Shown: positions 1 through 57,891 of the stretch, piece by piece
Position numbering within the stretch: the first letter of the stretch is position 1
Layout of the letters: each line of letters begins with the position of its first letter
Assembly (NCBI GenBank): GCA_018970725.1
Contig: JAGWVU010000030.1
Location: 1-57,891, forward strand
Reading direction: 5' to 3'
DNA from: Verrucomicrobiota bacterium
GTDB taxonomy: Bacteria > Verrucomicrobiota > Verrucomicrobiia > Verrucomicrobiales > DEV007
Length of the DNA: 57,891 nt
Position numbers and translations under genes: made by a program
The notes under the pieces: generated by a model
Seen by the model: the letters and a program-made list of their open reading frames with translations, nothing else
The model's database searches: none
Told to the model about the DNA's origin: nothing

Positions 1-811
1 TGGGGCCATGTCCCCCTTTTTCAAAAAACAGGGCCTCGGCTGAAACTCCCTTCCGGCGCAGGGCCATCGTATAACGCCATGCATTTTCCACGGGGACCCC
101 CATGTCATCCATGGCATGGAGGATCCAGGCCGGCGGCGTCCCGGAATCCACCCTTAGGTCCGTCGAGAAACGGGCCGCCTCCCCGGCCGAGTCCGTTCCG
201 GTCAGATTCCGCCGGGATCCCCGGTGCCCCACCTCGTCATCCATGGAGATCACGGGGTAACAAAGGATCGAGAAATCGGGCCGCGCGGAGCCGGGATCGA
301 TCAAGGTTCCCTCCACATCCGCCTCCGTCTCCCCGGCCGTGGCCACAAAAGACGCGAGGTGCCCGCCCGCCGAAAACCCCCAAACCCCGATCCGGGCCGG
401 GTCCACGTTCCAACCGGCAGCCCGGGCCCGCACCATCCGAATGGCGCGGCGGGCGTCCATCAAGGGGATTTCCCAGTGCCCGTTGGGCAAGCGATACTTC
501 AACACGAAGGCGGCGATCCCCCGTTGCACCAGCCACTCCGCGATCGGCGTCCCCTCGGTGAGCGTGCAGACACTGCCGTAGCCACCGCCGGGAATCACCA
601 CCACCGCCGCCACGGGCGCTTTGGCCTCCGGCACGAGAAAAGGACTCAAGGTGGCCACGGAGACGTTGCGGACTCCCGCCGGCGTCGGCACCTCCGGTCC
701 GGTCAATCCGTTCTCCATCGGCGCCTTGGCCGGCCATAACGGAATCTCCTCCGCATCGACCGCAGCCAGAAAGCACCCCAGCATCCACACACTCCTCCAT
801 CCTGCCATCAT
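1..811 (-). CDS. Alpha/beta hydrolase (esterase), 3' end missing
   Basis: The frame is open from the ATG at 811 to the left edge, so about 270 residues are present and the end is lost. Residues 1-20 (MMAGWRSVWMLGCFLAAVDA) form a signal peptide, so the enzyme is exported. PGGGYG is the oxyanion-hole loop, GFSAGGH carries the nucleophilic serine, HAMDDMGVP carries the acidic residue, and KGGHG near the window edge supplies the catalytic histidine. This order matches the acetylxylan-esterase-like (BD-FAE/Axe1) group common in polysaccharide-degrading Verrucomicrobiota and Planctomycetota. The likely role is removing acetyl or similar esters from glycans; the exact substrate cannot be read from the sequence. 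It is divergent from mfd, with 115 bp between the starts. A second ATG at 808 is equally possible. Confidence 0.85.
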   Translation of the reverse strand, partial: MMAGWRSVWMLGCFLAAVDAEEIPLWPAKAPMENGLTGPEVPTPAGVRNVSVATLSPFLVPEAKAPVAAVVVIPGGGYGSVCTLTEGTPIAEWLVQRGIAAFVLKYRLPNGHWEIPLMDARRAIRMVRARAAGWNVDPARIGVWGFSAGGHLASFVATAGETEADVEGTLIDPGSARPDFSILCYPVISMDDEVGHRGSRRNLTGTDSAGEAARFSTDLRVDSGTPPAWILHAMDDMGVPVENAWRYTMALRRKGVSAEALFFEKGGHGP

Positions 812-926
812 GCACTCATCCTGCCCCGGAGTTTCCCGAAATCCAAGGAAATTACACGCCCGTCCGCCCTCTTTGTTCGCCAAACGTTGCCGAACGCGGT
901 TTTCCGGCGATCATGACCGCTTCCCC

Positions 927-3900
927 ATGGAGGCCCTGGCCACGACTCCCATCCCCCTTCTCCCCGCCCCGGAGTGGTTTGCCTCCACCCCCCGTCTTCC
1001 GGACCCGGGCCCCGGCCGCGAATGGTCCCAGGTCGCCGAACCGGCCCAACCGTTTGTCGCCGCCGCCCTCCTCCGCCACCACGACGCCCGGCGCGTCTGG
1101 ATCGTCTGCCGGGATGTCCGCGTCCAAGAGCAGATGCACCACGACCTGCGCGTCTGGGGCGTGCCCTCCCATTTTTTCCCCGAACTCGAGTTCTCCGGGT
1201 TTGCCGATGCCCTGCCGGACCCGGACATCGCGGCGGACCGGCTCGCCATCCTCAGCCTCATGGGCCGGGCCACCGATCCCGCGGAACGACTCGTCGTCAT
1301 CCTCGGCGAAGAGAGCCTCGGCGATGCCGTCCCCGCCCCGGGCTCCCTGCAGAAGGAGGAAATCCGCCTCTCCCCGGCGGAAAGAATCGACCTGCCGGCA
1401 CTCCTCGACCGACTCGAGGAAGCCGGGTATGAGCGCGTTCCGCAGGTCTTCCAACGCGGCCAGTTCGCCCTTCGCGGCGGCATCCTCGACATCTTCTCCT
1501 GGCAAAACCCGGTCCCCTTCCGCGCCGAACTTTTCGACGATGAAATCGAATCCCTGCGCGAGTTCGATGTCGACGACCAGATTTCCACCGGCCGCGTCCC
1601 CTCGGCCACGATCCTGCTCGAGGCCAGCACCGGAGGCGGACACGTCGACCTCGCCGCCTATCTTCGCCCGGATGATCTGGTGATCGGGGTCGAGTGCGAC
1701 GCCAGGGGGCGCGCCCACCGCACCATCCTCTCCGGAGGCGAACCGGAGAACGCCCACCTCGCTTGCTTCGACAACCCGCTCGGCGCTTTTGCCGCCGGGG
1801 ACTTCGTGCTGCAGGAAGTCCGCCGCACCCAGTTCATCCGCCAGATGCATGACTGGCACGCCGACGGTTGGCACGTCGCCATGGTCTTCAACACCGAGGG
1901 CGAACGGGAGCGCTTCGCGGAATTGGTCGATGCCGGCTTCCTCTCCGGCGGCCTCATCCAGCCCGTCCTCGGCCGGCTGGAACGCGGCTTTACCGTTCCG
2001 GCCGCCTCGCTGGCGGTTCTTTCCGACGCCGAAATCTTCGGCCGTTACCAGCACCTCCGCACCCGGCGGCTCTCGGAAAAACGCCTGAAGCAGCGCCGCG
2101 TCACCGGAGAATCGGATCTCCGGGAATACGCGGAGGGGGATTACGTGGTGCATCATGAATACGGGATCGGCAAATTCCTTGGGATCCAGAAACGGGACGG
2201 CATGGAAGTCATCGCCATCCGGTATGCGGACGATGCCACCCTCTACGTCCCGGTCGACCAATCCCACCTCGTCAATCGCTACGTCGGCGTCGGCAAGGCG
2301 AAACCCGATCTCGACCCCCTCGGCGGCAAACGCTGGAACCGCACCCGGGAAAAAGCGGAGAAATCCATCCTTGATTACGCCGCCCACCTGCTCGACACCC
2401 AGGCGGAGCGGACCACCAGCAAGCCCTACGCCCACACCCCGGACACGAAATGGCAGTGGGAGTTCGAGAACTCCTTCCTCTTCCAGGAGACGCCGGACCA
2501 ACTGACGGCCATCGCCCAGGTCAAAGAGGACATGGAGTCCGGCGTGCCCATGGATCGGCTGATCTGCGGGGACGTCGGCTTCGGGAAAACGGAGGTCGCC
2601 ATCCGCGCCGCGTTCAAGGCGGTCATGAGCGGACGGCAGGTCGCCCTCCTCGTCCCCACCACCGTGCTGGCCCAACAACATTACCAGAACTTCCGCGAGC
2701 GGATGTCGGATTATCCGGTCACCATCGGCCTGCTGAGCCGCTATCGCACCCCCGCCGAACAACGCAAAACCCTCCAAGCCGCCGCCGCCGGCTCCGTGGA
2801 TATCCTCATCGGCACCCATCGCCTCATCTCCAAGGACGTCTCCTTCGCCAAACTCGGACTCGTCATCATCGACGAGGAACAGCGCTTCGGCGTGAAGCAC
2901 AAGGAACGTTTCAAGGAACTCTTCCGCAAGGTCGATATCCTCACCCTCTCCGCCACCCCGATCCCCCGGACCCTTTATCTCTCCCTCATGGGCGTGAAGG
3001 ACATGTCCACGATCGATACCCCGCCACCGAACCGGATCCCGGTTTCCACCACGATCTGCCCCTACGACGAGCGTATCATCAAACAAGCCATCGAACGCGA
3101 GTTGCATCGTCAGGGCCAGGTCTTTTTCCTCCACAACCGCGTCCAATCCATCCTCACGTTCAAAGAAAAACTCGAGAAACTCGTCCCCGGGGCCCGCATC
3201 GGCGTCGGTCACGGACAAATGGACGAGGGCCTGCTCGAAGACGTGATGAACCGGTTCGTCAACCACGAATTCGATGTGCTCGTCAGCACCACCATCATCG
3301 AGAGCGGCGTCGATATCCCCAACGCCAACACCATCATCATCGACCGCGCCGACCGCTTCGGACTGGCCGATCTTTACCAATTGCGCGGCCGGGTGGGGCG
3401 CTCCGGCACCAAGGCTTACGCCATTCTCCTCATCCCGCGGGATCTCATCACCGCCGGCGATGCCCGCCGCCGCATCACCGCCATCAAACAATATACCGCC
3501 CTCGGCTCCGGATTCAAAATCGCCATGCGCGATCTCGAAATCCGCGGAGCCGGCAATCTCCTCGGCACCCAGCAAAGCGGTCACATCGCCGCCGTCGGCT
3601 TCGATCTCTATTGCCGACTCCTGAAACAATCCATCGCCAAACTCAAAGGAGAACGGATCACGCGAACCGTTGATGTCGCCATCAACATCGATTTCCTCTG
3701 CACCAGCGAAAGCGAATTCGCCCGCGCCCCTCAAGGCAAACTCCCCGCCTTTCTCCCGGTCGGTTATATGACCGATCCCAAACACCGCATCACCGGATAC
3801 CGCGAACTGGCCGAAGTCGCCACCCTCGCGGAACTCCACACCATCGCGCGCCATTGGCAGGACCGCTTTGGAAGACGCCCGGAAGAGACCGAAAACCTCC

Positions 3901-4088
3901 TCCGCGCCACCGAACTGAAACTGCGCTGCGCCCACAAACAGGTCTCCATTTGTGAAATCAAAGAGGACAAACTTATCCTCACAAGAAACGGACGCGGGAT
4001 CCAGATCGAAGGCAAATACCCCCGCCTCGAATCCAAAACCCCCAAGGACCGCCTGCTCGAAGCGCTGGACCTCGTGAAATCACTCTGA
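927..4088 (+). CDS. mfd: Transcription-repair coupling factor Mfd
   Basis: Mfd is a cytoplasmic ATP-dependent DNA translocase. It removes RNA polymerase stalled at lesions and recruits UvrA. The protein has 1053 residues: a UvrB-like N-terminal region, a CarD-like RNA-polymerase-interaction domain from about residue 404 (GDYVVHHEYGIGKFLG), Walker A GDVGFGKTE at about 548, the Walker B variant DEEQRFG at about 649, LSATPIPRTL, the RecG-like translocation motif ending in QLRGRVGRS, and a C-terminal D7 domain. It is about 95 residues shorter than E. coli Mfd, mainly in the N-terminal part. The ATG at 927 was chosen because earlier in-frame starts would run into the divergent hydrolase and add sequence unlike the family. 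It is convergent with the FAD oxidoreductase, 51 bp away. Confidence 0.96.
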   Translation: MEALATTPIPLLPAPEWFASTPRLPDPGPGREWSQVAEPAQPFVAAALLRHHDARRVWIVCRDVRVQEQMHHDLRVWGVPSHFFPELEFSGFADALPDPDIAADRLAILSLMGRATDPAERLVVILGEESLGDAVPAPGSLQKEEIRLSPAERIDLPALLDRLEEAGYERVPQVFQRGQFALRGGILDIFSWQNPVPFRAELFDDEIESLREFDVDDQISTGRVPSATILLEASTGGGHVDLAAYLRPDDLVIGVECDARGRAHRTILSGGEPENAHLACFDNPLGAFAAGDFVLQEVRRTQFIRQMHDWHADGWHVAMVFNTEGERERFAELVDAGFLSGGLIQPVLGRLERGFTVPAASLAVLSDAEIFGRYQHLRTRRLSEKRLKQRRVTGESDLREYAEGDYVVHHEYGIGKFLGIQKRDGMEVIAIRYADDATLYVPVDQSHLVNRYVGVGKAKPDLDPLGGKRWNRTREKAEKSILDYAAHLLDTQAERTTSKPYAHTPDTKWQWEFENSFLFQETPDQLTAIAQVKEDMESGVPMDRLICGDVGFGKTEVAIRAAFKAVMSGRQVALLVPTTVLAQQHYQNFRERMSDYPVTIGLLSRYRTPAEQRKTLQAAAAGSVDILIGTHRLISKDVSFAKLGLVIIDEEQRFGVKHKERFKELFRKVDILTLSATPIPRTLYLSLMGVKDMSTIDTPPPNRIPVSTTICPYDERIIKQAIERELHRQGQVFFLHNRVQSILTFKEKLEKLVPGARIGVGHGQMDEGLLEDVMNRFVNHEFDVLVSTTIIESGVDIPNANTIIIDRADRFGLADLYQLRGRVGRSGTKAYAILLIPRDLITAGDARRRITAIKQYTALGSGFKIAMRDLEIRGAGNLLGTQQSGHIAAVGFDLYCRLLKQSIAKLKGERITRTVDVAINIDFLCTSESEFARAPQGKLPAFLPVGYMTDPKHRITGYRELAEVATLAELHTIARHWQDRFGRRPEETENLLRATELKLRCAHKQVSICEIKEDKLILTRNGRGIQIEGKYPRLESKTPKDRLLEALDLVKSL

Positions 4089-4139
4089 CCGAAACCCCGG
4101 GGAGCGACCGGCGGCAAGACCTCAAGATCCGCGGGCGGG

Positions 4140-5948
4140 CTACGGAGAAGCCGGAGGAACGGCCTTCGCCTTGAGCCGTTCCTGCCAGTCCTTGTGCTTC
4201 TGTTTGAAGGCTTGGAAGCCGCGATATTCCTCCGGCGAGATGCGGCCGTCCTTGTCCTTGTCGATGCCATCGAAGGCCCACTCATAACCGCGCTTGGCCT
4301 CGTTCCATTCGTCGCGCGAGTTCCAGCCGACGGCTTCGGTTTCGTTGAGTTCGAGGATCTGGCCCGCATCGAGCAAGGCGCGGCGGTAGCGCGGGAAGTC
4401 GATGGCCTGCACGGCGACGTTTTCCTTGATCGCCTGCGCGGCGGCGAGGCCCGCTGAGAGACCAAGCGTGATCCACACGGGCTCCATGCGGATGCACGTC
4501 ATCGCGATGTGACTCGCAGAGCAGCACACAGGCACAAGGAGGTTCTCGCACTCGTTCTGCCGCGGCCGGATCGCGCGATAGGGCAGGCGATGGATGCCGC
4601 TGTGCGCCGTATTCGCCTTCATGATGCTGAACTCGCCGCCACTGAGCGCGATGCGGCCCTCGTGGGCGATGGTGGCATACGGCCAGTCATCGACGCCGTA
4701 GCTGCCCAGACCGACGGAGTCTTCCGGGGTCGTTGCGCCTTCGAGATCCTTTTGCGTGACCGTGTAATCCGACTTCATGCGCCGCGCCTCGCGCACGTAA
4801 AGTTGGTGCGGCCAGCCGTTGGTCTCGTCAAAAATGCCGCGCTGGAAGCCGATGGCCTCCGCCCGCTCGCGAAACTCCGGCGGCGCGGACGGATCGGTGC
4901 GCAGGAAATGATACATCCCGCGCACGAAGTTCATCTGATCCCGCCAGATGCGCGAACGCGTGGCCCAGTCCCCATCGGGATACGCCGCATTCCCGCCCGC
5001 GACCGACTGCGCCCAGAGCGCACGGCTCGAATTGCCGCTGAAGATTCCCCATCCGTTGTTCTCCGAGTATTCGCCGAGCACGTGCATCTTCCGCCCCGCG
5101 CGCATATCCACACCCTTCTGAAAACCACGGCGGAAGATCTCGTAATGGCGCGGATCATACTCATCCGGTTTCTCGATCCGGATCGGGTCCTTGCGCGTGA
5201 GCACCCAGCGGAAGGCATACATCATCGTCAGCTTGTCCGCACTTCCCGGCGGACCGATGCAGATGTCCTGCAAAAGCGGCAGCAGCCCGCTCTTCGGCTC
5301 ACCCGGCTTGACATACGGATCGATGTCGTAGCGCATCAAAATCGGTCGCACGCCGCCGAGCGACTCACTGTATTCCTCGCGCGATTCACGGCCCCAAGTA
5401 TAACTCACGCCGGATTTCGCCATGAGATCGCCTTCATACGAGCAGTCGATGAAGACCCGTGCCGCCACCGTCCTTGCCTCCCTCGTCAATGGCTGTTCGA
5501 TAGGGCAGCCGAGTTGATCCGGCGGCGCGTGATCCAGGATGATGCGGCGAATCCTCACGCCTTCCTTCACCACGCTCGCGAGCCGATGCTCGCGGATCAC
5601 CGGGATGCCGCGCCGGGCAAGTTCGCTTTGGTAAAGCTTGCGCATCGCCACATCGTCCTTGTCGATCAGGAGCCGCCGCGCCATCCGACCCACCGATTGC
5701 CTGTAGCCCCAATCAATCGCGTTCAATCCCCCGCCGCTCATGCCGCCAAGCCATCGCGAAGGCTCGACCACAATCACCTTCGCCCCCGCATCCGCCGCGC
5801 CGATGGCCGCCGCGATACCGCTCGCCGTCGCACCATGGATGCAGACGTCGGCTTCAACGAAACCGGCGGCCATGACCCGGGAATCCCACGGGCAGGCGGC
5901 GAGAGTGGCGGCGGTGGTGGAGAGAAAATGACGACGCTTGGCGAGCAT
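4140..5948 (-). CDS. Exported FAD-dependent oxidoreductase with C-terminal EF-hand
   Basis: The 602-residue protein belongs to the FAD-dependent oxidoreductase family PF12831. The start MLAKRRHFLSTTAATLAA holds a twin-arginine motif (RRHFL), so Tat export of the folded flavoprotein is likely. HGATASGIAAAIGAADAG followed by an acidic strand end (VVEPS) is the dinucleotide-binding fold, and RWLGGMSGGGLNAID is the typical family continuation. FIDCSYEGDLMAKSG in the middle is also characteristic of the family. At the C terminus DKDKDGRISPEEY is a canonical calcium-binding EF-hand loop, which is not a standard part of the family. The substrate is unknown; relatives occur in glycan-degradation clusters. 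The ATG at 5948 places the signal sequence at the N terminus; the open frame extends to 6023 but the extra residues do not resemble the family. Codon choice resembles the 40-57 kb block more than its neighbours. Confidence 0.88.
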   Translation of the reverse strand: MLAKRRHFLSTTAATLAACPWDSRVMAAGFVEADVCIHGATASGIAAAIGAADAGAKVIVVEPSRWLGGMSGGGLNAIDWGYRQSVGRMARRLLIDKDDVAMRKLYQSELARRGIPVIREHRLASVVKEGVRIRRIILDHAPPDQLGCPIEQPLTREARTVAARVFIDCSYEGDLMAKSGVSYTWGRESREEYSESLGGVRPILMRYDIDPYVKPGEPKSGLLPLLQDICIGPPGSADKLTMMYAFRWVLTRKDPIRIEKPDEYDPRHYEIFRRGFQKGVDMRAGRKMHVLGEYSENNGWGIFSGNSSRALWAQSVAGGNAAYPDGDWATRSRIWRDQMNFVRGMYHFLRTDPSAPPEFRERAEAIGFQRGIFDETNGWPHQLYVREARRMKSDYTVTQKDLEGATTPEDSVGLGSYGVDDWPYATIAHEGRIALSGGEFSIMKANTAHSGIHRLPYRAIRPRQNECENLLVPVCCSASHIAMTCIRMEPVWITLGLSAGLAAAQAIKENVAVQAIDFPRYRRALLDAGQILELNETEAVGWNSRDEWNEAKRGYEWAFDGIDKDKDGRISPEEYRGFQAFKQKHKDWQERLKAKAVPPASP

Positions 5949-6080
5949 GCGAGGACCGGTTTGCGCTTTTGGAGGGATGGGAGATAGCTCAGCATGCCGC
6001 GAACGGCAGTTCATAGGAAACAAATTGATCCCGGGCGGGCGGGTTTTGCGCCAGCCCCTGACTCCGGGCGCGCCGTCCCG

Positions 6081-7412
6081 TCAATGAGGCCACGGGAGGA
6101 AGAGACCGAGGAACCCGCAAACAGCGATCACCCACAGGAGATTGACCCGGAAGCGATGCAAAGCCACGAAGCTGGCCACTGCCAGCAGGACCAGAGGAAG
6201 ATCCGGCGGCTGGCCCGCCCCCGGCCAGACAACGTGGATCCCCAGCGTGACGGCCAGGTTGAGGATCACGCCGACCACGGCCGCGGTGATCCCCGTGAGA
6301 GCGGCGCTGAGTTTCGGAAGCTCCCCCAGCCGCTCGACCTGCGGCCCGAGCAGAAAGACGAACAAAAAGGAGGGAAGGAAGGTGACCCAAGTGGTCATCA
6401 TGGCCCCGAGGACCCCCGAGAGCAGGGGATCGAGACCTCCCGGAGCCTGCCACGCTCCCACGAAACCGACGAACTGGAGCACCATGATCAGAGGACCGGG
6501 CGTCGTCTCGGCCAAGGCCAGGCCGGACATCATTTGGTCATGGGTCAGCCATCCATGGGCTTCCACCGCCTCTTGCGCCACATAGGGCAACACCGCGTAA
6601 GCCCCGCCAAACGTCACCAGCGCGGCCTTGCTGAAGAAGAGTCCCATCCGGGTTTGGATGCTTTCCGGCCCGAGCCAAATTGACGAGGCCATCACCGGAG
6701 CCCACCACAGCGCCAAGCCGATGGCCGCGACGCGAAGATACCCGCCCACCGAACGGAGGGGCACCGCGGGCAACCGGATCCCGCCTGCGCCATCCCCGGC
6801 GCCTCCCGCATGCCTGTTGGCCGGAGGAAAAAGCGCGGGAAACCATGCATGCCCGAAAAAACCGATCAAACCCGCCAACGCGATGATGAGCACGAACGAG
6901 ACCTTCCCCCAAAAGATCAGCGCGAAAGCCCCGGCGGCAACGGCCCACAGGGCGGGGCCGCGCAAGGCGCGCTTTCCGATGCGCCCGACCGCCTCGAAAA
7001 CCACCGCGACCACCGCCGCCGACAACCCATGGAAAAGCCCCGCCAACCACGGGACGTTTCCGCCCGCGATGTAAAGCCAGCTGAGCCCAAGCAAAAGCAG
7101 AGCGGAGGGCAGGATGAACAAACCGCCTGCCACCACCCCGCCCTTCGCCCCGTGCAAGCGCCACCCGAGATACGTCGCCAACTGCTGGGCTTCCGGCCCC
7201 GGCAACAGCATGCAGAGATTCACGGCGTGGAGGAAATGCCCCTCACCGATCCATCGCTTGGTTTCCACCAGCTCCCGGTGCATGATCGCAATCTGACCCG
7301 CCGGTCCGCCGAAGCTGATCAAGCCCAGTTTGGCCCAGAACGCAACGGCCTCGCGGAAGCCGGGAATCCGTTCCGCCCCGCCCGGCGGATCCATGGGTGG
7401 TTCACTGGTCAC
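6081..7412 (-). CDS. chrA: Chromate transporter, ChrA (CHR) family
   Basis: This is a polytopic inner-membrane protein of about 443 residues with two tandem CHR domains, the long-chain arrangement of the family, which exports chromate. Domain 1 begins KLGLISFGGPAGQIAIMHRE and contains NLCMLLPGPEAQQLATYLG. Domain 2 contains ALVTFGGAYAVLPYVAQEA and GLALAETTPGPLIMVLQFVG. The FGG and PGP motifs in both halves are diagnostic. I chose the GTG at 7412 because AGGAA lies 4-5 bases upstream; the ATG at 7394, just after the upstream stop, is a close alternative. It lies immediately downstream of the giant exoprotein gene and overlaps or abuts it, so the two may be co-transcribed. A chromate role is inferred from the family; physiological substrates of many members are untested. 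Confidence 0.9.
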   Translation of the reverse strand: MTSEPPMDPPGGAERIPGFREAVAFWAKLGLISFGGPAGQIAIMHRELVETKRWIGEGHFLHAVNLCMLLPGPEAQQLATYLGWRLHGAKGGVVAGGLFILPSALLLLGLSWLYIAGGNVPWLAGLFHGLSAAVVAVVFEAVGRIGKRALRGPALWAVAAGAFALIFWGKVSFVLIIALAGLIGFFGHAWFPALFPPANRHAGGAGDGAGGIRLPAVPLRSVGGYLRVAAIGLALWWAPVMASSIWLGPESIQTRMGLFFSKAALVTFGGAYAVLPYVAQEAVEAHGWLTHDQMMSGLALAETTPGPLIMVLQFVGFVGAWQAPGGLDPLLSGVLGAMMTTWVTFLPSFLFVFLLGPQVERLGELPKLSAALTGITAAVVGVILNLAVTLGIHVVWPGAGQPPDLPLVLLAVASFVALHRFRVNLLWVIAVCGFLGLFLPWPH

Positions 7413-10400
7413 GTCGTTCCTGTTCTTCTTCCGTTCCAAACTCCTCGTTCGCCTCTCCCCCACCATACCCCAGAATTTCCACCATGACGACGCTCGGCGG
7501 GCCTTCGACCGCCGCGGCCTGGTTCGGGGCCTGCCCGCTTTTCTGGGCTTCACCCATCGCGGCCGCACTCGCCCCGGCGGCACTTGAAGCCGCAGCCAAA
7601 CCGCCGCCGCTCACCCCCGTGGGCGCCACGACCGCGGGCGTGCCGCTGGAACTTCCGCCCACGCTGATGTTGTTGGAGTTCAACACGGTCACCGCCGCGA
7701 TGTTGAGGTTCCCGGTGGCCCGGATCCCCGCGTCACCGGCATCGACCGATCCGTTCGGAGCAATGAGGTCCACGCTTCCCGGAGGCACTCCAGCCACCGT
7801 GGCGAGCACGCCAATCCCGCCCCCCGTGGCGAGACCGGCCAGGTCGGTGGTCACCACCGCGCTCGTCGGATCGATCAGAACCCGCGTCGGCGGGGCCGAC
7901 TGAACGGTCTTGGACGACGCCCCGGCGGCGATATCCCCGTTCGTCGACCAGATCATGATATCGCCCCCGCGCAGCGTGAAGATCCGGGAAACCCCCAGAT
8001 TCACATCGCCATCGGTGAAGATTCGGATATCGCCCCCGGCCTCCGTGATCACGCCGGGCGGAATGAGCGCGTCCCGCGAAATCGCTTGCGCCAACATCAC
8101 GCCGCCGCCCGGCACGAGAAGACTGAGATCTCCGCCGGACTTGGTCCGGATGTCCCGTTCCCGGGTGATGATGTCCCCGTCCCAGCCACCTTGCCCAAAC
8201 AAGCTATCGATCGCCGCCAAACCATCCTTGTAGGTGCCGAAGGTGGGGCTGCCGGCCAGATTCCGATTCCGCCCGGAATCCCTGAGGACGAGGTAGAAGA
8301 GCTGTAGCGCCACCCGAGCGCGTTCGTCGGCGTCGAGACTTTGGATTTGATTGAGCGTCAAAGGGCCGGTCTGTCCTGAAAGCGTCAGCTCTCGCAAATA
8401 CCCCGCCCCCGCCGGTCCTCCGAGCACGGTGGAGAGGAAGGAATCCCACTTGATCCCACCTTCCGCCAGCCCAGGAGTGGAGCCCAGACCCGCACCAGCG
8501 ACGATGTTGGCACCATCGAACGGCAGGTAGGGGTTGCGCGCATTCCCAATGCTCAAGATCCCGGCCGCGGTTCCATCAGTGCTGGAAATGGCGGAACCGA
8601 GATCCAGATTGCGCCCGGCCAATACCTCCAAGGTTCCCGGCCCGCCGATCTGGAGGTCACCCGCCAACGGATTGTAACCCGCCTGATAGAACCCTTCCCG
8701 GACGAAGTTTGCGCCGGAAGTGGCGGCGACCCGCAGGGCGGAACTTGGATTGTAGGGGGTGAGATCGCGTCCACTGGCGATGACACTGACGTCATCTGAA
8801 CGAAGGTTTTGCAGATAAAAAGCCACGTCGGTGATGTCGCGGCCGGCCAGGATGCGCGTGTTCTTGGGGGAAAACAAGGTGACACCGCTGATATCCAGCC
8901 TTTCGGCATAGAGGCGGACCGGCTCGGCATCACCGGCATGCAACAAACCAGCCGCGTGCAGCACTTGTTTGGCCTGTTGCGAGGCCTGCGGCCCCAGGGT
9001 GGCCCCCGTTTCCCGGAAGAGCTGATCAACGGAGATCAGGAAATCCGTCTGGGTTCCGGGTAATTGGGAAGCAAGGCTCCCCACCAGCGTCTGGTAAGCG
9101 AAGGGCGACCTGACTCCGGGAATGGCACCGGGATCCGCATCGGAAACCGTAAACCGGGAAGAGACCCAGGCCGTAAGGTTCTCATTGGCGTTAAAGCCAG
9201 TCGGCTGCAGGCCGTTGATTCCGTTCCGGCTCAAGAGTTCCAGATTGCCGGTGGGAGAAGGCGAGAGGGTCAGATTGCCCGTCACGTTGATCCCGCCGGA
9301 GAACGCCGTCGCGCGCAAAGTCGCCGGCATCAGCCCGGCCACGGTACGGAACGGAATCGTATTCGTTTCCGCCAGCCTCAGCCAAGGTTGGGCATTTGCC
9401 GCAGTGCCCAGTCCGAGAACCTGCTGGGTCTGGGCCCAAGCCTCGAGCAAGGAAGTGAACACATTGTTCACGTAGGCCCCCTGCCGCAGGGACAGGGTGC
9501 CGCCCAAGGAGGAAACGTTGACCGAACTGTCCGCTGCGTAGGTGGAAAAGTAGGTCTTGTTCCAAAAGCTGTTGCCCAAGCCAACCGGAAGCAGAAACGG
9601 GTTCGCCACCGGTCCCAAAAGAACATCGCCACGGGCACTGACATCAAAACTCCCCTTACCAAGGAAGAGCGCCGTCGGCAACCACGAGGTCGGTGGGATC
9701 ACCGTGTTGGCTCCGGTTGCGGCGACGAAGGTTCCGGGGGAACGGGTGGCGTTCGTGGTGATCTGACCACCGGCCGTGAGCGTCGCCCGTCCCCGCTCCA
9801 CATAGAAGACGCCCGCGTCGATATGGTTCCCCGCACGAACGATGAGATCACCGCCGCCCAGCTCCACCAGGGTTTGGTTCGCGGCCAGGGGGTTGGCCAC
9901 CGTTCCCCTGGTGGTCCGGGCATTGGTCGGGACCACGGCGTCCACGTTGGTGATGTTCTGCCCCGCCCGCAAAACAAGGTTCCCGCCCCCCAGTGTGCCG
10001 GTCCCCTGGAAAAAGTTACTGAAATCGATCCACCAAGAGGTCGAAGCAACGGCGCTTCCGTTGCCGGTGGTGGTGAAGGCTCCGGTGGTGGGGTCCACGG
10101 CGCCCCGGCGATAGAGCCAGTTATTCGGAAGTTGGCGGGAGGAACTGGCTCCGATCCGTTCGATATCCGTTCCGGCCGTAATCGTAAGGTTGCCGCCGGC
10201 GACGCTGAAGCGTGCCGGATAGTTCTGCTGAACGGCTCCCAAATCGCTCTGGCCCCCGAACTGGGTGAGGCCAAAGGTATCGAATCTCCCTCCCAATGAC
10301 GGATCCGCGACCTGCGTCCCCGCGGTGTAAATACCCGCGAATTGATTGAGCAATTGGACGCTGCGGCCCGCATTCAGTTCGATGTCACCGCTGCCGGTCC

Positions 10401-13400
10401 GGATCACTTGATAGAGGCCCGTGCCCCCGGCGCTGCCGTTTGAACCGATGACCGCACTGGTCACGTTGGCACTGGTGGGTCCCGGCGCGACCATGGGACC
10501 GGCTTCCTTGCCGAGCCGGATGCGGCCGGAAGTGGCGGCCAAACCAGACACCGGCTGGGTTTGGTGGAAGTCGGCGGCGCTCAGGTCCGCCCCCGCGGTG
10601 ATCCGGTAGGACCAGGATTGCGTGTTCTCCGGGAGCTGGCTGTTCTGTGGGCTCAACCGCGCCAGCCATAGCCAGGTGGCATCGGTGTTGGCCAGGGTCG
10701 GCGTGAATCCATCGCTGAGGGCATTGTGAAAGTTTACGTTACCCGACGCCCGCAAAGTCAGCACGCCCGGTGCACTCTTCGGCCCGTAGCGATAGGTGGA
10801 CAGGTTCCAGTCCGCCGTGGAATTGGATGATGCCGTTCCCAGGGAGATGTCTCCGGTCCGGTTGATCAGTTCGGCTCCCGGCGCGAGCACCGTCACGGAC
10901 GCCAGCCCGCTGTTCTGGGCGAGGATCCGGTTGACCACCGCCGCGTAGTTGGCCGTCGTGGTGCCGGCTGCGCCAAGGAAGGCTTGGGCGTCGCCGGCGA
11001 TCGTGTTTCTCACTCCGCTGGTGAGGTTCCCTCCGGCGGCGGTGAGATCGTAAAGCCGGTAACCTTCCACCAAAATACTGGATGGACCGATCAGGGTCCC
11101 GTTGATCGCGCCCACTTGGAGATCGGTGCCACCCGCGTTTTGCGGAGCCCGGAGATGCAGCTTGCCGCTGTATCTCCCGAGCGACGCGCTTTCCGCCACT
11201 TTTGAGTTGACCGAAAGATCGATGGTGGATCCCGTCTTGAGATTCACACTCCCGGAACCCACCGCCCCATTGCGCTGGGTTCCGGCCTCCAAGGTGACCA
11301 AGCCTCCCTTGCCCGCGTTGTCAAACGAGTCCCCCTTCACCGTCAGCAAGGAACCGTTTTCCAGATTCAGGTCGCCCCGGGATGCCAGGGAAATGCTGCC
11401 GCCGGTCGCGCCCGAGGCATTGATCGTGCCCGTCACGGTGATCGAGCCCTGATCCACCGAAAGCTGGATCTTCCGCGCCGTGAGGGTTCCGTCAACGGCC
11501 ACGTTTCCGGAACGGACCCGGATGGCTTGGGCTTGGGTCAAGTGCGCCTCCGCGAGCGTCAATCCCAACGCCTTGGTGGAAGGAAGGCTCAGGAGATCAA
11601 GCGCCACGGTTCCATTGAGCCCGCCGGTTCCTCCTTTCCCCGCCAGGCCTCCCCCGGTGGTCAGGCTGCCATTGGGTGCGGAAATCGTCAGGGACCCGGC
11701 ATGGCCGCCGCCGCTTTGAGCGGAGACATCCACGCTGCTGCCCGCGGCCAGGGTGACGTTTCCGGAATCGGCGGTTAAACTGATCTGCCCTGCGTCCGTG
11801 AAGCGGGTGACGTCGAAGAACCTTTGCGAAGCGCCCCGGGCGAGAAGGGATCCGCCGACCGTGAGATCTCCACTGGTGGAGCGGACCGAAAGGGAACCGC
11901 TGGGCAGGACCACGGTCGTCTGGATCCTGGCGTTCTGGCCGGTCAGGCTCAGGGTCGCCCCCAGCGCGCCGGCAGCCGTCGCAGGGGCTCCGGTCGAATC
12001 CACATTCAGCGTTCCGGTTGCGGTGACGGTGCGGTTCGATCCCGCTTCCCCGGTCAGCAACGGCGTGGTCAGATTCAAATCACCGCTCACACTCAAAGTC
12101 CCGATGCCCGTGCTGGTAATCCCATTGCCTGCGGTGAGCGAGACCGTCTGAAACTGATTTACCGCCAGAGTTCCGGCGCCGAGGACGGTCCGGGAGCCAG
12201 ACAGGTTGAGCGTGCCCGTGGCGGGGGTCACCGCACTCAGGGCGGTGGCGTTGGCCCGGTTGCCAAGGGTGAGAGTGTCCGCCGTGATGCCCACCGGTCC
12301 TCCGTTTTGATTGAAGCCGCGGATCGACCCGCTGTTCAAGGCCAGATTGCGCAAGCCTCCACCGACGAGTCCATTCCCATAAAAGTCGATGGCGGAGTAA
12401 CTGAGCAGGGAAAGGGACTCCGCACGGCTCAATCCTTCCACGAAGGAGGCGCTGAGGACCAGACCGGGGCTAGGTTGCAGGGCTCCCGGATTGTCGAGTT
12501 GCACGCTGACCCGGCCACTGCCCAGGGAGAAGGCATCGCCCCGGAGGAGGGCGGTCACGTCCACTTGCAGCGCAGAAGTGGAATCAAGGATCACGGCGCC
12601 ACCCACCAGGGTCGCACCCGCGCCCACGGTGAGCGATGGGGCTCCACCGACGGTCACTCCGGTCCGGAGAACCTCGGTCAAGCGATCCTGTGAAACCCGG
12701 AGCAGACTCCCGGATCCAGTGAGCTGGTAGGACTCCGCACCGCGCAATCTTCCGAGGGAAGAGATCTCGGAACCGGCTCCCACCGAGATGCCGCTCTTGG
12801 CGACCAAGGTGATGTCCGGAGAGGTCAGCGGGGCGCCAACGTTTTCCACGGCGATCGAGTTGGTCAAAGCGGTCAGGGAAACCACCCCGGAACTCGTGGT
12901 GCGTCGGCCGCCGATGACGAGGCTTTCCGCCCCGAAGCGCGAGAGCACGTTGGCATCCAAAAGAACCGTGTTGGGAACGGAACCACTGGCATCCCCCGTG
13001 ATCACCAGGTTCTGGGGCGCCGCGATATCGATCTCCGATCCCCGGCCGCCCGATACCGAAGCGGAGCGAACCTCGCCTTGCAACGTCATGATCTGCGAGC
13101 TCAGGACGAGGAGATACCCGGAGTCCGTGGGTAACTTGGGTGCCGGCGCGTTGAGCCGGGCGGCGCTTTCCCGGAGGAACGTATTCGCCGAAACGTCGCG
13201 ATACTCGGCCCGGGCGCGGACCACCTCCGCCGGAGCCACCTCATAGCGATGGGTGATCGGGGTAATCTGTCGGCCCCGGTCGAGCTGGTTGAATTGGTAG
13301 CCGGAGGCCAGGGATGCCCCCGTGACCAGATTCAGGCTGCCAGTCACCGGGCCTGTTTTCGGCGTCACCAGCACCGCACCGGGTAGCTGGGCATATCGGG

Positions 13401-16400
13401 CGGGAAGCAGGGTATAAGTTCCCGCCGCCAGGGCGCCCGATCCCCCGATGGTGATGCGATCCCCCGCCCCGATCTGATCATCCTGGTAGTCGCCGAACGG
13501 CGCATAGGGAACGAGGTCGCCGGTGTATCCGGGGACGATGGCATAGGCTTGAGGCACCGCCGTCCAATTGACACCGGGATTTGGCGTCACCCCTTGACTG
13601 CCTGCCCGGGCTGACCAGGTCGCCCCATCGTAGCGGACGAGATCCCCGCTCACATAGGCTTTGTTTGGCGACCAAGGAGCGGCGGCTTGGCCGAGGAAGT
13701 CCACCAGCCCGCCGTTCCCAATCTTCCACTGGAACGCATAAAGTTCGCCTCCGCCCCGGAGATCAATGACCGAACCCGCTTGCGTTGTCACGTTGCGCCC
13801 GGCGATGTTCACCGCCTTTTCCGGCAGGCCACCGCCCGAGATATCGAACCCCCGGGGATCGAACCAGGAGGTTCCGTCGGACTTCCCGAACGGCACCACG
13901 ATGCCCCGGCCGGTGAGAGGATCGACCCCGCTGACCGAGATGGTGCTTCCCGAGCCCAAGGTGAGAAGGTTTGTCGGTCCCACCGCGATGGCGTCTCCGG
14001 CGACGAGATCCCTCGGCGCCGTGCCCGTGCCGTCCCACCCGAGATTGATGATCCCCATCGGAGCCCGCAGGGTTCCGAATTGCTCGATTTCACCGGCGTG
14101 GAGGGTCAACCTCCCCCCGGCGGAAAGCGGAAGATTCCGCACCCCGGCCTGCTCGATCCGGATCTTTCCCGGCACCACGCCCGGTCCACTCCCCAGGTCA
14201 TAAGCAAAAACGCTGAACTCGTTCAAGGTGGTTGGATACACCTGGGCTGCTCGCAGGACGATCTCTCCGGCCATGCCGACAATGCCGTTTCCACGCAAAT
14301 CGCCGCCATGGGCGCTGAGTTTGGCGTAGCTGACTCCCTGAAAAGACAAAGTCCCCAGATCGATATTCCGCGCCTCCACGAACAATCGGCCGGTGCCAGC
14401 AGCGGGGGCGAGGTTTTTGAAGGAAATCTGCCCCAGCCGCTGGTCCGGCAGCACCGGCGGCACAAAGGGTTGTCCCAAAGCCACATAGGAAGCGCGGAGG
14501 TGCACATCCTGATTGGCGATGATCACCCCGCCATCCGCCACGCGCAGGCTTCCCTTGGCGTCAAGATCGACCCCGCCGCTGAATTCCACGACTCCGTTGA
14601 GCGCCAGCGAATCGAACCGGCCCCGCTGAAAGGTGTCCGCCGCAAGGTAGCCGCGCCCGATCACGGTGCTGAAACCCTGGCCGATGGCGCTCGCGTTGTC
14701 AGGCAAGGCGGACGGGATGGTCAACCCTCCCTGGGTCAACACCAGGTTGCTGTCCGTGGCCGGGGGAATCACTCCGGGCGAATAGAACCGGCCGGAGTCC
14801 ACCACCATCGAGCCGCCGATCGCCCCCGGACCTCCCGCCGCGCCGTGCACGGTTCCATCGAAAAACAACATCCGCCCCCCGCTGAGTTCAAGGTGCCCGC
14901 CGTCGCTATCGACCCGGATTCGCTCCGCCAGCAGGGAATCGAGCGTTGAGGTCAGGCCACTGGTCAATCCAGACGGGAAGCGGCGGCCGGGATCCAAAAC
15001 AGCGGGATGGAAATCGAGCCGGTCCGCGGCCCCTGAAACGTCGAGGACCGATCCCCGGGCCGCGACCAAATTCCCCGAAACGCTGATCTCGCCACCGGGG
15101 AGCACCTGACCGATGCGGCGGTCGTAAGCGTCCGGTTCCCGCACCGTGGTCCCTTTGGTGGAGAGGACGCTGCGCGACCCGAGATAAACCGTGGTCAATG
15201 GCTTGGTAATGTCCGAAAAACCAATCGTCTGGGAATCCTTGGCCCCGGTAATCTGGATCTTCCCGCCCGGGGCGTAAACCGAGCCAAGAACCGCCACGGT
15301 TTGCCCCTTCAGTTTGACCGAGGCCAGCGGATCCGTCTGGATGCGGGAACCAGCGCCGAGCACCACGCCACCGCGAATTTCGAGACCTTCCTTGCCTTCC
15401 GCTCCGGAAGCCTCCAGTGCCAGGCTCGCCGGGGTTCGCACGCCAACGGGCGGTGCCACGATCCGGAAATCCACCCCTCCGTCACGGCCAGCCACCGCAA
15501 GATAGCTGTCCGCCCGGGGGGCGATCACAGTCCCCGGAGACACCAAGACCCCCGGAGTCACCACCTCGGACGTTGCCGTGGGCCGGCCGATACCTGTTAC
15601 GGAATAGCTGGCAAACCCTCCCCTCTCAAAGAACGAAGGTGCCAACCGGAGCGCCCCGGGCTGGGCGGAGCCCCCGCCAATTCGGACCGTAAGCGCCTTG
15701 AGAGAAAGGGCCCCGCCATGGCTGCCGCTGTAACCCCGGAGGGTCCCTTGCAGAATCAACTCCCCTCCAATGACGTTTTCCAGCGAGGCATCCTGACCTG
15801 CGGCCACGCGGATCGAACCCGCGTCTCCATAGGCCGTGTAAAGTTCGGTATCTCCCAGTTCATCGACGCCGAGGGAGAGCCGGGCTCCGCCGGAAACATC
15901 GAGCAGGCTGCCTTTCTCCAAGACGGCGCCAAACGCGTTGATGGCGATGGTCCCGCCGTGGGTGACCAGCGGTTCCAGCCCTTCCCCGGAGAATCCCCGC
16001 TCGTTGAGAGAACGCCCCGACAGGTTGATCACGCCAGCCGGACCGAGGCGGAAATTTCCTCGTCCGGCGTTGGGCGGTGGGGTCAGGGCGAAGGGATCCC
16101 GAAGATTGGCGGCCGCCTCCGCGGGCGGGATATTGAAGGCCGTGGCGCTGAAACTGCCTCCATCAGACTGGAAGCTGCCCAAGAAATCGATATTCGCTCC
16201 CTTCAGGGTCAAGCCGCCCCCGGCGGGCGCTTCCAAACGGACGCCTTCGGGCACCGTGATCCGGGCTGCAGGAGACGCCACGGAAAGCTTCCCGAAACCG
16301 GCGGACGTGAACAAATCCGGCGAAAGCGAGATTTGACTGAGCCGATCCGCCCGCAGGGCAAGCGGATTGCCGTTGGCATCCAAGCCAAAATTGGCGGCGG

Positions 16401-18765
16401 CGCGCTGGGCGGCTCCCCCGAAGACCACATTGGCCGGGGTTGGCGAAATCACAGGGTAAATCCCGGTGAGGAATTGCTCCTTGGTCACGGAGACGGCCAG
16501 CATACTTTGGGCAGGAAGAAGGGAATCCTTGATTTGCCGCGGGCCCGCCACGGTCCTCCCAAGCACCCCGCCATCCAAGGCAAGGCCGGCGGCCGCGATG
16601 TCCAGCTTTCCTCCGTCCGCGCCGCTCACATACGGAGCTTGGTAATATTTTCCGGAAACCCATGGCGTTTCGAAGGCCCGGGTCACCCCCCATCGGGAAT
16701 GATGCACCGTGAATTCACCAGGGACGAAAGTGTCATACCGCCGATCGGGAAAGGCATCAGCGATATCCACGAGGTGCCCTCCTCGCATCACCCGGGAAGT
16801 TGTGACCATCCCTCCATCAAAGTTCAACCAACCGGCGGAGACATCGATTTTGGAGCCGGGTTGCATGACCACGGAATCACCGGCCCGAAGGGATACCGAA
16901 CCGCCAGCCGTGGTGAGCTGGGAAACATCGCGCTGGATGATCGCAAGATAGCCGGACAAATCCGCCAGCGGTGTGCCCACCCAGTAGAAGCCGTTGTGGA
17001 CGCCGAAGCGGCGGAGATCGACGGTGACGCTGGGAGCGGTGCCTTCCGTATTGCGAAAAATGCTTTGCCGTTGCAGCGGGGAACCGGCCAGCTCGGCGCC
17101 CCGGAGCTGCACTGTAAGAAGATAATCCTTGAGATAGGCCCGGGCATCCACAGTGCCGGCCACATTGATGACGGAACCGCGGTCGAGGTAAATCTGACCC
17201 GCGCTACGCACAAAGCGGTTGGTGCCGACGCTGGCCGTCTGCAACCGATCCCAAGTTCCCGCGCTGGCCGTAACCGTTGCGTTGGGGGCCAAAATCGCTG
17301 CATCCGCCCCCAGATACGTGGTGAGGCCGCGGAGATTGATCTGGGAACGCAACGCCAGGGAGGTGCCCGCCACCTTCGAACCATCACCATACTCCGGCAG
17401 GATCTGAATGACGCTTCCGGCGGACAGTTCAATATTTCCCGTCTTCTGGAACAAGAACGGCACGTCGGCCGGACGTTCCGTGGGATTGTAAGCCGTGTTC
17501 GGCACGGCCTCGAAGCTCGCGTCGAGGTCGACCCGGCCATTGAGAGCCACGCTGGTGGAACTGACGATCGCTCCCCGGTGGGTGATGCTCTTGCCGGTGA
17601 GATAGGCATTGCCTCCAAAGGCCTCGATGACCCCCTGATTTTGGACGCTTCCGGCGTAAGCTCCCAGGCCGGAACCCGCATCCTCGACGGCACCGACATA
17701 GACATCCAAGCCACGCAGGCTGGGATCACCGCCCGGGTGGGCCGCCACGCCCACCTGCAACCCCGCCGCGAGAATGGTTTGGCCATTGGGCGTTGAGATG
17801 GTCCCTGCATTGTTCACGTTGGCACCGATCAGGGCGATCCTCCCCCCCACCTTGCTGGCATTCACCGGGCTGCTCAGCCGGGCACCCGCTTGCACGGTGA
17901 CATCGCCCCACTTGCCACCGGGCAGATTCGAACCTGGCGAGGTCGTGGAAGCGGCGGACGCCAAGCCGTTGAAGAGGAATTCCGCCTTCGGGTTGTTGAG
18001 CAGACCGCCGGAAACGAGTTTGTCGTTGATGGGCAACGCCGAGGCGACCAGGGTGTGGGTATTGATTTGGCCGGTGGCACCAAAGATGATTCCATTGCCG
18101 TTGAGGACATAGACCTGGCCCGCGGCATTGATCTTACCGAGAATTTGGGAAGGCCGTGCGGTGGGATCGTTGATTTTATTGAAAGCGATCCAGTTGCTGG
18201 TATTGGAACCTCCGGCCGATTGATCAACCGTCAGCGTGGTGTTGCGCCCCACATTGAAGGTCTTCCAGTTGAGCACCGCGACTTGGTGAGTCTGCTCAAT
18301 GCGCACATTGCGCGCGCTCCCCGACCCGGATTGGACGGGCAATTGCGCGCCTCTCCAAAGGGTGCCTCCCGCCGTGGCGCCGGGCACGACTTCCAGACCA
18401 CCGGGAGCCAGACCGTCCGGAACATCGGGAAGAGATTGGCCCGGGTGATTGGGATCGGCGCCGAGGTTCCGGGCCCCGCTGGCTCTGGCGGCATCCCGGG
18501 CCGCCTGTTGGAAAGATTGAGCGGCGGTAATCGCCCGGGTCGTACGCGCCAACGCATCCCTGGCATTGGCGCGGGCTGCGGCATGTTCCGCCGAGGTCAT
18601 CGACTGCGCGGATCTGGGAACAGAGGGCGATTGAGACGCACCGGCACCGCCGCGCAAAATGTCCCCCGCCTGCACGGACAGGCCCCAGGCCATCCAGCCC
18701 AAAACGAGCACCAATCGAAACCGGTATCCCGGTTTGATCACGTTTGTCGTCCTGACCGCTTCCAT
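7402..18765 (-). CDS. Giant filamentous-haemagglutinin family exoprotein (TPS domain, DUF3739)
   Basis: The 3787-residue protein is a large secreted beta-helical surface protein. A signal sequence (residues about 15-33) is followed by an Ala/Arg-rich helical stretch (about 60-100). The two-partner-secretion domain spans about 105-270, with NWKTFNVG and the hallmark motif NGNGIIFG near residue 221. Thousands of residues of Gly/Ser/Thr/Val-rich beta-helix repeats follow. The last 500 residues match the DUF3739 pattern (LLVPGGGVM, GGDIMIWSTNGDIAAG, DLIAPNGSVDAGDAGIRATG), and the tail is acidic (EEEQERRDQ). I see no cysteine in the whole protein. Around residues 1694-1735 is an inserted segment resembling a small chitin/cellulose-binding module. 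No TpsB/FhaC transporter is encoded here, so the pore must lie elsewhere or export differs. The likely function is adhesion or substrate attachment. It is the third gene of a minus-strand series, 117 bp after the PstS-like gene. Confidence 0.9.
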   Translation of the reverse strand: MEAVRTTNVIKPGYRFRLVLVLGWMAWGLSVQAGDILRGGAGASQSPSVPRSAQSMTSAEHAAARANARDALARTTRAITAAQSFQQAARDAARASGARNLGADPNHPGQSLPDVPDGLAPGGLEVVPGATAGGTLWRGAQLPVQSGSGSARNVRIEQTHQVAVLNWKTFNVGRNTTLTVDQSAGGSNTSNWIAFNKINDPTARPSQILGKINAAGQVYVLNGNGIIFGATGQINTHTLVASALPINDKLVSGGLLNNPKAEFLFNGLASAASTTSPGSNLPGGKWGDVTVQAGARLSSPVNASKVGGRIALIGANVNNAGTISTPNGQTILAAGLQVGVAAHPGGDPSLRGLDVYVGAVEDAGSGLGAYAGSVQNQGVIEAFGGNAYLTGKSITHRGAIVSSTSVALNGRVDLDASFEAVPNTAYNPTERPADVPFLFQKTGNIELSAGSVIQILPEYGDGSKVAGTSLALRSQINLRGLTTYLGADAAILAPNATVTASAGTWDRLQTASVGTNRFVRSAGQIYLDRGSVINVAGTVDARAYLKDYLLTVQLRGAELAGSPLQRQSIFRNTEGTAPSVTVDLRRFGVHNGFYWVGTPLADLSGYLAIIQRDVSQLTTAGGSVSLRAGDSVVMQPGSKIDVSAGWLNFDGGMVTTSRVMRGGHLVDIADAFPDRRYDTFVPGEFTVHHSRWGVTRAFETPWVSGKYYQAPYVSGADGGKLDIAAAGLALDGGVLGRTVAGPRQIKDSLLPAQSMLAVSVTKEQFLTGIYPVISPTPANVVFGGAAQRAAANFGLDANGNPLALRADRLSQISLSPDLFTSAGFGKLSVASPAARITVPEGVRLEAPAGGGLTLKGANIDFLGSFQSDGGSFSATAFNIPPAEAAANLRDPFALTPPPNAGRGNFRLGPAGVINLSGRSLNERGFSGEGLEPLVTHGGTIAINAFGAVLEKGSLLDVSGGARLSLGVDELGDTELYTAYGDAGSIRVAAGQDASLENVIGGELILQGTLRGYSGSHGGALSLKALTVRIGGGSAQPGALRLAPSFFERGGFASYSVTGIGRPTATSEVVTPGVLVSPGTVIAPRADSYLAVAGRDGGVDFRIVAPPVGVRTPASLALEASGAEGKEGLEIRGGVVLGAGSRIQTDPLASVKLKGQTVAVLGSVYAPGGKIQITGAKDSQTIGFSDITKPLTTVYLGSRSVLSTKGTTVREPDAYDRRIGQVLPGGEISVSGNLVAARGSVLDVSGAADRLDFHPAVLDPGRRFPSGLTSGLTSTLDSLLAERIRVDSDGGHLELSGGRMLFFDGTVHGAAGGPGAIGGSMVVDSGRFYSPGVIPPATDSNLVLTQGGLTIPSALPDNASAIGQGFSTVIGRGYLAADTFQRGRFDSLALNGVVEFSGGVDLDAKGSLRVADGGVIIANQDVHLRASYVALGQPFVPPVLPDQRLGQISFKNLAPAAGTGRLFVEARNIDLGTLSFQGVSYAKLSAHGGDLRGNGIVGMAGEIVLRAAQVYPTTLNEFSVFAYDLGSGPGVVPGKIRIEQAGVRNLPLSAGGRLTLHAGEIEQFGTLRAPMGIINLGWDGTGTAPRDLVAGDAIAVGPTNLLTLGSGSTISVSGVDPLTGRGIVVPFGKSDGTSWFDPRGFDISGGGLPEKAVNIAGRNVTTQAGSVIDLRGGGELYAFQWKIGNGGLVDFLGQAAAPWSPNKAYVSGDLVRYDGATWSARAGSQGVTPNPGVNWTAVPQAYAIVPGYTGDLVPYAPFGDYQDDQIGAGDRITIGGSGALAAGTYTLLPARYAQLPGAVLVTPKTGPVTGSLNLVTGASLASGYQFNQLDRGRQITPITHRYEVAPAEVVRARAEYRDVSANTFLRESAARLNAPAPKLPTDSGYLLVLSSQIMTLQGEVRSASVSGGRGSEIDIAAPQNLVITGDASGSVPNTVLLDANVLSRFGAESLVIGGRRTTSSGVVSLTALTNSIAVENVGAPLTSPDITLVAKSGISVGAGSEISSLGRLRGAESYQLTGSGSLLRVSQDRLTEVLRTGVTVGGAPSLTVGAGATLVGGAVILDSTSALQVDVTALLRGDAFSLGSGRVSVQLDNPGALQPSPGLVLSASFVEGLSRAESLSLLSYSAIDFYGNGLVGGGLRNLALNSGSIRGFNQNGGPVGITADTLTLGNRANATALSAVTPATGTLNLSGSRTVLGAGTLAVNQFQTVSLTAGNGITSTGIGTLSVSGDLNLTTPLLTGEAGSNRTVTATGTLNVDSTGAPATAAGALGATLSLTGQNARIQTTVVLPSGSLSVRSTSGDLTVGGSLLARGASQRFFDVTRFTDAGQISLTADSGNVTLAAGSSVDVSAQSGGGHAGSLTISAPNGSLTTGGGLAGKGGTGGLNGTVALDLLSLPSTKALGLTLAEAHLTQAQAIRVRSGNVAVDGTLTARKIQLSVDQGSITVTGTINASGATGGSISLASRGDLNLENGSLLTVKGDSFDNAGKGGLVTLEAGTQRNGAVGSGSVNLKTGSTIDLSVNSKVAESASLGRYSGKLHLRAPQNAGGTDLQVGAINGTLIGPSSILVEGYRLYDLTAAGGNLTSGVRNTIAGDAQAFLGAAGTTTANYAAVVNRILAQNSGLASVTVLAPGAELINRTGDISLGTASSNSTADWNLSTYRYGPKSAPGVLTLRASGNVNFHNALSDGFTPTLANTDATWLWLARLSPQNSQLPENTQSWSYRITAGADLSAADFHQTQPVSGLAATSGRIRLGKEAGPMVAPGPTSANVTSAVIGSNGSAGGTGLYQVIRTGSGDIELNAGRSVQLLNQFAGIYTAGTQVADPSLGGRFDTFGLTQFGGQSDLGAVQQNYPARFSVAGGNLTITAGTDIERIGASSSRQLPNNWLYRRGAVDPTTGAFTTTGNGSAVASTSWWIDFSNFFQGTGTLGGGNLVLRAGQNITNVDAVVPTNARTTRGTVANPLAANQTLVELGGGDLIVRAGNHIDAGVFYVERGRATLTAGGQITTNATRSPGTFVAATGANTVIPPTSWLPTALFLGKGSFDVSARGDVLLGPVANPFLLPVGLGNSFWNKTYFSTYAADSSVNVSSLGGTLSLRQGAYVNNVFTSLLEAWAQTQQVLGLGTAANAQPWLRLAETNTIPFRTVAGLMPATLRATAFSGGINVTGNLTLSPSPTGNLELLSRNGINGLQPTGFNANENLTAWVSSRFTVSDADPGAIPGVRSPFAYQTLVGSLASQLPGTQTDFLISVDQLFRETGATLGPQASQQAKQVLHAAGLLHAGDAEPVRLYAERLDISGVTLFSPKNTRILAGRDITDVAFYLQNLRSDDVSVIASGRDLTPYNPSSALRVAATSGANFVREGFYQAGYNPLAGDLQIGGPGTLEVLAGRNLDLGSAISSTDGTAAGILSIGNARNPYLPFDGANIVAGAGLGSTPGLAEGGIKWDSFLSTVLGGPAGAGYLRELTLSGQTGPLTLNQIQSLDADERARVALQLFYLVLRDSGRNRNLAGSPTFGTYKDGLAAIDSLFGQGGWDGDIITRERDIRTKSGGDLSLLVPGGGVMLAQAISRDALIPPGVITEAGGDIRIFTDGDVNLGVSRIFTLRGGDIMIWSTNGDIAAGASSKTVQSAPPTRVLIDPTSAVVTTDLAGLATGGGIGVLATVAGVPPGSVDLIAPNGSVDAGDAGIRATGNLNIAAVTVLNSNNISVGGSSSGTPAVVAPTGVSGGGLAAASSAAGASAAAMGEAQKSGQAPNQAAAVEGPPSVVMVEILGYGGGEANEEFGTEEEQERRDQ
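13555..13685 (-). other. CBM5/12-like module within the exoprotein
   Basis: Residues about 1694-1735 read WSPNKAYVSGDLVRYDG and then TWSARAGSQG and NPGVNW. The spacing of the tryptophans, the tyrosines and the GD-V-Y-G-W core is that of small chitin/cellulose-binding modules (CBM5/12 fold). It interrupts an otherwise uniform beta-helix repeat region. The match was made by eye and sugar binding is inference. Confidence 0.5.
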
Positions 18766-18781
18766 TCTTTTATGCCAGTAA

Positions 18782-18818
18782 GCCCGCCGCGGTCACCTTG
18801 TAGGGAACCACGGCGGGC
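18782..18818 (-). other. Hairpin in the leader of the exoprotein gene
   Basis: Arms GCCCGCCGCGGT (18782-18793) and ACCACGGCGGGC (18807-18818) form a 12-bp stem with one mismatch and a 13-base loop. It lies in the 117-bp gap after the PstS-like gene, ending about 16 bases before the exoprotein ATG. No T-run follows on the transcribed strand, so it is not a classical intrinsic terminator. It could be an attenuator, an RNA-processing site or a transcript-stabilising structure. Confidence 0.5.
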
Positions 18819-18882
18819 ACCGGGGAGAGTCCCTTCGCCCTATCTCAGATCCAGAACGGGCCGGGACATACTCGGGTTTCCA

Positions 18883-20289
18883 TCATTTCGGCACCACGTC
18901 CCCACCATCCGTGGAGCGTTTCACGAAGACCGAAGCGTCATCCTTGAGACCGCTGGTCGCCGCATCCGTATTCCTGATTTGGTCCCGCAAGGCATTGGCG
19001 AAGGTAAGCTTGGTGCCCGTCAAAGCATTCGCCGCACCGCTCTGCGGTTTGAGAATCCGGTTGTAAACCCAAGCAGTGTAAGTGCCGTTTTGCACGTTCG
19101 CATTGGTCAGCTCCACCCCGTTGAACTTGAGGGCCACTCCTCGACTGCCCGTGGGGACGACACCTCCGACAATCCGGCTGCTGGCATCCCCCGGCGTCAC
19201 ATACCCGATGTAATATCCAGCCGTGGCATCCGGGTAGAGGTAGTCAGGCCCCACGGTCTCCGGATCGTCGTAGAGACTTTTGTAGGCATCCGCACCGAGA
19301 ACCACCGTGAGGTTCTGGGAGATCAAGGCACCCGAGCTGTAGCCGCCGCTTCCCAGAGCCACGGCAAAGGATCCCGGCTGCTGATTGATGGGCCAGAGTT
19401 CATGGGTGATCGCAGTACCTCCAAAAGTCGTGGAACCTGAAGTCGTGGATCCACTCACAGTCGGAAAATACACCCGGACCTGGGTCGTCGTGCCCAAACC
19501 AATTTCAGTATAGGCGCCGAAGCGCTGACCCGCGTCCGTGTTCCGGCCCAGAGCATAAACAATCTTGTTCTTATCGTTCGTCCAATCTCCGGTAAACTGA
19601 GCCAGGGAAACCGATCCAATGGTGTAGAGCTGGCGCGCCAACTGCGTGGTGATGTTCTGCACGGTCGTGTTGGTCGTGTTCGAGGGAGATCCCGGAAAAC
19701 CCGGACTGGCGTAGAATCCCAGCGGGGAGATCCCGACGATTTCCTCGACAACGGTGCTGTAGGTCGTTCCCTGGAACACACCGTTGAAGGGAGAGGTCGT
19801 TTGGAAGTTCGTGGAGAAACCAAAGTCGGCTTTGCCCACCTCGTAATCCGTTCCCTGGGTGGTTCCCGTCAACGGATTGACCGTGGCCCCGCTGCCCGTC
19901 CCATCGTTGGGAACAAAGCGCTGGTCCGTGTTGCCAGCCACCGCGGCGATCCCGGCGAGAGCACCGGAGAAGGTCACCTTGATCACGACGTTATTGCCTC
20001 CGTAGGTTCCGTTCCAGGCCCCGAAATTGGATCCGGTAATGGCAGAGGCGACCGAGAGAGTCGGACTGGCGGTTCCCGTGGAAACCGTTGTGCTGGAGTT
20101 GGAACCGTTGGTGCCCCGGTAGGAAAAGCTGGTCCCGTTGTCCAGAATATGGGCGATGGCGTTCTGCGTGGCGACGCGGTCACCGTTGGATCCGACAATG
20201 CGGATCACCGTCTGGCTGAACGCGGAAGCACTGAGAGCAGCCCAGGCCACGCCGACCGAGAACCATTTGATGAAGCGAGTGATTTTCAT
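18883..20289 (-). CDS. Exported PstS-like (PBP superfamily) binding protein
   Basis: The 468-residue protein has a clear signal peptide (residues 1-26, cleaved near SAFSQ). The mature start IRIVGSNGDRVATQNAIAHIL resembles the first strand and helix of PstS/PBP-like proteins. Further on, EEIVGISPLGFYASP, a run ending LAQFTGDWTNDKNKIVYALGR, and NTDAGQRFGAYTEIGLG follow the PstS pattern of a binding-loop strand, a leu-x-phe-x-gly-x-x-x-asn segment and a conserved GR-D-G-R stretch. It is longer than E. coli PstS and no ABC permease or ATPase genes are nearby, so it is probably not part of an ordinary phosphate ABC importer. It sits between the Calx-beta and exoprotein genes on the same strand (50 bp and 117 bp gaps). 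Phosphate or another oxyanion as ligand is inference. Confidence 0.7.
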   Translation of the reverse strand: MKITRFIKWFSVGVAWAALSASAFSQTVIRIVGSNGDRVATQNAIAHILDNGTSFSYRGTNGSNSSTTVSTGTASPTLSVASAITGSNFGAWNGTYGGNNVVIKVTFSGALAGIAAVAGNTDQRFVPNDGTGSGATVNPLTGTTQGTDYEVGKADFGFSTNFQTTSPFNGVFQGTTYSTVVEEIVGISPLGFYASPGFPGSPSNTTNTTVQNITTQLARQLYTIGSVSLAQFTGDWTNDKNKIVYALGRNTDAGQRFGAYTEIGLGTTTQVRVYFPTVSGSTTSGSTTFGGTAITHELWPINQQPGSFAVALGSGGYSSGALISQNLTVVLGADAYKSLYDDPETVGPDYLYPDATAGYYIGYVTPGDASSRIVGGVVPTGSRGVALKFNGVELTNANVQNGTYTAWVYNRILKPQSGAANALTGTKLTFANALRDQIRNTDAATSGLKDDASVFVKRSTDGGDVVPK

Positions 20290-20339
20290 GAATGAAAGAT
20301 GGGAGATGATGACCTGAAGGTCGGGTTTGATAAGGATAT

Positions 20340-23300
20340 TTATGGTTTGTGATTCAGACTAACACCACCGGACTGACCATCGCCGGTGGCTTTCTTGGGT
20401 GCGACGGTGAGGAAATAGCCATAGGCTCCACCTTCGCTTCCTTTCTGGATAATCTTCCCAATGAACCGTGGACGGCTTCCATTGGAATGATCGAAGCTCC
20501 CCGAGATATCTCCCTTGGAGACATCGACTTTTTTGGTAGAGCCAAAACTGAGTTCATAGGTCGGGTTCGTCACCGGAACCCTGACCACTTGGTTTGTCGT
20601 GTTGATGTTGACATCTTTGGACAATGTTTCGTCGAGCCCGCCCTCGCTGAATTGCAAGGTGGCGTTCCCCGTCAGGGGGTTGACCACGGGCAGGCCCGGG
20701 ACCACGCTGGCGCCGGGGGGGACACTATATTTGGAACCGATCAGGGTCGTCACCACCCCCTCCGGCCAGCCGAAGGGATAGTAGTGCTGTCCTTCGAGGA
20801 CCGGCTTGAACCAGAGGACGCTGGGAGCGGACAGATCGCTCTCCGGCTGGGTCGGATCGATCACCACATTGCCCGCAATGGCACCGTTGTTCGCATAGGG
20901 TTGGGCGAAGAACGGGACCTTGTCGCTTGATCCGGAGACATTGGTCAGGAACCCGGACGCGGTGAAATCGGTCCCATCGGCGAGTTTACCCTTGAAGCTG
21001 GCCAAGCCCGCGGGGGAGATGGTCACCGATCCGATGCCATCGCCTTGGGGATAGTCGGCCGCGGTCAGACCGTTGGTTTGCCCTTGGGCAGGCAGCGCGA
21101 AGGTATGGAACCCCTGGCGGTCCATGGGCACCGGCGTTGTCTTGCTGAAGGAAGCCCGGTCGGCGCTGAGGTTCGCGAGCAGGACGCTGCCGGTCCGGGT
21201 CTGCCGGGAAACCGTGCCGGTGAGCCTCTTGGTGCCCGTGGGATTCAAGTCCACGGTGAAGGCCAGTGCCAGATTGTTGCCGCCCGGACGGGGAATCAAT
21301 AGGGTTGGGGTGCGCGCCGGGCCGAACCGGGCGACACCGCTCGTATTGAGTGCGCCGCGGAGGGGCAGACTCGAACCGTCGATCCGCAAGGTCCCGCTGA
21401 ACGCGCCCGTGCCGCCCACGTTGACGGTGATGAATCCTTCGCTGGCGACACTCCGGCTTGCCGGGTTGGGATGTTGGACGAGGCCGTTGAAATCACCGAT
21501 CACCTCCGCGGTGAAGGGATTGTTGATGAAGCTGGCCGTGATCGACAACCCGCTCTGGTGCGTGAAGTTCAAGGTGGCCAGTTCCGACTCGGTGACACTG
21601 ACACCGGCACCGGACCATCCGGCGAAGAGCTTGCCCGTCGCCGCTCTGGCCGTGATGGAATACACCTTGCCGATCTCCACCGCGGGAACGGTTCCCGGGA
21701 GATTCACTCCAAGGAGGGGCGTCAAGGTTCCCTCGCCACTCCGGGTCACCACCAGGGGACTGGTCACGACAAGGGTGAAACTGCGCGAAAGGATCGTGGA
21801 GACGTTGCCCGTGCCATCCACCGCTTGGACGGTGACGGTGTTGGGTCCGGCCACCGGCGTGATGGAGCGCGTGAAACCACCGCTCAAGAGACTGCCGGAC
21901 CCGGTCAGGCTGGCGGCCAGTGCCGGCCCTCCGTTAAGCCGGACCAGCACCCGGTCAATCCCCTTGTCGTCACTGAACGTTCCCGTCACCGCGACGGGGG
22001 AAGTCGTCAAACGCGCCGCCCCCAGCGGAGCGGTCAGCGCCACCGTCGGGATCTGCGTGTCGTATTCGTTGATTCGGATGGTGGTGGAAGTCCGCGCACC
22101 GAGGGAAGCTCCGCCGTCTGGATTGCTCAGGGTCAGGGTGAACGACTCGTTCGTCTCACTATTCAAAGCATCCGCGATGATGGCCACCGGGACGTTGACG
22201 GAGGACTGACCTTCGGCCAGGCTGGCGGTGAAGGGACTCGGCGTCAGGGAGAAGTCCGAAGCGGACGCGCTGCCCGGGGTGGCGGACACCTGGACCGTGA
22301 CCGTTCCCTGCAGTCCCTGGGTCCGGGTGATGGGGATGTTGACCGTGCCGGCGCTCTCCGGGAAAGCTTGCGAGGCCGCGGCAAAGGCGAGCGTTCCCGG
22401 GATGCCCGCCACATTCACCGTGGCCGACGTCTGGGCCCCAAGGCGCGAGAAATTGGTTGGATTGCCCAGCTGCAGCGTGATGGTGCCGGAGGCGATCGTG
22501 TTCAACGTGATCACCGCGTTCGCCGTGGTCACTCCATCCGCAAAGTTGACCTGGGTTGGGCTGGCAAAGGTGAATTGCGTTCCGGCGGCGAGCGTTCCTC
22601 CAGTGACCGAGACATCGACCGCGACAGATCCCGCCGTGCCGGAGGTGCGGACCAACCCGACGGAGACCGTGGTCGCGGAAACGGTGGTGTTGACCGTGGC
22701 GCTGGAAAACGCCAGCACCCCCGGGTCGGGATCCAGCTCGTTGATCGTGACCTCCGTGGTGGCCGGACTCCTGACCGCGAATCCGCCGGTGGCGCTTTGC
22801 AGGGCCACCGAAAACGACCTCGACCCGTGATAACCCACCCGGTTGAGAATTGGGATGGACAAGGAGGCGAGCGATTGACCCGGAACGAAGTTGACCGTCA
22901 AGCTCCCGGGCAGGGTGAAGTCCGTTCCGGCCACCGCCGTTCCCCCGGTCACCGTCACGGTGGCGGTCGCGCCCGACGTGGCCACCGTGTCCCCGAACCG
23001 CTCGAACCCGATGCTCAAGGTTCCCGCGTTCTCAGCCACGGACAACGTCTCCGCCGTGACCTGCACCTGCTCGGGCACCGGCCCAGCCAAGAACGAAAGC
23101 GCTCCGGACGAAGTGAGGGAGAAAGCGCCGAGCCGCTCGACGGAATTCACGCCGGTGGAGGTGTTTCCCGAGTAGCGGAAAAGATCGAGCGCCGTTCGCC
23201 TCGCTCCCGCACCGAAATTTCCTTCGATGGTGGCCCAATTGCTGAGGCTCCCAAAATCCGTCGTCCCGGCCGTGCCTGTCTGGAAGCTATAGCTCGCGGA

Positions 23301-23801
23301 ATTCGACGCGTTGGTCTGAGCCGCCGCCTTGGGATTGTTATCGGTCGCCTGCAGGGAAGCGTAGCCACTGATCACGCTGACCAGCTGCGTGTTGGTGCTG
23401 GACCGGGCGGTGAGGTTTTGGGCGGCGAACCCCGCCGAAGAGCTTCCGAAAGGCGATTGCTCCCGTGATCCGTAGGTGACAGGATTGGTCTGGTTGCGCG
23501 TGCCAAACACCCCCCAGTAGAGATCCGACCGGCTGTGCCAGTTGACTCCGAAAATCGCGGTCAGATCCGCCCCGATGTTTGCGAGGGAAAGAACCGTCCC
23601 GGCCCCGGCGGTGCGGAAGGTGGAATCGTTTCCGATGTTGACAATGTAAGAGATGCCGCTGCTTTGGCCATCGACCGCGCGCACGCCGAGGAAGATGTCT
23701 CCCGGGGCGGGGGCGACCACTTGGGCGGCCTGCGAGAGGCCGGCCACGTGGAGCCATGCGAGGGCGATGGAGGTGAAAAATCGTTTTTGGTTTTGGTTCA
23801 T
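20340..23801 (-). CDS. Large exported Calx-beta domain surface protein
   Basis: The 1153-residue protein begins with a signal peptide (residues 1-25, ending near SQAAQ). The next region (about 30-240, beginning GDIFLGVRAVDGQSSG and containing YIVNIGNDSTF) resembles the N-terminal domain of verrucomicrobial PEP-CTERM cargo proteins. Three Calx-beta repeats follow (about 245-355, 356-470, 472-580), recognised by the recurring VSVAEN/GTVNI...ITRT pattern and acidic turns. Then come an Ig-like domain (about 585-680, LTAPLGAARLTTSPVAVTG), a bacterial repeat domain (about 690-745, GKLFAGWSGAG) and a beta-rich tail. There is no terminal PEP-CTERM or LPXTG-like sorting signal. The likely role is a calcium-stabilised surface or matrix protein. 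It is the first gene of the minus-strand series. Confidence 0.8.
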   Translation of the reverse strand: MNQNQKRFFTSIALAWLHVAGLSQAAQVVAPAPGDIFLGVRAVDGQSSGISYIVNIGNDSTFRTAGAGTVLSLANIGADLTAIFGVNWHSRSDLYWGVFGTRNQTNPVTYGSREQSPFGSSSAGFAAQNLTARSSTNTQLVSVISGYASLQATDNNPKAAAQTNASNSASYSFQTGTAGTTDFGSLSNWATIEGNFGAGARRTALDLFRYSGNTSTGVNSVERLGAFSLTSSGALSFLAGPVPEQVQVTAETLSVAENAGTLSIGFERFGDTVATSGATATVTVTGGTAVAGTDFTLPGSLTVNFVPGQSLASLSIPILNRVGYHGSRSFSVALQSATGGFAVRSPATTEVTINELDPDPGVLAFSSATVNTTVSATTVSVGLVRTSGTAGSVAVDVSVTGGTLAAGTQFTFASPTQVNFADGVTTANAVITLNTIASGTITLQLGNPTNFSRLGAQTSATVNVAGIPGTLAFAAASQAFPESAGTVNIPITRTQGLQGTVTVQVSATPGSASASDFSLTPSPFTASLAEGQSSVNVPVAIIADALNSETNESFTLTLSNPDGGASLGARTSTTIRINEYDTQIPTVALTAPLGAARLTTSPVAVTGTFSDDKGIDRVLVRLNGGPALAASLTGSGSLLSGGFTRSITPVAGPNTVTVQAVDGTGNVSTILSRSFTLVVTSPLVVTRSGEGTLTPLLGVNLPGTVPAVEIGKVYSITARAATGKLFAGWSGAGVSVTESELATLNFTHQSGLSITASFINNPFTAEVIGDFNGLVQHPNPASRSVASEGFITVNVGGTGAFSGTLRIDGSSLPLRGALNTSGVARFGPARTPTLLIPRPGGNNLALAFTVDLNPTGTKRLTGTVSRQTRTGSVLLANLSADRASFSKTTPVPMDRQGFHTFALPAQGQTNGLTAADYPQGDGIGSVTISPAGLASFKGKLADGTDFTASGFLTNVSGSSDKVPFFAQPYANNGAIAGNVVIDPTQPESDLSAPSVLWFKPVLEGQHYYPFGWPEGVVTTLIGSKYSVPPGASVVPGLPVVNPLTGNATLQFSEGGLDETLSKDVNINTTNQVVRVPVTNPTYELSFGSTKKVDVSKGDISGSFDHSNGSRPRFIGKIIQKGSEGGAYGYFLTVAPKKATGDGQSGGVSLNHKP

Positions 23802-24163
23802 GCTGGGAATGGGTGGTTGTGCTAGATTCCGGTCTCAGGATTCGGAACCTGGTGGAGCAGCCTCATTCCCGGCTTCGGGTCACAAGGGCGGAGGGATCGT
23901 CAAGGAATGACGGAGGATTCGATGGAAAACCTTCCCAGGCGGGGATCGGTGGATCGGTGGATGGGGCCGATGGCGCGGTCGCCTCTCAACCGAATCTACT
24001 GTAAGTCAGTCAAGATTCATCGCGACGAAATCTTGATTTGTCTAGTATGAATTAGAAAAAAACTTCCGCGCCCCGGCCCGAGGCTGGGCAAGGTTTCGTT
24101 TTCCCCGGGTTGGAACCGCGGTTTTTCCTTGTTTTCCGGCTCGGGACAAGCCATGGGCGAGAC
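23802..24163. other. Divergent intergenic region (362 bp)
   Basis: This gap separates the Calx-beta gene (-) from the phosphonate operon (+). I see no coding frame with family features. It holds an inverted repeat at 24011-24035 and an AT-rich stretch at about 24036-24063, which stands out from the GC-rich surroundings and is the best place for promoters in one or both directions. No convincing -35/-10 pair could be fixed. Confidence 0.6.
24011..24035. promoter_or_regulatory. Inverted repeat, candidate operator
   Basis: CAAGATT (24011-24017) and AATCTTG (24029-24035) form a perfect 7-bp inverted repeat with an 11-base spacer containing TCGCGA. It borders the AT-rich block about 130 bp before the phosphonate operon. 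The half-site size and spacing suit a dimeric repressor. No regulator gene is adjacent. Confidence 0.35.
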
Positions 24164-25285
24164 ATGCCGCAGGCACCCGTCGTCATCATTGGTTCCGGCA
24201 TCATCGGGCTGGCCCATGCGATCACGGCGAGGGAGGCGGGTTTTGCGGTGATGCTCTTTGAGCGCGATGCGCGGGCCTTGGGCGCTTCGGTGCGGAATTT
24301 TGGCACCCTGTGGCCGATTGGGTGCGAGTTCGGCCCAGAACGGGATCAGGCGCTGCTCGGGGTGCAGCGCTGGAAGGAAGTCGCGGCGCGGGCGGGCATT
24401 TGGACGAAGACGCAAGGCTCGCTGAGTCTGGCCTATCGGGAGGAGGCCTGGGCGGTTCTGCATCAGTTTGCGGCGCGGCATCCGGTCTTCGAGTTGCTGG
24501 AGGCTCCGGAAGTGAGGCATCGCTTTCCGGCATCGAATCCGGAGAATCTGCGCGGCGCGCTATACAGTCCTCACGAGACGGTGGTCCATCCGCCTTCGGC
24601 CATCCCGGCGCTGGCCGGGCATGCGGAGTCATTGGGAGTGGAACTGCATTTTGCCACCCAGGTGGTGCGGGTGCATGACGATGCGGTGGAAACGAGCGAC
24701 GGACGAAGTTTCCGCTTTGACCGGCTGGTCATCGCAGCGGGCGAAGAGATGCGCTTGCTCTTTCCGGCGGAACTGGCGGAGGCGCGGGTTCAAAAATGCC
24801 GCCTGCAGATGATGCGGACGGTGCCGCAGCCGGAAGGATTCGATCTTGGGGCGATCCTGGTGAGCGACCTGACGCTTTGCCACTACCCGGCCTTTCGGGA
24901 TTGCCCGGGCACGGAGGCGTTGCGGAAGCGGCTGGAGAGCGAGTTGCCCGGGCATCATCAATGGGGGGTTCATGTCATCGCAGCCCAGCATCACGACGGC
25001 ACGTTGACGCTGGGTGATTCGCACGAATATGGGAACGATCTTCCGCCGGAGAGCCGGCCGGAGGTGGACGAGTTGATCCTGGGGGCGTTGCGCGACTTCG
25101 TTCAGCTGCCGGACCCGCGGATTGCCTCCCGCTGGCAAGGGACCTACTTGAAAAGTATGATCGGTCAGACGCAGGTGGTGTTGCATCCGCGCGAACGGGT
25201 CACCATGGTCACGGCCATGGGCGGTCTCGGCATGACGCTGGGCTGGGGCTTGGCGGAAAAAACGATCGCATCCTGGAACGCCTGA
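24164..25285 (+). CDS. FAD-dependent oxidase of phosphonate clusters (TIGR03364-like)
   Basis: This 373-residue flavoprotein of the D-amino-acid/glycine oxidase fold starts MPQAPVVIIGSGIIGLAHAI, with GSGIIG as the FAD-binding turn and FERD ending the second strand. RNFGTLWPIG and the C-terminal AMGGLGMTLGWGLAEKT are family features. TIGR03364 proteins sit beside phosphonate genes, and studied relatives oxidise aminoethylphosphonate or its N-methyl form to phosphonoacetaldehyde. With no PhnW transaminase here, this enzyme is the best candidate for making PhnX's substrate. It is cytoplasmic, with no signal peptide. The ATG at 24164 was chosen over the longer frame from 24110 because it places the Rossmann motif at the N terminus. 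Its stop overlaps the phnX start (TGATG). The substrate is inferred from the family and neighbours. Confidence 0.87.
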   Translation: MPQAPVVIIGSGIIGLAHAITAREAGFAVMLFERDARALGASVRNFGTLWPIGCEFGPERDQALLGVQRWKEVAARAGIWTKTQGSLSLAYREEAWAVLHQFAARHPVFELLEAPEVRHRFPASNPENLRGALYSPHETVVHPPSAIPALAGHAESLGVELHFATQVVRVHDDAVETSDGRSFRFDRLVIAAGEEMRLLFPAELAEARVQKCRLQMMRTVPQPEGFDLGAILVSDLTLCHYPAFRDCPGTEALRKRLESELPGHHQWGVHVIAAQHHDGTLTLGDSHEYGNDLPPESRPEVDELILGALRDFVQLPDPRIASRWQGTYLKSMIGQTQVVLHPRERVTMVTAMGGLGMTLGWGLAEKTIASWNA

Positions 25286-26058
25286 TGAAGGACATCGCCC
25301 TCGTGATTTTTGACTGGGCCGGCACCCTGGTGGACTTCGGGTGCCGGGCGCCGCTGGCTGCCTTTCACGAGGCTTTTGCAAACGCCGGCCTGCCGATCAG
25401 CGACGAGATCGCCCGCAAGCCGATGGGCGCGCACAAGCGGGATCACGTGCGCGAGATTCTTCAGGATCCCGGGATCGCCGACCGCGTGCGCACCGGGTTG
25501 CAACCTGAGAACGACGAGGCCTTGGTCGAAACCATCTACGCGGACTTTGTGAACTTGTTGCCGGCCTTGCTTCCCGCTCATGCCGTGCCGATTCCCGGAG
25601 CCGTGGAAACCTTGTGCTGGTTGCGGGAGCGCGGGATCCGCATCGGTAGCACCACGGGGTATACGCGGGCGATGATGAACCTGTTTGAGCCGTTGGCCCG
25701 TGGCGCGGGCATTGATCCCGAGTTCATCATCTGCGCCGACGAAGTGCCGCAAGCCCGGCCCGCCCCCTGGGCCTGCTTCCGCATCGCCGAGCAGTGCGGG
25801 GTCTATCCGATGTCCCGCTGCCTCAAGGTTGGCGACACCCCCGCGGACATGGCCGAAGGGCGCAACGCGGGCATGATCTGCGTCGGCCTGAGCGAGTGCG
25901 GGAACGAGCTGGGCCTGAGCTTGGAATCCCTGGCGGCGCTGGATGAGTCCTCCCGGCATTCCCTTGTCCGGACCGCGGGGGATCGATTGCGCGCCATGGG
26001 GGCGCATGAAGTGCTGCGCAGCGTGGCCGAACTCCCCGGGTGGATGGCCAGGCCATGA
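25285..26058 (+). CDS. phnX: Phosphonoacetaldehyde hydrolase (phosphonatase)
   Basis: PhnX is a haloacid-dehalogenase-fold enzyme that splits phosphonoacetaldehyde into acetaldehyde and phosphate. The 257-residue length is normal. FDWAGTLVDFG gives the nucleophile Asp10. MGAHKRDHVR gives Lys51, which by alignment is the Schiff-base lysine (Lys53 in the B. cereus enzyme). GSTTGYTRAMM is the second HAD motif, and RPAPWACFRIAEQ and KVGDTPADMAEG are the later family motifs. All key residues are present, so it should be active. It is translationally coupled at both ends, by TGATG with the FAD oxidase and ATGA with the dehydrogenase. Acetaldehyde released here could feed the next enzyme. Confidence 0.95.
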   Translation: MKDIALVIFDWAGTLVDFGCRAPLAAFHEAFANAGLPISDEIARKPMGAHKRDHVREILQDPGIADRVRTGLQPENDEALVETIYADFVNLLPALLPAHAVPIPGAVETLCWLRERGIRIGSTTGYTRAMMNLFEPLARGAGIDPEFIICADEVPQARPAPWACFRIAEQCGVYPMSRCLKVGDTPADMAEGRNAGMICVGLSECGNELGLSLESLAALDESSRHSLVRTAGDRLRAMGAHEVLRSVAELPGWMARP

Positions 26059-27080
26059 ACGCCCGCGCCGCCATTTTTGATCGCGCCGGACAACCGTTCC
26101 GCTTCGAGGAACTGCCCCTGCCCGAAAGATTGGAGGCGGGCGAAGCCTTGGTCGAAATGCGTTTGGCGACGATTTGCGGCTCGGACCTGCACACCTTTGC
26201 GGGCAAACGCAACGAACCGGTCCCCTGCATTCTCGGTCACGAAGGGGTGGGCCGGGTGATCGCCGCCGGCCCGGGACGGGAGCCTTGGCTGGGAAAACGC
26301 ATCACCTGGAGTTCTGCGGACGGTTGCGGCATTTGCCCGGCCTGCACGGTCTGGAATCTGCCGCAGAAGTGCGCACACGTTTTCAAGTATGGCCACGCGG
26401 CGCTGGGCCATGGCTCCGGTCTCCACGGAACCTATGCCACGCACATCGTGCTGCAGGCGGGCACTCATTTTGTGGAAGTGCCGCCGGAAGTCCCGGACGC
26501 CGTGGCTGCTTCCGCGAATTGCTCGTTGGCGACGATGGCGAATGTTACCGAGCAGCTGCCCTCCCCATGCGAGGTCGCCGTGGTCCAGGGAGCGGGCCTG
26601 CTCGGTCTGCACGGGTGTGCCTTGCTCAAGGCAGCCGGAGTGCGCCGCGTGCTGGTCGTCGATCCGGAGGAATCCCGTTTGGCGCGGGTGGCTGGATTTG
26701 GCGGCGAACCCGTGAGACCCGGGGATCTTCCCTCTCATGGGGCGGATGTGGTGATCGAAGCGGCCGGTGTCCCCGCCCTGGTCCCTGAAGGCATGCGCCT
26801 GCTGCGCCCGGGAGGACATTATCTCTTGGTTGGCATGGTGCACCCGGATTCGGCGCTTCATCTGACTGGCGAGGCGGTCATTCGCGGCTGCGTCAGCCTG
26901 CGCGGCTTTCACAACTACGCCCCGCGCCACCTGGACCGCGCGGCGGCCTTTCTGCGCCAGTCTCCGCTGCCGTGGGCCTCGTTGGTAAGCCCGCCACTGC
27001 CGTTGGATCGGTTGGGGGAAGGTTTTGCCCTGGCCGCAAGCCGGCGCTGGCCCCGGGTCGCCATCTCGATGTGCCCATGA
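26055..27080 (+). CDS. Zinc-dependent alcohol dehydrogenase of phosphonate clusters (TIGR03366-like)
   Basis: This 341-residue medium-chain dehydrogenase carries the catalytic-zinc residues Cys41 (ICGSDLH) and His62-Glu63 (GHEGVG). The structural-zinc cysteines are at about 91, 94, 97 and 106. The Rossmann turn is VQGAGLLGLHG. The segment KYGHAALGHGSGLHGTYATH is typical of the subgroup found beside phosphonate genes. The reaction is NAD(P)-linked alcohol/aldehyde interconversion; whether it acts on the acetaldehyde from PhnX or on a phosphono-alcohol upstream is open. The ATG at 26055 overlaps the phnX stop (ATGA). A gap of 61 bp separates it from the HD gene. Confidence 0.87.
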   Translation: MNARAAIFDRAGQPFRFEELPLPERLEAGEALVEMRLATICGSDLHTFAGKRNEPVPCILGHEGVGRVIAAGPGREPWLGKRITWSSADGCGICPACTVWNLPQKCAHVFKYGHAALGHGSGLHGTYATHIVLQAGTHFVEVPPEVPDAVAASANCSLATMANVTEQLPSPCEVAVVQGAGLLGLHGCALLKAAGVRRVLVVDPEESRLARVAGFGGEPVRPGDLPSHGADVVIEAAGVPALVPEGMRLLRPGGHYLLVGMVHPDSALHLTGEAVIRGCVSLRGFHNYAPRHLDRAAAFLRQSPLPWASLVSPPLPLDRLGEGFALAASRRWPRVAISMCP

Positions 27081-27141
27081 GGTCACCCGACAGCCCGTTG
27101 ACAACGACCCTGATTGGAGATGAACTGAGGCTCCCTCACTC

Positions 27142-27696
27142 ATGAGCCCCGGATCACTCGAAGACATCCTCACCACCTACCGGGAACACGGTCATCGCCT
27201 CTACGGAGAGGAAGTGACGGAGATCCAGCACGCGCTGCAATGTGCGACCCTTGCGCAACAGGCGGGGGAACCGCCGGTCATCGTCGCGGCCGCCTTGCTC
27301 CATGATTACGGCCACCTTTGTCATCAGCTTGGTGAGGACATCGCGCTCCAAGGAGTCGATGCGCGCCATGAACACCTCGGCTACCACAAGCTCCGCAGAC
27401 TGTTCACCGGGGAAATCGCGGACGCGGCCCGCCTCCATGTGGCGGCCAAGCGTTATTTGTGCTGGAAGGAACCCGGATATCTGTCGGCATTGTCAGCCGC
27501 CTCGCGCCAGAGCTTGGACCTGCAAGGCGGAGCGATGCAGGCCGACGAGGCGGCGGCCTTCGCCCGTGAGCCAAACTTCGAACTCGCCGTGCGGGTGCGG
27601 CGCTATGACGACCTGGGCAAGGACCCGGACATGGTGACCCCGGATCTCGATTCCTTCGTGCCCGTTCTGCAAACCTTCATGCTCCCCTCCCCATGA
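27142..27696 (+). CDS. PhnZ-like HD-domain oxygenase of phosphonate operons (TIGR03276-like)
   Basis: The 184-residue HD-domain protein resembles PhnZ, a mixed-valent di-iron oxygenase that cleaves 2-amino-1-hydroxyethylphosphonate to glycine and phosphate. The predicted metal ligands His30, His54-Asp55 (LLHDYGH), His76, His99 and Asp155 or Asp156 (RRYDDLGK) are spaced as in PhnZ. His58 and Lys103, at positions that contact phosphonate in PhnZ, are also kept. Tyr21 and Glu23/Glu24 lie where PhnZ has its substrate-gating tyrosine and glutamate, although the alignment shifts by one there. No PhnY hydroxylase is present, so the hydroxylated substrate must come from outside or from another locus. 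The stop overlaps the MFS start (ATGA). A related HD protein with a different substrate cannot be excluded. Confidence 0.85.
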   Translation: MSPGSLEDILTTYREHGHRLYGEEVTEIQHALQCATLAQQAGEPPVIVAAALLHDYGHLCHQLGEDIALQGVDARHEHLGYHKLRRLFTGEIADAARLHVAAKRYLCWKEPGYLSALSAASRQSLDLQGGAMQADEAAAFAREPNFELAVRVRRYDDLGKDPDMVTPDLDSFVPVLQTFMLPSP

Positions 27697-28946
27697 CGAC
27701 CCGGGGCCGCCTCGCGCGGTGGATGACGCGACCGTGGTTCCTCACCCTGTGGTGCGTTTTGGCGGCTTTCGGCACCTACGCCAGCATGTATGGCTTTCGC
27801 AAACCATTCACGGCCAGCGGTTATGGAGGCGCGGAGGCCAAGGCCTGGCTGGTCACGGCGCAAGTTCTTGGTTATATGCTTTCCAAGTTCATCGGCATCA
27901 AGGTGATCGCTGAAATGACCGCGGAGCAGCGGGCCCGGGCGCTCTTGGGCCTCATCGCTCTGGCGGAAATTGCACTGCTCTTGTTTGCGCTGACCCCCGC
28001 ACCGTTCAACGCGGCATGCCTCTTGGGAAACGGCCTGGCGCTGGGCATGGTTTTCGGTTTGGTTCTCGGTTTCGTTGAGGGGCGTTGTCTCACGGAACTC
28101 TTCGTCGCCGGCCTCTGCGCCAGCTTCATCCTGGCGGATGGATTCACCAAGTCCGTCGGGTCGCTGCTGCTGCAGGGCGGGATCTCCGAGAGATGGATGC
28201 CATGCGTGGCCGGTCTGCTCTTTGTGCCCCCGCTCTTGATCTTCGTTTGGATGCTGCAGCGGATCCCCGCGCCCACGCCTCAGGACGAAGCCGCGCGTTC
28301 CCGGCGCAGCCCGATGACGGGCCACGAGCGCCTTGCCCTCCTCCGGAGACACGGGATCGGCTTGTCGGGAATTGTCCTCGCCTACCTGCTCATCACCGTA
28401 TTGCGCAGCCTCCGCGCGGACTTCGCTCCGGAAATCTGGGCAGGGCTGGGAGCAGGGAGCCAACCGGCTGTCTTCACCCAATCGGAACTGTGGGTCACGC
28501 TCGCGGTGGTGCTCGCCAACGGAGCTCTCGTCCTCGTGCGAGACAACCGGATCGCTTTCCTCACCGGACTGGGCCTCTGCGCAACGGGACTGGTGGTGGC
28601 GCTCCTCGCCCTCGCGGGAAGTCGTGCGGGCCTCGTCCCGCCCTTTGCCTTCATGGTGCTGCTCGGCGTGGGCATGTATGTGCCCTATGTGGCTGTGCAT
28701 ACCACGATTTTCGAGCGACTGATCGCCCTGACCCGCGAGCGTGGCAACATCGGTTACCTCATGTATGTTGCGGACGCCGTCGGGTATCTTGGCTATGTGG
28801 GAGTCATGCTCTCCCGGGCGGCCATGCCCTCACGGGAAGACTTTCTCACCTTGTTCCTCTCCCTCGCCACCGCATTGGCCGGTGGAGCGCTCGTCGCGGT
28901 CTTGGGGGCGCTGCTGTTTTACTCCTGGCAGAAAAAAGGAGAATGA
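27693..28946 (+). CDS. MFS transporter, DUF5690-like, candidate phosphonate importer
   Basis: The 417-residue polytopic inner-membrane protein has about 12 hydrophobic segments. The N-terminal motif ASMYGFRKPFTASGY resembles the FRKPF signature of DUF5690 and related organophosphate-type MFS carriers. The central loop between the halves (about residues 190-215) is polar and arginine-rich, as usual for MFS proteins. It is the last gene of the phosphonate operon and is translationally coupled to the HD gene. Since the cluster lacks any phnCDE ABC importer, this carrier is the natural candidate to bring in the phosphonate; that role is inferred from context. A hairpin follows the stop. Confidence 0.8.
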   Translation: MTTRGRLARWMTRPWFLTLWCVLAAFGTYASMYGFRKPFTASGYGGAEAKAWLVTAQVLGYMLSKFIGIKVIAEMTAEQRARALLGLIALAEIALLLFALTPAPFNAACLLGNGLALGMVFGLVLGFVEGRCLTELFVAGLCASFILADGFTKSVGSLLLQGGISERWMPCVAGLLFVPPLLIFVWMLQRIPAPTPQDEAARSRRSPMTGHERLALLRRHGIGLSGIVLAYLLITVLRSLRADFAPEIWAGLGAGSQPAVFTQSELWVTLAVVLANGALVLVRDNRIAFLTGLGLCATGLVVALLALAGSRAGLVPPFAFMVLLGVGMYVPYVAVHTTIFERLIALTRERGNIGYLMYVADAVGYLGYVGVMLSRAAMPSREDFLTLFLSLATALAGGALVAVLGALLFYSWQKKGE

Positions 28947-28951
28947 TGCCC

Positions 28952-28969
28952 CCGGGATTCGCATCCCGG
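28952..28969 (+). terminator. Hairpin after the phosphonate operon
   Basis: CCGGGAT, a four-base TCGC loop, then ATCCCGG form a perfect 7-bp stem six bases after the MFS stop codon. The convergent PiT gene begins to read the other way 114 bp further on. There is no T-run, so termination may be weak or Rho-assisted. Confidence 0.45.
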
Positions 28970-29082
28970 CCGCCCGGCCTGCGCGTTGGCGAGGGTGCGG
29001 ATGGATTGCATGGGATGGAGATTTGACCCGCATTTCGCAAGCTCTCGCTGCTGCGGCTTGCCCCATGGCATTCCTGCCGCGT

Positions 29083-30027
29083 TCAGCGGGAGAGCAGCTT
29101 GAAGAGGAGGGCCGCGACCAGTGCTGAGACGGGAAGGGTGATGACCCAGGCCCCGAGCACGGGCCAGGCGGTGCGCCACCGCGCCTGCCTCGTGGTCAGG
29201 CCGATCCCGAGCAGGGAACCGACGCTCACGTGGGTCGTGGAAACGGGAAGACCGTGCACGCTCGCCGTGGTGACCAACAGCGCGGTGGCCAGATTCGCGG
29301 CAAATCCCTGGCCGGGATTCATGCCGGTGATCTTGTAAGCGAGCGTGTCCGCCACGGCCCGGGCACTGAGCCCCCCGCCCAAGGTCACAGCGACCGCCAC
29401 GAGGATCATGCCCCGGCTTCCTTCCAAACAACCGACCCCGGGCAGCAGCGCTGCCATCTTGGGAGTGTCGTTCAACCCCCGGGCAAAGCAGACCGCGCCG
29501 GCGCTGAGAAAATGCGCGGCATCGAGCCAACGGGTTCGATGATCCGGAGCGAGGCGCAGCATTTTCAAAATCAGAAAGACCGCCGCTCCCGCAAGGATGG
29601 CGAGCGGCGGGCTGAGCAGCAGCGGCTGCAAAAAACTTCCCCAGAGCTTGGCCACATGCACCTGACCGGCCGCCCAACCCGCCCCGAGAAGCGCTCCGGT
29701 GAGCATGTGGGTCGTCGATATCGGAAAACCGAGCCGTGTGGCCAGACAACCGGTCAGCGCCGCCCCCGCCGCCACCGCGGACAGAAAGGCCGGCCGGTCG
29801 ATCAAGGCGTCGGGCACCAGTCCCTTGCCGGAAAACGCTTTCAACAGGGTGGGCGCCAGAAAAATCGCGGCCAGACAACCCGCCGCGGTGGTGCAAGTTC
29901 CCCAGAACACCGCGACGCGGTAACTCGTCGTCTCACTGCCCAAGAGCGATCCGACCCCTTTGAAATTGGCGTTGGCCCCGTTCGCGTAGGCGACGACAAA
30001 CGCGGCGAAAACGAGGAACACAACCAT
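29083..30027 (-). CDS. Inorganic phosphate transporter, PiT family
   Basis: The 314-residue inner-membrane permease belongs to PF01384. It has the duplicated PiT signatures: an N-terminal AYANGANANFKGVGSLLGS and an internal FARGLNDTPKMAALLP, plus the paired motifs GFPISTTHMLTGALLG and GLPVSTTHVSVGSLLG, one in each half. The family couples phosphate uptake or exchange to protons or sodium. It is shorter than E. coli PitA, lacking the long central cytoplasmic loop. The ATG at 30027 starts directly at the first membrane segment; an upstream TTG at 30066 is less likely. It converges on the phosphonate operon, which makes phosphate handling a local theme. The 117-bp gap to the divergent ThuA gene is the likely promoter region. 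Confidence 0.92.
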   Translation of the reverse strand: MVVFLVFAAFVVAYANGANANFKGVGSLLGSETTSYRVAVFWGTCTTAAGCLAAIFLAPTLLKAFSGKGLVPDALIDRPAFLSAVAAGAALTGCLATRLGFPISTTHMLTGALLGAGWAAGQVHVAKLWGSFLQPLLLSPPLAILAGAAVFLILKMLRLAPDHRTRWLDAAHFLSAGAVCFARGLNDTPKMAALLPGVGCLEGSRGMILVAVAVTLGGGLSARAVADTLAYKITGMNPGQGFAANLATALLVTTASVHGLPVSTTHVSVGSLLGIGLTTRQARWRTAWPVLGAWVITLPVSALVAALLFKLLSR

Positions 30028-30144
30028 AGAGCGCGACCTTTTGTCTGTATTTGCGCAGATTAGCAATCAAAGATTTGGCGGAAGTTTCTCCCCGGATGAA
30101 AAAACCAACGGTCCGCCCGTTCCGACGACTTGACCGGAGCGCGG

Positions 30145-31266
30145 ATGACCGCTTTGGTGACATCAAACCCAATGATCACTCCGAACCCACTCCGGATCCT
30201 GCCCCTGATGCTCAGTCTCCTCCCCGCTTGGTCACTCGCCTCCGCGGAGGACACGCAGTGGCTCCATTTCCCGCCCGCCGGGACCGCCAATGGGAAGAAA
30301 GTGGTCCTCATCTCCGGGGACGAGGAATATCGGTCCGAGGAATCGATGCCGATGCTCGGGAAACTCCTGAGCCAGCGGTTTGGGTTCGATTGCACGGTGC
30401 ATTTCGCGATCAATCCGGCGACCGGCTATGTCGATCCCAACCACCAGGGCAACATCCCGGGGCTGGAAAAGCTCAAGGAAGCGGATCTCATGATCATCGC
30501 GACGCGATTCCGCCAGCTTCCGGCGGAGCAATACGGGCACCTCGCGGAGTATCTGAACCGCGGCAAGCCGGTCATCGGTCTGCGCACCGCAACGCATGCC
30601 TTCACCGGCTCGGGCGAAAGCGGTTCCCTCAAGTGGGCGGAATTCGGCCTGAACATCCTCGGGGAAAAGTGGGTGGCGCATCATGGCAAACACAAGGTGG
30701 AAGGATGCCGCGGGGAAATCGTGGAAGCCGGCAAGGGCCATGAGATGATGCGGGGCGTCGCCGACGTCTTCGCTTTGAGCGATGTCTACACCGTCAAAAA
30801 TCTCGACGAATCCAAGGCCACCGTGCTGCTCCGTGGCGCGGTCACCGAAACCCTCGACCCGGCATCGCGCATCCTGACGGACGATCCACGGAACCAACCG
30901 ACCCAAGCCCTGGCCTGGCTCCGGACTTACACGGCACCGGACGGTAAAACGACCGGTCAGGCTTTCTGCACCACGGCCGGGGCCTCGGTGGATCTGCTTT
31001 GCGAGGACTTGCGGAGGCTGGTGGTCAACGCCGCGCTGTTCCTCACCCAACAACCCGTGCCTGACAAGGCGGACGTCTCCTTTGTGGATCCCTACGAACC
31101 CACCTTCTACGGATTCAACAAGGGCAAGGACGGCAAATTCTATGATGGTCGCAAGCTGGTGCCGTCCCTTTGGAAATTGGGATCGAACGCATCGACCGGG
31201 CTCGACAACCCTCCGCCCGCCTCCGCTGCGGCCGCCATGGCCGCCCTCGCCAAACACGCTCCCTGA
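30145..31266 (+). CDS. ThuA-like domain protein, exported
   Basis: The 373-residue protein has an N-terminal signal sequence (hydrophobic LRILPLMLSLLPAWSLA) followed by a ThuA-like glutamine-amidotransferase fold. KVVLISGDEEYRSEESMPML and ADLMIIATRFRQLP are core strands, NRGKPVIGLRTATHAF is the family turn, and HHGKHKVEG follows. ThuA-like proteins are abundant in Planctomycetota and Verrucomicrobiota and are linked to sugar utilisation; no enzyme activity is firmly known for this exported group. The start at 30145 is supported by GGAG five bases upstream; a later ATG at 30172 would still give a signal peptide. It is followed after 8 bp by a small hypothetical gene in the same direction. Confidence 0.85.
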   Translation: MTALVTSNPMITPNPLRILPLMLSLLPAWSLASAEDTQWLHFPPAGTANGKKVVLISGDEEYRSEESMPMLGKLLSQRFGFDCTVHFAINPATGYVDPNHQGNIPGLEKLKEADLMIIATRFRQLPAEQYGHLAEYLNRGKPVIGLRTATHAFTGSGESGSLKWAEFGLNILGEKWVAHHGKHKVEGCRGEIVEAGKGHEMMRGVADVFALSDVYTVKNLDESKATVLLRGAVTETLDPASRILTDDPRNQPTQALAWLRTYTAPDGKTTGQAFCTTAGASVDLLCEDLRRLVVNAALFLTQQPVPDKADVSFVDPYEPTFYGFNKGKDGKFYDGRKLVPSLWKLGSNASTGLDNPPPASAAAAMAALAKHAP

Positions 31267-31274
31267 CACCCACC

Positions 31275-31580
31275 ATGAACGTCGGCGACAAGGTCGTGTG
31301 CATCAATGACACCTGGGACGCCTGGGTGTTTGATACCTACAACGCACTCCCGGAGAAGGGTGAGATCTACACCATCCGCTCCATCCGGGCCGGACGCCCC
31401 CAACTCGACGGCGGTGCCGCGGTGCTCACCCTCCTGCTTGAGGAACTGGAGAACGATATCGACTACTCGCACGTCGGCGGCGATGAACTCGGCTTCCGGG
31501 CCAACCGTTTCGCCCCACTCAATTCCATGAAAGCCAGAAGGGCGCTCGAGGAGAAGTCGAGCGTTCCGTCAGGGCTTTGA
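31275..31580 (+). CDS. Small hypothetical protein
   Basis: The 101-residue soluble protein has no signal peptide. The start MNVGDKVVCINDTWDAWVF and the later GEIYTIRSI look like the first strands of a small SH3/KOW-type beta-barrel, a form common in uncharacterised bacterial and phage proteins. It lies 8 bp after the ThuA-like gene and probably shares its transcript. Its 3' end overlaps the convergent lipoprotein gene by 12 bp. I do not recognise a named family. Confidence 0.65.
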   Translation: MNVGDKVVCINDTWDAWVFDTYNALPEKGEIYTIRSIRAGRPQLDGGAAVLTLLLEELENDIDYSHVGGDELGFRANRFAPLNSMKARRALEEKSSVPSGL

Positions 31581-31886
31581 GTGGCCCGGCGTCGCAGCCT
31601 TCTTCAGGGCTTTTCCGGCTTCCCGGTCGGCTTCGAACTTCCTCAGGGGCGCTCCCTTGACGTAAAAAGGCGGGCGGCCATACCAGTAGAGATCCTTGTA
31701 GGGAAAAATCGCCCCGCTGTAATCATAATAGGGGTCGTAGGCGTAGGTCCGAACCGGCTCCCCCTCCCCGCCCCCGCTTCCAAAGACGGGGCGGTAGGAC
31801 ACCGGAAGCGGTGCGGGCTGGGTCTGGCATCCGGTCACGGCCAGCAAGGCCAAAGGAGCCAGCAGAAGAATCCGATTCGTTTTCAT
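31569..31886 (-). CDS. Small lipoprotein
   Basis: The 105-residue protein has a lipoprotein signal: a KTNR n-region, a hydrophobic core and lipobox LAVTGC with the modified cysteine at residue 20. The mature part is Tyr/Pro/Gly-rich (YAYDPYYDYSG, DLYWYGRPP) and basic at the C terminus. It should be anchored in a membrane facing the periplasm or surface. Function unknown. It converges on the preceding gene with a 12-bp overlap. Confidence 0.75.
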   Translation of the reverse strand: MKTNRILLLAPLALLAVTGCQTQPAPLPVSYRPVFGSGGGEGEPVRTYAYDPYYDYSGAIFPYKDLYWYGRPPFYVKGAPLRKFEADREAGKALKKAATPGHSKP

Positions 31887-31934
31887 AGGGGCAAATCTGC
31901 GTTTCTCCCATTAGACAGGAGGAATGGCGCGCCC

Positions 31935-33176
31935 TCAACCTCCAATCCGGTAGAGGGCGGTGGTGGATCGCAAATACAACGCTCCCCGGATCGGGCCCGG
32001 GGAGGCACGGAAAATCTCTTCCGCCCCCGCTCCCACGGAATTGCGGGCCACGACCTCCAAGGTCTTGCCCGCGCGGACCACGAGCACGTCCCCGTTCTCA
32101 GCCTGAAGGTAGATCAACCCGTTGGCCACAATCGGCGAGGCCGAGATGGCCGCCTCCAAACGGGTTGGATCCCCAAGGGTCTCCCCCGTATTGGCATCGT
32201 AACAAAGGGCGATCCCGGACATGCTCGTCACAAACAGGACGTCGTCCGTCACCACCGGTGAGGCCAGATCCCGGCCGCCCTGCCGCTTGGAAGCCCGCAA
32301 CCGGTGGGTCCCGGTGACGTCACCGGACCCGCCGGGCTTGACCACGAAGGTATCCCCCGGTTTGCCGCTCACCACGTAGAGGAGGCCCTTGGCATACTCG
32401 GGGACAGGCTCGCCCCGCCCGTTGAAAGCCTCGCAAAACCAGAGGTCCCGACCCGTCGCCGGATCGTAGGCGTTCACCCCGAATTCCCCGTTCAGAATCA
32501 ACTCCTCACGTTCCCCGGCCCGGATCACGATCGGCGTGGACCATCCACCCTTCGGGCTGTCCTTGCGCGGCGTGGTCCAAACCGTCTTCCCGGTTTTGCG
32601 GTCCACCGCCAACAGGCTCGACGGTCCCTCCGCATCACAATTCTGAATCACGAGATCTCCTTGGATGACCGGGGACGCCCCGACTCCCCAATCTCCCGGA
32701 AAAGCCCCGATGTCCGTTCTCGACCAGAGCGGTTTGCCCTGCAAATCCCAGGCGTGCAACCCACCGGGCCCAAAGAAGGCCACCACCACCTCACCGTCCG
32801 TCGCACAACTCGCGGTGGCAAAGGTATTCATCTGGTGCAGCGTCTCCGGATTCGCCACGTCGACTTTGTCCGTCCAAAGGAGGTTCCCCGTCGCTGGATC
32901 GATCGCGAAAATCTGGCGCAACCTGCCATCGTCACTCCCCGAGGTCAGGAAAATCCTGTCTCCCCAATTCACCGGGGAAGACTGTCCCTTGCCGGGAATC
33001 GATACTTTCCAACGGATCGACTTGGGATCCCACTTCACCGGAAGGTTGGTCTCCGTGGAATGCCCGGTGCCCAGTGGCCCCCGGAAACGGGGCCAATTCT
33101 CCTCCGCATGACTCAAAGAAGCCGCGGCGAACACCAGCAGGGAACCGAAACGAGCGAAAAATCGGGTCATCGACAT
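31935..33176 (-). CDS. Exported PQQ-like beta-propeller protein
   Basis: The 413-residue protein has a signal peptide (about residues 1-24, ending SLSHAEE). The mature start ENWPRFRGPLGTGHS is the standard opening of planctomycetal/verrucomicrobial PQQ-propeller proteins. Repeats with the blade signature AIDPATGNLLWTDK, AVDRKTGKTVWTT, AYDPATGRDLWF and CYDANTGETLG indicate a BamB-like propeller of about eight blades. Whether it binds PQQ is uncertain, since most members of this group have no shown enzyme activity. It is divergent from the IclR gene, so the operator between them may control both. A paralogue is encoded at 55318-56652. Confidence 0.87.
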   Translation of the reverse strand: MSMTRFFARFGSLLVFAAASLSHAEENWPRFRGPLGTGHSTETNLPVKWDPKSIRWKVSIPGKGQSSPVNWGDRIFLTSGSDDGRLRQIFAIDPATGNLLWTDKVDVANPETLHQMNTFATASCATDGEVVVAFFGPGGLHAWDLQGKPLWSRTDIGAFPGDWGVGASPVIQGDLVIQNCDAEGPSSLLAVDRKTGKTVWTTPRKDSPKGGWSTPIVIRAGEREELILNGEFGVNAYDPATGRDLWFCEAFNGRGEPVPEYAKGLLYVVSGKPGDTFVVKPGGSGDVTGTHRLRASKRQGGRDLASPVVTDDVLFVTSMSGIALCYDANTGETLGDPTRLEAAISASPIVANGLIYLQAENGDVLVVRAGKTLEVVARNSVGAGAEEIFRASPGPIRGALYLRSTTALYRIGG

Positions 33177-33258
33177 CGGGCCCCATCCAATCGCGGATTG
33201 CCTTGGGACGCCAGCGAAAAATGGCGGGCCGGGTGAAGAACCCGTTCCGGGTTGCCGC

Positions 33259-33286
33259 TTGACATTTATTCTTATTTGCGAATACT
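33259..33286 (+). promoter_or_regulatory. Predicted promoter of the iclR-type operon with overlapping palindrome
   Basis: TTGACA (33259-33264) is a perfect -35 box. AATACT (33281-33286), 16 bases downstream, fits a -10 box. The inverted repeat TATTC-N8-GAATA (33267-33271 and 33280-33284) lies in the spacer and overlaps the -10. Binding there would block RNA polymerase, as in autoregulation by IclR-family proteins. The start codon follows 18 bases after the -10. Confidence 0.6.
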
Positions 33287-33304
33287 CTTCTTAAATACGA
33301 CACG

Positions 33305-34108
33305 ATGAGCCCGATCGCCCCCGCCCCCGCATCCGTTCCCGCGATGGACGACATGCCTTCGCCGACCGGAGCCAAGACCCTGGCCTTGCTCGATCTGCTG
33401 GCCCGCCACGGAACCGGATTGACCCTGGCGGAGGTGACGCGCCGGAGCGGCTTTACTCAGAATCTGGTTTTCCGTCTGCTCAAGACGCTCGTGATCATGG
33501 GTTACGCCATGCAGCGGGAGGACAACAAGGCCTACGCTCTGACGAACCGCCTCCTGCAGTTGACCGGCCCCCGAACCGGGGAGCGCAGTCTTGCATTCTG
33601 CGCTCACGAGGCCTTGCGGAACCTGCGGGACGAAACCGGAGAAACCGTGCAACTGGTGATCGAATCGGGAGGGAAAGCCCTTGTGCTCGAGCAATTCCGC
33701 GGCACCCACGCCCTTCAGGTCTGTGGTGAGGTGGGCATGCGGATCCCGCTCTATTCCTGCGCACCCGGCAAGGCGATCCTCGCCTCCTGGGGCGAGAGCC
33801 CCCTGGCGGCCTGGTTCCGTGAGGAAGGAAAAACCCTCAAGAAATTCACCGAACGCACGCTCGCCCGGCGCGAGGATCTCCTCCCCGCGCTCGAAAACAT
33901 CCGCCGCCTCGGTTACGCCGTCGACCGGGCCGAGGGAGTGGAGGGCATCCACTGTGTCGCTGCGCCGGTGTTCGACCACTATCGCCAGCCGATCGGTGCC
34001 ATCACGGTGATGGCACCGATCAACCGGATGCCGGAAGAGGAGTTTCCCGCTTTCGCCCGCCGCTGCCAGGAAACCGTCGAGCGCATTGAAAGGAAACTGA
34101 AGGGATGA
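33305..34108 (+). CDS. IclR-family transcriptional regulator
   Basis: The 267-residue protein has the two IclR domains. The N-terminal winged helix (about 18-85) holds AKTLALLDLLARHG and a helix-turn-helix LTLAEVTRRSGFTQNLVFRLL. The C-terminal effector domain (about 95-265) holds YSCAPGKAILASW and GYAVDRAEGVEGIHCVAAPVF, the typical IclR core. Members bind small metabolites and act as dimers or tetramers. The stop overlaps the start of the PSD1 gene (ATGA), so it should be made together with the operon it probably controls. A strong promoter with a palindrome lies directly upstream. The effector is unknown. Confidence 0.92.
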   Translation: MSPIAPAPASVPAMDDMPSPTGAKTLALLDLLARHGTGLTLAEVTRRSGFTQNLVFRLLKTLVIMGYAMQREDNKAYALTNRLLQLTGPRTGERSLAFCAHEALRNLRDETGETVQLVIESGGKALVLEQFRGTHALQVCGEVGMRIPLYSCAPGKAILASWGESPLAAWFREEGKTLKKFTERTLARREDLLPALENIRRLGYAVDRAEGVEGIHCVAAPVFDHYRQPIGAITVMAPINRMPEEEFPAFARRCQETVERIERKLKG

Positions 34109-37100
34109 AGGTTCACAGGATGCCATTCGGTTCCCCACCCGCAAGGTCGCCCGGGCCCGCCGGATTTTCAAAGAGGGGTGTTCCCCTTGTCGCGCTGCTC
34201 GTTGGCGCCCTCGCTTCCCCGCTCCACGCCGCGCCCATCCCCGGCGCCCGGCTCGAGTTTTTCGAATCGCGCATCCGGCCCATTCTCGCGCAGGAGTGCT
34301 ACGAGTGCCACTCCGAGGCCACCAAAGCGAAGGGCGGTCTTCTCCTCGACTCGCGCGAGGGTTGGCGGAAGGGAGGGGATTCCGGGCCGGTCATCGAACC
34401 CGGTCAGCCGGAGGCGAGCCTTCTCCTCCAATCGATCCGGCACGAGATCGATGACCTGAAGATGCCGAAAAACGGGGCCAAGCTCGACGCCCGCGTGCTC
34501 GACGATTTCCGCGAATGGATTGCGATGGGTGCGCCCGACCCCCGGGACACGGCTCCCTCCAAAGGCGAAGCCGTCAAGGAAAGCGACTGGGCCGCCGTCT
34601 CGGCGCGCCGCGCGCAATGGTGGAGCTTCCGCCCGGTCGTGAACCCACCCGTTCCGGAGGTGAAAGGGGTCGATCCTTCCGTCGACCGCTTCATCCGCGC
34701 CCGCCTCGCCCGGGAAGGTCTCGAGCCCTCCCCTCCCGCCGATCCCCGGACGCTGGCGCGCCGCCTTGCTTTCCAGCTCACCGGCCTGCCGCCGGGCGGG
34801 GAAGAGACCCGTGCGTTTGCCGCGGAGTCGCTTCGGGATCCGGATTCCGCACTCCGCAAGTTGACGGAGACCTACCTTGCTTCTCCGGCCTTCGGTGAGC
34901 GCTGGGCGCGCCATTGGATGGACTGGATCCGCTACGCCGACACGCACGGGAGCGAGGGAGACCCGGTCATTCCGCACGCCTGGCGGTATCGGGATTATCT
35001 GGTGCGGGCCTTCAACGGAGATGTTCCGCTCGACCAACTCATCCTCGAGCACTTCGCGGGGGATCTGATGGAGCAGCCGAGGGTGAACCCCGGCCTCAAA
35101 CTCAATGAGAGTGCCCTCGGCACCGCCCACCTCCGCATGGTTTTCCATGGCTATTCCCCAACGGATGCCTTGGAGGAACGGGTCCGTTTCACCGATGACC
35201 AGATCAACACGGTCACCAAGGCGTTTCTCGGCCTCACCGTTTCCTGCGCCCGCTGCCACGACCACAAATTCGACGCGATCAGCCAAAAGGATTATTACGC
35301 CTTATTCGGCATCTTCACGAGCACCCTGCCCGCCACCATCGCGGTCGATGCCCCGGGCGTTCTGGAGACGAACCGGGAAGAACTGACCGCGCTGAAAAAG
35401 CGGATCCGCAAGGGAATCGCGGATCGCTGGCTTGAGGGGCTGCCGGATCAACCGGAAGCCTGGCGCTCCCTGCCTGCCACTTCCGCGCCGGTTGGAGCTA
35501 CTTCCTCCGCCACCTTTCTCCGCGATCTTCTGGCTGCGGCAGATCGTCCCGGGGATCTGGGCCGGATCTGGCAGGACGCCGTGGCCCGGGTCGAATCGGC
35601 GGCCCGGGACCGGGCTGCGTTCGAGCGGACCCTGACCCGGCGTTGGAACCTTGCCGATCCCGCCGTCTACGCCGCCTGGAGCCGGCATGGTGAGGGCATG
35701 GCCGCACCGCTTCCCTCCCCGGCGGGTGCCTTCGCCATCGCGCCTTCGGGACCCGTCGTCGCCCGCATCCTCCCCTCCGGAGCCTATTCCCATCTCCTCT
35801 CCTCCCGCCACCGCGCGGTCCTCGCCTCGCCCCCGTTCGATCTGGACGGCGAGGTCGAGATTCATTTCCGGGTGGCCGGGGACCGGAGCTTGTCCCGTTA
35901 CGTGGTGCAGCACTATCCGCGTGGCGGCTTGAACCACCGGGTCAACGATCTCAACGGCGGGGCTTGGGCCTGGCTCAAACAGGACGTGTCCTACTGGAAC
36001 GGCGACCGACTCCACCTCGAGTTATCGACCGGCGGAGAAGCACCGGTCCTGGTGAACGACGCGGAGCGCTCCTGGTTCGGGATCCGGGAAGCCGTGCTTT
36101 TGCCCAAGGGCTCCCCCGCTCCGCCGCAAGGCCGTGAGGAGGGACTTTCCGCCCTTTTGACGGGCGATTCCAGCGTCCCCGGGGACTTCCCTTCCGCCAT
36201 CATACGGATCCGCTCTGTCCTCGGGCACCTCATCCACTCCTGGGGTGAAGGCAAGGCCCTGACCGATGCCCAGGCGATCCTGCTGGACGAACTGCTCGCC
36301 TCCGGATGGTTCCCCAACACCCCACCACAGTTTTCCACCGACCTCGCCGCGCTCGTCGACAGATTCCGGATCTTGGAATCGGCGATTCCCCCGCCGACCC
36401 GCGCCCCCGGCGTTTGGGAACGACCGGGGATCAATCAACCCCTCTTCGTCCGCGGCGATCACAAGCAACCCTCGGAAACGGTCCCCCGGCGCTTCCTCGA
36501 AGCGATCGATCCCGCTCCCTACCAAACTGCGGGGACGGGTCGTCTCGAGTTCGCGCGCGATCTCGTGTCGGAGAAGAATCCGTTCACCGCCCGCGTCCTC
36601 GTCAACCGGGTCTGGCACCATCTCTTCGGCGAAGGACTCGTCAGGACATCGGACAACTTCGGTCGCCTCGGGGAAGCCCCCAGCCACCCCGAATTGCTCG
36701 ACCACCTTGCCTGGCGTTTCCGGCATGAGATGGGTTGGTCCCTCAAGACCCTCGTCCGCGAACTCGTCCTGACGGCGACCTGGAGCCAATCCGGGGGTCC
36801 CTCGCCGCAAGCCAGGGAAAAAGACCCTGACAACCGGCTCCTCGCCTCCTTCCCCCTCCGCCGCCTCGAGGCCGAAGCCATCCGGGATTCCTTGCTCGCG
36901 GTTTCCGGTCGTCTCGACCGGAGCCTGTCCGGCCCACCGGTGAACGGGGATTCGCCCCGGCGCTCCCTTTATCTCGGGGTCAGGCGGAACGACCTCAACC
37001 CGCTCCTCACCACGTTCGATTTTCCGATGCCCGCCTCCGCCGTGACCCGGCGCGATGTCACCAACGTGCCCGCGCAATCCCTCACCTTGTTGAATGATCC

Positions 37101-38262
37101 TTTCCTCATCGCCCAGGCCGGGCACCTCGCAACCCGAACCCTCGGCACCACACCGGGAAGCGACCCGGCCCCGAAAATCCGGGCGCTTTTCGAGGCCGCT
37201 TTGAACCGGCCGCCGAGCGATGCGGAATTGTCCGGGGCGCGGGAATTGCTCGGCATCGTCTCCGAACGGCACCGGGCGGACGCCTCCCGCCTCGGGGAGA
37301 TTCTCGCCGGGCGGCGTGCCGTCGAGTCGGACCTCGCCGTCCTCGTCGACCCGGTGCGCAAACGGCTCGAGGCGGAGCGGGCCGCCGCCTTTGCCTCCAG
37401 CCAGCAGCGGTCTCCGGGGTCCTCCGCCTCCCTCGACTTGCGCCCGGTCGCGCACTGGGATTTCCGACGGGGGACGGTCGATTCCATTTCCGCGATCCCC
37501 CTCGTCCTCGAAGGGACGGCGCGCGTGGAAAACGGGACCTTGGTGGTCGATGGCAACGGCCACGCCACCAGTGCTCCACTGCCCTTCGACCTCGGGGCCA
37601 AGACCCTTGAGGCGCGCCTTCAACTGGCCACCTTGGACCAGGGCGGCGGCGGGGTGCTCTCCGTGCAAACCATGGACGGTGTCCTCTTCGACAGCCTCGT
37701 ATTCGCGGAACGCCGCGGGAAGGAATGGCTCGCGGGCAGCAACTCGTTCGCCCGGACGCTCGACTTCAACGGCCCGGCGGAAACCGGGGCGGCCGGCACC
37801 GCGGTGCATCTGGTCCTCACCTATGCCGAAGACGGCACGATCCGCTGCTACCGCAACGGGGAACCTTGGGGAGACCCGATCCGCAAGGCCGGACTGCAAC
37901 CCTTTGCCAAAGGCCGCACCGAAGTCCTCTTCGGTCTCCGTCACGGGACGCAAGCCGGAAACGGAAGGGCCCTGCGCGGCCGCATTCTCGAGGGCCGCCT
38001 CTACGACCGCGCCCTCACCGCGGAAGAAGTCCGCTCCCTCTTCACCGGCGGTCCCGCCCCGGTCTCCCGTCAGGATGTCGATGCCGCCCTCGGCGCCTCC
38101 GGCCGCTCGGAGCAGCAACGGCTCGAAGCGTCTCTCCGGTCACTGCAGGCAGAGGCCGAGGCCCTGAAGGGATTCGGGGCCGATCTCGATCACGATGCCC
38201 GCGTCTGGCGCGACCTCGCCCATGCGATTTTCAATCTCAAGGAATTCATCTACCTCAAATAA
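34105..38262 (+). CDS. PSCyt1-PSCyt2-PSD1 protein with C-terminal LamG-like domain
   Basis: The 1385-residue exported protein has a signal sequence at about residues 24-43. PSCyt1 (about 48-140) contains the haem-binding motif CYECH near residue 63. PSCyt2/DUF1549 (about 190-400) contains the second motif CARCH near 382. A linker of about 400 residues is beta-rich. PSD1/DUF1553 spans about 810-1045 ([20 protein letters not shown]). A concanavalin/LamG-like domain (about 1112-1315) and a short helical end follow. This cytochrome-plus-PSD1 design is characteristic of Planctomycetota and Verrucomicrobiota, usually paired with a DUF1501 gene as here (16 bp downstream). It is presumed to be a periplasmic or surface redox protein in polymer degradation; no reaction is established. 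It is coupled to the upstream IclR gene by a 4-bp overlap. Confidence 0.92.
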
Positions 38263-38278
38263 ACCGGGCGCCCGAACC

Positions 38279-39703
38279 ATGACGAATCTCCCGCTCCCCC
38301 GTTCCCGCCGCGATCTTCTGCGCAACGCCTCGACCGGCTTCGGTCTCATGGCCCTGTCAGCCCTGCTCGGTTCCCCGGCCGCCGGAGCCACCCCGGGTGC
38401 CCGGACCAATCTCCGCCCCCGGGCCAGGCACGTGATCTTCTGTTACATGTCGGGAGGCGTCTCCCACCTCGATACCTTCGATCCCAAGCCAAAACTCCGC
38501 GAGCTTCACGGCCGCCCGATGCCGGTCAAGGTCGAGCGGACCCAGTTCAACAACAACGGCAACATCTTCGGCAGCCCCTTCGACTTCGCTCCCGGCGGCA
38601 AGAGTGGACTCCCCGTTTCCGACCTCTTCCCCCATCTGCGCCAACATTGCGCGGATGACCTCGCCGTGGTCCGTTCCATGACCAGCCCGGTCAACGAACA
38701 CGCCCAGGGAAATCTGTTTTTCCATACCGGATTCCCCTTCATCGGCCATCCTTCCGCCGGGGCCTGGACCTGCTACGGACTCGGCAGCGAGAACGCCAAC
38801 CTCCCCGGCTACGTCGTGCTCAAGAGCGGCGAGGCCGGCACACCCCACGGCGGCGTCGGCCAATGGAGCAGCGGATTCCTCCCCGCCCAGCATCAGGCAT
38901 CGGTCTTCAAGATCGATGCTTCCGATCCCGTGCCCAACATTCGCCCGAGGGAACAAGACGTCACCCAGCGGGCCCGCCTCGACTTCATCCGTGCCATCGA
39001 CCGCCAGTTCGCCGCGGCCACCCGGGCGGACGACGCCATCGAAGCCGCCATCCGCAACCATGAGACCGCCTACCGGATGCAATCCGCCGTGCCCGAACTT
39101 TGCGATCTCCGCGGGGAAACGGAAGCCACCAAACGCCTCTACGGATTCGAGGCCCGCAACCCCATGACCCGGGCCTACGCACGCCAGGCCCTCCTCGCCC
39201 GCCGCCTCGTGGAGCGGGGCGTGCGCTTCATCGAACTCACCTGCCTGCCCCAAAAACCGGGCGGGGATCAGGCCCCCAATCCCTGGGACCAACATGGCGG
39301 CCTCGAATCCGGGCACCGCAACATGTCGGAACAGGTCGATCAACCCATCGCCGGTCTCCTCGTTGATCTCAAACAACGCGGGCTCCTCAACGAAACCCTC
39401 GTCATCTGGGCCGGCGAGTTCGGCCGGACCCCCTTCTCCCAGGGGAGCAACGGACGCGACCACAACCCCTTCGCCTTCAGCATCTGGCTCGCCGGTGGCG
39501 GCACCAAGGGAGGGACGATCTACGGAGAGACCGATGAATTCGGTTATCATGTGGTCGACAGAAAAACGAGCGTCTTCGATCTCTGGGCCACCACCCTCCA
39601 CCTCCTCGGGGTCGATCACGAAAAACTCACCTACCGCTACGCCGGCCGGGACGTCCGCCTGACCGATGTCCACGGTGAGGTCTGGCAGGACTTGATCGCC
39701 TGA
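38279..39703 (+). CDS. DUF1501 protein, Tat-exported
   Basis: The 474-residue protein has a twin-arginine signal ([20 protein letters not shown]). The body follows the DUF1501 sulfatase-like pattern: [20 protein letters not shown] near the start, then [10 protein letters not shown] and [17 protein letters not shown], and a C-terminal [13 protein letters not shown]. Its fold is related to alkaline phosphatase/sulfatase enzymes, but the reaction is unknown. DUF1501 genes nearly always stand beside PSD1 genes, and this one is the partner of the preceding gene. The ATG at 38279 was chosen because it begins the Tat signal; the open frame extends upstream into the PSD1 gene. Confidence 0.93.
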
Positions 39704-39829
39704 GATTCTCCCGGGTTCTTCCGCGAGGTCGCATTTGTCGAGGATCGCGTCGCGAGGCGCGGGACAATCGGGTGATCCGCCCTTTTTCTTTGTCCATATT
39801 CCCCTTCTTCCAGGCACTGGCTTTTGACC

Positions 39830-42800
39830 ATGACTCCAAAAGCCTCCCTTCTCCCCGCCCTCCTCCTCTGCTTCCCCGGCAGCCCGGCCCTTCAGGCCCA
39901 GGAACCGCCGGCGGAATGGTTCAAGAAGTTGGACCGAAACGGCGACGGCCAAATCTCCCGTGAGGAGATGCCGAAACTTTTCGACCAACTCGATACCGAT
40001 CAGGACGGCATCGGCACCGTCGCCGAGGTCACCGCCCATTTTGCCAAGACACCGCGCCCGGCCCCGGCTCCTCCCATTGAACCCCCAGCGCGCGGCGCCC
40101 TCCCGGACACGGTGGAAAAACGGGCCGTCACGGTCTGGAGCGATGGCACCCGCATGGCGGGCGATCTCTATCTGCCGAAGAACCGCAAGGAAGGCGAGAA
40201 GCTGCCTGCCATCGTCTTTTGCGCGGGAACAGGCGGCACAAAAGGCGGCACGGGCGGGCGATTGGGGCCGATCTTTGCGGAGAAGGGCTATGTCGCCCTC
40301 GCTTTTGACTATCGCGGCTGGGGTGAGAGCGAGAGCCAGCTCATGGCCGTCGATTCGCAGCCGAAGCCGGACGAGAAGGGCGAGCTGACGATCAAGGTGA
40401 AGGCGCTGCGCTGGCAGATGAACTACACTGACCAGACCGAGGACATCCGCGCCGCGATCAGCTTCCTCGCGGGCGAGCCGTCGGTGGATCCGGAGCGCAT
40501 CGGCCTCATGGGCAGCAGCTACGGCGGCGGCCTCGTGACTTACATGGCGGGCACGGATCCCCGGGTGAAATGCGTCGTCGCGCAGGTGCCGGGGCTTGGG
40601 GGTGCGAATCGCGACCGCGCCCTCGCCGCCGCCTTCCGCCTGCACACTCAACAGGCCCGCGGCGAGGTGGAACCCGTGCCGCTGGAAACCGGCAAGATGA
40701 CCGGCAAGATGGCAAAATACGCCAACATGCGGACCAACCCGGCGAAGAGCATCGGCTTCAGCGCCCTCGAAGCCGCCGCGAAAATTGAAGTGCCAGCGCT
40801 CTTCGTCGTCGCGGAGAACGAGGAACTGAGCAACAACGAGGTCGTCGCCGAGGCGCAAAAGCAGATCGCCGCCCGGGGCGTGCCGTCAAAGTATCACGTC
40901 GTCAAAGGGATCACGCACTACGGCATCTACCGCGAAGGATTCGAGGAAGCCACCGCGCTCGAGATCGCATGGTTTGCGGAGCATTTGAAGGGGGCGGGGA
41001 AACCCGCAGCTTCGAATCTCGAAGAAAGCTTCAAGGCTCTCGATGCGGACAAGGGTGGAACACTCAGTGCGGAAGAGTTTGCGGCCATGAAACAAAGCAC
41101 GCCCTATTTTCGCGAGCATCCTGACCATTTGGAGCCCGCGTTCAAAAAGCTCGATGCGGATGCCGACGGTGCTTTGACGCTGGAAGAGTATCGGAACATC
41201 GCCAAGCCGCGCCAGAGCACGGGCGGCCAAGGCAAGGCCAAGAGCCCTCCAGCCGAGACAGACGCTCCGAAGGCATCTGCGGAGACTGCGCCGGAAAAGA
41301 GCGTGAAGTTTGCCGAGGCTGATCTCGCCTTCTTCGAGAAGAACATCCGCCCGGTGCTCATCAAGAGCTGCTACGAGTGCCACAGTGCCGAGGCTGACAA
41401 GCTCAAAGCCGGGCTGGCGCTGGATGCGCGCGATGCGTTGCTGAAGGGAGGCGATAGCGGGCCGGCCGTGATGCTGGGAAAGCCGGAGGAGAGCCTGCTC
41501 ATCAAGTCGCTGCGGCATGATGATCCCGATTTGAAGATGCCGCCGGACAAGCACGGCGGAAAGCTGAGCGAGGCGGTGATCGCGAACTTTACCGAATGGG
41601 TGAAACGCGGTGTGCCGATGCCGGAAGGTCAGGCGGTGGCGGTGGAACAGAAGATGGAGGCGCGGATGGATCATTGGGCGTTCCAGCCGGTGAAGGACTC
41701 GGCCGCTCCAGCGGTGAAGAATACGAACTGGCCGCGCACGGAGGTGGATCGCTTCGTTTTGGCGGAGTTGGAGAAAAAGGACCTCGCGCCCGTGGCGGAT
41801 GCCGAGCCTGCGGCGCTGCTTCGTCGCGTGCATCTCGACCTGACCGGCCTGCCGCCAACGGCGGAGCAGGTGACGGCTTTTCTCGCGGCACCGAGCGAGT
41901 CGCGGATCGAAGGTGTGATCGATGAACTCATGAAGTCGCCGCAGTTCGGCGAGCGGTGGGGGCGTCACTGGCTGGATGTGGCACGCTATGCGGAGAGCAG
42001 CGGCAAGGAGACGGACTTCGCCTATCCACAAGCATGGCGGTATCGCGATTATGTCATCAAGGCATTCAATCAAGACATGCCGTTTGATCAGTTCATCCGC
42101 GAGCAGATCGCGGGCGATTTGCTTGAGTATCGCGATGACAAGGAGCGGGCGGAGTTGCTCATCGCGACCGGTTTCCTCGCCATCGGGCCGAAGTCGCACA
42201 TCGAAAAGAATCCGCTCCAATTTGAGATGGATGTGGTGGACGAGCAGATCGACACCGTCAGCCAGGCTTTCCTCGGTCTAACGGCGGCCTGCGCCCGCTG
42301 CCATGATCACAAATATGATCCCGTCTCGCAGCGCGACTACTACGCGCTGGCAGGCATTTTCCGCAGCACGGACACGAAGTTTGGCACGGTCGAGATGGTG
42401 CAGAACAACAACGCCGGAACGCTCGTGCCGCTGTCCGCAGGTGCGGGCCAGCCCAATGCCCTGAAAACCCTCACAACCCCCGAGCGGAGCAAGCTGGAAA
42501 AAGCCATCGCTCAGAAATCCGCCCGCCTCGCCGAACTTACGAAGCAACGCATGTTTGCCTCGTCCGAGTTTGTGCAGACGCGGCTGCGGCTCGCCACGGA
42601 CAAGGCTCACCTCGCCGCCTATGAAGCCGACGGCACGCCGAAGCAGTTCGTGACATGCGTTCTGGAGCGCGAGAAGCCGCGCGACTCCGCGCTGCTCATC
42701 CGGGGTGAGGTGCAAAAGCCCGGCGACATGGTGCCGCGTGGCCTGCCGATGCTCGCGAAGACCCGTAGCACGATCTCCAGCGGCAGCGGACGCAAGGAAC

Positions 42801-43630
42801 TCGCCTCATGGATCTCCTCGCCGGACAATCCGCTCACCGCCCGCGTGATCGTGAACCGCGTGTGGCTGCATCTTTTCGGCCAAGGCATCGTCACCACGCC
42901 CGACAACTTCGGCTTGTCAGGACAAGCCCCCACGCATCCCGCGCTGCTCGATCATCTCGCCACTCGCTTTGTCCTAGAAGACTGGTCGGTGAAAAAACTC
43001 ATCCGCGAGCTGATGACGAGCCATGTCTATGCGCTAAGCACCGCGCATGACGCGAAGAACTTCGAGGCCGATCCAGACAACACGCTGCTCTGGCGCATGT
43101 CGCCGCGCCGACTCGATGCCGAGTCCATCCGCGATGCCATGCTGCTCACTGCCGGCAAGCTCGACCTCCGCCCGCCCGCTGGCAGCGCCGTGGGAGCCTT
43201 CGGCGAAGGCTATGCCGTTGGCGCAAACACACGCATGATCGATCAGGTTTCGCCGCATCGCTCCGTGTATCTGCCGGTGGTGCGCAATTTGCCCCTGGAG
43301 TCGCTCACGCTCTTCGATATGCCACCCGGAAGCATCGTCACCGGCCAGCGCCCGCAGACCACCGTGCCCGCGCAGTCGCTCTACCTCATGAATAGCCCCT
43401 ACGTGCTCAAAGCCGCCGAGTTCGCCGCCCAACGCCTCCTCACCGACCGCCCGACGAGCGAGCCGCACCGCGTGAAGCTCGCCTACGAGCGCATCTTCAA
43501 CCGCCCGCCGACTGATGCCGAAATCGAAGCCGCGCTCAAGTTTGTGAAAACGAAACCCGATGCCGCGAAAGGCTGGGCCGCCCTCTGCCAGAGCCTCTGG
43601 GCGAGCCATGAGTTTTTGGCTCGCAGCTAA
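39830..43630 (+). CDS. Fusion protein: EF-hands, alpha/beta hydrolase, PSCyt1-PSCyt2-PSD1
   Basis: The 1266-residue exported protein has an unusual order of domains. After a signal peptide (to about residue 24) comes an EF-hand pair (about 33-70; DRNGDGQISREE, DTDQDGIGTV). An alpha/beta hydrolase follows (about 95-385), with nucleophile elbow GSSYGG near 228 and KGITHYG for the histidine. A second EF-hand pair (about 395-455; DADKGGTLSAEE, DADADGALTLEE) and a low-complexity linker lead to PSCyt1 with CYECH near 514, PSCyt2 with CARCH near 821, and PSD1 (about 960-1225). Both haem motifs are intact. The hydrolase and PSD1 parts are normally separate genes. The gene opens the ten-gene exported operon, although its usual DUF1501 partner is five genes downstream. 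The ATG at 39830 begins the signal peptide. Confidence 0.88.
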   Translation: MTPKASLLPALLLCFPGSPALQAQEPPAEWFKKLDRNGDGQISREEMPKLFDQLDTDQDGIGTVAEVTAHFAKTPRPAPAPPIEPPARGALPDTVEKRAVTVWSDGTRMAGDLYLPKNRKEGEKLPAIVFCAGTGGTKGGTGGRLGPIFAEKGYVALAFDYRGWGESESQLMAVDSQPKPDEKGELTIKVKALRWQMNYTDQTEDIRAAISFLAGEPSVDPERIGLMGSSYGGGLVTYMAGTDPRVKCVVAQVPGLGGANRDRALAAAFRLHTQQARGEVEPVPLETGKMTGKMAKYANMRTNPAKSIGFSALEAAAKIEVPALFVVAENEELSNNEVVAEAQKQIAARGVPSKYHVVKGITHYGIYREGFEEATALEIAWFAEHLKGAGKPAASNLEESFKALDADKGGTLSAEEFAAMKQSTPYFREHPDHLEPAFKKLDADADGALTLEEYRNIAKPRQSTGGQGKAKSPPAETDAPKASAETAPEKSVKFAEADLAFFEKNIRPVLIKSCYECHSAEADKLKAGLALDARDALLKGGDSGPAVMLGKPEESLLIKSLRHDDPDLKMPPDKHGGKLSEAVIANFTEWVKRGVPMPEGQAVAVEQKMEARMDHWAFQPVKDSAAPAVKNTNWPRTEVDRFVLAELEKKDLAPVADAEPAALLRRVHLDLTGLPPTAEQVTAFLAAPSESRIEGVIDELMKSPQFGERWGRHWLDVARYAESSGKETDFAYPQAWRYRDYVIKAFNQDMPFDQFIREQIAGDLLEYRDDKERAELLIATGFLAIGPKSHIEKNPLQFEMDVVDEQIDTVSQAFLGLTAACARCHDHKYDPVSQRDYYALAGIFRSTDTKFGTVEMVQNNNAGTLVPLSAGAGQPNALKTLTTPERSKLEKAIAQKSARLAELTKQRMFASSEFVQTRLRLATDKAHLAAYEADGTPKQFVTCVLEREKPRDSALLIRGEVQKPGDMVPRGLPMLAKTRSTISSGSGRKELASWISSPDNPLTARVIVNRVWLHLFGQGIVTTPDNFGLSGQAPTHPALLDHLATRFVLEDWSVKKLIRELMTSHVYALSTAHDAKNFEADPDNTLLWRMSPRRLDAESIRDAMLLTAGKLDLRPPAGSAVGAFGEGYAVGANTRMIDQVSPHRSVYLPVVRNLPLESLTLFDMPPGSIVTGQRPQTTVPAQSLYLMNSPYVLKAAEFAAQRLLTDRPTSEPHRVKLAYERIFNRPPTDAEIEAALKFVKTKPDAAKGWAALCQSLWASHEFLARS

Positions 43631-43675
43631 ACCGAACCTTCACACCACATTGACTCCATTTCTCCGATTTCTCCG

Positions 43676-43691
43676 AAACTCCACCTCTCCA
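43676..43691 (+). repeat. 16-base leader motif, copy 1
   Basis: AAACTCCACCTCTCCA lies 23 bases before the pyruvyl-transferase-like start. It recurs with a single change at 52484-52499, before the DUF1501 start of the same operon. Confidence 0.35.
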
Positions 43692-43714
43692 GTTCCCGTC
43701 TTTTAACGTCGCGA

Positions 43715-45064
43715 ATGAACAACGTAAAAAAAACTCTCTCACTCCTCACCGCCCTGCTGCTCGTGCCGCTGGCTGCGCTGCACGCGGATGAGCCGCCGCA
43801 CATCCTCATTCGTGAGGCATTGCAGTTTGAGAACATCGGTGACAGCGGGCGCGTGCCGGGGACGATCCGGCAGCTTTATCAATACCTGCCGGAGGCGACG
43901 GTCACGCTCTGGCCGTGGCAGCTTCATGAGCGCGAGCGGGAGATGCTGACGCATGCTTTTCCAAAGCTGCACATCGCCAGCGGCGAGGTGGATGATGCGG
44001 GCCATGCCTCCACACCGGAACTCGCCGCCGCGTGGAAGGACGCGGACATTTTCATCACTCCGGCACGTCATGCGAAGACCTTTCAGGCCTGGGCGAAGAC
44101 GGGGCGGCCGTATGGCTTCTTCGGCTCGCACTTCGATCCCATCAGCGGACGCACCTCGCTGCGGGATGGCGGCACGTTGGAGAAATTGCGCGAGGCGATC
44201 ACGAAACTGCCAGCGGACCATTTCGACGGTCACTACAAGTCGCGCGAGGTCTATGACGGCGCGTCCTTCATCTTCGCACGCGACACCTATTCGCTCCTGT
44301 ATTTGCAGGGGCAAAAGCTGCGCACGCCCATCGTCGAGTTCGGCCTCGATGGCACGTTTGGCATCGCCGTGCGCGATGAAGCCCGCGCCACACGCTGGCT
44401 GAAACGCATCGGCGCGGAGCAGGGGAAATTCATCTGCGTGCTGCCTCGCCTGCGCTATACGCCTTACTACCGCGTGAAGGATCTGCCTCGCGACGAGGGC
44501 GACTACGAGATCGATGCCATCAACGCCAAACACGCCGCTGCCGACCACGCACCGCTGCGCGACCTCATCACGCTCTACGCCCGCGAAACCGGCCACAAGG
44601 TGCTGCTCTGCCCCGAGATGACTTACGAGATCACCGTGGCAAAGGAGCACCTCTTTGACCCACTGCCCGCCGACGTGAAACCGCACGTCATCTGGCGCGA
44701 CACCTTCTGGCTCGCCGACGAAGCCGCGTCCGTCTATGCCCGCGCCACCGCGATCGTTAGCGCCGAGTGCCACTCGCCCATCATTGCACTCTCCCAAGGC
44801 ACGCCCGCCTTCTACGTCCGCAATCCGCCCGACACGGTGAAAGCGCAGATGTTCCGCGACCTCGGCCTCACGGATTGGGTCTTCGAGAGCCATCAAACCA
44901 CCGGCCAGCAGCTCTGGAAAAAACTCAAGCCCATCCACGAAAACCGCGCTGCCGGTCGGGCGAAAGTGCAGGCTGCGATGCAGCGAGCCACCGATATCCA
45001 GAAGCGCATGGTCGAGGTCGTCGCCGATGCGGTGGCGAAACATCAGGCGAAGGCCTCGCGATGA
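43715..45064 (+). CDS. Polysaccharide pyruvyl transferase family protein with signal peptide
   Basis: The 449-residue protein belongs to PF04230. The family core appears as HILIREALQFENIGDSG at the N-terminal end, a central QGKFICVLPRLRYTP, and the diagnostic end ATAIVSAECHSPIIALSQGT followed by PAFYV and FRDLGLTDWVFE. Known members move pyruvyl groups from phosphoenolpyruvate to sugars in the cytoplasm. Here the first 24 residues (KKTLSLLTALLLVPLAALHA) are a good signal peptide, so the protein appears exported, where phosphoenolpyruvate is not available. It may act on a pyruvylated or sialylated glycan or merely bind one. It overlaps the next gene (ATGA) and lies 84 bp after the fusion gene. 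Confidence 0.82.
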   Translation: MNNVKKTLSLLTALLLVPLAALHADEPPHILIREALQFENIGDSGRVPGTIRQLYQYLPEATVTLWPWQLHEREREMLTHAFPKLHIASGEVDDAGHASTPELAAAWKDADIFITPARHAKTFQAWAKTGRPYGFFGSHFDPISGRTSLRDGGTLEKLREAITKLPADHFDGHYKSREVYDGASFIFARDTYSLLYLQGQKLRTPIVEFGLDGTFGIAVRDEARATRWLKRIGAEQGKFICVLPRLRYTPYYRVKDLPRDEGDYEIDAINAKHAAADHAPLRDLITLYARETGHKVLLCPEMTYEITVAKEHLFDPLPADVKPHVIWRDTFWLADEAASVYARATAIVSAECHSPIIALSQGTPAFYVRNPPDTVKAQMFRDLGLTDWVFESHQTTGQQLWKKLKPIHENRAAGRAKVQAAMQRATDIQKRMVEVVADAVAKHQAKASR

Positions 45065-46161
45065 AACACACCCTGCTTCTCACCCTTTTGGATTCAATGA
45101 CTCAACCCATGAAGCGACTTTCCCTCGTCACCACTCTTCTGGCTGCTTCTCTCCATGCTGCTGACATACCCGCCATCCAGATCACCGACCGCACGGTCGT
45201 CTTCACGCACACGAGCACGGACCCGAAGGATCCGGCGAACACCTCAGGCTACAATCTCGGGCCGAGCATCGCGGTGCTGCCGGATGGGCGGTTGATGGCG
45301 GCTTGGTTTTCGTCGCCATCGGAGGGCGCGGAGTCGCAGCGCATCGTGCAGGCGTTTTCAACAGATCAAGGCCGCACCTGGGGCGAGGCTACGGTCTTGC
45401 AGGACTTCGTGGGCCGGGCGGATTTTGATCCGGTGCTGTTCGTGGCCGGGAACGAGACCTTTCTCTTCTTCTCCGCCTTCAATCCGCAGATCGACATTTA
45501 CTTCCGCCGCAGCAGCGACTCCGCGAAGACATGGACCGAGCCGGTGAAGCTGAACCAGCCGAACCAGACCACTCGGTCCAACGGCATCCGCCTCTCCTCG
45601 GGCGAACTCCTCGTCCCGCTGCACCTGCGCGGCACGAAGGCTGGCGGCGTGTTGAAATCGAGCGATGGCGGCAAGACCTGGACGCGATTCGGCGCGGTGG
45701 CGAATCCCGAAGGACAAGGTGGCGAGCCGACGATCGCGGAGACAAAATCCGGCGTGGTCCACATGATTTTGCGCACCAAGGACGGCCAGCTCTGGCGCTC
45801 CATCAGCCGCGACAAAGGCGAAACCTGGAGCGCGACTGAGAAGACCGGACTCACGGCCACATCGAGCGCCAGTCACCTGCTTTGCACCCGAGATGGCATC
45901 CTCGTCCTCACCTCCAATCCCGGCCCTGTTCCACTGCGCTTCCCTTTGCTACTCCGCACCTCACACGATGAAGGAAAGACCTGGAGCGAGCCCACGCTGC
46001 TCGCCGACCGCCCTGCAAAAGTCGGTGGCTGGTCCACGTGCTACCCCAGTTTGACAGAGCTTCCCGACGGCACGCTCGTCGCCCTCTGGGCACAGATCAA
46101 AAGTTCGACCGGTGAGCTGTATGGCGACATTCACTCGGCACGGATCACACTGAAAGACTGA
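45061..46161 (+). CDS. Exported sialidase-like (BNR repeat) protein
   Basis: The 366-residue protein is built on a six-bladed sialidase propeller. Five Asp-box repeats are visible: STDQGRTW, SSDSAKTW, SSDGGKTW, SRDKGETW and SHDEGKTW. The usual sialidase RIP motif is not evident, so true sialidase activity is unproven. The ATG at 45061 overlaps the upstream stop; a later ATG at 45109 gives a textbook signal peptide (MKRLSLVTTLLAASLHA) and may be the real start. It is 10 bp before the beta-helix gene. The likely role is hydrolysis or binding of an acidic sugar in the extracellular glycan programme. Confidence 0.85.
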   Translation: MKHTLLLTLLDSMTQPMKRLSLVTTLLAASLHAADIPAIQITDRTVVFTHTSTDPKDPANTSGYNLGPSIAVLPDGRLMAAWFSSPSEGAESQRIVQAFSTDQGRTWGEATVLQDFVGRADFDPVLFVAGNETFLFFSAFNPQIDIYFRRSSDSAKTWTEPVKLNQPNQTTRSNGIRLSSGELLVPLHLRGTKAGGVLKSSDGGKTWTRFGAVANPEGQGGEPTIAETKSGVVHMILRTKDGQLWRSISRDKGETWSATEKTGLTATSSASHLLCTRDGILVLTSNPGPVPLRFPLLLRTSHDEGKTWSEPTLLADRPAKVGGWSTCYPSLTELPDGTLVALWAQIKSSTGELYGDIHSARITLKD

Positions 46162-46171
46162 ACTCCATTTT

Positions 46172-49100
46172 ATGTGCCGCTCACTTGCTTTGCTTTTCGT
46201 CACAGCGCTCTGCATCTCCTGTGCCTCAGCCGCCGAACTCACCGTCGGCCCCGGCGGCTTCAAAACGATCGGCGAGGGTGTGGCGGCGCTCAAAGCGGGG
46301 GATACGCTCACGATCATGCCAGGGGAGTATCGGGAGACAGTCTCCGCCACGTTGGTGGGCACGGCGGAGGCGCCGATCACGATTCGGGCTTGGCGGGCGG
46401 GGAGTGTGTTGATGCGGGGGGATGTGGAGTTGGGGGACTTCAAGGCGGTGCCGGGGCTGCGGGATGTGTTTGTGACGGAGATGAAGACAAAGGCGGAGTC
46501 GGTGTTTGAGCGCAGCACGTTTCGCACGCTGGAGCCGAAGATGAGCGCGGCGGAGGTGGAGACGACGTTGATGAGTTATCATCAGGATGAGAAAAGCGGG
46601 CGGCTGTATGTGCACACGTCGGACTCGCTGCCGCCGGTGTGTCATGCGATGGGCGCGTCGGTCACGAATGCGAACGGGCTGCTGCTCACGGGCTCGAAGC
46701 ATGTGATCATCGACGGGCTGTCGTTCACCGGCTTCAGCCATCGCGACTACGATCCGCAGCATGGCTCACGCACGCGCTGGGGGCTGATGTTGAAGGATTG
46801 CGAGAGCTGCCTCGTGCAAAACTGCACGGCGTATCTGAACAGCGGCGGCCTGCACCTGCTCGGCAAAGGCCAGGGCTGCGTGGTGGAGGATTGCACGGCG
46901 TTTGGCAACTGGTCGCGGCATGTGGACATCGGCAACAACATCGTCGGCTGGGGCGTGGCGGGCACGACCTTTCAGCGCAACCGCGTGGAGGGTCACATGC
47001 CCGATGCGGCGACGAGTCGCAACGACATCACGTTTTACAGCGGCGGCGATGGTTGCGCGATGATCGACAACCTCGCGATCAACGCGAGCATCATGATCAA
47101 AGGCGATCTCAAGGACGCGGTGCAGCGCGGCAATGTGTGCATCGGCCGCAAGTTCTACCGTCCGCCGGGCGCGGAGAACATCGAACTGCCCGCCGGAGCC
47201 ACGCCAGCGGACGCGGCGCGTTTTGCGGATGTGCTGAATCATGATTATCGCACGGAAAAGGTCTTCTTTGTGTCGCCCGGCGGCGAAGATGCGAATCCGG
47301 GCACGAAGGCGAAGCCGTGGAAAACGCTCGCGCAGGCCGCGAAGGCCAGCGGCACGGTGTATCTCATGGCGGGCGAGTATGAGGAGACGCTCGTGGCGCG
47401 TGCGAAGGCGGATGTGCGCCGATATGGGCATGATCGCGTCGTGGTGAAGGACGTGCTCATCAAAGACGCACCCGGCGTGCGGCTGCATGGGCTGCACATT
47501 CGCGAGAAAGCGGCCTTCTCAGGCTGCGAGGGCCTGCGCATCGAGTTTTGCACGCTGGGCGGGCTTTGGGTCCGCGAGTCGCCGAAGGTGCATGTGGCGC
47601 ACAATTGGCTGCGAGGTCCGTTGCGCGTCGAAAACTCGCCGGAAGGCAGTTTCGTGTCGAACCTCATCGCCGAGCGCCAGATGGATGCCGCGTCGCAAAA
47701 CGGCCTGTGGGTGCATTCGAACGTCACCACAGCTCCCGAAGGCGATGTGTTGCCCGATGACTCGCCGCTCATCGGTCGCGGACTGCATGGTTCGACCATC
47801 GGACCGTTTGTGCGGCTCAGTCGCACGCGACCGCTGCCGATCAGCCAGGTCGCCGTGCATGATGTGACGCCGACGACGGCCACGCTGGAGTGGAGCACGC
47901 CCACGCAGGCCGCGGAGACGACGCTCGAATGGGGCGACCGCAAAATCGAAACGCCACGCGGCAGCCAGCACAGCGTGAGCTTGAGCGGATTGCAGCCGGG
48001 CAAGGCCTACGAGTTCCGCGTCACCTCGCGTCGCAAAGATGAGCAGCGGCTCTTTGCTACGCATCAGCCGCCTGCGGACAAAACGCAGGCCGTTTTCGAA
48101 ACGCAAACCGTCACCACCACCACCGCCGCATCACCAGCACGCACGCTGCATGTGCCCGGCGATTTCCCCACGATCTCCGCCGCCGCCGATGCCGCGCGTG
48201 CGGGCGACACGGTGCTCATTCACGCCGGTGTGTATGAGGAAACCGTGCGCATCCGCAGCAGCGGCGATGCCGGTGCGCCGATCACCTTTGCCGCCGCGCC
48301 CGGCGAGATCGTGTGGATGGATGGCAGCGACCGCTTTCGCGCGACCGCCTTCATCCTCCCGCACAAGCATCACATCATCCTCGACGGCCTGCGCTTCCGC
48401 CATTTCCGCTTCGCGCCGGAGCTAGGGCCGATCATTCGCATCACCGGAGGCTCGCATCATGTCATCCGCCGCTGCTTTCACGATGGTCGCGAGCTGGAGG
48501 GCTACGTCGGCACGCTCATCGCCGCGGAAAAAGTCACGAACCTGCTCATCGAAAACAACGTCTTCATCGGCGGCATGAACGAAGCCATCAGCCTCAATGC
48601 CTGCCCGGAGGCCACCGTGCGGCACTGCGTCTTTTACAACAACTTCCTCCGCGCCCTCACCGCGCACATGGACACGCCGGATGTGCTGCTGCACTTCCAT
48701 CACAACCTCGTCTGCGACAGCATCCCGTCGAAGGTGAAGAACGCCCTGCTGCGCATCTGGCACGCCGACGCGCTGCGCTCCGACCACAACGTCTTCTACA
48801 CCCGCATCCCCGGCGCGGAGCGTCACCTCGTCGAGACCGCCTTCATCCACGGCCAGCAAGTCGGCCACGCCGATCCCGCCATGTATCGCGGCGAAAATCT
48901 CCTGCTCACCGACCTGCAAACGAAGTTCCGCCAGGACCAAACCAGCCGCACCGGCAATCCCACGATCCCCGCCGCCCCGCAACTCGTCCCCCGCAACGAC
49001 GGCGAAAACCCCGAGTGGCGAAAAATCGAAACCGCCTGGCGCGAAACCGAACTCTACCAAACCGGCAGCACCCTCACCCCGCTCCATTTTGAAGACTTCA

Positions 49101-49177
49101 TCCCCGCTGCGGACAACCCGCTGAGCAAGGCGAGCGATGGGAAGGCGGTGGGTTTGGATTCGGGAGCATTCAGATGA
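46172..49177 (+). CDS. Exported double beta-helix protein with fibronectin type III domain
   Basis: The 1001-residue protein has a signal peptide (about 1-20, ending ASAAE). Two right-handed parallel beta-helix regions flank a linker. The first (about 20-550) starts TVGPGGFKTIGEGVAALKAG and includes the restart motif FVSPGGEDANPGTKAKPWKT near 365, typical of DUF1565/pectate-lyase-like proteins. A fibronectin type III domain lies at about 553-625 (TTATLEWSTPTQAAET, LQPGKAYEFRV). The second helix (about 668-990) begins TLHVPGDFPTISAAADAARA. Such folds occur in polysaccharide lyases and glycoside hydrolases. No catalytic triad can be assigned by eye. It probably acts on the same glycan as the neighbouring sialidase-like proteins. 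Confidence 0.85.
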   Translation: MCRSLALLFVTALCISCASAAELTVGPGGFKTIGEGVAALKAGDTLTIMPGEYRETVSATLVGTAEAPITIRAWRAGSVLMRGDVELGDFKAVPGLRDVFVTEMKTKAESVFERSTFRTLEPKMSAAEVETTLMSYHQDEKSGRLYVHTSDSLPPVCHAMGASVTNANGLLLTGSKHVIIDGLSFTGFSHRDYDPQHGSRTRWGLMLKDCESCLVQNCTAYLNSGGLHLLGKGQGCVVEDCTAFGNWSRHVDIGNNIVGWGVAGTTFQRNRVEGHMPDAATSRNDITFYSGGDGCAMIDNLAINASIMIKGDLKDAVQRGNVCIGRKFYRPPGAENIELPAGATPADAARFADVLNHDYRTEKVFFVSPGGEDANPGTKAKPWKTLAQAAKASGTVYLMAGEYEETLVARAKADVRRYGHDRVVVKDVLIKDAPGVRLHGLHIREKAAFSGCEGLRIEFCTLGGLWVRESPKVHVAHNWLRGPLRVENSPEGSFVSNLIAERQMDAASQNGLWVHSNVTTAPEGDVLPDDSPLIGRGLHGSTIGPFVRLSRTRPLPISQVAVHDVTPTTATLEWSTPTQAAETTLEWGDRKIETPRGSQHSVSLSGLQPGKAYEFRVTSRRKDEQRLFATHQPPADKTQAVFETQTVTTTTAASPARTLHVPGDFPTISAAADAARAGDTVLIHAGVYEETVRIRSSGDAGAPITFAAAPGEIVWMDGSDRFRATAFILPHKHHIILDGLRFRHFRFAPELGPIIRITGGSHHVIRRCFHDGRELEGYVGTLIAAEKVTNLLIENNVFIGGMNEAISLNACPEATVRHCVFYNNFLRALTAHMDTPDVLLHFHHNLVCDSIPSKVKNALLRIWHADALRSDHNVFYTRIPGAERHLVETAFIHGQQVGHADPAMYRGENLLLTDLQTKFRQDQTSRTGNPTIPAAPQLVPRNDGENPEWRKIETAWRETELYQTGSTLTPLHFEDFIPAADNPLSKASDGKAVGLDSGAFR

Positions 49178-49235
49178 GTTACCCATGAACTTTCGCTGCC
49201 AATTTTTCGTTTCACGAGACGACTCATCCTTTGCC

Positions 49236-51152
49236 ATGCCGAGATTCATTTTTGCCCTCATCAGTGCCCTGCTATCCAGCAATGCACTCGCCGACCTCAC
49301 GCTCATCCGTGATGGGCAGCCGCAGGCTGTGATCATCGTGCCGGAGGGGCTTTACAAGCAGGTGCAGAAGCCGGCGGAGCAGTTGACGGGCGATGGGTCG
49401 GTGGTGCCGTTGGCGGCGGTGGAGCTGGCGGATTATCTGGGGAGGATTTGCGGAACGAGGCCGCAGATTGCCACGGAGACGCAAAAGGGACTGCCGGATG
49501 GGCCGCGCATCTTTGTGGGGCACTGCAAAGCGAATGCGGACCTCGCACCGAAACCGGAGGAGATCGTGGTTTTGACCCGAAACGGCGATTTGCACCTCTG
49601 CGGCGGCGATTCAGGGCCGGGAGGCATGATTTGCAAAGGCACGCTCTTTGCCGTGTATGACTTCATCGAGCGGGAACTTGGCGTGCGATGGCTTTTTCCC
49701 GGCGAGTATGGCGAAGTGGTGCCGAAGCGGGCCACGATCACGATTGCGGATTTGAACCGCCGCGAGCAGCCACGCATCGCCAAACGCAAACTGCGGAATG
49801 TGGCGGTGTCGCGTGAGGAGACATTCGCGCCCGTTTTGGAGAAGTGGGGCGTGTCGCTGGAGGCATGGAAAACGGCGCAAGGCGAGGTCGCGACCGGCCC
49901 GTGGCATCGGCGGATGCGGCTTGGGCAGCGCATCGAGATCAATGGCGGTCACGCGTTCGCTGGCTGGTGGGAAAAACATGGCAAGGAGCATCCCGAGTGG
50001 TTCGCGCTGCAACCCGATGGCACCCGCACGCAGACGCCGGAGCGGGAGCGACTGTGCAAATCGAACTCCGCGTTGTGGGATGAGATCGCACGGGTGAAGA
50101 TCGCGGAGTTCAAAGCCGATCCCTCGCTGCTCACGGCCTCCATCTCGCCCAATGACGGCGGCAAAAACAAGTTCTGCATGTGCGAGGCCTGTCGTGCGCT
50201 CGATCCCGCCGAAGCGCCGAAGATCTTCGGTGACTCGCAGCTCATTGATCCCGCCACGAAGGTGCCTTTTGCCGAATACCCATCGCTCAGTGATCGCACG
50301 TTCACCTTCTTCAACGAGATCGCGACCCGCGTAGGCCGCGAGATGCCGGATCGCGACCTCGTGGCCTATGCCTATTCGGTTTATCGCAGCGTGCCGGTGA
50401 AGGTGAAGCAGCTTCAACCGAACCTCATCGTCGGCTATGTCGGCATGAATCTGAATGAAATCGAAGCCTGGTCCAGGATCGCGCCGAAGCTCTTCATTCG
50501 CCCAAACGACCTCGGTCCGGCCATCGACCTCGGCATGCCGCGCAACAACGCTGCATGGTTTGCGCAGGCCGTGAAGTTCGGTGTCGAACACAAGGCCATC
50601 GGCTTCGACTTCGACAACGGCCACGGCAACTGGAGCGCTCACGGCCTCGACTACTACGTGCTGTGCAAAGCGATGTGGAACCCTGATCTCGATGTCGCCG
50701 CCACGATCGCCGACTACTGCCGCGCCGCGTATGGTCCGGCGGCTGAGTTGATGCAGCAGTATCACGGGACCCTCGCCAAAGTGAGCGACCAAGTCCGCGC
50801 CGACTCCGAACTCGGCCCACGCAAGCCCCACGCCATCCGTTTGCGCCGCTACTACAGCGAGGAATCTCTGCAAGCCCTCGAAGCGCTCATCAAGAGCGCC
50901 CAAGCCGTGCAAGGCGACGACCCATGCGTAAAAGCCCGCATTCAAATGGCCGCCGAGAGTGTGAAGTATGCCCAACTCGTCACCGCTCTACTCGAAGTCG
51001 CCCACGACAAGAAATCCCCCATCGTCGCCGAACGCCTCAGCGCCGTGGAAGCGTTCTTGAAAACCAAAGTCCTCTCCCCCGAACTCGCCCCACTGCACAG
51101 CCACCGCTACCTGCGCATGGCGTTGTCTTATGCGGAGCGGGAGGTGGAATGA
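49236..51152 (+). CDS. Exported DUF4838 protein (glycosidase-like)
   Basis: The 638-residue protein has a signal peptide (MPRFIFALISALLSSNALA). The N-terminal part (about 35-160) resembles the non-catalytic alpha/beta domain of GH20/GH67 enzymes: AAVELADYLGRICG, then GTLFAVYDFIERELGVRWLFPGEYG. The central part matches DUF4838, with SISPNDGGKNKFCMCEAC, FFNEIATRVGREMP and GYVGMNLNEIEAW. A helical C terminus follows. DUF4838 proteins are thought to be TIM-barrel glycoside hydrolases, but their substrates are not established. The ATG at 49236 was preferred because it begins the signal sequence; the ATG at 49185, eight bases after the upstream stop, would add 17 polar residues. It is 16 bp before the next gene. 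Confidence 0.84.
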   Translation: MPRFIFALISALLSSNALADLTLIRDGQPQAVIIVPEGLYKQVQKPAEQLTGDGSVVPLAAVELADYLGRICGTRPQIATETQKGLPDGPRIFVGHCKANADLAPKPEEIVVLTRNGDLHLCGGDSGPGGMICKGTLFAVYDFIERELGVRWLFPGEYGEVVPKRATITIADLNRREQPRIAKRKLRNVAVSREETFAPVLEKWGVSLEAWKTAQGEVATGPWHRRMRLGQRIEINGGHAFAGWWEKHGKEHPEWFALQPDGTRTQTPERERLCKSNSALWDEIARVKIAEFKADPSLLTASISPNDGGKNKFCMCEACRALDPAEAPKIFGDSQLIDPATKVPFAEYPSLSDRTFTFFNEIATRVGREMPDRDLVAYAYSVYRSVPVKVKQLQPNLIVGYVGMNLNEIEAWSRIAPKLFIRPNDLGPAIDLGMPRNNAAWFAQAVKFGVEHKAIGFDFDNGHGNWSAHGLDYYVLCKAMWNPDLDVAATIADYCRAAYGPAAELMQQYHGTLAKVSDQVRADSELGPRKPHAIRLRRYYSEESLQALEALIKSAQAVQGDDPCVKARIQMAAESVKYAQLVTALLEVAHDKKSPIVAERLSAVEAFLKTKVLSPELAPLHSHRYLRMALSYAEREVE

Positions 51153-51168
51153 ATCCTTTGCTTGAACC

Positions 51169-52452
51169 ATGAAACCAACCCTCACACTCCTCACCGCCCT
51201 CCTGCTCGCGCCGTTGGCCGCTTTCGCCCAAGCCAAGCCCGAGGTGGCTAATGCCACCAAGGCCGCCAAACGCGCCTGGGAATCCGCGCCTGCTGAAAAG
51301 AAAGCGCTGTGGCAGCAACAGCGCGAGGCTTTGACTCACATCGACCTCTCCGAGGACACGGAGAGGCAAATCATCATCGCACGCGGTTCACCGAAGCCGG
51401 GTGAGTATCACGCGCACCCGACCACGGCGATGCTGGCGGACAACAAGACGATGTTCTGCGTCTGGAACATCGGACACGGCGGTCACGCGGGGCCGATGGC
51501 TCGCAGCGATGATGCCGGATTAACATGGACGCGCATGGATGACGCGCTGCCGCCGAACTACGTCAACTTCAAGAACTGCCCCAGCATCTATCGACTGACG
51601 GATCTTGAAGGCAAAGAGCGACTGTGGGTCTTCGCCGCTCGGACGTTGACCGACAAGGAGAACCCAACGCCCATCGCAGGCCGTCACGAAGGCTACATGC
51701 CGCGCATCGTGAGCGAGGACGATGGCAAGACTTGGCGCGAGCTGCCTCCCATCGGCGGCCCGATTTCAAAAGACGATCCGTTTCGTAACATCATGACCTT
51801 CTCCAGCATCGTGCGTCTGAAGGATAGCTCATCGCTCGGCCTTTTCCATCGCGGCAGCGGCATCGGCGAGGAAGGCACGCTGCAAGTGCTGCAATCCATC
51901 ACCCGCGACGGCGGCTTCACCTGGTCCGCGCCCACGCTGGCCTGCGACGGCACCAAGCTCGACGGCAAGCACCCATGCGAGCCCTATGTCTTCCGCTCGC
52001 CTGATGGGGGCGAACTCTGCTGCCTCATGCGCGAGAACAAACGCAGCGGCACCAGCCTCGTCATGTTCAGCCGCGACGAGGGCAAAACATGGTCGCAGGC
52101 CGTGGACGCGCCGTGGGGCCTCACCGGAGATCGCCATCACGGCATCCTCTTGCCCGATGGCCGACTGGTGATCGTCTTTCGCAACGCCTCGCCCAACCCC
52201 AAGGACAAAGGTTTCATTGCCTGGGTCGGCACCTACGACGACATCAAGCAAGGCAAGCCCGGCCAGTATCGCGTGAGCCTGCTCAAGACCTTCAAAGACG
52301 GCTTCTACCCCGGCCTGCATTTGCTCCCCGACGGCACCATCGTCGCCACGACGTATGCGAACTACCGACAGGAGGACGTGGGATGTTCTATCGTCAGCGT
52401 CCGCCTCAAGGTGAGCGAGGTGGATGCGATGGCGACCCGGTTAGCCAATTGA
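51169..52452 (+). CDS. Exported sialidase family protein
   Basis: The 427-residue protein has a signal peptide (MKPTLTLLTALLLAPLAAFAQ). Residues 25-60 are a helical, lysine-rich stretch, and a sialidase-type propeller follows. Asp-box repeats are SDDAGLTW, SEDDGKTW, TRDGGFTW and SRDEGKTW. ADNKTMFCVWNIGHGGHAGP and HHGILLPDGRLVIVFRN are typical of exo-sialidase-like proteins in Planctomycetota and Verrucomicrobiota. It is the second sialidase-like protein in the operon and is not a close copy of the first. Substrate unknown. A 54-bp gap with the 16-base leader motif leads to the DUF1501 gene. Confidence 0.87.
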   Translation: MKPTLTLLTALLLAPLAAFAQAKPEVANATKAAKRAWESAPAEKKALWQQQREALTHIDLSEDTERQIIIARGSPKPGEYHAHPTTAMLADNKTMFCVWNIGHGGHAGPMARSDDAGLTWTRMDDALPPNYVNFKNCPSIYRLTDLEGKERLWVFAARTLTDKENPTPIAGRHEGYMPRIVSEDDGKTWRELPPIGGPISKDDPFRNIMTFSSIVRLKDSSSLGLFHRGSGIGEEGTLQVLQSITRDGGFTWSAPTLACDGTKLDGKHPCEPYVFRSPDGGELCCLMRENKRSGTSLVMFSRDEGKTWSQAVDAPWGLTGDRHHGILLPDGRLVIVFRNASPNPKDKGFIAWVGTYDDIKQGKPGQYRVSLLKTFKDGFYPGLHLLPDGTIVATTYANYRQEDVGCSIVSVRLKVSEVDAMATRLAN

Positions 52453-52483
52453 CCTCATTCCCATCCATTCTCCTGCCTTATCA

Positions 52484-52499
52484 AAACTCCAACTCTCCA
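52484..52499 (+). repeat. 16-base leader motif, copy 2
   Basis: AAACTCCAACTCTCCA differs by one base from the copy at 43676-43691 and lies seven bases before the DUF1501 ATG. Confidence 0.35.
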
Positions 52500-52506
52500 C
52501 CACTCT

Positions 52507-53883
52507 ATGAACTCACTCCTCACCCGCCGCGAATGGCTGCAACGCACGAGCGCGGGCTTTGGGTGGCTCGCCTTGAGCGCGCTCGCAACCCAGCGTGCTC
52601 TCGCTGAAACTGCCGCGCCTCTGGCCCCGAAGCAGCCGCATTTCCCCGCCAACGCCAAGCGCGTGCTTTTCCTCTGCATGGACGGCGGGCCATCGCATGT
52701 GGACAGCTTTGATTACAAACCCGAGCTGGCCAAATACGCGGGCAAAGCCATCGGCAAAGGCAAGGTGCCCACGGGTAAGCTCATGGCCCCGGTGTGGGAG
52801 TTCAAGCAGCGCGGCCAGAGCGGCCTCTGGATCAGCGAGCTGTTCCCGCAAATCGCCTCGCACGCGGACAAGCTCTGCCTCATCCGCAGCATGAAGACCG
52901 ATGTGCCGAACCATCCGCCCGCCTTCCTGCAAATGCACTGCGGCATCCCGACTGCGCCGCGTCCCAGCATGGGTGCCTGGGTCACCTACGGCCTCGGCAG
53001 CATGAATGAAAACCTGCCCGGCTTTGTCACCCTCAGCCCGAATCCCGGCAACGGCGGCTCTGCCAACTACGGCAGTTCGTTTCTGCCCGCCATCTATCAA
53101 GGCACGCGCATCGGCAACGGGCGCCAGCCCATCGCCCAGGCCAAAATCAGCAATCTCGCGCATCCGCAGCTCGCACGGCCTGAGCAGCGTGCCCAGCTCG
53201 ACTTCGTGCAGCAGCTCAACCGCGCCGCGCAGCAGCGCCAGCCGGAGAACGCCGCCATCGAGGGCCTCATCGAGTCGCACGAACTCGCCTTCCGCATGCA
53301 GGACGCCCTGCCCAGCGTGCTCGACGTCGAAAGTGAGTCCGACACCGTGAAGAAGCTCTACGGCATCGGCAGCACCACCACCGACGACTTCGGCCGCCAG
53401 TGCCTCATGGCGCGGCGCATGTTGGAGGCCGGCGTGCGCTTCGTGGAGGTCAATCACAGCGGCTGGGACCAGCATCGCAACCTCACCGCGGACCACGGCA
53501 AACACGCCGCCGCCGTCGATGGCCCCATCGCCGGATTGCTGGCCGATCTCGAAGGCCGCGGCCTGCTCAAAGACACGCTCGTCATCTTCGCCGGCGAGTT
53601 TGGCCGCACGCCCTACGCGCAGATCGACGACGGACGCGACCACAACCACACCGGCTACACCACCTGGTTCGCCGGGGCCGGCGTGAAGCCCGGATTCAGT
53701 TTCGGCGAGACCGACGAGTTCGGCTACGAGAGCGTCATCGACCCCGTCCACATTCACGACTGGCACGCCACCATCCTCCACTTGCTCGGATTGGAGCACA
53801 CGAAGCTCACCTACCGCTACGCCGGGCGCGACATGCGGCTCACTGAGGTGAAGGGGAACGTGGTGAAGGGGATTTTGGCCTGA
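52507..53883 (+). CDS. DUF1501 protein, Tat-exported (second copy)
   Basis: The 458-residue protein starts MNSLLTRREWLQRTSAGFG, a twin-arginine signal (TRREWL). KRVLFLCMDGGPSHVDSFDY opens the sulfatase-like fold, and GEFGRTPYAQ, GRDHNHTGYTTWFAGAG and YRYAGRDMRLTEV are the family end motifs. It parallels the DUF1501 protein at 38279-39703. Its likely partner is the PSD1 fusion at 39830, from which it is separated by five genes. Function is unestablished; the usual PSD1 association suggests a shared role at the envelope. The next gene starts 15 bp downstream. Confidence 0.93.
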   Translation: MNSLLTRREWLQRTSAGFGWLALSALATQRALAETAAPLAPKQPHFPANAKRVLFLCMDGGPSHVDSFDYKPELAKYAGKAIGKGKVPTGKLMAPVWEFKQRGQSGLWISELFPQIASHADKLCLIRSMKTDVPNHPPAFLQMHCGIPTAPRPSMGAWVTYGLGSMNENLPGFVTLSPNPGNGGSANYGSSFLPAIYQGTRIGNGRQPIAQAKISNLAHPQLARPEQRAQLDFVQQLNRAAQQRQPENAAIEGLIESHELAFRMQDALPSVLDVESESDTVKKLYGIGSTTTDDFGRQCLMARRMLEAGVRFVEVNHSGWDQHRNLTADHGKHAAAVDGPIAGLLADLEGRGLLKDTLVIFAGEFGRTPYAQIDDGRDHNHTGYTTWFAGAGVKPGFSFGETDEFGYESVIDPVHIHDWHATILHLLGLEHTKLTYRYAGRDMRLTEVKGNVVKGILA

Positions 53884-53898
53884 GCCCGCTCCGACGTC

Positions 53899-55308
53899 AT
53901 GCGAACCCAGCTCACCCTTCTCTGCGTTGTCAGCATGTTCTGCGCTGATGCGCTCTCCCAAACCGCCATGCCGCGCCTGCATGGCGAAGAAGCCACCAAG
54001 GCCGGACTCAAGCCCGAGGTGCTCGCGAAGCTCGACATCGCCATGCAGCAGGCGGTGGCGAACAAGGAAGTCTCCGGCGTCATCGGCCTCATCCATCGCA
54101 ACGGCGAGCGTGGCTACTTCGAGGCCTTTGGCTGGCAGGACATCGAGGCACAGAAGCCGATGCCCAGGGACGCGCTCTTCCGCCTCCAGAGCATGACCAA
54201 GCCCATCGTGGCCGCCACGGCGCTCACCTTGCTCGACGAGGGCAGGTTCACGCTTGATGAACCCATTTCCAAGCACTGCCCCGAATGGGCCGAGTCGAAG
54301 GTCTTGGAAAACGGCCAGCTCGTGCCCGCGAAGTTCGCCATCACGCCGCGCATGTTGATGAGCCACAGCAGCGGCTTGTATTACGGCGACATCGAGAAAG
54401 GCGCACGCAGCAAGGCGGGCAACGCAGGCGCGACTTTCACGCCCGTCGCCACTACCAGCCGAGGAGCGAAAACGACGCTCAAGGAGTTCTCCGAAGGACT
54501 CGCCAAAGCACCACTCAAGTTTCATCCCGGCACCGGCTGGCAATACGGCCACAGCATCGACGTGCTCGGTCGCTACATCGAGGCTGTGACCGGCCAGCCG
54601 CTCGATGTGGTCATGCAGGAGCGCATCTTCGGCCCGCTGAAGATGACCAGCACCGACTTCTGGGTGCATCCCAAGAACGCCGGTCGCATCTGCCAGATCT
54701 ACATGCAACGCCAGCCCGGCACGCTAACCCGCGGACGCGAGGCCAGCCAGCTCACCGAGAAGCCCACGCTCTTCCTCGGCGGCCAGGGCCTCGTCAGCAG
54801 CACGGAGGACTACGAGCGCTTCTGCCGCATGATGATGAATCGAGGCGAACTCGACGGAGTGCGTGTGCTCAAGGCCGAAACCGTGGACCTCATGTTCCAA
54901 AACCATCTCAAGGCCGAAATCGGCCAAAAATATGGCCTCGGCGGTGCGGTCGATGGCGAAGGCGGCTATGCCTGGGGCGGCGCGAACGGCACGCAGTTCT
55001 GGCTCGACCGCACCAACAATATTTTCGGCGTCTTCATGGTGCAGACGCAGAACTACAAAGCTCCAACCTACAATGCCTTCAAACAACTGGTGAACGAATC
55101 CGCTGGCATCGCCACCAAAGGCGGCATGGGCGGACTTGGTCAGGGTGGCGCAGGCGGGACGAGCAGCCTCTTCAAGCAGCGCGACAAAAACAGCGACGGC
55201 AAACTCGGCAAAGACGAAATCCCCGCCGCGCTCTTTGACCGGCTCGATGCGAACAAAGATGGCTTTGTCGATTCGGAGGAACTCAAAGCACTGCGCAAAC
55301 CCAACTGA
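53899..55308 (+). CDS. Exported serine hydrolase (beta-lactamase-like) with EF-hands
   Basis: The 469-residue protein has a signal peptide (to about residue 20). It follows the class C beta-lactamase/EstB-like esterase fold. LQSMTKPIVAATAL gives the SxxK nucleophile motif, GWQYGHSIDVLGRYIEA is the YxN-type region (tyrosine-glycine-histidine here), and GGAVDGEGGYAWGGANG is the C-terminal motif. A glycine-rich hinge (GGMGGLGQGGAGG) joins an EF-hand pair at the C terminus (DKNSDGKLGKDE, DANKDGFVDSEE). A secreted esterase is more likely than an antibiotic-hydrolysing enzyme, given the operon. The EF-hands suggest calcium-dependent stability or attachment. It is 9 bp before the PQQ gene. Confidence 0.87.
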   Translation: MRTQLTLLCVVSMFCADALSQTAMPRLHGEEATKAGLKPEVLAKLDIAMQQAVANKEVSGVIGLIHRNGERGYFEAFGWQDIEAQKPMPRDALFRLQSMTKPIVAATALTLLDEGRFTLDEPISKHCPEWAESKVLENGQLVPAKFAITPRMLMSHSSGLYYGDIEKGARSKAGNAGATFTPVATTSRGAKTTLKEFSEGLAKAPLKFHPGTGWQYGHSIDVLGRYIEAVTGQPLDVVMQERIFGPLKMTSTDFWVHPKNAGRICQIYMQRQPGTLTRGREASQLTEKPTLFLGGQGLVSSTEDYERFCRMMMNRGELDGVRVLKAETVDLMFQNHLKAEIGQKYGLGGAVDGEGGYAWGGANGTQFWLDRTNNIFGVFMVQTQNYKAPTYNAFKQLVNESAGIATKGGMGGLGQGGAGGTSSLFKQRDKNSDGKLGKDEIPAALFDRLDANKDGFVDSEELKALRKPN

Positions 55309-55317
55309 GCCCGGCCC

Positions 55318-56652
55318 ATGACTCCAAAGCTCTACCACTCTCTGCTCGCCGCCGTTCTCCTCAGCACCCGATTGTTCGCCGCCGAAAACTGGCCGCAGTT
55401 TCGCGGAGCGGATGCGCGAGGGGTTTCCACCAATACAAACCTGCCGGACAAATGGTCAGCCACGGAGAACGTGGAGTGGAAAGCAGCGATTCCGGGTCGC
55501 GGATGGTCTTCGCCGGTGGTTTGGGGAGAGCGCGTGTTCTTGACGACGGTCATCAACATCGGCGAAACCGAAGCGCCGAAGAAGGGGCTCTATCTCGGTG
55601 GCAATCGGCCTGAGATTCCGGCCACGGAGCATCTGTGGAAGGTGATCTGCCTCGATCTCGCCACGGGAAAGCCGGTGTGGGAGAAAACGGTGCACCAGGG
55701 CCGCCCGCAGACACCGATTCATCTGAAAAACAGCTACGCTTCCGAGACGCCCGCCACGGATGGCGAGCGCGTTTATGCCTGCTTTGGCGGTGTGGGGATT
55801 TTTTGCTTCGATTTCACGGGCAAGGAGCTGTGGAAACATCCGCTGGAGCCGCGCCCGACACGCGCGGGCTGGGGCACGGCGGCCTCGCCCGTGCTGCATG
55901 GCGAGCGGCTTTATTATCAGTGCGACAACGATGAGCAAAGCTACCTGCTCGCCCTCGAAAAGCGCACCGGCAAGGAAGTGTGGCGCACGCCGCGTGATGA
56001 GAAGAGCAACTGGTCGCCGCCATTCGTCTGGCAGCATGAGCAGCGCACGGAGATCGTCACCGCCGGCAGCGGCGCGGTGCGCAGTTACGATCTTGAGGGC
56101 AAGCTGCTGTGGGCGCTCCGAGGGATGTCCGGCATCACCATCGGCATGCCCTATGCCGCGGATGGTTTGCTCTATGTCAGCTCCGGCTATGTGGGCGACA
56201 AACTGAAGGCACTCTACACCATCAAGCCCGGTGCCAGTGGCGACATCACCCCGCCGGAAGGCCAGCGCAGCACCGAGTTCATCGCGTGGTGGGACCCCGG
56301 CATCGCGCCTTACAATCCCACGACGCTCGTTCACCAGGGCAAGCTCTACGTGCTCTATGATCGCGGCCTGCTGAGCTGCTTCGATGCCAAAACCGGCCAA
56401 CCGTTTTACCTCAAAGAGCGTTTGCCACGCGGCCCCGGCTTCACCACGTCACCCTGGGCCGTGGCCGACAAAATATTCTGCCTCGACGAAGACGGCAACA
56501 CCTCCGTCCTCCTCGCCGGAGACACCTTCGAGTTGCTCCACACCAACACGCTAGGCGGCGAGATGTGCATGTCCACACCTGCTCTGGTCGGCGACCGCCT
56601 GCTCATCCGCTCGGACCGGCATCTCTACTCCATCCGCCATCCCGGCCGCTAG
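55318..56652 (+). CDS. Exported PQQ-like beta-propeller protein (second copy)
   Basis: The 444-residue protein has a signal peptide (about 1-21, ending TRLFAAE). The opening ENWPQFRGADARGVSTNTNL is the same as in the paralogue at 31935-33176. Blade signatures are CLDLATGKPVWEKT, ALEKRTGKEVWRT, SYDLEGKLLWAL and CFDAKTGQPFYLKE. It should be a BamB-like propeller in the periplasm. Ligand and reaction are unknown. The polysaccharide deacetylase starts two bases after its stop. Confidence 0.87.
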   Translation: MTPKLYHSLLAAVLLSTRLFAAENWPQFRGADARGVSTNTNLPDKWSATENVEWKAAIPGRGWSSPVVWGERVFLTTVINIGETEAPKKGLYLGGNRPEIPATEHLWKVICLDLATGKPVWEKTVHQGRPQTPIHLKNSYASETPATDGERVYACFGGVGIFCFDFTGKELWKHPLEPRPTRAGWGTAASPVLHGERLYYQCDNDEQSYLLALEKRTGKEVWRTPRDEKSNWSPPFVWQHEQRTEIVTAGSGAVRSYDLEGKLLWALRGMSGITIGMPYAADGLLYVSSGYVGDKLKALYTIKPGASGDITPPEGQRSTEFIAWWDPGIAPYNPTTLVHQGKLYVLYDRGLLSCFDAKTGQPFYLKERLPRGPGFTTSPWAVADKIFCLDEDGNTSVLLAGDTFELLHTNTLGGEMCMSTPALVGDRLLIRSDRHLYSIRHPGR

Positions 56653-56654
56653 CC

Positions 56655-57797
56655 ATGGCTCCGAAACTTCGCCACTCGATTGCCGCGCTACTCCTTATTC
56701 TGCTGTCAGTCACCCTAAGCGCTCAAACGCCCGCCCCAAGGGGCGTGAAAGTCACGCTCGACCGCTACTCGGGGCCTGCCACGGTCACAGCGGTGAGCTT
56801 GGGCAAGTTCAAGCTGCGGGTGCAGGTCGAGCGCAATGGTGAATCGCAGCCTCTGAATGTCCACGTCGAATTGCCGGCAACGGGACGCGATACCTGGCCC
56901 GCGAATGATGTGGAGGTGCGCGATGAAACTGGCACCGCACTGGTTGTGCACCGCACCGGCATCGAGTGGGAAAAGTTGCTCGTGCCAGTCGCGGACAACG
57001 CGGGAGCTTTCATCGTCCAAGCCTTGGAGCCGCCCATCGCCGTGCCCCGGACCCGTTCAGACAAAGATCGCGTGATCCAGGATGCGGTCAGCGGAGCGCA
57101 GGTGCGCATCGCCAACTGGCCCCAGGGCCGTGTCGCGGCGCTGAGTATCCGTTTTGACGACTCCCATCCCACGCATCTCAGCAAGGCAGTCCCCATTCTC
57201 CGCGAATACGGCTTCAAGGGCACCTTCATGGTCAATCCCGGCCCCAAAGAGCCCGGTAGCCGCCAAAACTACACGTTCCAGACTCAGCAGGCCGAATGGG
57301 AAGCCCTCATGAAGCAGGGCGACATGGAGCTGGCCAATCACTCCGCCCATCATCGTGGCGCGAAGGGTGATGAGGACATGGACCGCGAGATCGGGAGCGC
57401 GGCGGAAGCCATTTGGAAACTCACGCCCGGCAAAAGCAAACTCATGGCCCTGAACCTCGGCGGAGGCACGCGCTGGGAGACCACCGGCACCCTGCGCCAC
57501 TACCTGGACAAGTATCACCAATTCGACGCTTCCAGCGGCTCACTCGGCATGGACGACAGCTACGGCAGACGCGTCGAAGCCTTCCGCAAGGCGCTCGAAA
57601 CGCACCTTTCGCGCGGCCTGTGGTGCCGCGTACATTACCACTACATCGGCGAAGGCCTCAGCAGCAGCGAGGCGAACTTCCGCGCCGCGCTGGACATCGC
57701 CAAGCAACATCAGGACAAGCTCTGGATCGCCGGAATGGCTGACATCTACAAGTATCGGCGCTTGCGGATTCTTGGTGGGCTTGTCAGAGCGATGTGA
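56655..57797 (+). pseudogene. Polysaccharide deacetylase, C terminus cut by an insertion sequence
   Basis: The open frame has 380 residues with a signal peptide (MAPKLRHSIAALLLILLSVTLSAQ). The NodB-like deacetylase core contains SIRFDDSHPTH (the metal-binding aspartate pair) and ELANHSAHH (HxxxH zinc ligands). Such enzymes remove N- or O-acetyl groups from glycans using a metal ion. After MADIYKY the sequence turns into a short basic stretch (YRRLRILGGLVRAM) and stops, directly before an ISL3-type transposase start. Homologous exported deacetylases that I know continue with a further beta-rich region, so the gene is probably truncated. The catalytic core is complete, so partial function is possible. 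It is the last gene of the ten-gene operon. Confidence 0.75.
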
Positions 57798-57891
57798 TGC
57801 TGCCATGGTCTGGCATGGAGATCAAGGAATTCTACGCTCAATCGCTCGGCATCCGCCATCCGTGGCAGGTTGTGGAGGTCGCCATTCGGGA
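57756..57891 (+). mobile_element. ISL3-family insertion sequence, left end
   Basis: From about 57756 the sequence no longer continues the deacetylase. It leads through a 59-base leader, beginning near CGGCGCTTGCGGATTCTTGG, into an ISL3-type transposase. The exact terminal repeat and target duplication cannot be fixed because the right end is outside the window. Confidence 0.65.
57815..57891 (+). CDS. ISL3-family transposase, N-terminal fragment
   Basis: The frame starts MEIKEFYAQSLGIRHPWQVV and is open to the window edge (25 complete codons). MEIKEFYAQ followed by a short LGI-PW-V segment is the highly conserved opening of ISL3 transposases, which move the element by a DDE mechanism. Only the N terminus, before the zinc-binding and catalytic domains, is present. 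It has the same orientation as the operon it appears to interrupt. Confidence 0.82.
   Translation, partial: MEIKEFYAQSLGIRHPWQVVEVAIR

Follow-up and report, generated by a model that had tools for sequence, protein, structure and literature searches.

A clade of largely exported PF04230 proteins with an acid at a PEP-contact position: possible carbohydrate-active enzymes on a pyruvyltransferase scaffold

The window, by which we mean the whole analysed stretch of 57,891 nucleotides, encodes a PF04230-like protein with an N-terminal leader and, downstream of it, several putative carbohydrate-related proteins. The features are as follows.

43715..45064, + strand: PF04230-like gene, the subject of this study; ATG start, 449 residues (ORF list and Pfam scan)
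43715..43786, + strand: predicted signal peptide, Sec-like, residues 1-24; cleavage after ALHA, placed by eye
43832..43843, + strand: N40-I-G-D43, the N-terminal PF04230 motif (alignment)
44279..44281, + strand: Arg189, aligned with the PEP-binding R148 of CsaB and R217 of Pvg1p (alignment; roles as given in PMC10435577 and PMC4872226)
44447..44455, + strand: Arg245-Leu-Arg247, possible loop 1 arginines, tentatively mapped to CsaB R207
44615..44617, + strand: Glu301, a clade-specific acid (92/92) in the loop after strand 295-298 (DSSP of the model)
44765..44773, + strand: Glu351-Cys-His353, E-x-H in place of R-x-H (R306 and H308 of CsaB; alignment)
44840..44842, + strand: Lys376, near the place of CsaB K328; 92/92, not cleanly aligned with a lysine of the other PF04230 proteins
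45061..46161, + strand: BNR_2 sialidase-like secreted protein (PF13088, 135 bits); signal peptide from ATG 45109
46172..49177, + strand: beta-helix protein (Chondroitinas_B, 37.7 bits against a cut-off of 24)
49236..51152, + strand: DUF4838 (PF16126) protein, found repeatedly beside the family gene in the window's clade; start chosen within an ORF that opens at 49137
51169..52452, + strand: second BNR_2 protein with a leader-like start (Pfam scan; start by eye)

The window protein passed the Pfam cut-off for PF04230 (32 bits against 25.3, E 1.5e-7) over residues 171-370. A search of its own genome, in which it scored 31.5 bits, revealed three PF04230 matches, namely the window protein, a second exported relative on contig C29 and an ordinary R-x-H member on contig C105. 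The N-terminal half lies outside the Pfam match, yet it contains the N-x-G motif, of which the Asn and Gly are present in all 92 aligned members of the window's clade and in all 22 other PF04230 proteins. The NCBIfam scan of the protein yielded a WcaK match below threshold (13.3 bits) and nothing else, and the PADLOC search no match at E 0.01.

The PDB relatives of the adjacent BNR_2 protein (45061..46161) are sialidases (best E 5e-12, partial matches), and its signal peptide, MKRLSLVTTLLAASLHA, starts at ATG 45109. The overlap of this gene with the PF04230-like gene, as first described, is a 4-base ATGA if translation starts at 45061, but becomes a 44-base gap if it starts at ATG 45109. The beta-helix protein has only weak and short PDB matches, and the DUF4838 protein has no PDB sequence relative at E 0.1; the latter is a second orphan worth testing beside the PF04230-like protein. 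Among the nine window proteins scanned, neither a glycosyltransferase family over its cut-off nor a transporter family was found. At 38195-43630 and 52507-53883 the locus is flanked by DUF1501 genes and by a gene (39824-43630) whose product joins PSCyt1/DUF1549/DUF1553 regions to an esterase-like domain with EF-hands.

Residues 1-24 of the window protein, MNNVKKTLSLLTALLLVPLAALHA, followed by DEPP after the predicted cleavage site (placed by eye), show the features of Sec or Tat export by our own hydropathy and RR counts: a basic n-region, a hydrophobic core and a small residue at -1 before the probable cut. Only two in-frame ATG, GTG or TTG codons lie between residue 1 and N40: a GTG at residue 17, within the hydrophobic core, and, four residues ahead of N40, a TTG at residue 36. 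As these later starts fall in the hydrophobic core or the folded core, the codon positions leave the protein no sensible leaderless form, and they rule out a start-choice artefact as the origin of the leader. The basic n-region of a signal orients a protein with its N-terminus inside and its domain outside. A membrane anchor facing the cytoplasm was considered as well, and the basic n-regions (KK or RR) would place the domain outside. The initial annotation of a PF04230 protein with a signal peptide at 43715-45064 is thus borne out by both the Pfam score and the leader. A 38-residue match of 58% identity to residues 2-39 only, mostly signal peptide, was also observed in a 426-residue open frame (G000:C94:5221-5334).

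To place the leader among relatives, 26 of 57 related genomes and 19 named loci were drawn on; they gave 72 distinct full-length proteins, which align over their length. L052, a 139-residue fragment, was omitted. The start of each was taken as the ATG nearest to 40 residues upstream of NIGD within a range of 29-66, a rule that favours leaders and gave a start for 71 proteins. A hydrophobic segment (mean hydropathy of at least 1.2) ahead of the domain was found in 70 of these 71, which would take these clade members out of the cytoplasm, against 1 of the 22 other PF04230 proteins, and that single one (L118) has probably been called with too early a start. An RR pair occurs within the first 20 residues of 53 of the 71; the leader is Sec-like in the window's closest clade and has a Tat-like look in most other relatives. 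Judged by these leaders, export is a family trait. Translation from an internal methionine after the hydrophobic stretch, raised earlier as a possible objection, has no usable codon in the window protein, but an ATG 10-26 residues upstream of NIGD, where a leaderless protein would start, is present in 3 of the 71 relatives (in 33 of 71 when GTG and TTG are counted as well), so that a few are ambiguous.

The quick tree, of 108 rows (86 clade members and 22 other PF04230 proteins, with eight near copies omitted), separates the clade from the other PF04230 rows with an SH-aLRT of 100; the order among the latter is unsure owing to long branches. The comparison set comprises 22 of 32 proteins, as L114 was read too short and nine were fused or of odd length. 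Twenty divergent members were labelled by eye, 16 as leaderless and four as carrying a leader. The label changes at least eight times inside the clade, and the starred branches of the quick tree force six changes for the leaderless group. Since leaderless and exported members, as labelled by eye, are interleaved on the tree, the reaction of the clade probably needs no donor confined to the cytoplasm.

A profile search (E <= 1e-20) revealed clade members in 40 of 288 Verrucomicrobiota genomes, including the window's own; the class that contains Fibrisoma gave members in 2 of 198 genomes, Fibrisoma among them. At most six candidates per genome were scored: G041 and G048 have at least six genes each (in G041 up to 11 match pieces, merged by place into six genes), and G177 and G298 have four and five clade matches, respectively. 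Ten named loci at 75-86% identity include five titled Verrucomicrobiaceae and one Prosthecobacter, and a tblastn search of a plasmid collection gave one Spirosoma plasmid and one Nonomuraea replicon. By record names, the clade occurs in Verrucomicrobiota, Bacteroidota, Acidobacteriota and one actinomycete. The member from Nonomuraea gerenzanensis (L214) looks leaderless and has the motif M-E-C-H-S-P, extending the clade beyond Gram-negative phyla. A Spirosoma sp. KNUC1025 protein (WP_231780417.1) shares 38% identity over 89% of the query, with a Tat-like leader and the motif F-E-C-H-S-P; it is named 'polysaccharide pyruvyl transferase family protein', by annotation only. A literature search on secreted or signal-peptide pyruvyl transferases, in which few subscription papers were covered, yielded no description of this clade, nor do the accessible parts of PMC6801904, PMC10881899, PMC6090015 and PMC8262928 describe one. 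We regard the clade as a variant within the known PF04230 fold family, and its automatic name as probably misleading.

The donor site was compared with those of characterized enzymes. CsaB, the ketal-pyruvyltransferase of Paenibacillus alvei, likewise belongs to PF04230. According to PMC10435577, PEP use by CsaB is affected by changes at R148, H308 and K328, and loop 1 contains an essential arginine, R207. Pvg1p, the Golgi pyruvyltransferase of fission yeast (PDB 5ax7), is described in PMC4872226 as having a GT-B type fold and working outside the cytoplasm, with PEP supplied in dependence on the transporters Pet1p and Pet2p. CsaB R306 and Pvg1p R337 were assigned as PEP contacts by docking or modelling (PMC10435577, PMC4872226). 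Our residue table compares the 92 clade members with the 22 other PF04230 proteins; it contains WcaK, the colanic acid pyruvyltransferase of E. coli K-12, and does not contain the CsaB or Pvg1p sequences, whose positions were mapped via WcaK and the motifs. WcaK and the clade share the N-x-G-D start, an R-E/D at the same strand end and an H-S after the x-H. However, WcaK has T-R-L-H-S where the window protein has A-E-C-H-S, and it starts directly at the domain and lies in the colanic acid operon, whereas the window protein has a leader.

Residues of the putative donor pocket are partly retained. Arg189, the first PEP-binding arginine (CsaB R148, Pvg1p R217), is present in 92/92 clade members and 22/22 others, and so is His353 (CsaB H308, Pvg1p H339). 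A lysine (Lys376) lies near the place of K328, and arginines follow strand 239-243 (R245 in 83/92 and R247 in 67/92 clade members); neither Lys376 nor R245 aligns cleanly with a reference residue. In contrast, the second PEP-contact arginine is missing: position 351, the mapped place of CsaB R306 and Pvg1p R337, is Glu in 91 and Asp in one of the 92 clade members, giving E-x-H or D-x-H throughout. Among the 22 other PF04230 proteins this position is Ser in 16, Arg in four, Phe in one and Thr in one, and never an acid. WcaK and three more of these proteins thus carry R-x-H and a larger set carries S-x-H, whereas the window's clade carries E-x-H. Also invariant in the clade (92/92) are Glu301, Trp332, Ala337, Lys376, Met379 and Trp388. 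As far as the mapping via WcaK and the motifs goes, the clade thus differs from CsaB in the Glu at the place of R306, in export and in the additional invariant Glu301, Trp332 and Trp388. As to whether the donor-binding residues remain, the answer is mixed: Arg189 and His353 do, and the second PEP-contact arginine has given way to an acid. E-x-H as an adaptation to export is ruled out, as 16 of the 20 divergent members, leaderless by eye, share the acid. Because the donor site is altered in this way in all 92 members, and given the distribution of the clade, the earlier suggestion that the protein has been turned to another reaction is likely.

In GT-B enzymes, active-site residues sit in loops that follow strands. 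The AlphaFold2 model of the window protein (pLDDT 93.5, pTM 0.91) predicts such a fold, and among the matches listed its nearest solved structures are GT-B enzymes, with Z 19-24 over 307-343 residues. The nearest of those listed by VIA-align, non-hydrolysing UDP-GlcNAc 2-epimerases (for example 3ot5_B, Z 23.9, rmsd 4.7 over 339 aligned residues), share this fold, but differ from the window protein in their 10% identity and nucleotide-sugar substrate. By DSSP of the model, the charged site residues are in loops after strands 185-188, 239-243, 295-298, 346-349 and 365-369, and conserved residues also follow strand 325-327. This placement is as expected for a GT-B cleft, with the geometry suggested by sequence and DSSP. 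PDB sequence searches with the window protein and with its profile gave no credible relative; Pvg1p was missed by both, and by a WcaK query as well. Pvg1p was also not among the best 50 matches of either fold search, which excludes nothing.

The neighbourhoods were set against 13-kb regions drawn at random from the same genomes, of which 39 of 42 were used (one overlapped another and two were not fetched). Of 59 family loci 57 were counted, as the gene caller found no family gene in L165 and L172; L039 and L040, which are near copies of each other, both count among the 18 named loci. Two neighbour scans covered 51 of 54 neighbours each, omitting between them L040 and the family copies of L047, and a third covered 61 of 71 selected neighbours together with L167:10623-11774; each listed the first 25 families. 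Probes of degradation type hit 13/57 family and 6/39 random loci (p 0.44), sulfatase probes 11/57 and 2/39 (p 0.067) and LacI probes 6/57 and 1/39 (p 0.24). A degradation-type neighbourhood as a general proof was therefore rejected, being not significant against random regions, and is kept as support from single loci; the neighbourhood signal outside the window's own clade is weak. The 62 neighbours of 18 divergent loci include five LacI and four GntR proteins among the families listed. Pairing with a sialidase gene, which the initial annotation had proposed to mine for, proved occasional rather than a rule: BNR probes hit 2/57 family loci against 1/39 random and 3/18 named loci, and a BNR_2 gene directly adjoins the family gene in the window, L038, L047 and L053.

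DUF4838 probes hit 6 of the 18 named loci. The DUF4838 gene lies directly downstream of the family gene in L034, L035, L038, L039 and the near copy L040, and DUF4838 is present in 23/26 family-bearing against 6/31 other genomes (p 1.6e-7, kinship ignored). Within the central 4.2 kb, a glycosyltransferase was found in 2/57 clade loci against 8/30 loci of other PF04230 genes, taken with flanks of 1.5 kb (p 0.0025). The probes derive from a single ordinary PF04230 cluster, and most of the 30 loci compared lie in other genomes. Over whole 13-kb loci the counts were 3/57 for the clade, 3/39 for random regions and 0/18 for named loci. Some single loci have a catabolic look, among them L047, L153 and L154, described below, L049 and the Spirosoma locus. 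L049 has the order TonB receptor, SusD, family gene, GH28, sub-threshold GH28, family gene, that is, SusC/SusD with GH28; the Spirosoma locus has SusC/SusD, Gfo/Idh/MocA, SDR and IclR genes; and in L043, L050 and L051 the family gene stands beside a multicopper oxidase, cytochrome or hydrogenase-like gene.

Based on these data, we propose that the clade is an exported carbohydrate-active enzyme of GT-B fold that has taken over a pyruvyltransferase scaffold, works without PEP and probably serves degradation, a reading to which we give a probability of roughly 0.45. The fold is predicted and the export signal and residue changes are observed, whereas we infer the loss of PEP use, catalysis, the degradative direction and the anionic substrate. 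The clade would have given up PEP-dependent pyruvyl transfer, and what it keeps of the former donor pocket, the cationic half (Arg189, His353, Lys376 and, in most members, the loop arginines), would hold a carboxylated or otherwise anionic sugar. The gained acids Glu351 and Glu301 may act as general acid/base, with water or another sugar rather than PEP as the reaction partner. The most likely task would be a step in the breakdown of anionic polysaccharide outside the cytoplasmic membrane, which the cytoplasmic cousins might perform after uptake. A PEP transferase beyond the membrane would require exported PEP, as does Pvg1p in the Golgi. The acid replaces the arginine in exported and leaderless members alike. 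An enzyme at work on both sides of the membrane should require little beyond its glycan and water, and we therefore favour a PEP-independent, probably hydrolytic reaction on an anionic sugar. In support we count the leaders, the single clade, the acid at 351, the mixing of leaders, the few glycosyltransferase neighbours and the single catabolic-looking loci. Against it count the Ser at 351 in 16/22 other PF04230 proteins, which makes the arginine not universal, the weak neighbourhood signal outside the window's clade and the equal rarity of glycosyltransferases in random 13-kb regions. In addition, PEP could still be used, since the PEP pocket is largely retained.

The pyruvyl transferase label on at least one record (WP_231780417.1) suggests surface pyruvylation from cytoplasmic PEP, while location and active site speak against it; a PF04230 match alone need not mean pyruvylated surface glycans. 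If degradative, the clade would add an activity to polysaccharide breakdown by environmental Verrucomicrobiota, with five or six copies in some genomes, and would offer a testable case of a catalytic acid replacing a donor-site arginine. Pyruvate ketals would suit the retained cationic pocket as substrates, and so would the unsaturated uronates made by lyases, whose enol-ether carboxylate resembles PEP. A bolder form of the proposal, which we consider unlikely, is a new carbohydrate-degrading class that shares the GT-B scaffold of the pyruvyltransferases and cuts carboxylated ketals or enol ethers, as a pyruvate-ketal hydrolase or as a second route, of GT-B fold, for the removal of unsaturated uronates. 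In that case a biosynthetic transferase would have become a hydrolase that is exported and whose donor-binding arginine has given way to an acid.

As a depyruvylase, the protein would run the old reaction in reverse with water, Arg189 holding the carboxylate and Glu351 acting as the acid. Export, the kept arginine and histidine of the PEP site and the acid where an anion-contacting arginine stood are consistent with this, but a pyruvylated substrate is indicated by none of the loci examined, and this specific activity is improbable. At L047 (5047-9308, an Opitutaceae MAG) three family genes stand in tandem, with a chondroitinase-AC-like PL8 gene on one side and a sialidase gene on the other; a TonB receptor precedes the PL8 gene, an SSF symporter follows the sialidase, and the latter shows YRIP in the alignment. 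The PL8 protein is nearest to chondroitinase AC (7e-72) and then to xanthan lyase (9e-24), which weakens xanthan as the substrate of this locus and speaks against depyruvylation, since chondroitin is not known to bear pyruvate.

The same PL8 gene is among the lyase-type neighbours that favour a hydrolase of delta-4,5-unsaturated uronates released by polysaccharide lyases, in which C4 would be protonated by Glu351 or Glu301 and C5 would receive the water. The others, again at single loci, are heparinase II/III-like genes (L153, in the order heparinase II/III-like, family gene, sulfatase, RraA, followed by MR_MLE and another family gene; L154, with SSF) and chondroitinase-B-like beta-helix genes (window, L038). 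The likeness of the enol-ether carboxylate to PEP would suit this activity, as would the absence of a GH88 match from the window's own genome, G177 and G298 and the presence of PF07940 in 11/26 family-bearing against 3/31 other genomes (p 0.006, kinship ignored). However, the lyase adjacency is anecdotal, with lyase probes (self-hits excluded) hitting 0/57 family, 0/18 named and 0/39 random loci, and GH88 itself occurs in 16/26 family-bearing against 9/31 other genomes (p 0.018). Replacement of GH88 by the clade is thus not borne out, and we hold a uronate hydrolase to be a doubtful assignment with a small chance of being right.

A protein that only binds glycans, its pyruvyltransferase scaffold having lost catalysis, would be in line with export and with the several copies in some genomes (at least six in G041 and G048). 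Against this, five residues in post-strand loops (two acids, His, Arg and Lys), each conserved in 91-92 of the 92 members, look catalytic, which makes loss of catalysis a poor prospect.

An extracytoplasmic, PEP-dependent pyruvyltransferase decorating surface glycans has a precedent outside the cytoplasm in the yeast Pvg1p (PMC4872226) and would explain the kept Arg189, His353 and probably Lys376. The acid in the place of the PEP-contact arginine of CsaB and Pvg1p in 92/92 members argues against it, together with the few glycosyltransferase neighbours, the absence of a transporter family among the nine window proteins scanned and the leaderless cousins with the same altered site, and we regard it as very improbable. 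Least probable is a transglycosylase-like transfer of glycosyl groups or, as the initial annotation suggested, of ketals between sugars outside the cell, for which the GT-B fold and the UDP-sugar enzymes among the nearest solved structures (Z up to 23.9) would speak, whereas nucleotide sugars are cytoplasmic and no feature emerged that points to transfer rather than hydrolysis.

An association of PF04230 with GH88 was also observed outside the clade, in genus g19 of the order's family f2, perhaps Akkermansia. In G049 (L215:7762-10211) four bases are shared by an ordinary PF04230 gene and a GH88-like gene, the pair lying within a glycosyltransferase/Wzz cluster, and in G043, G052 and G055 PF04230 and GH88 matches lie about 0.7 kb apart.
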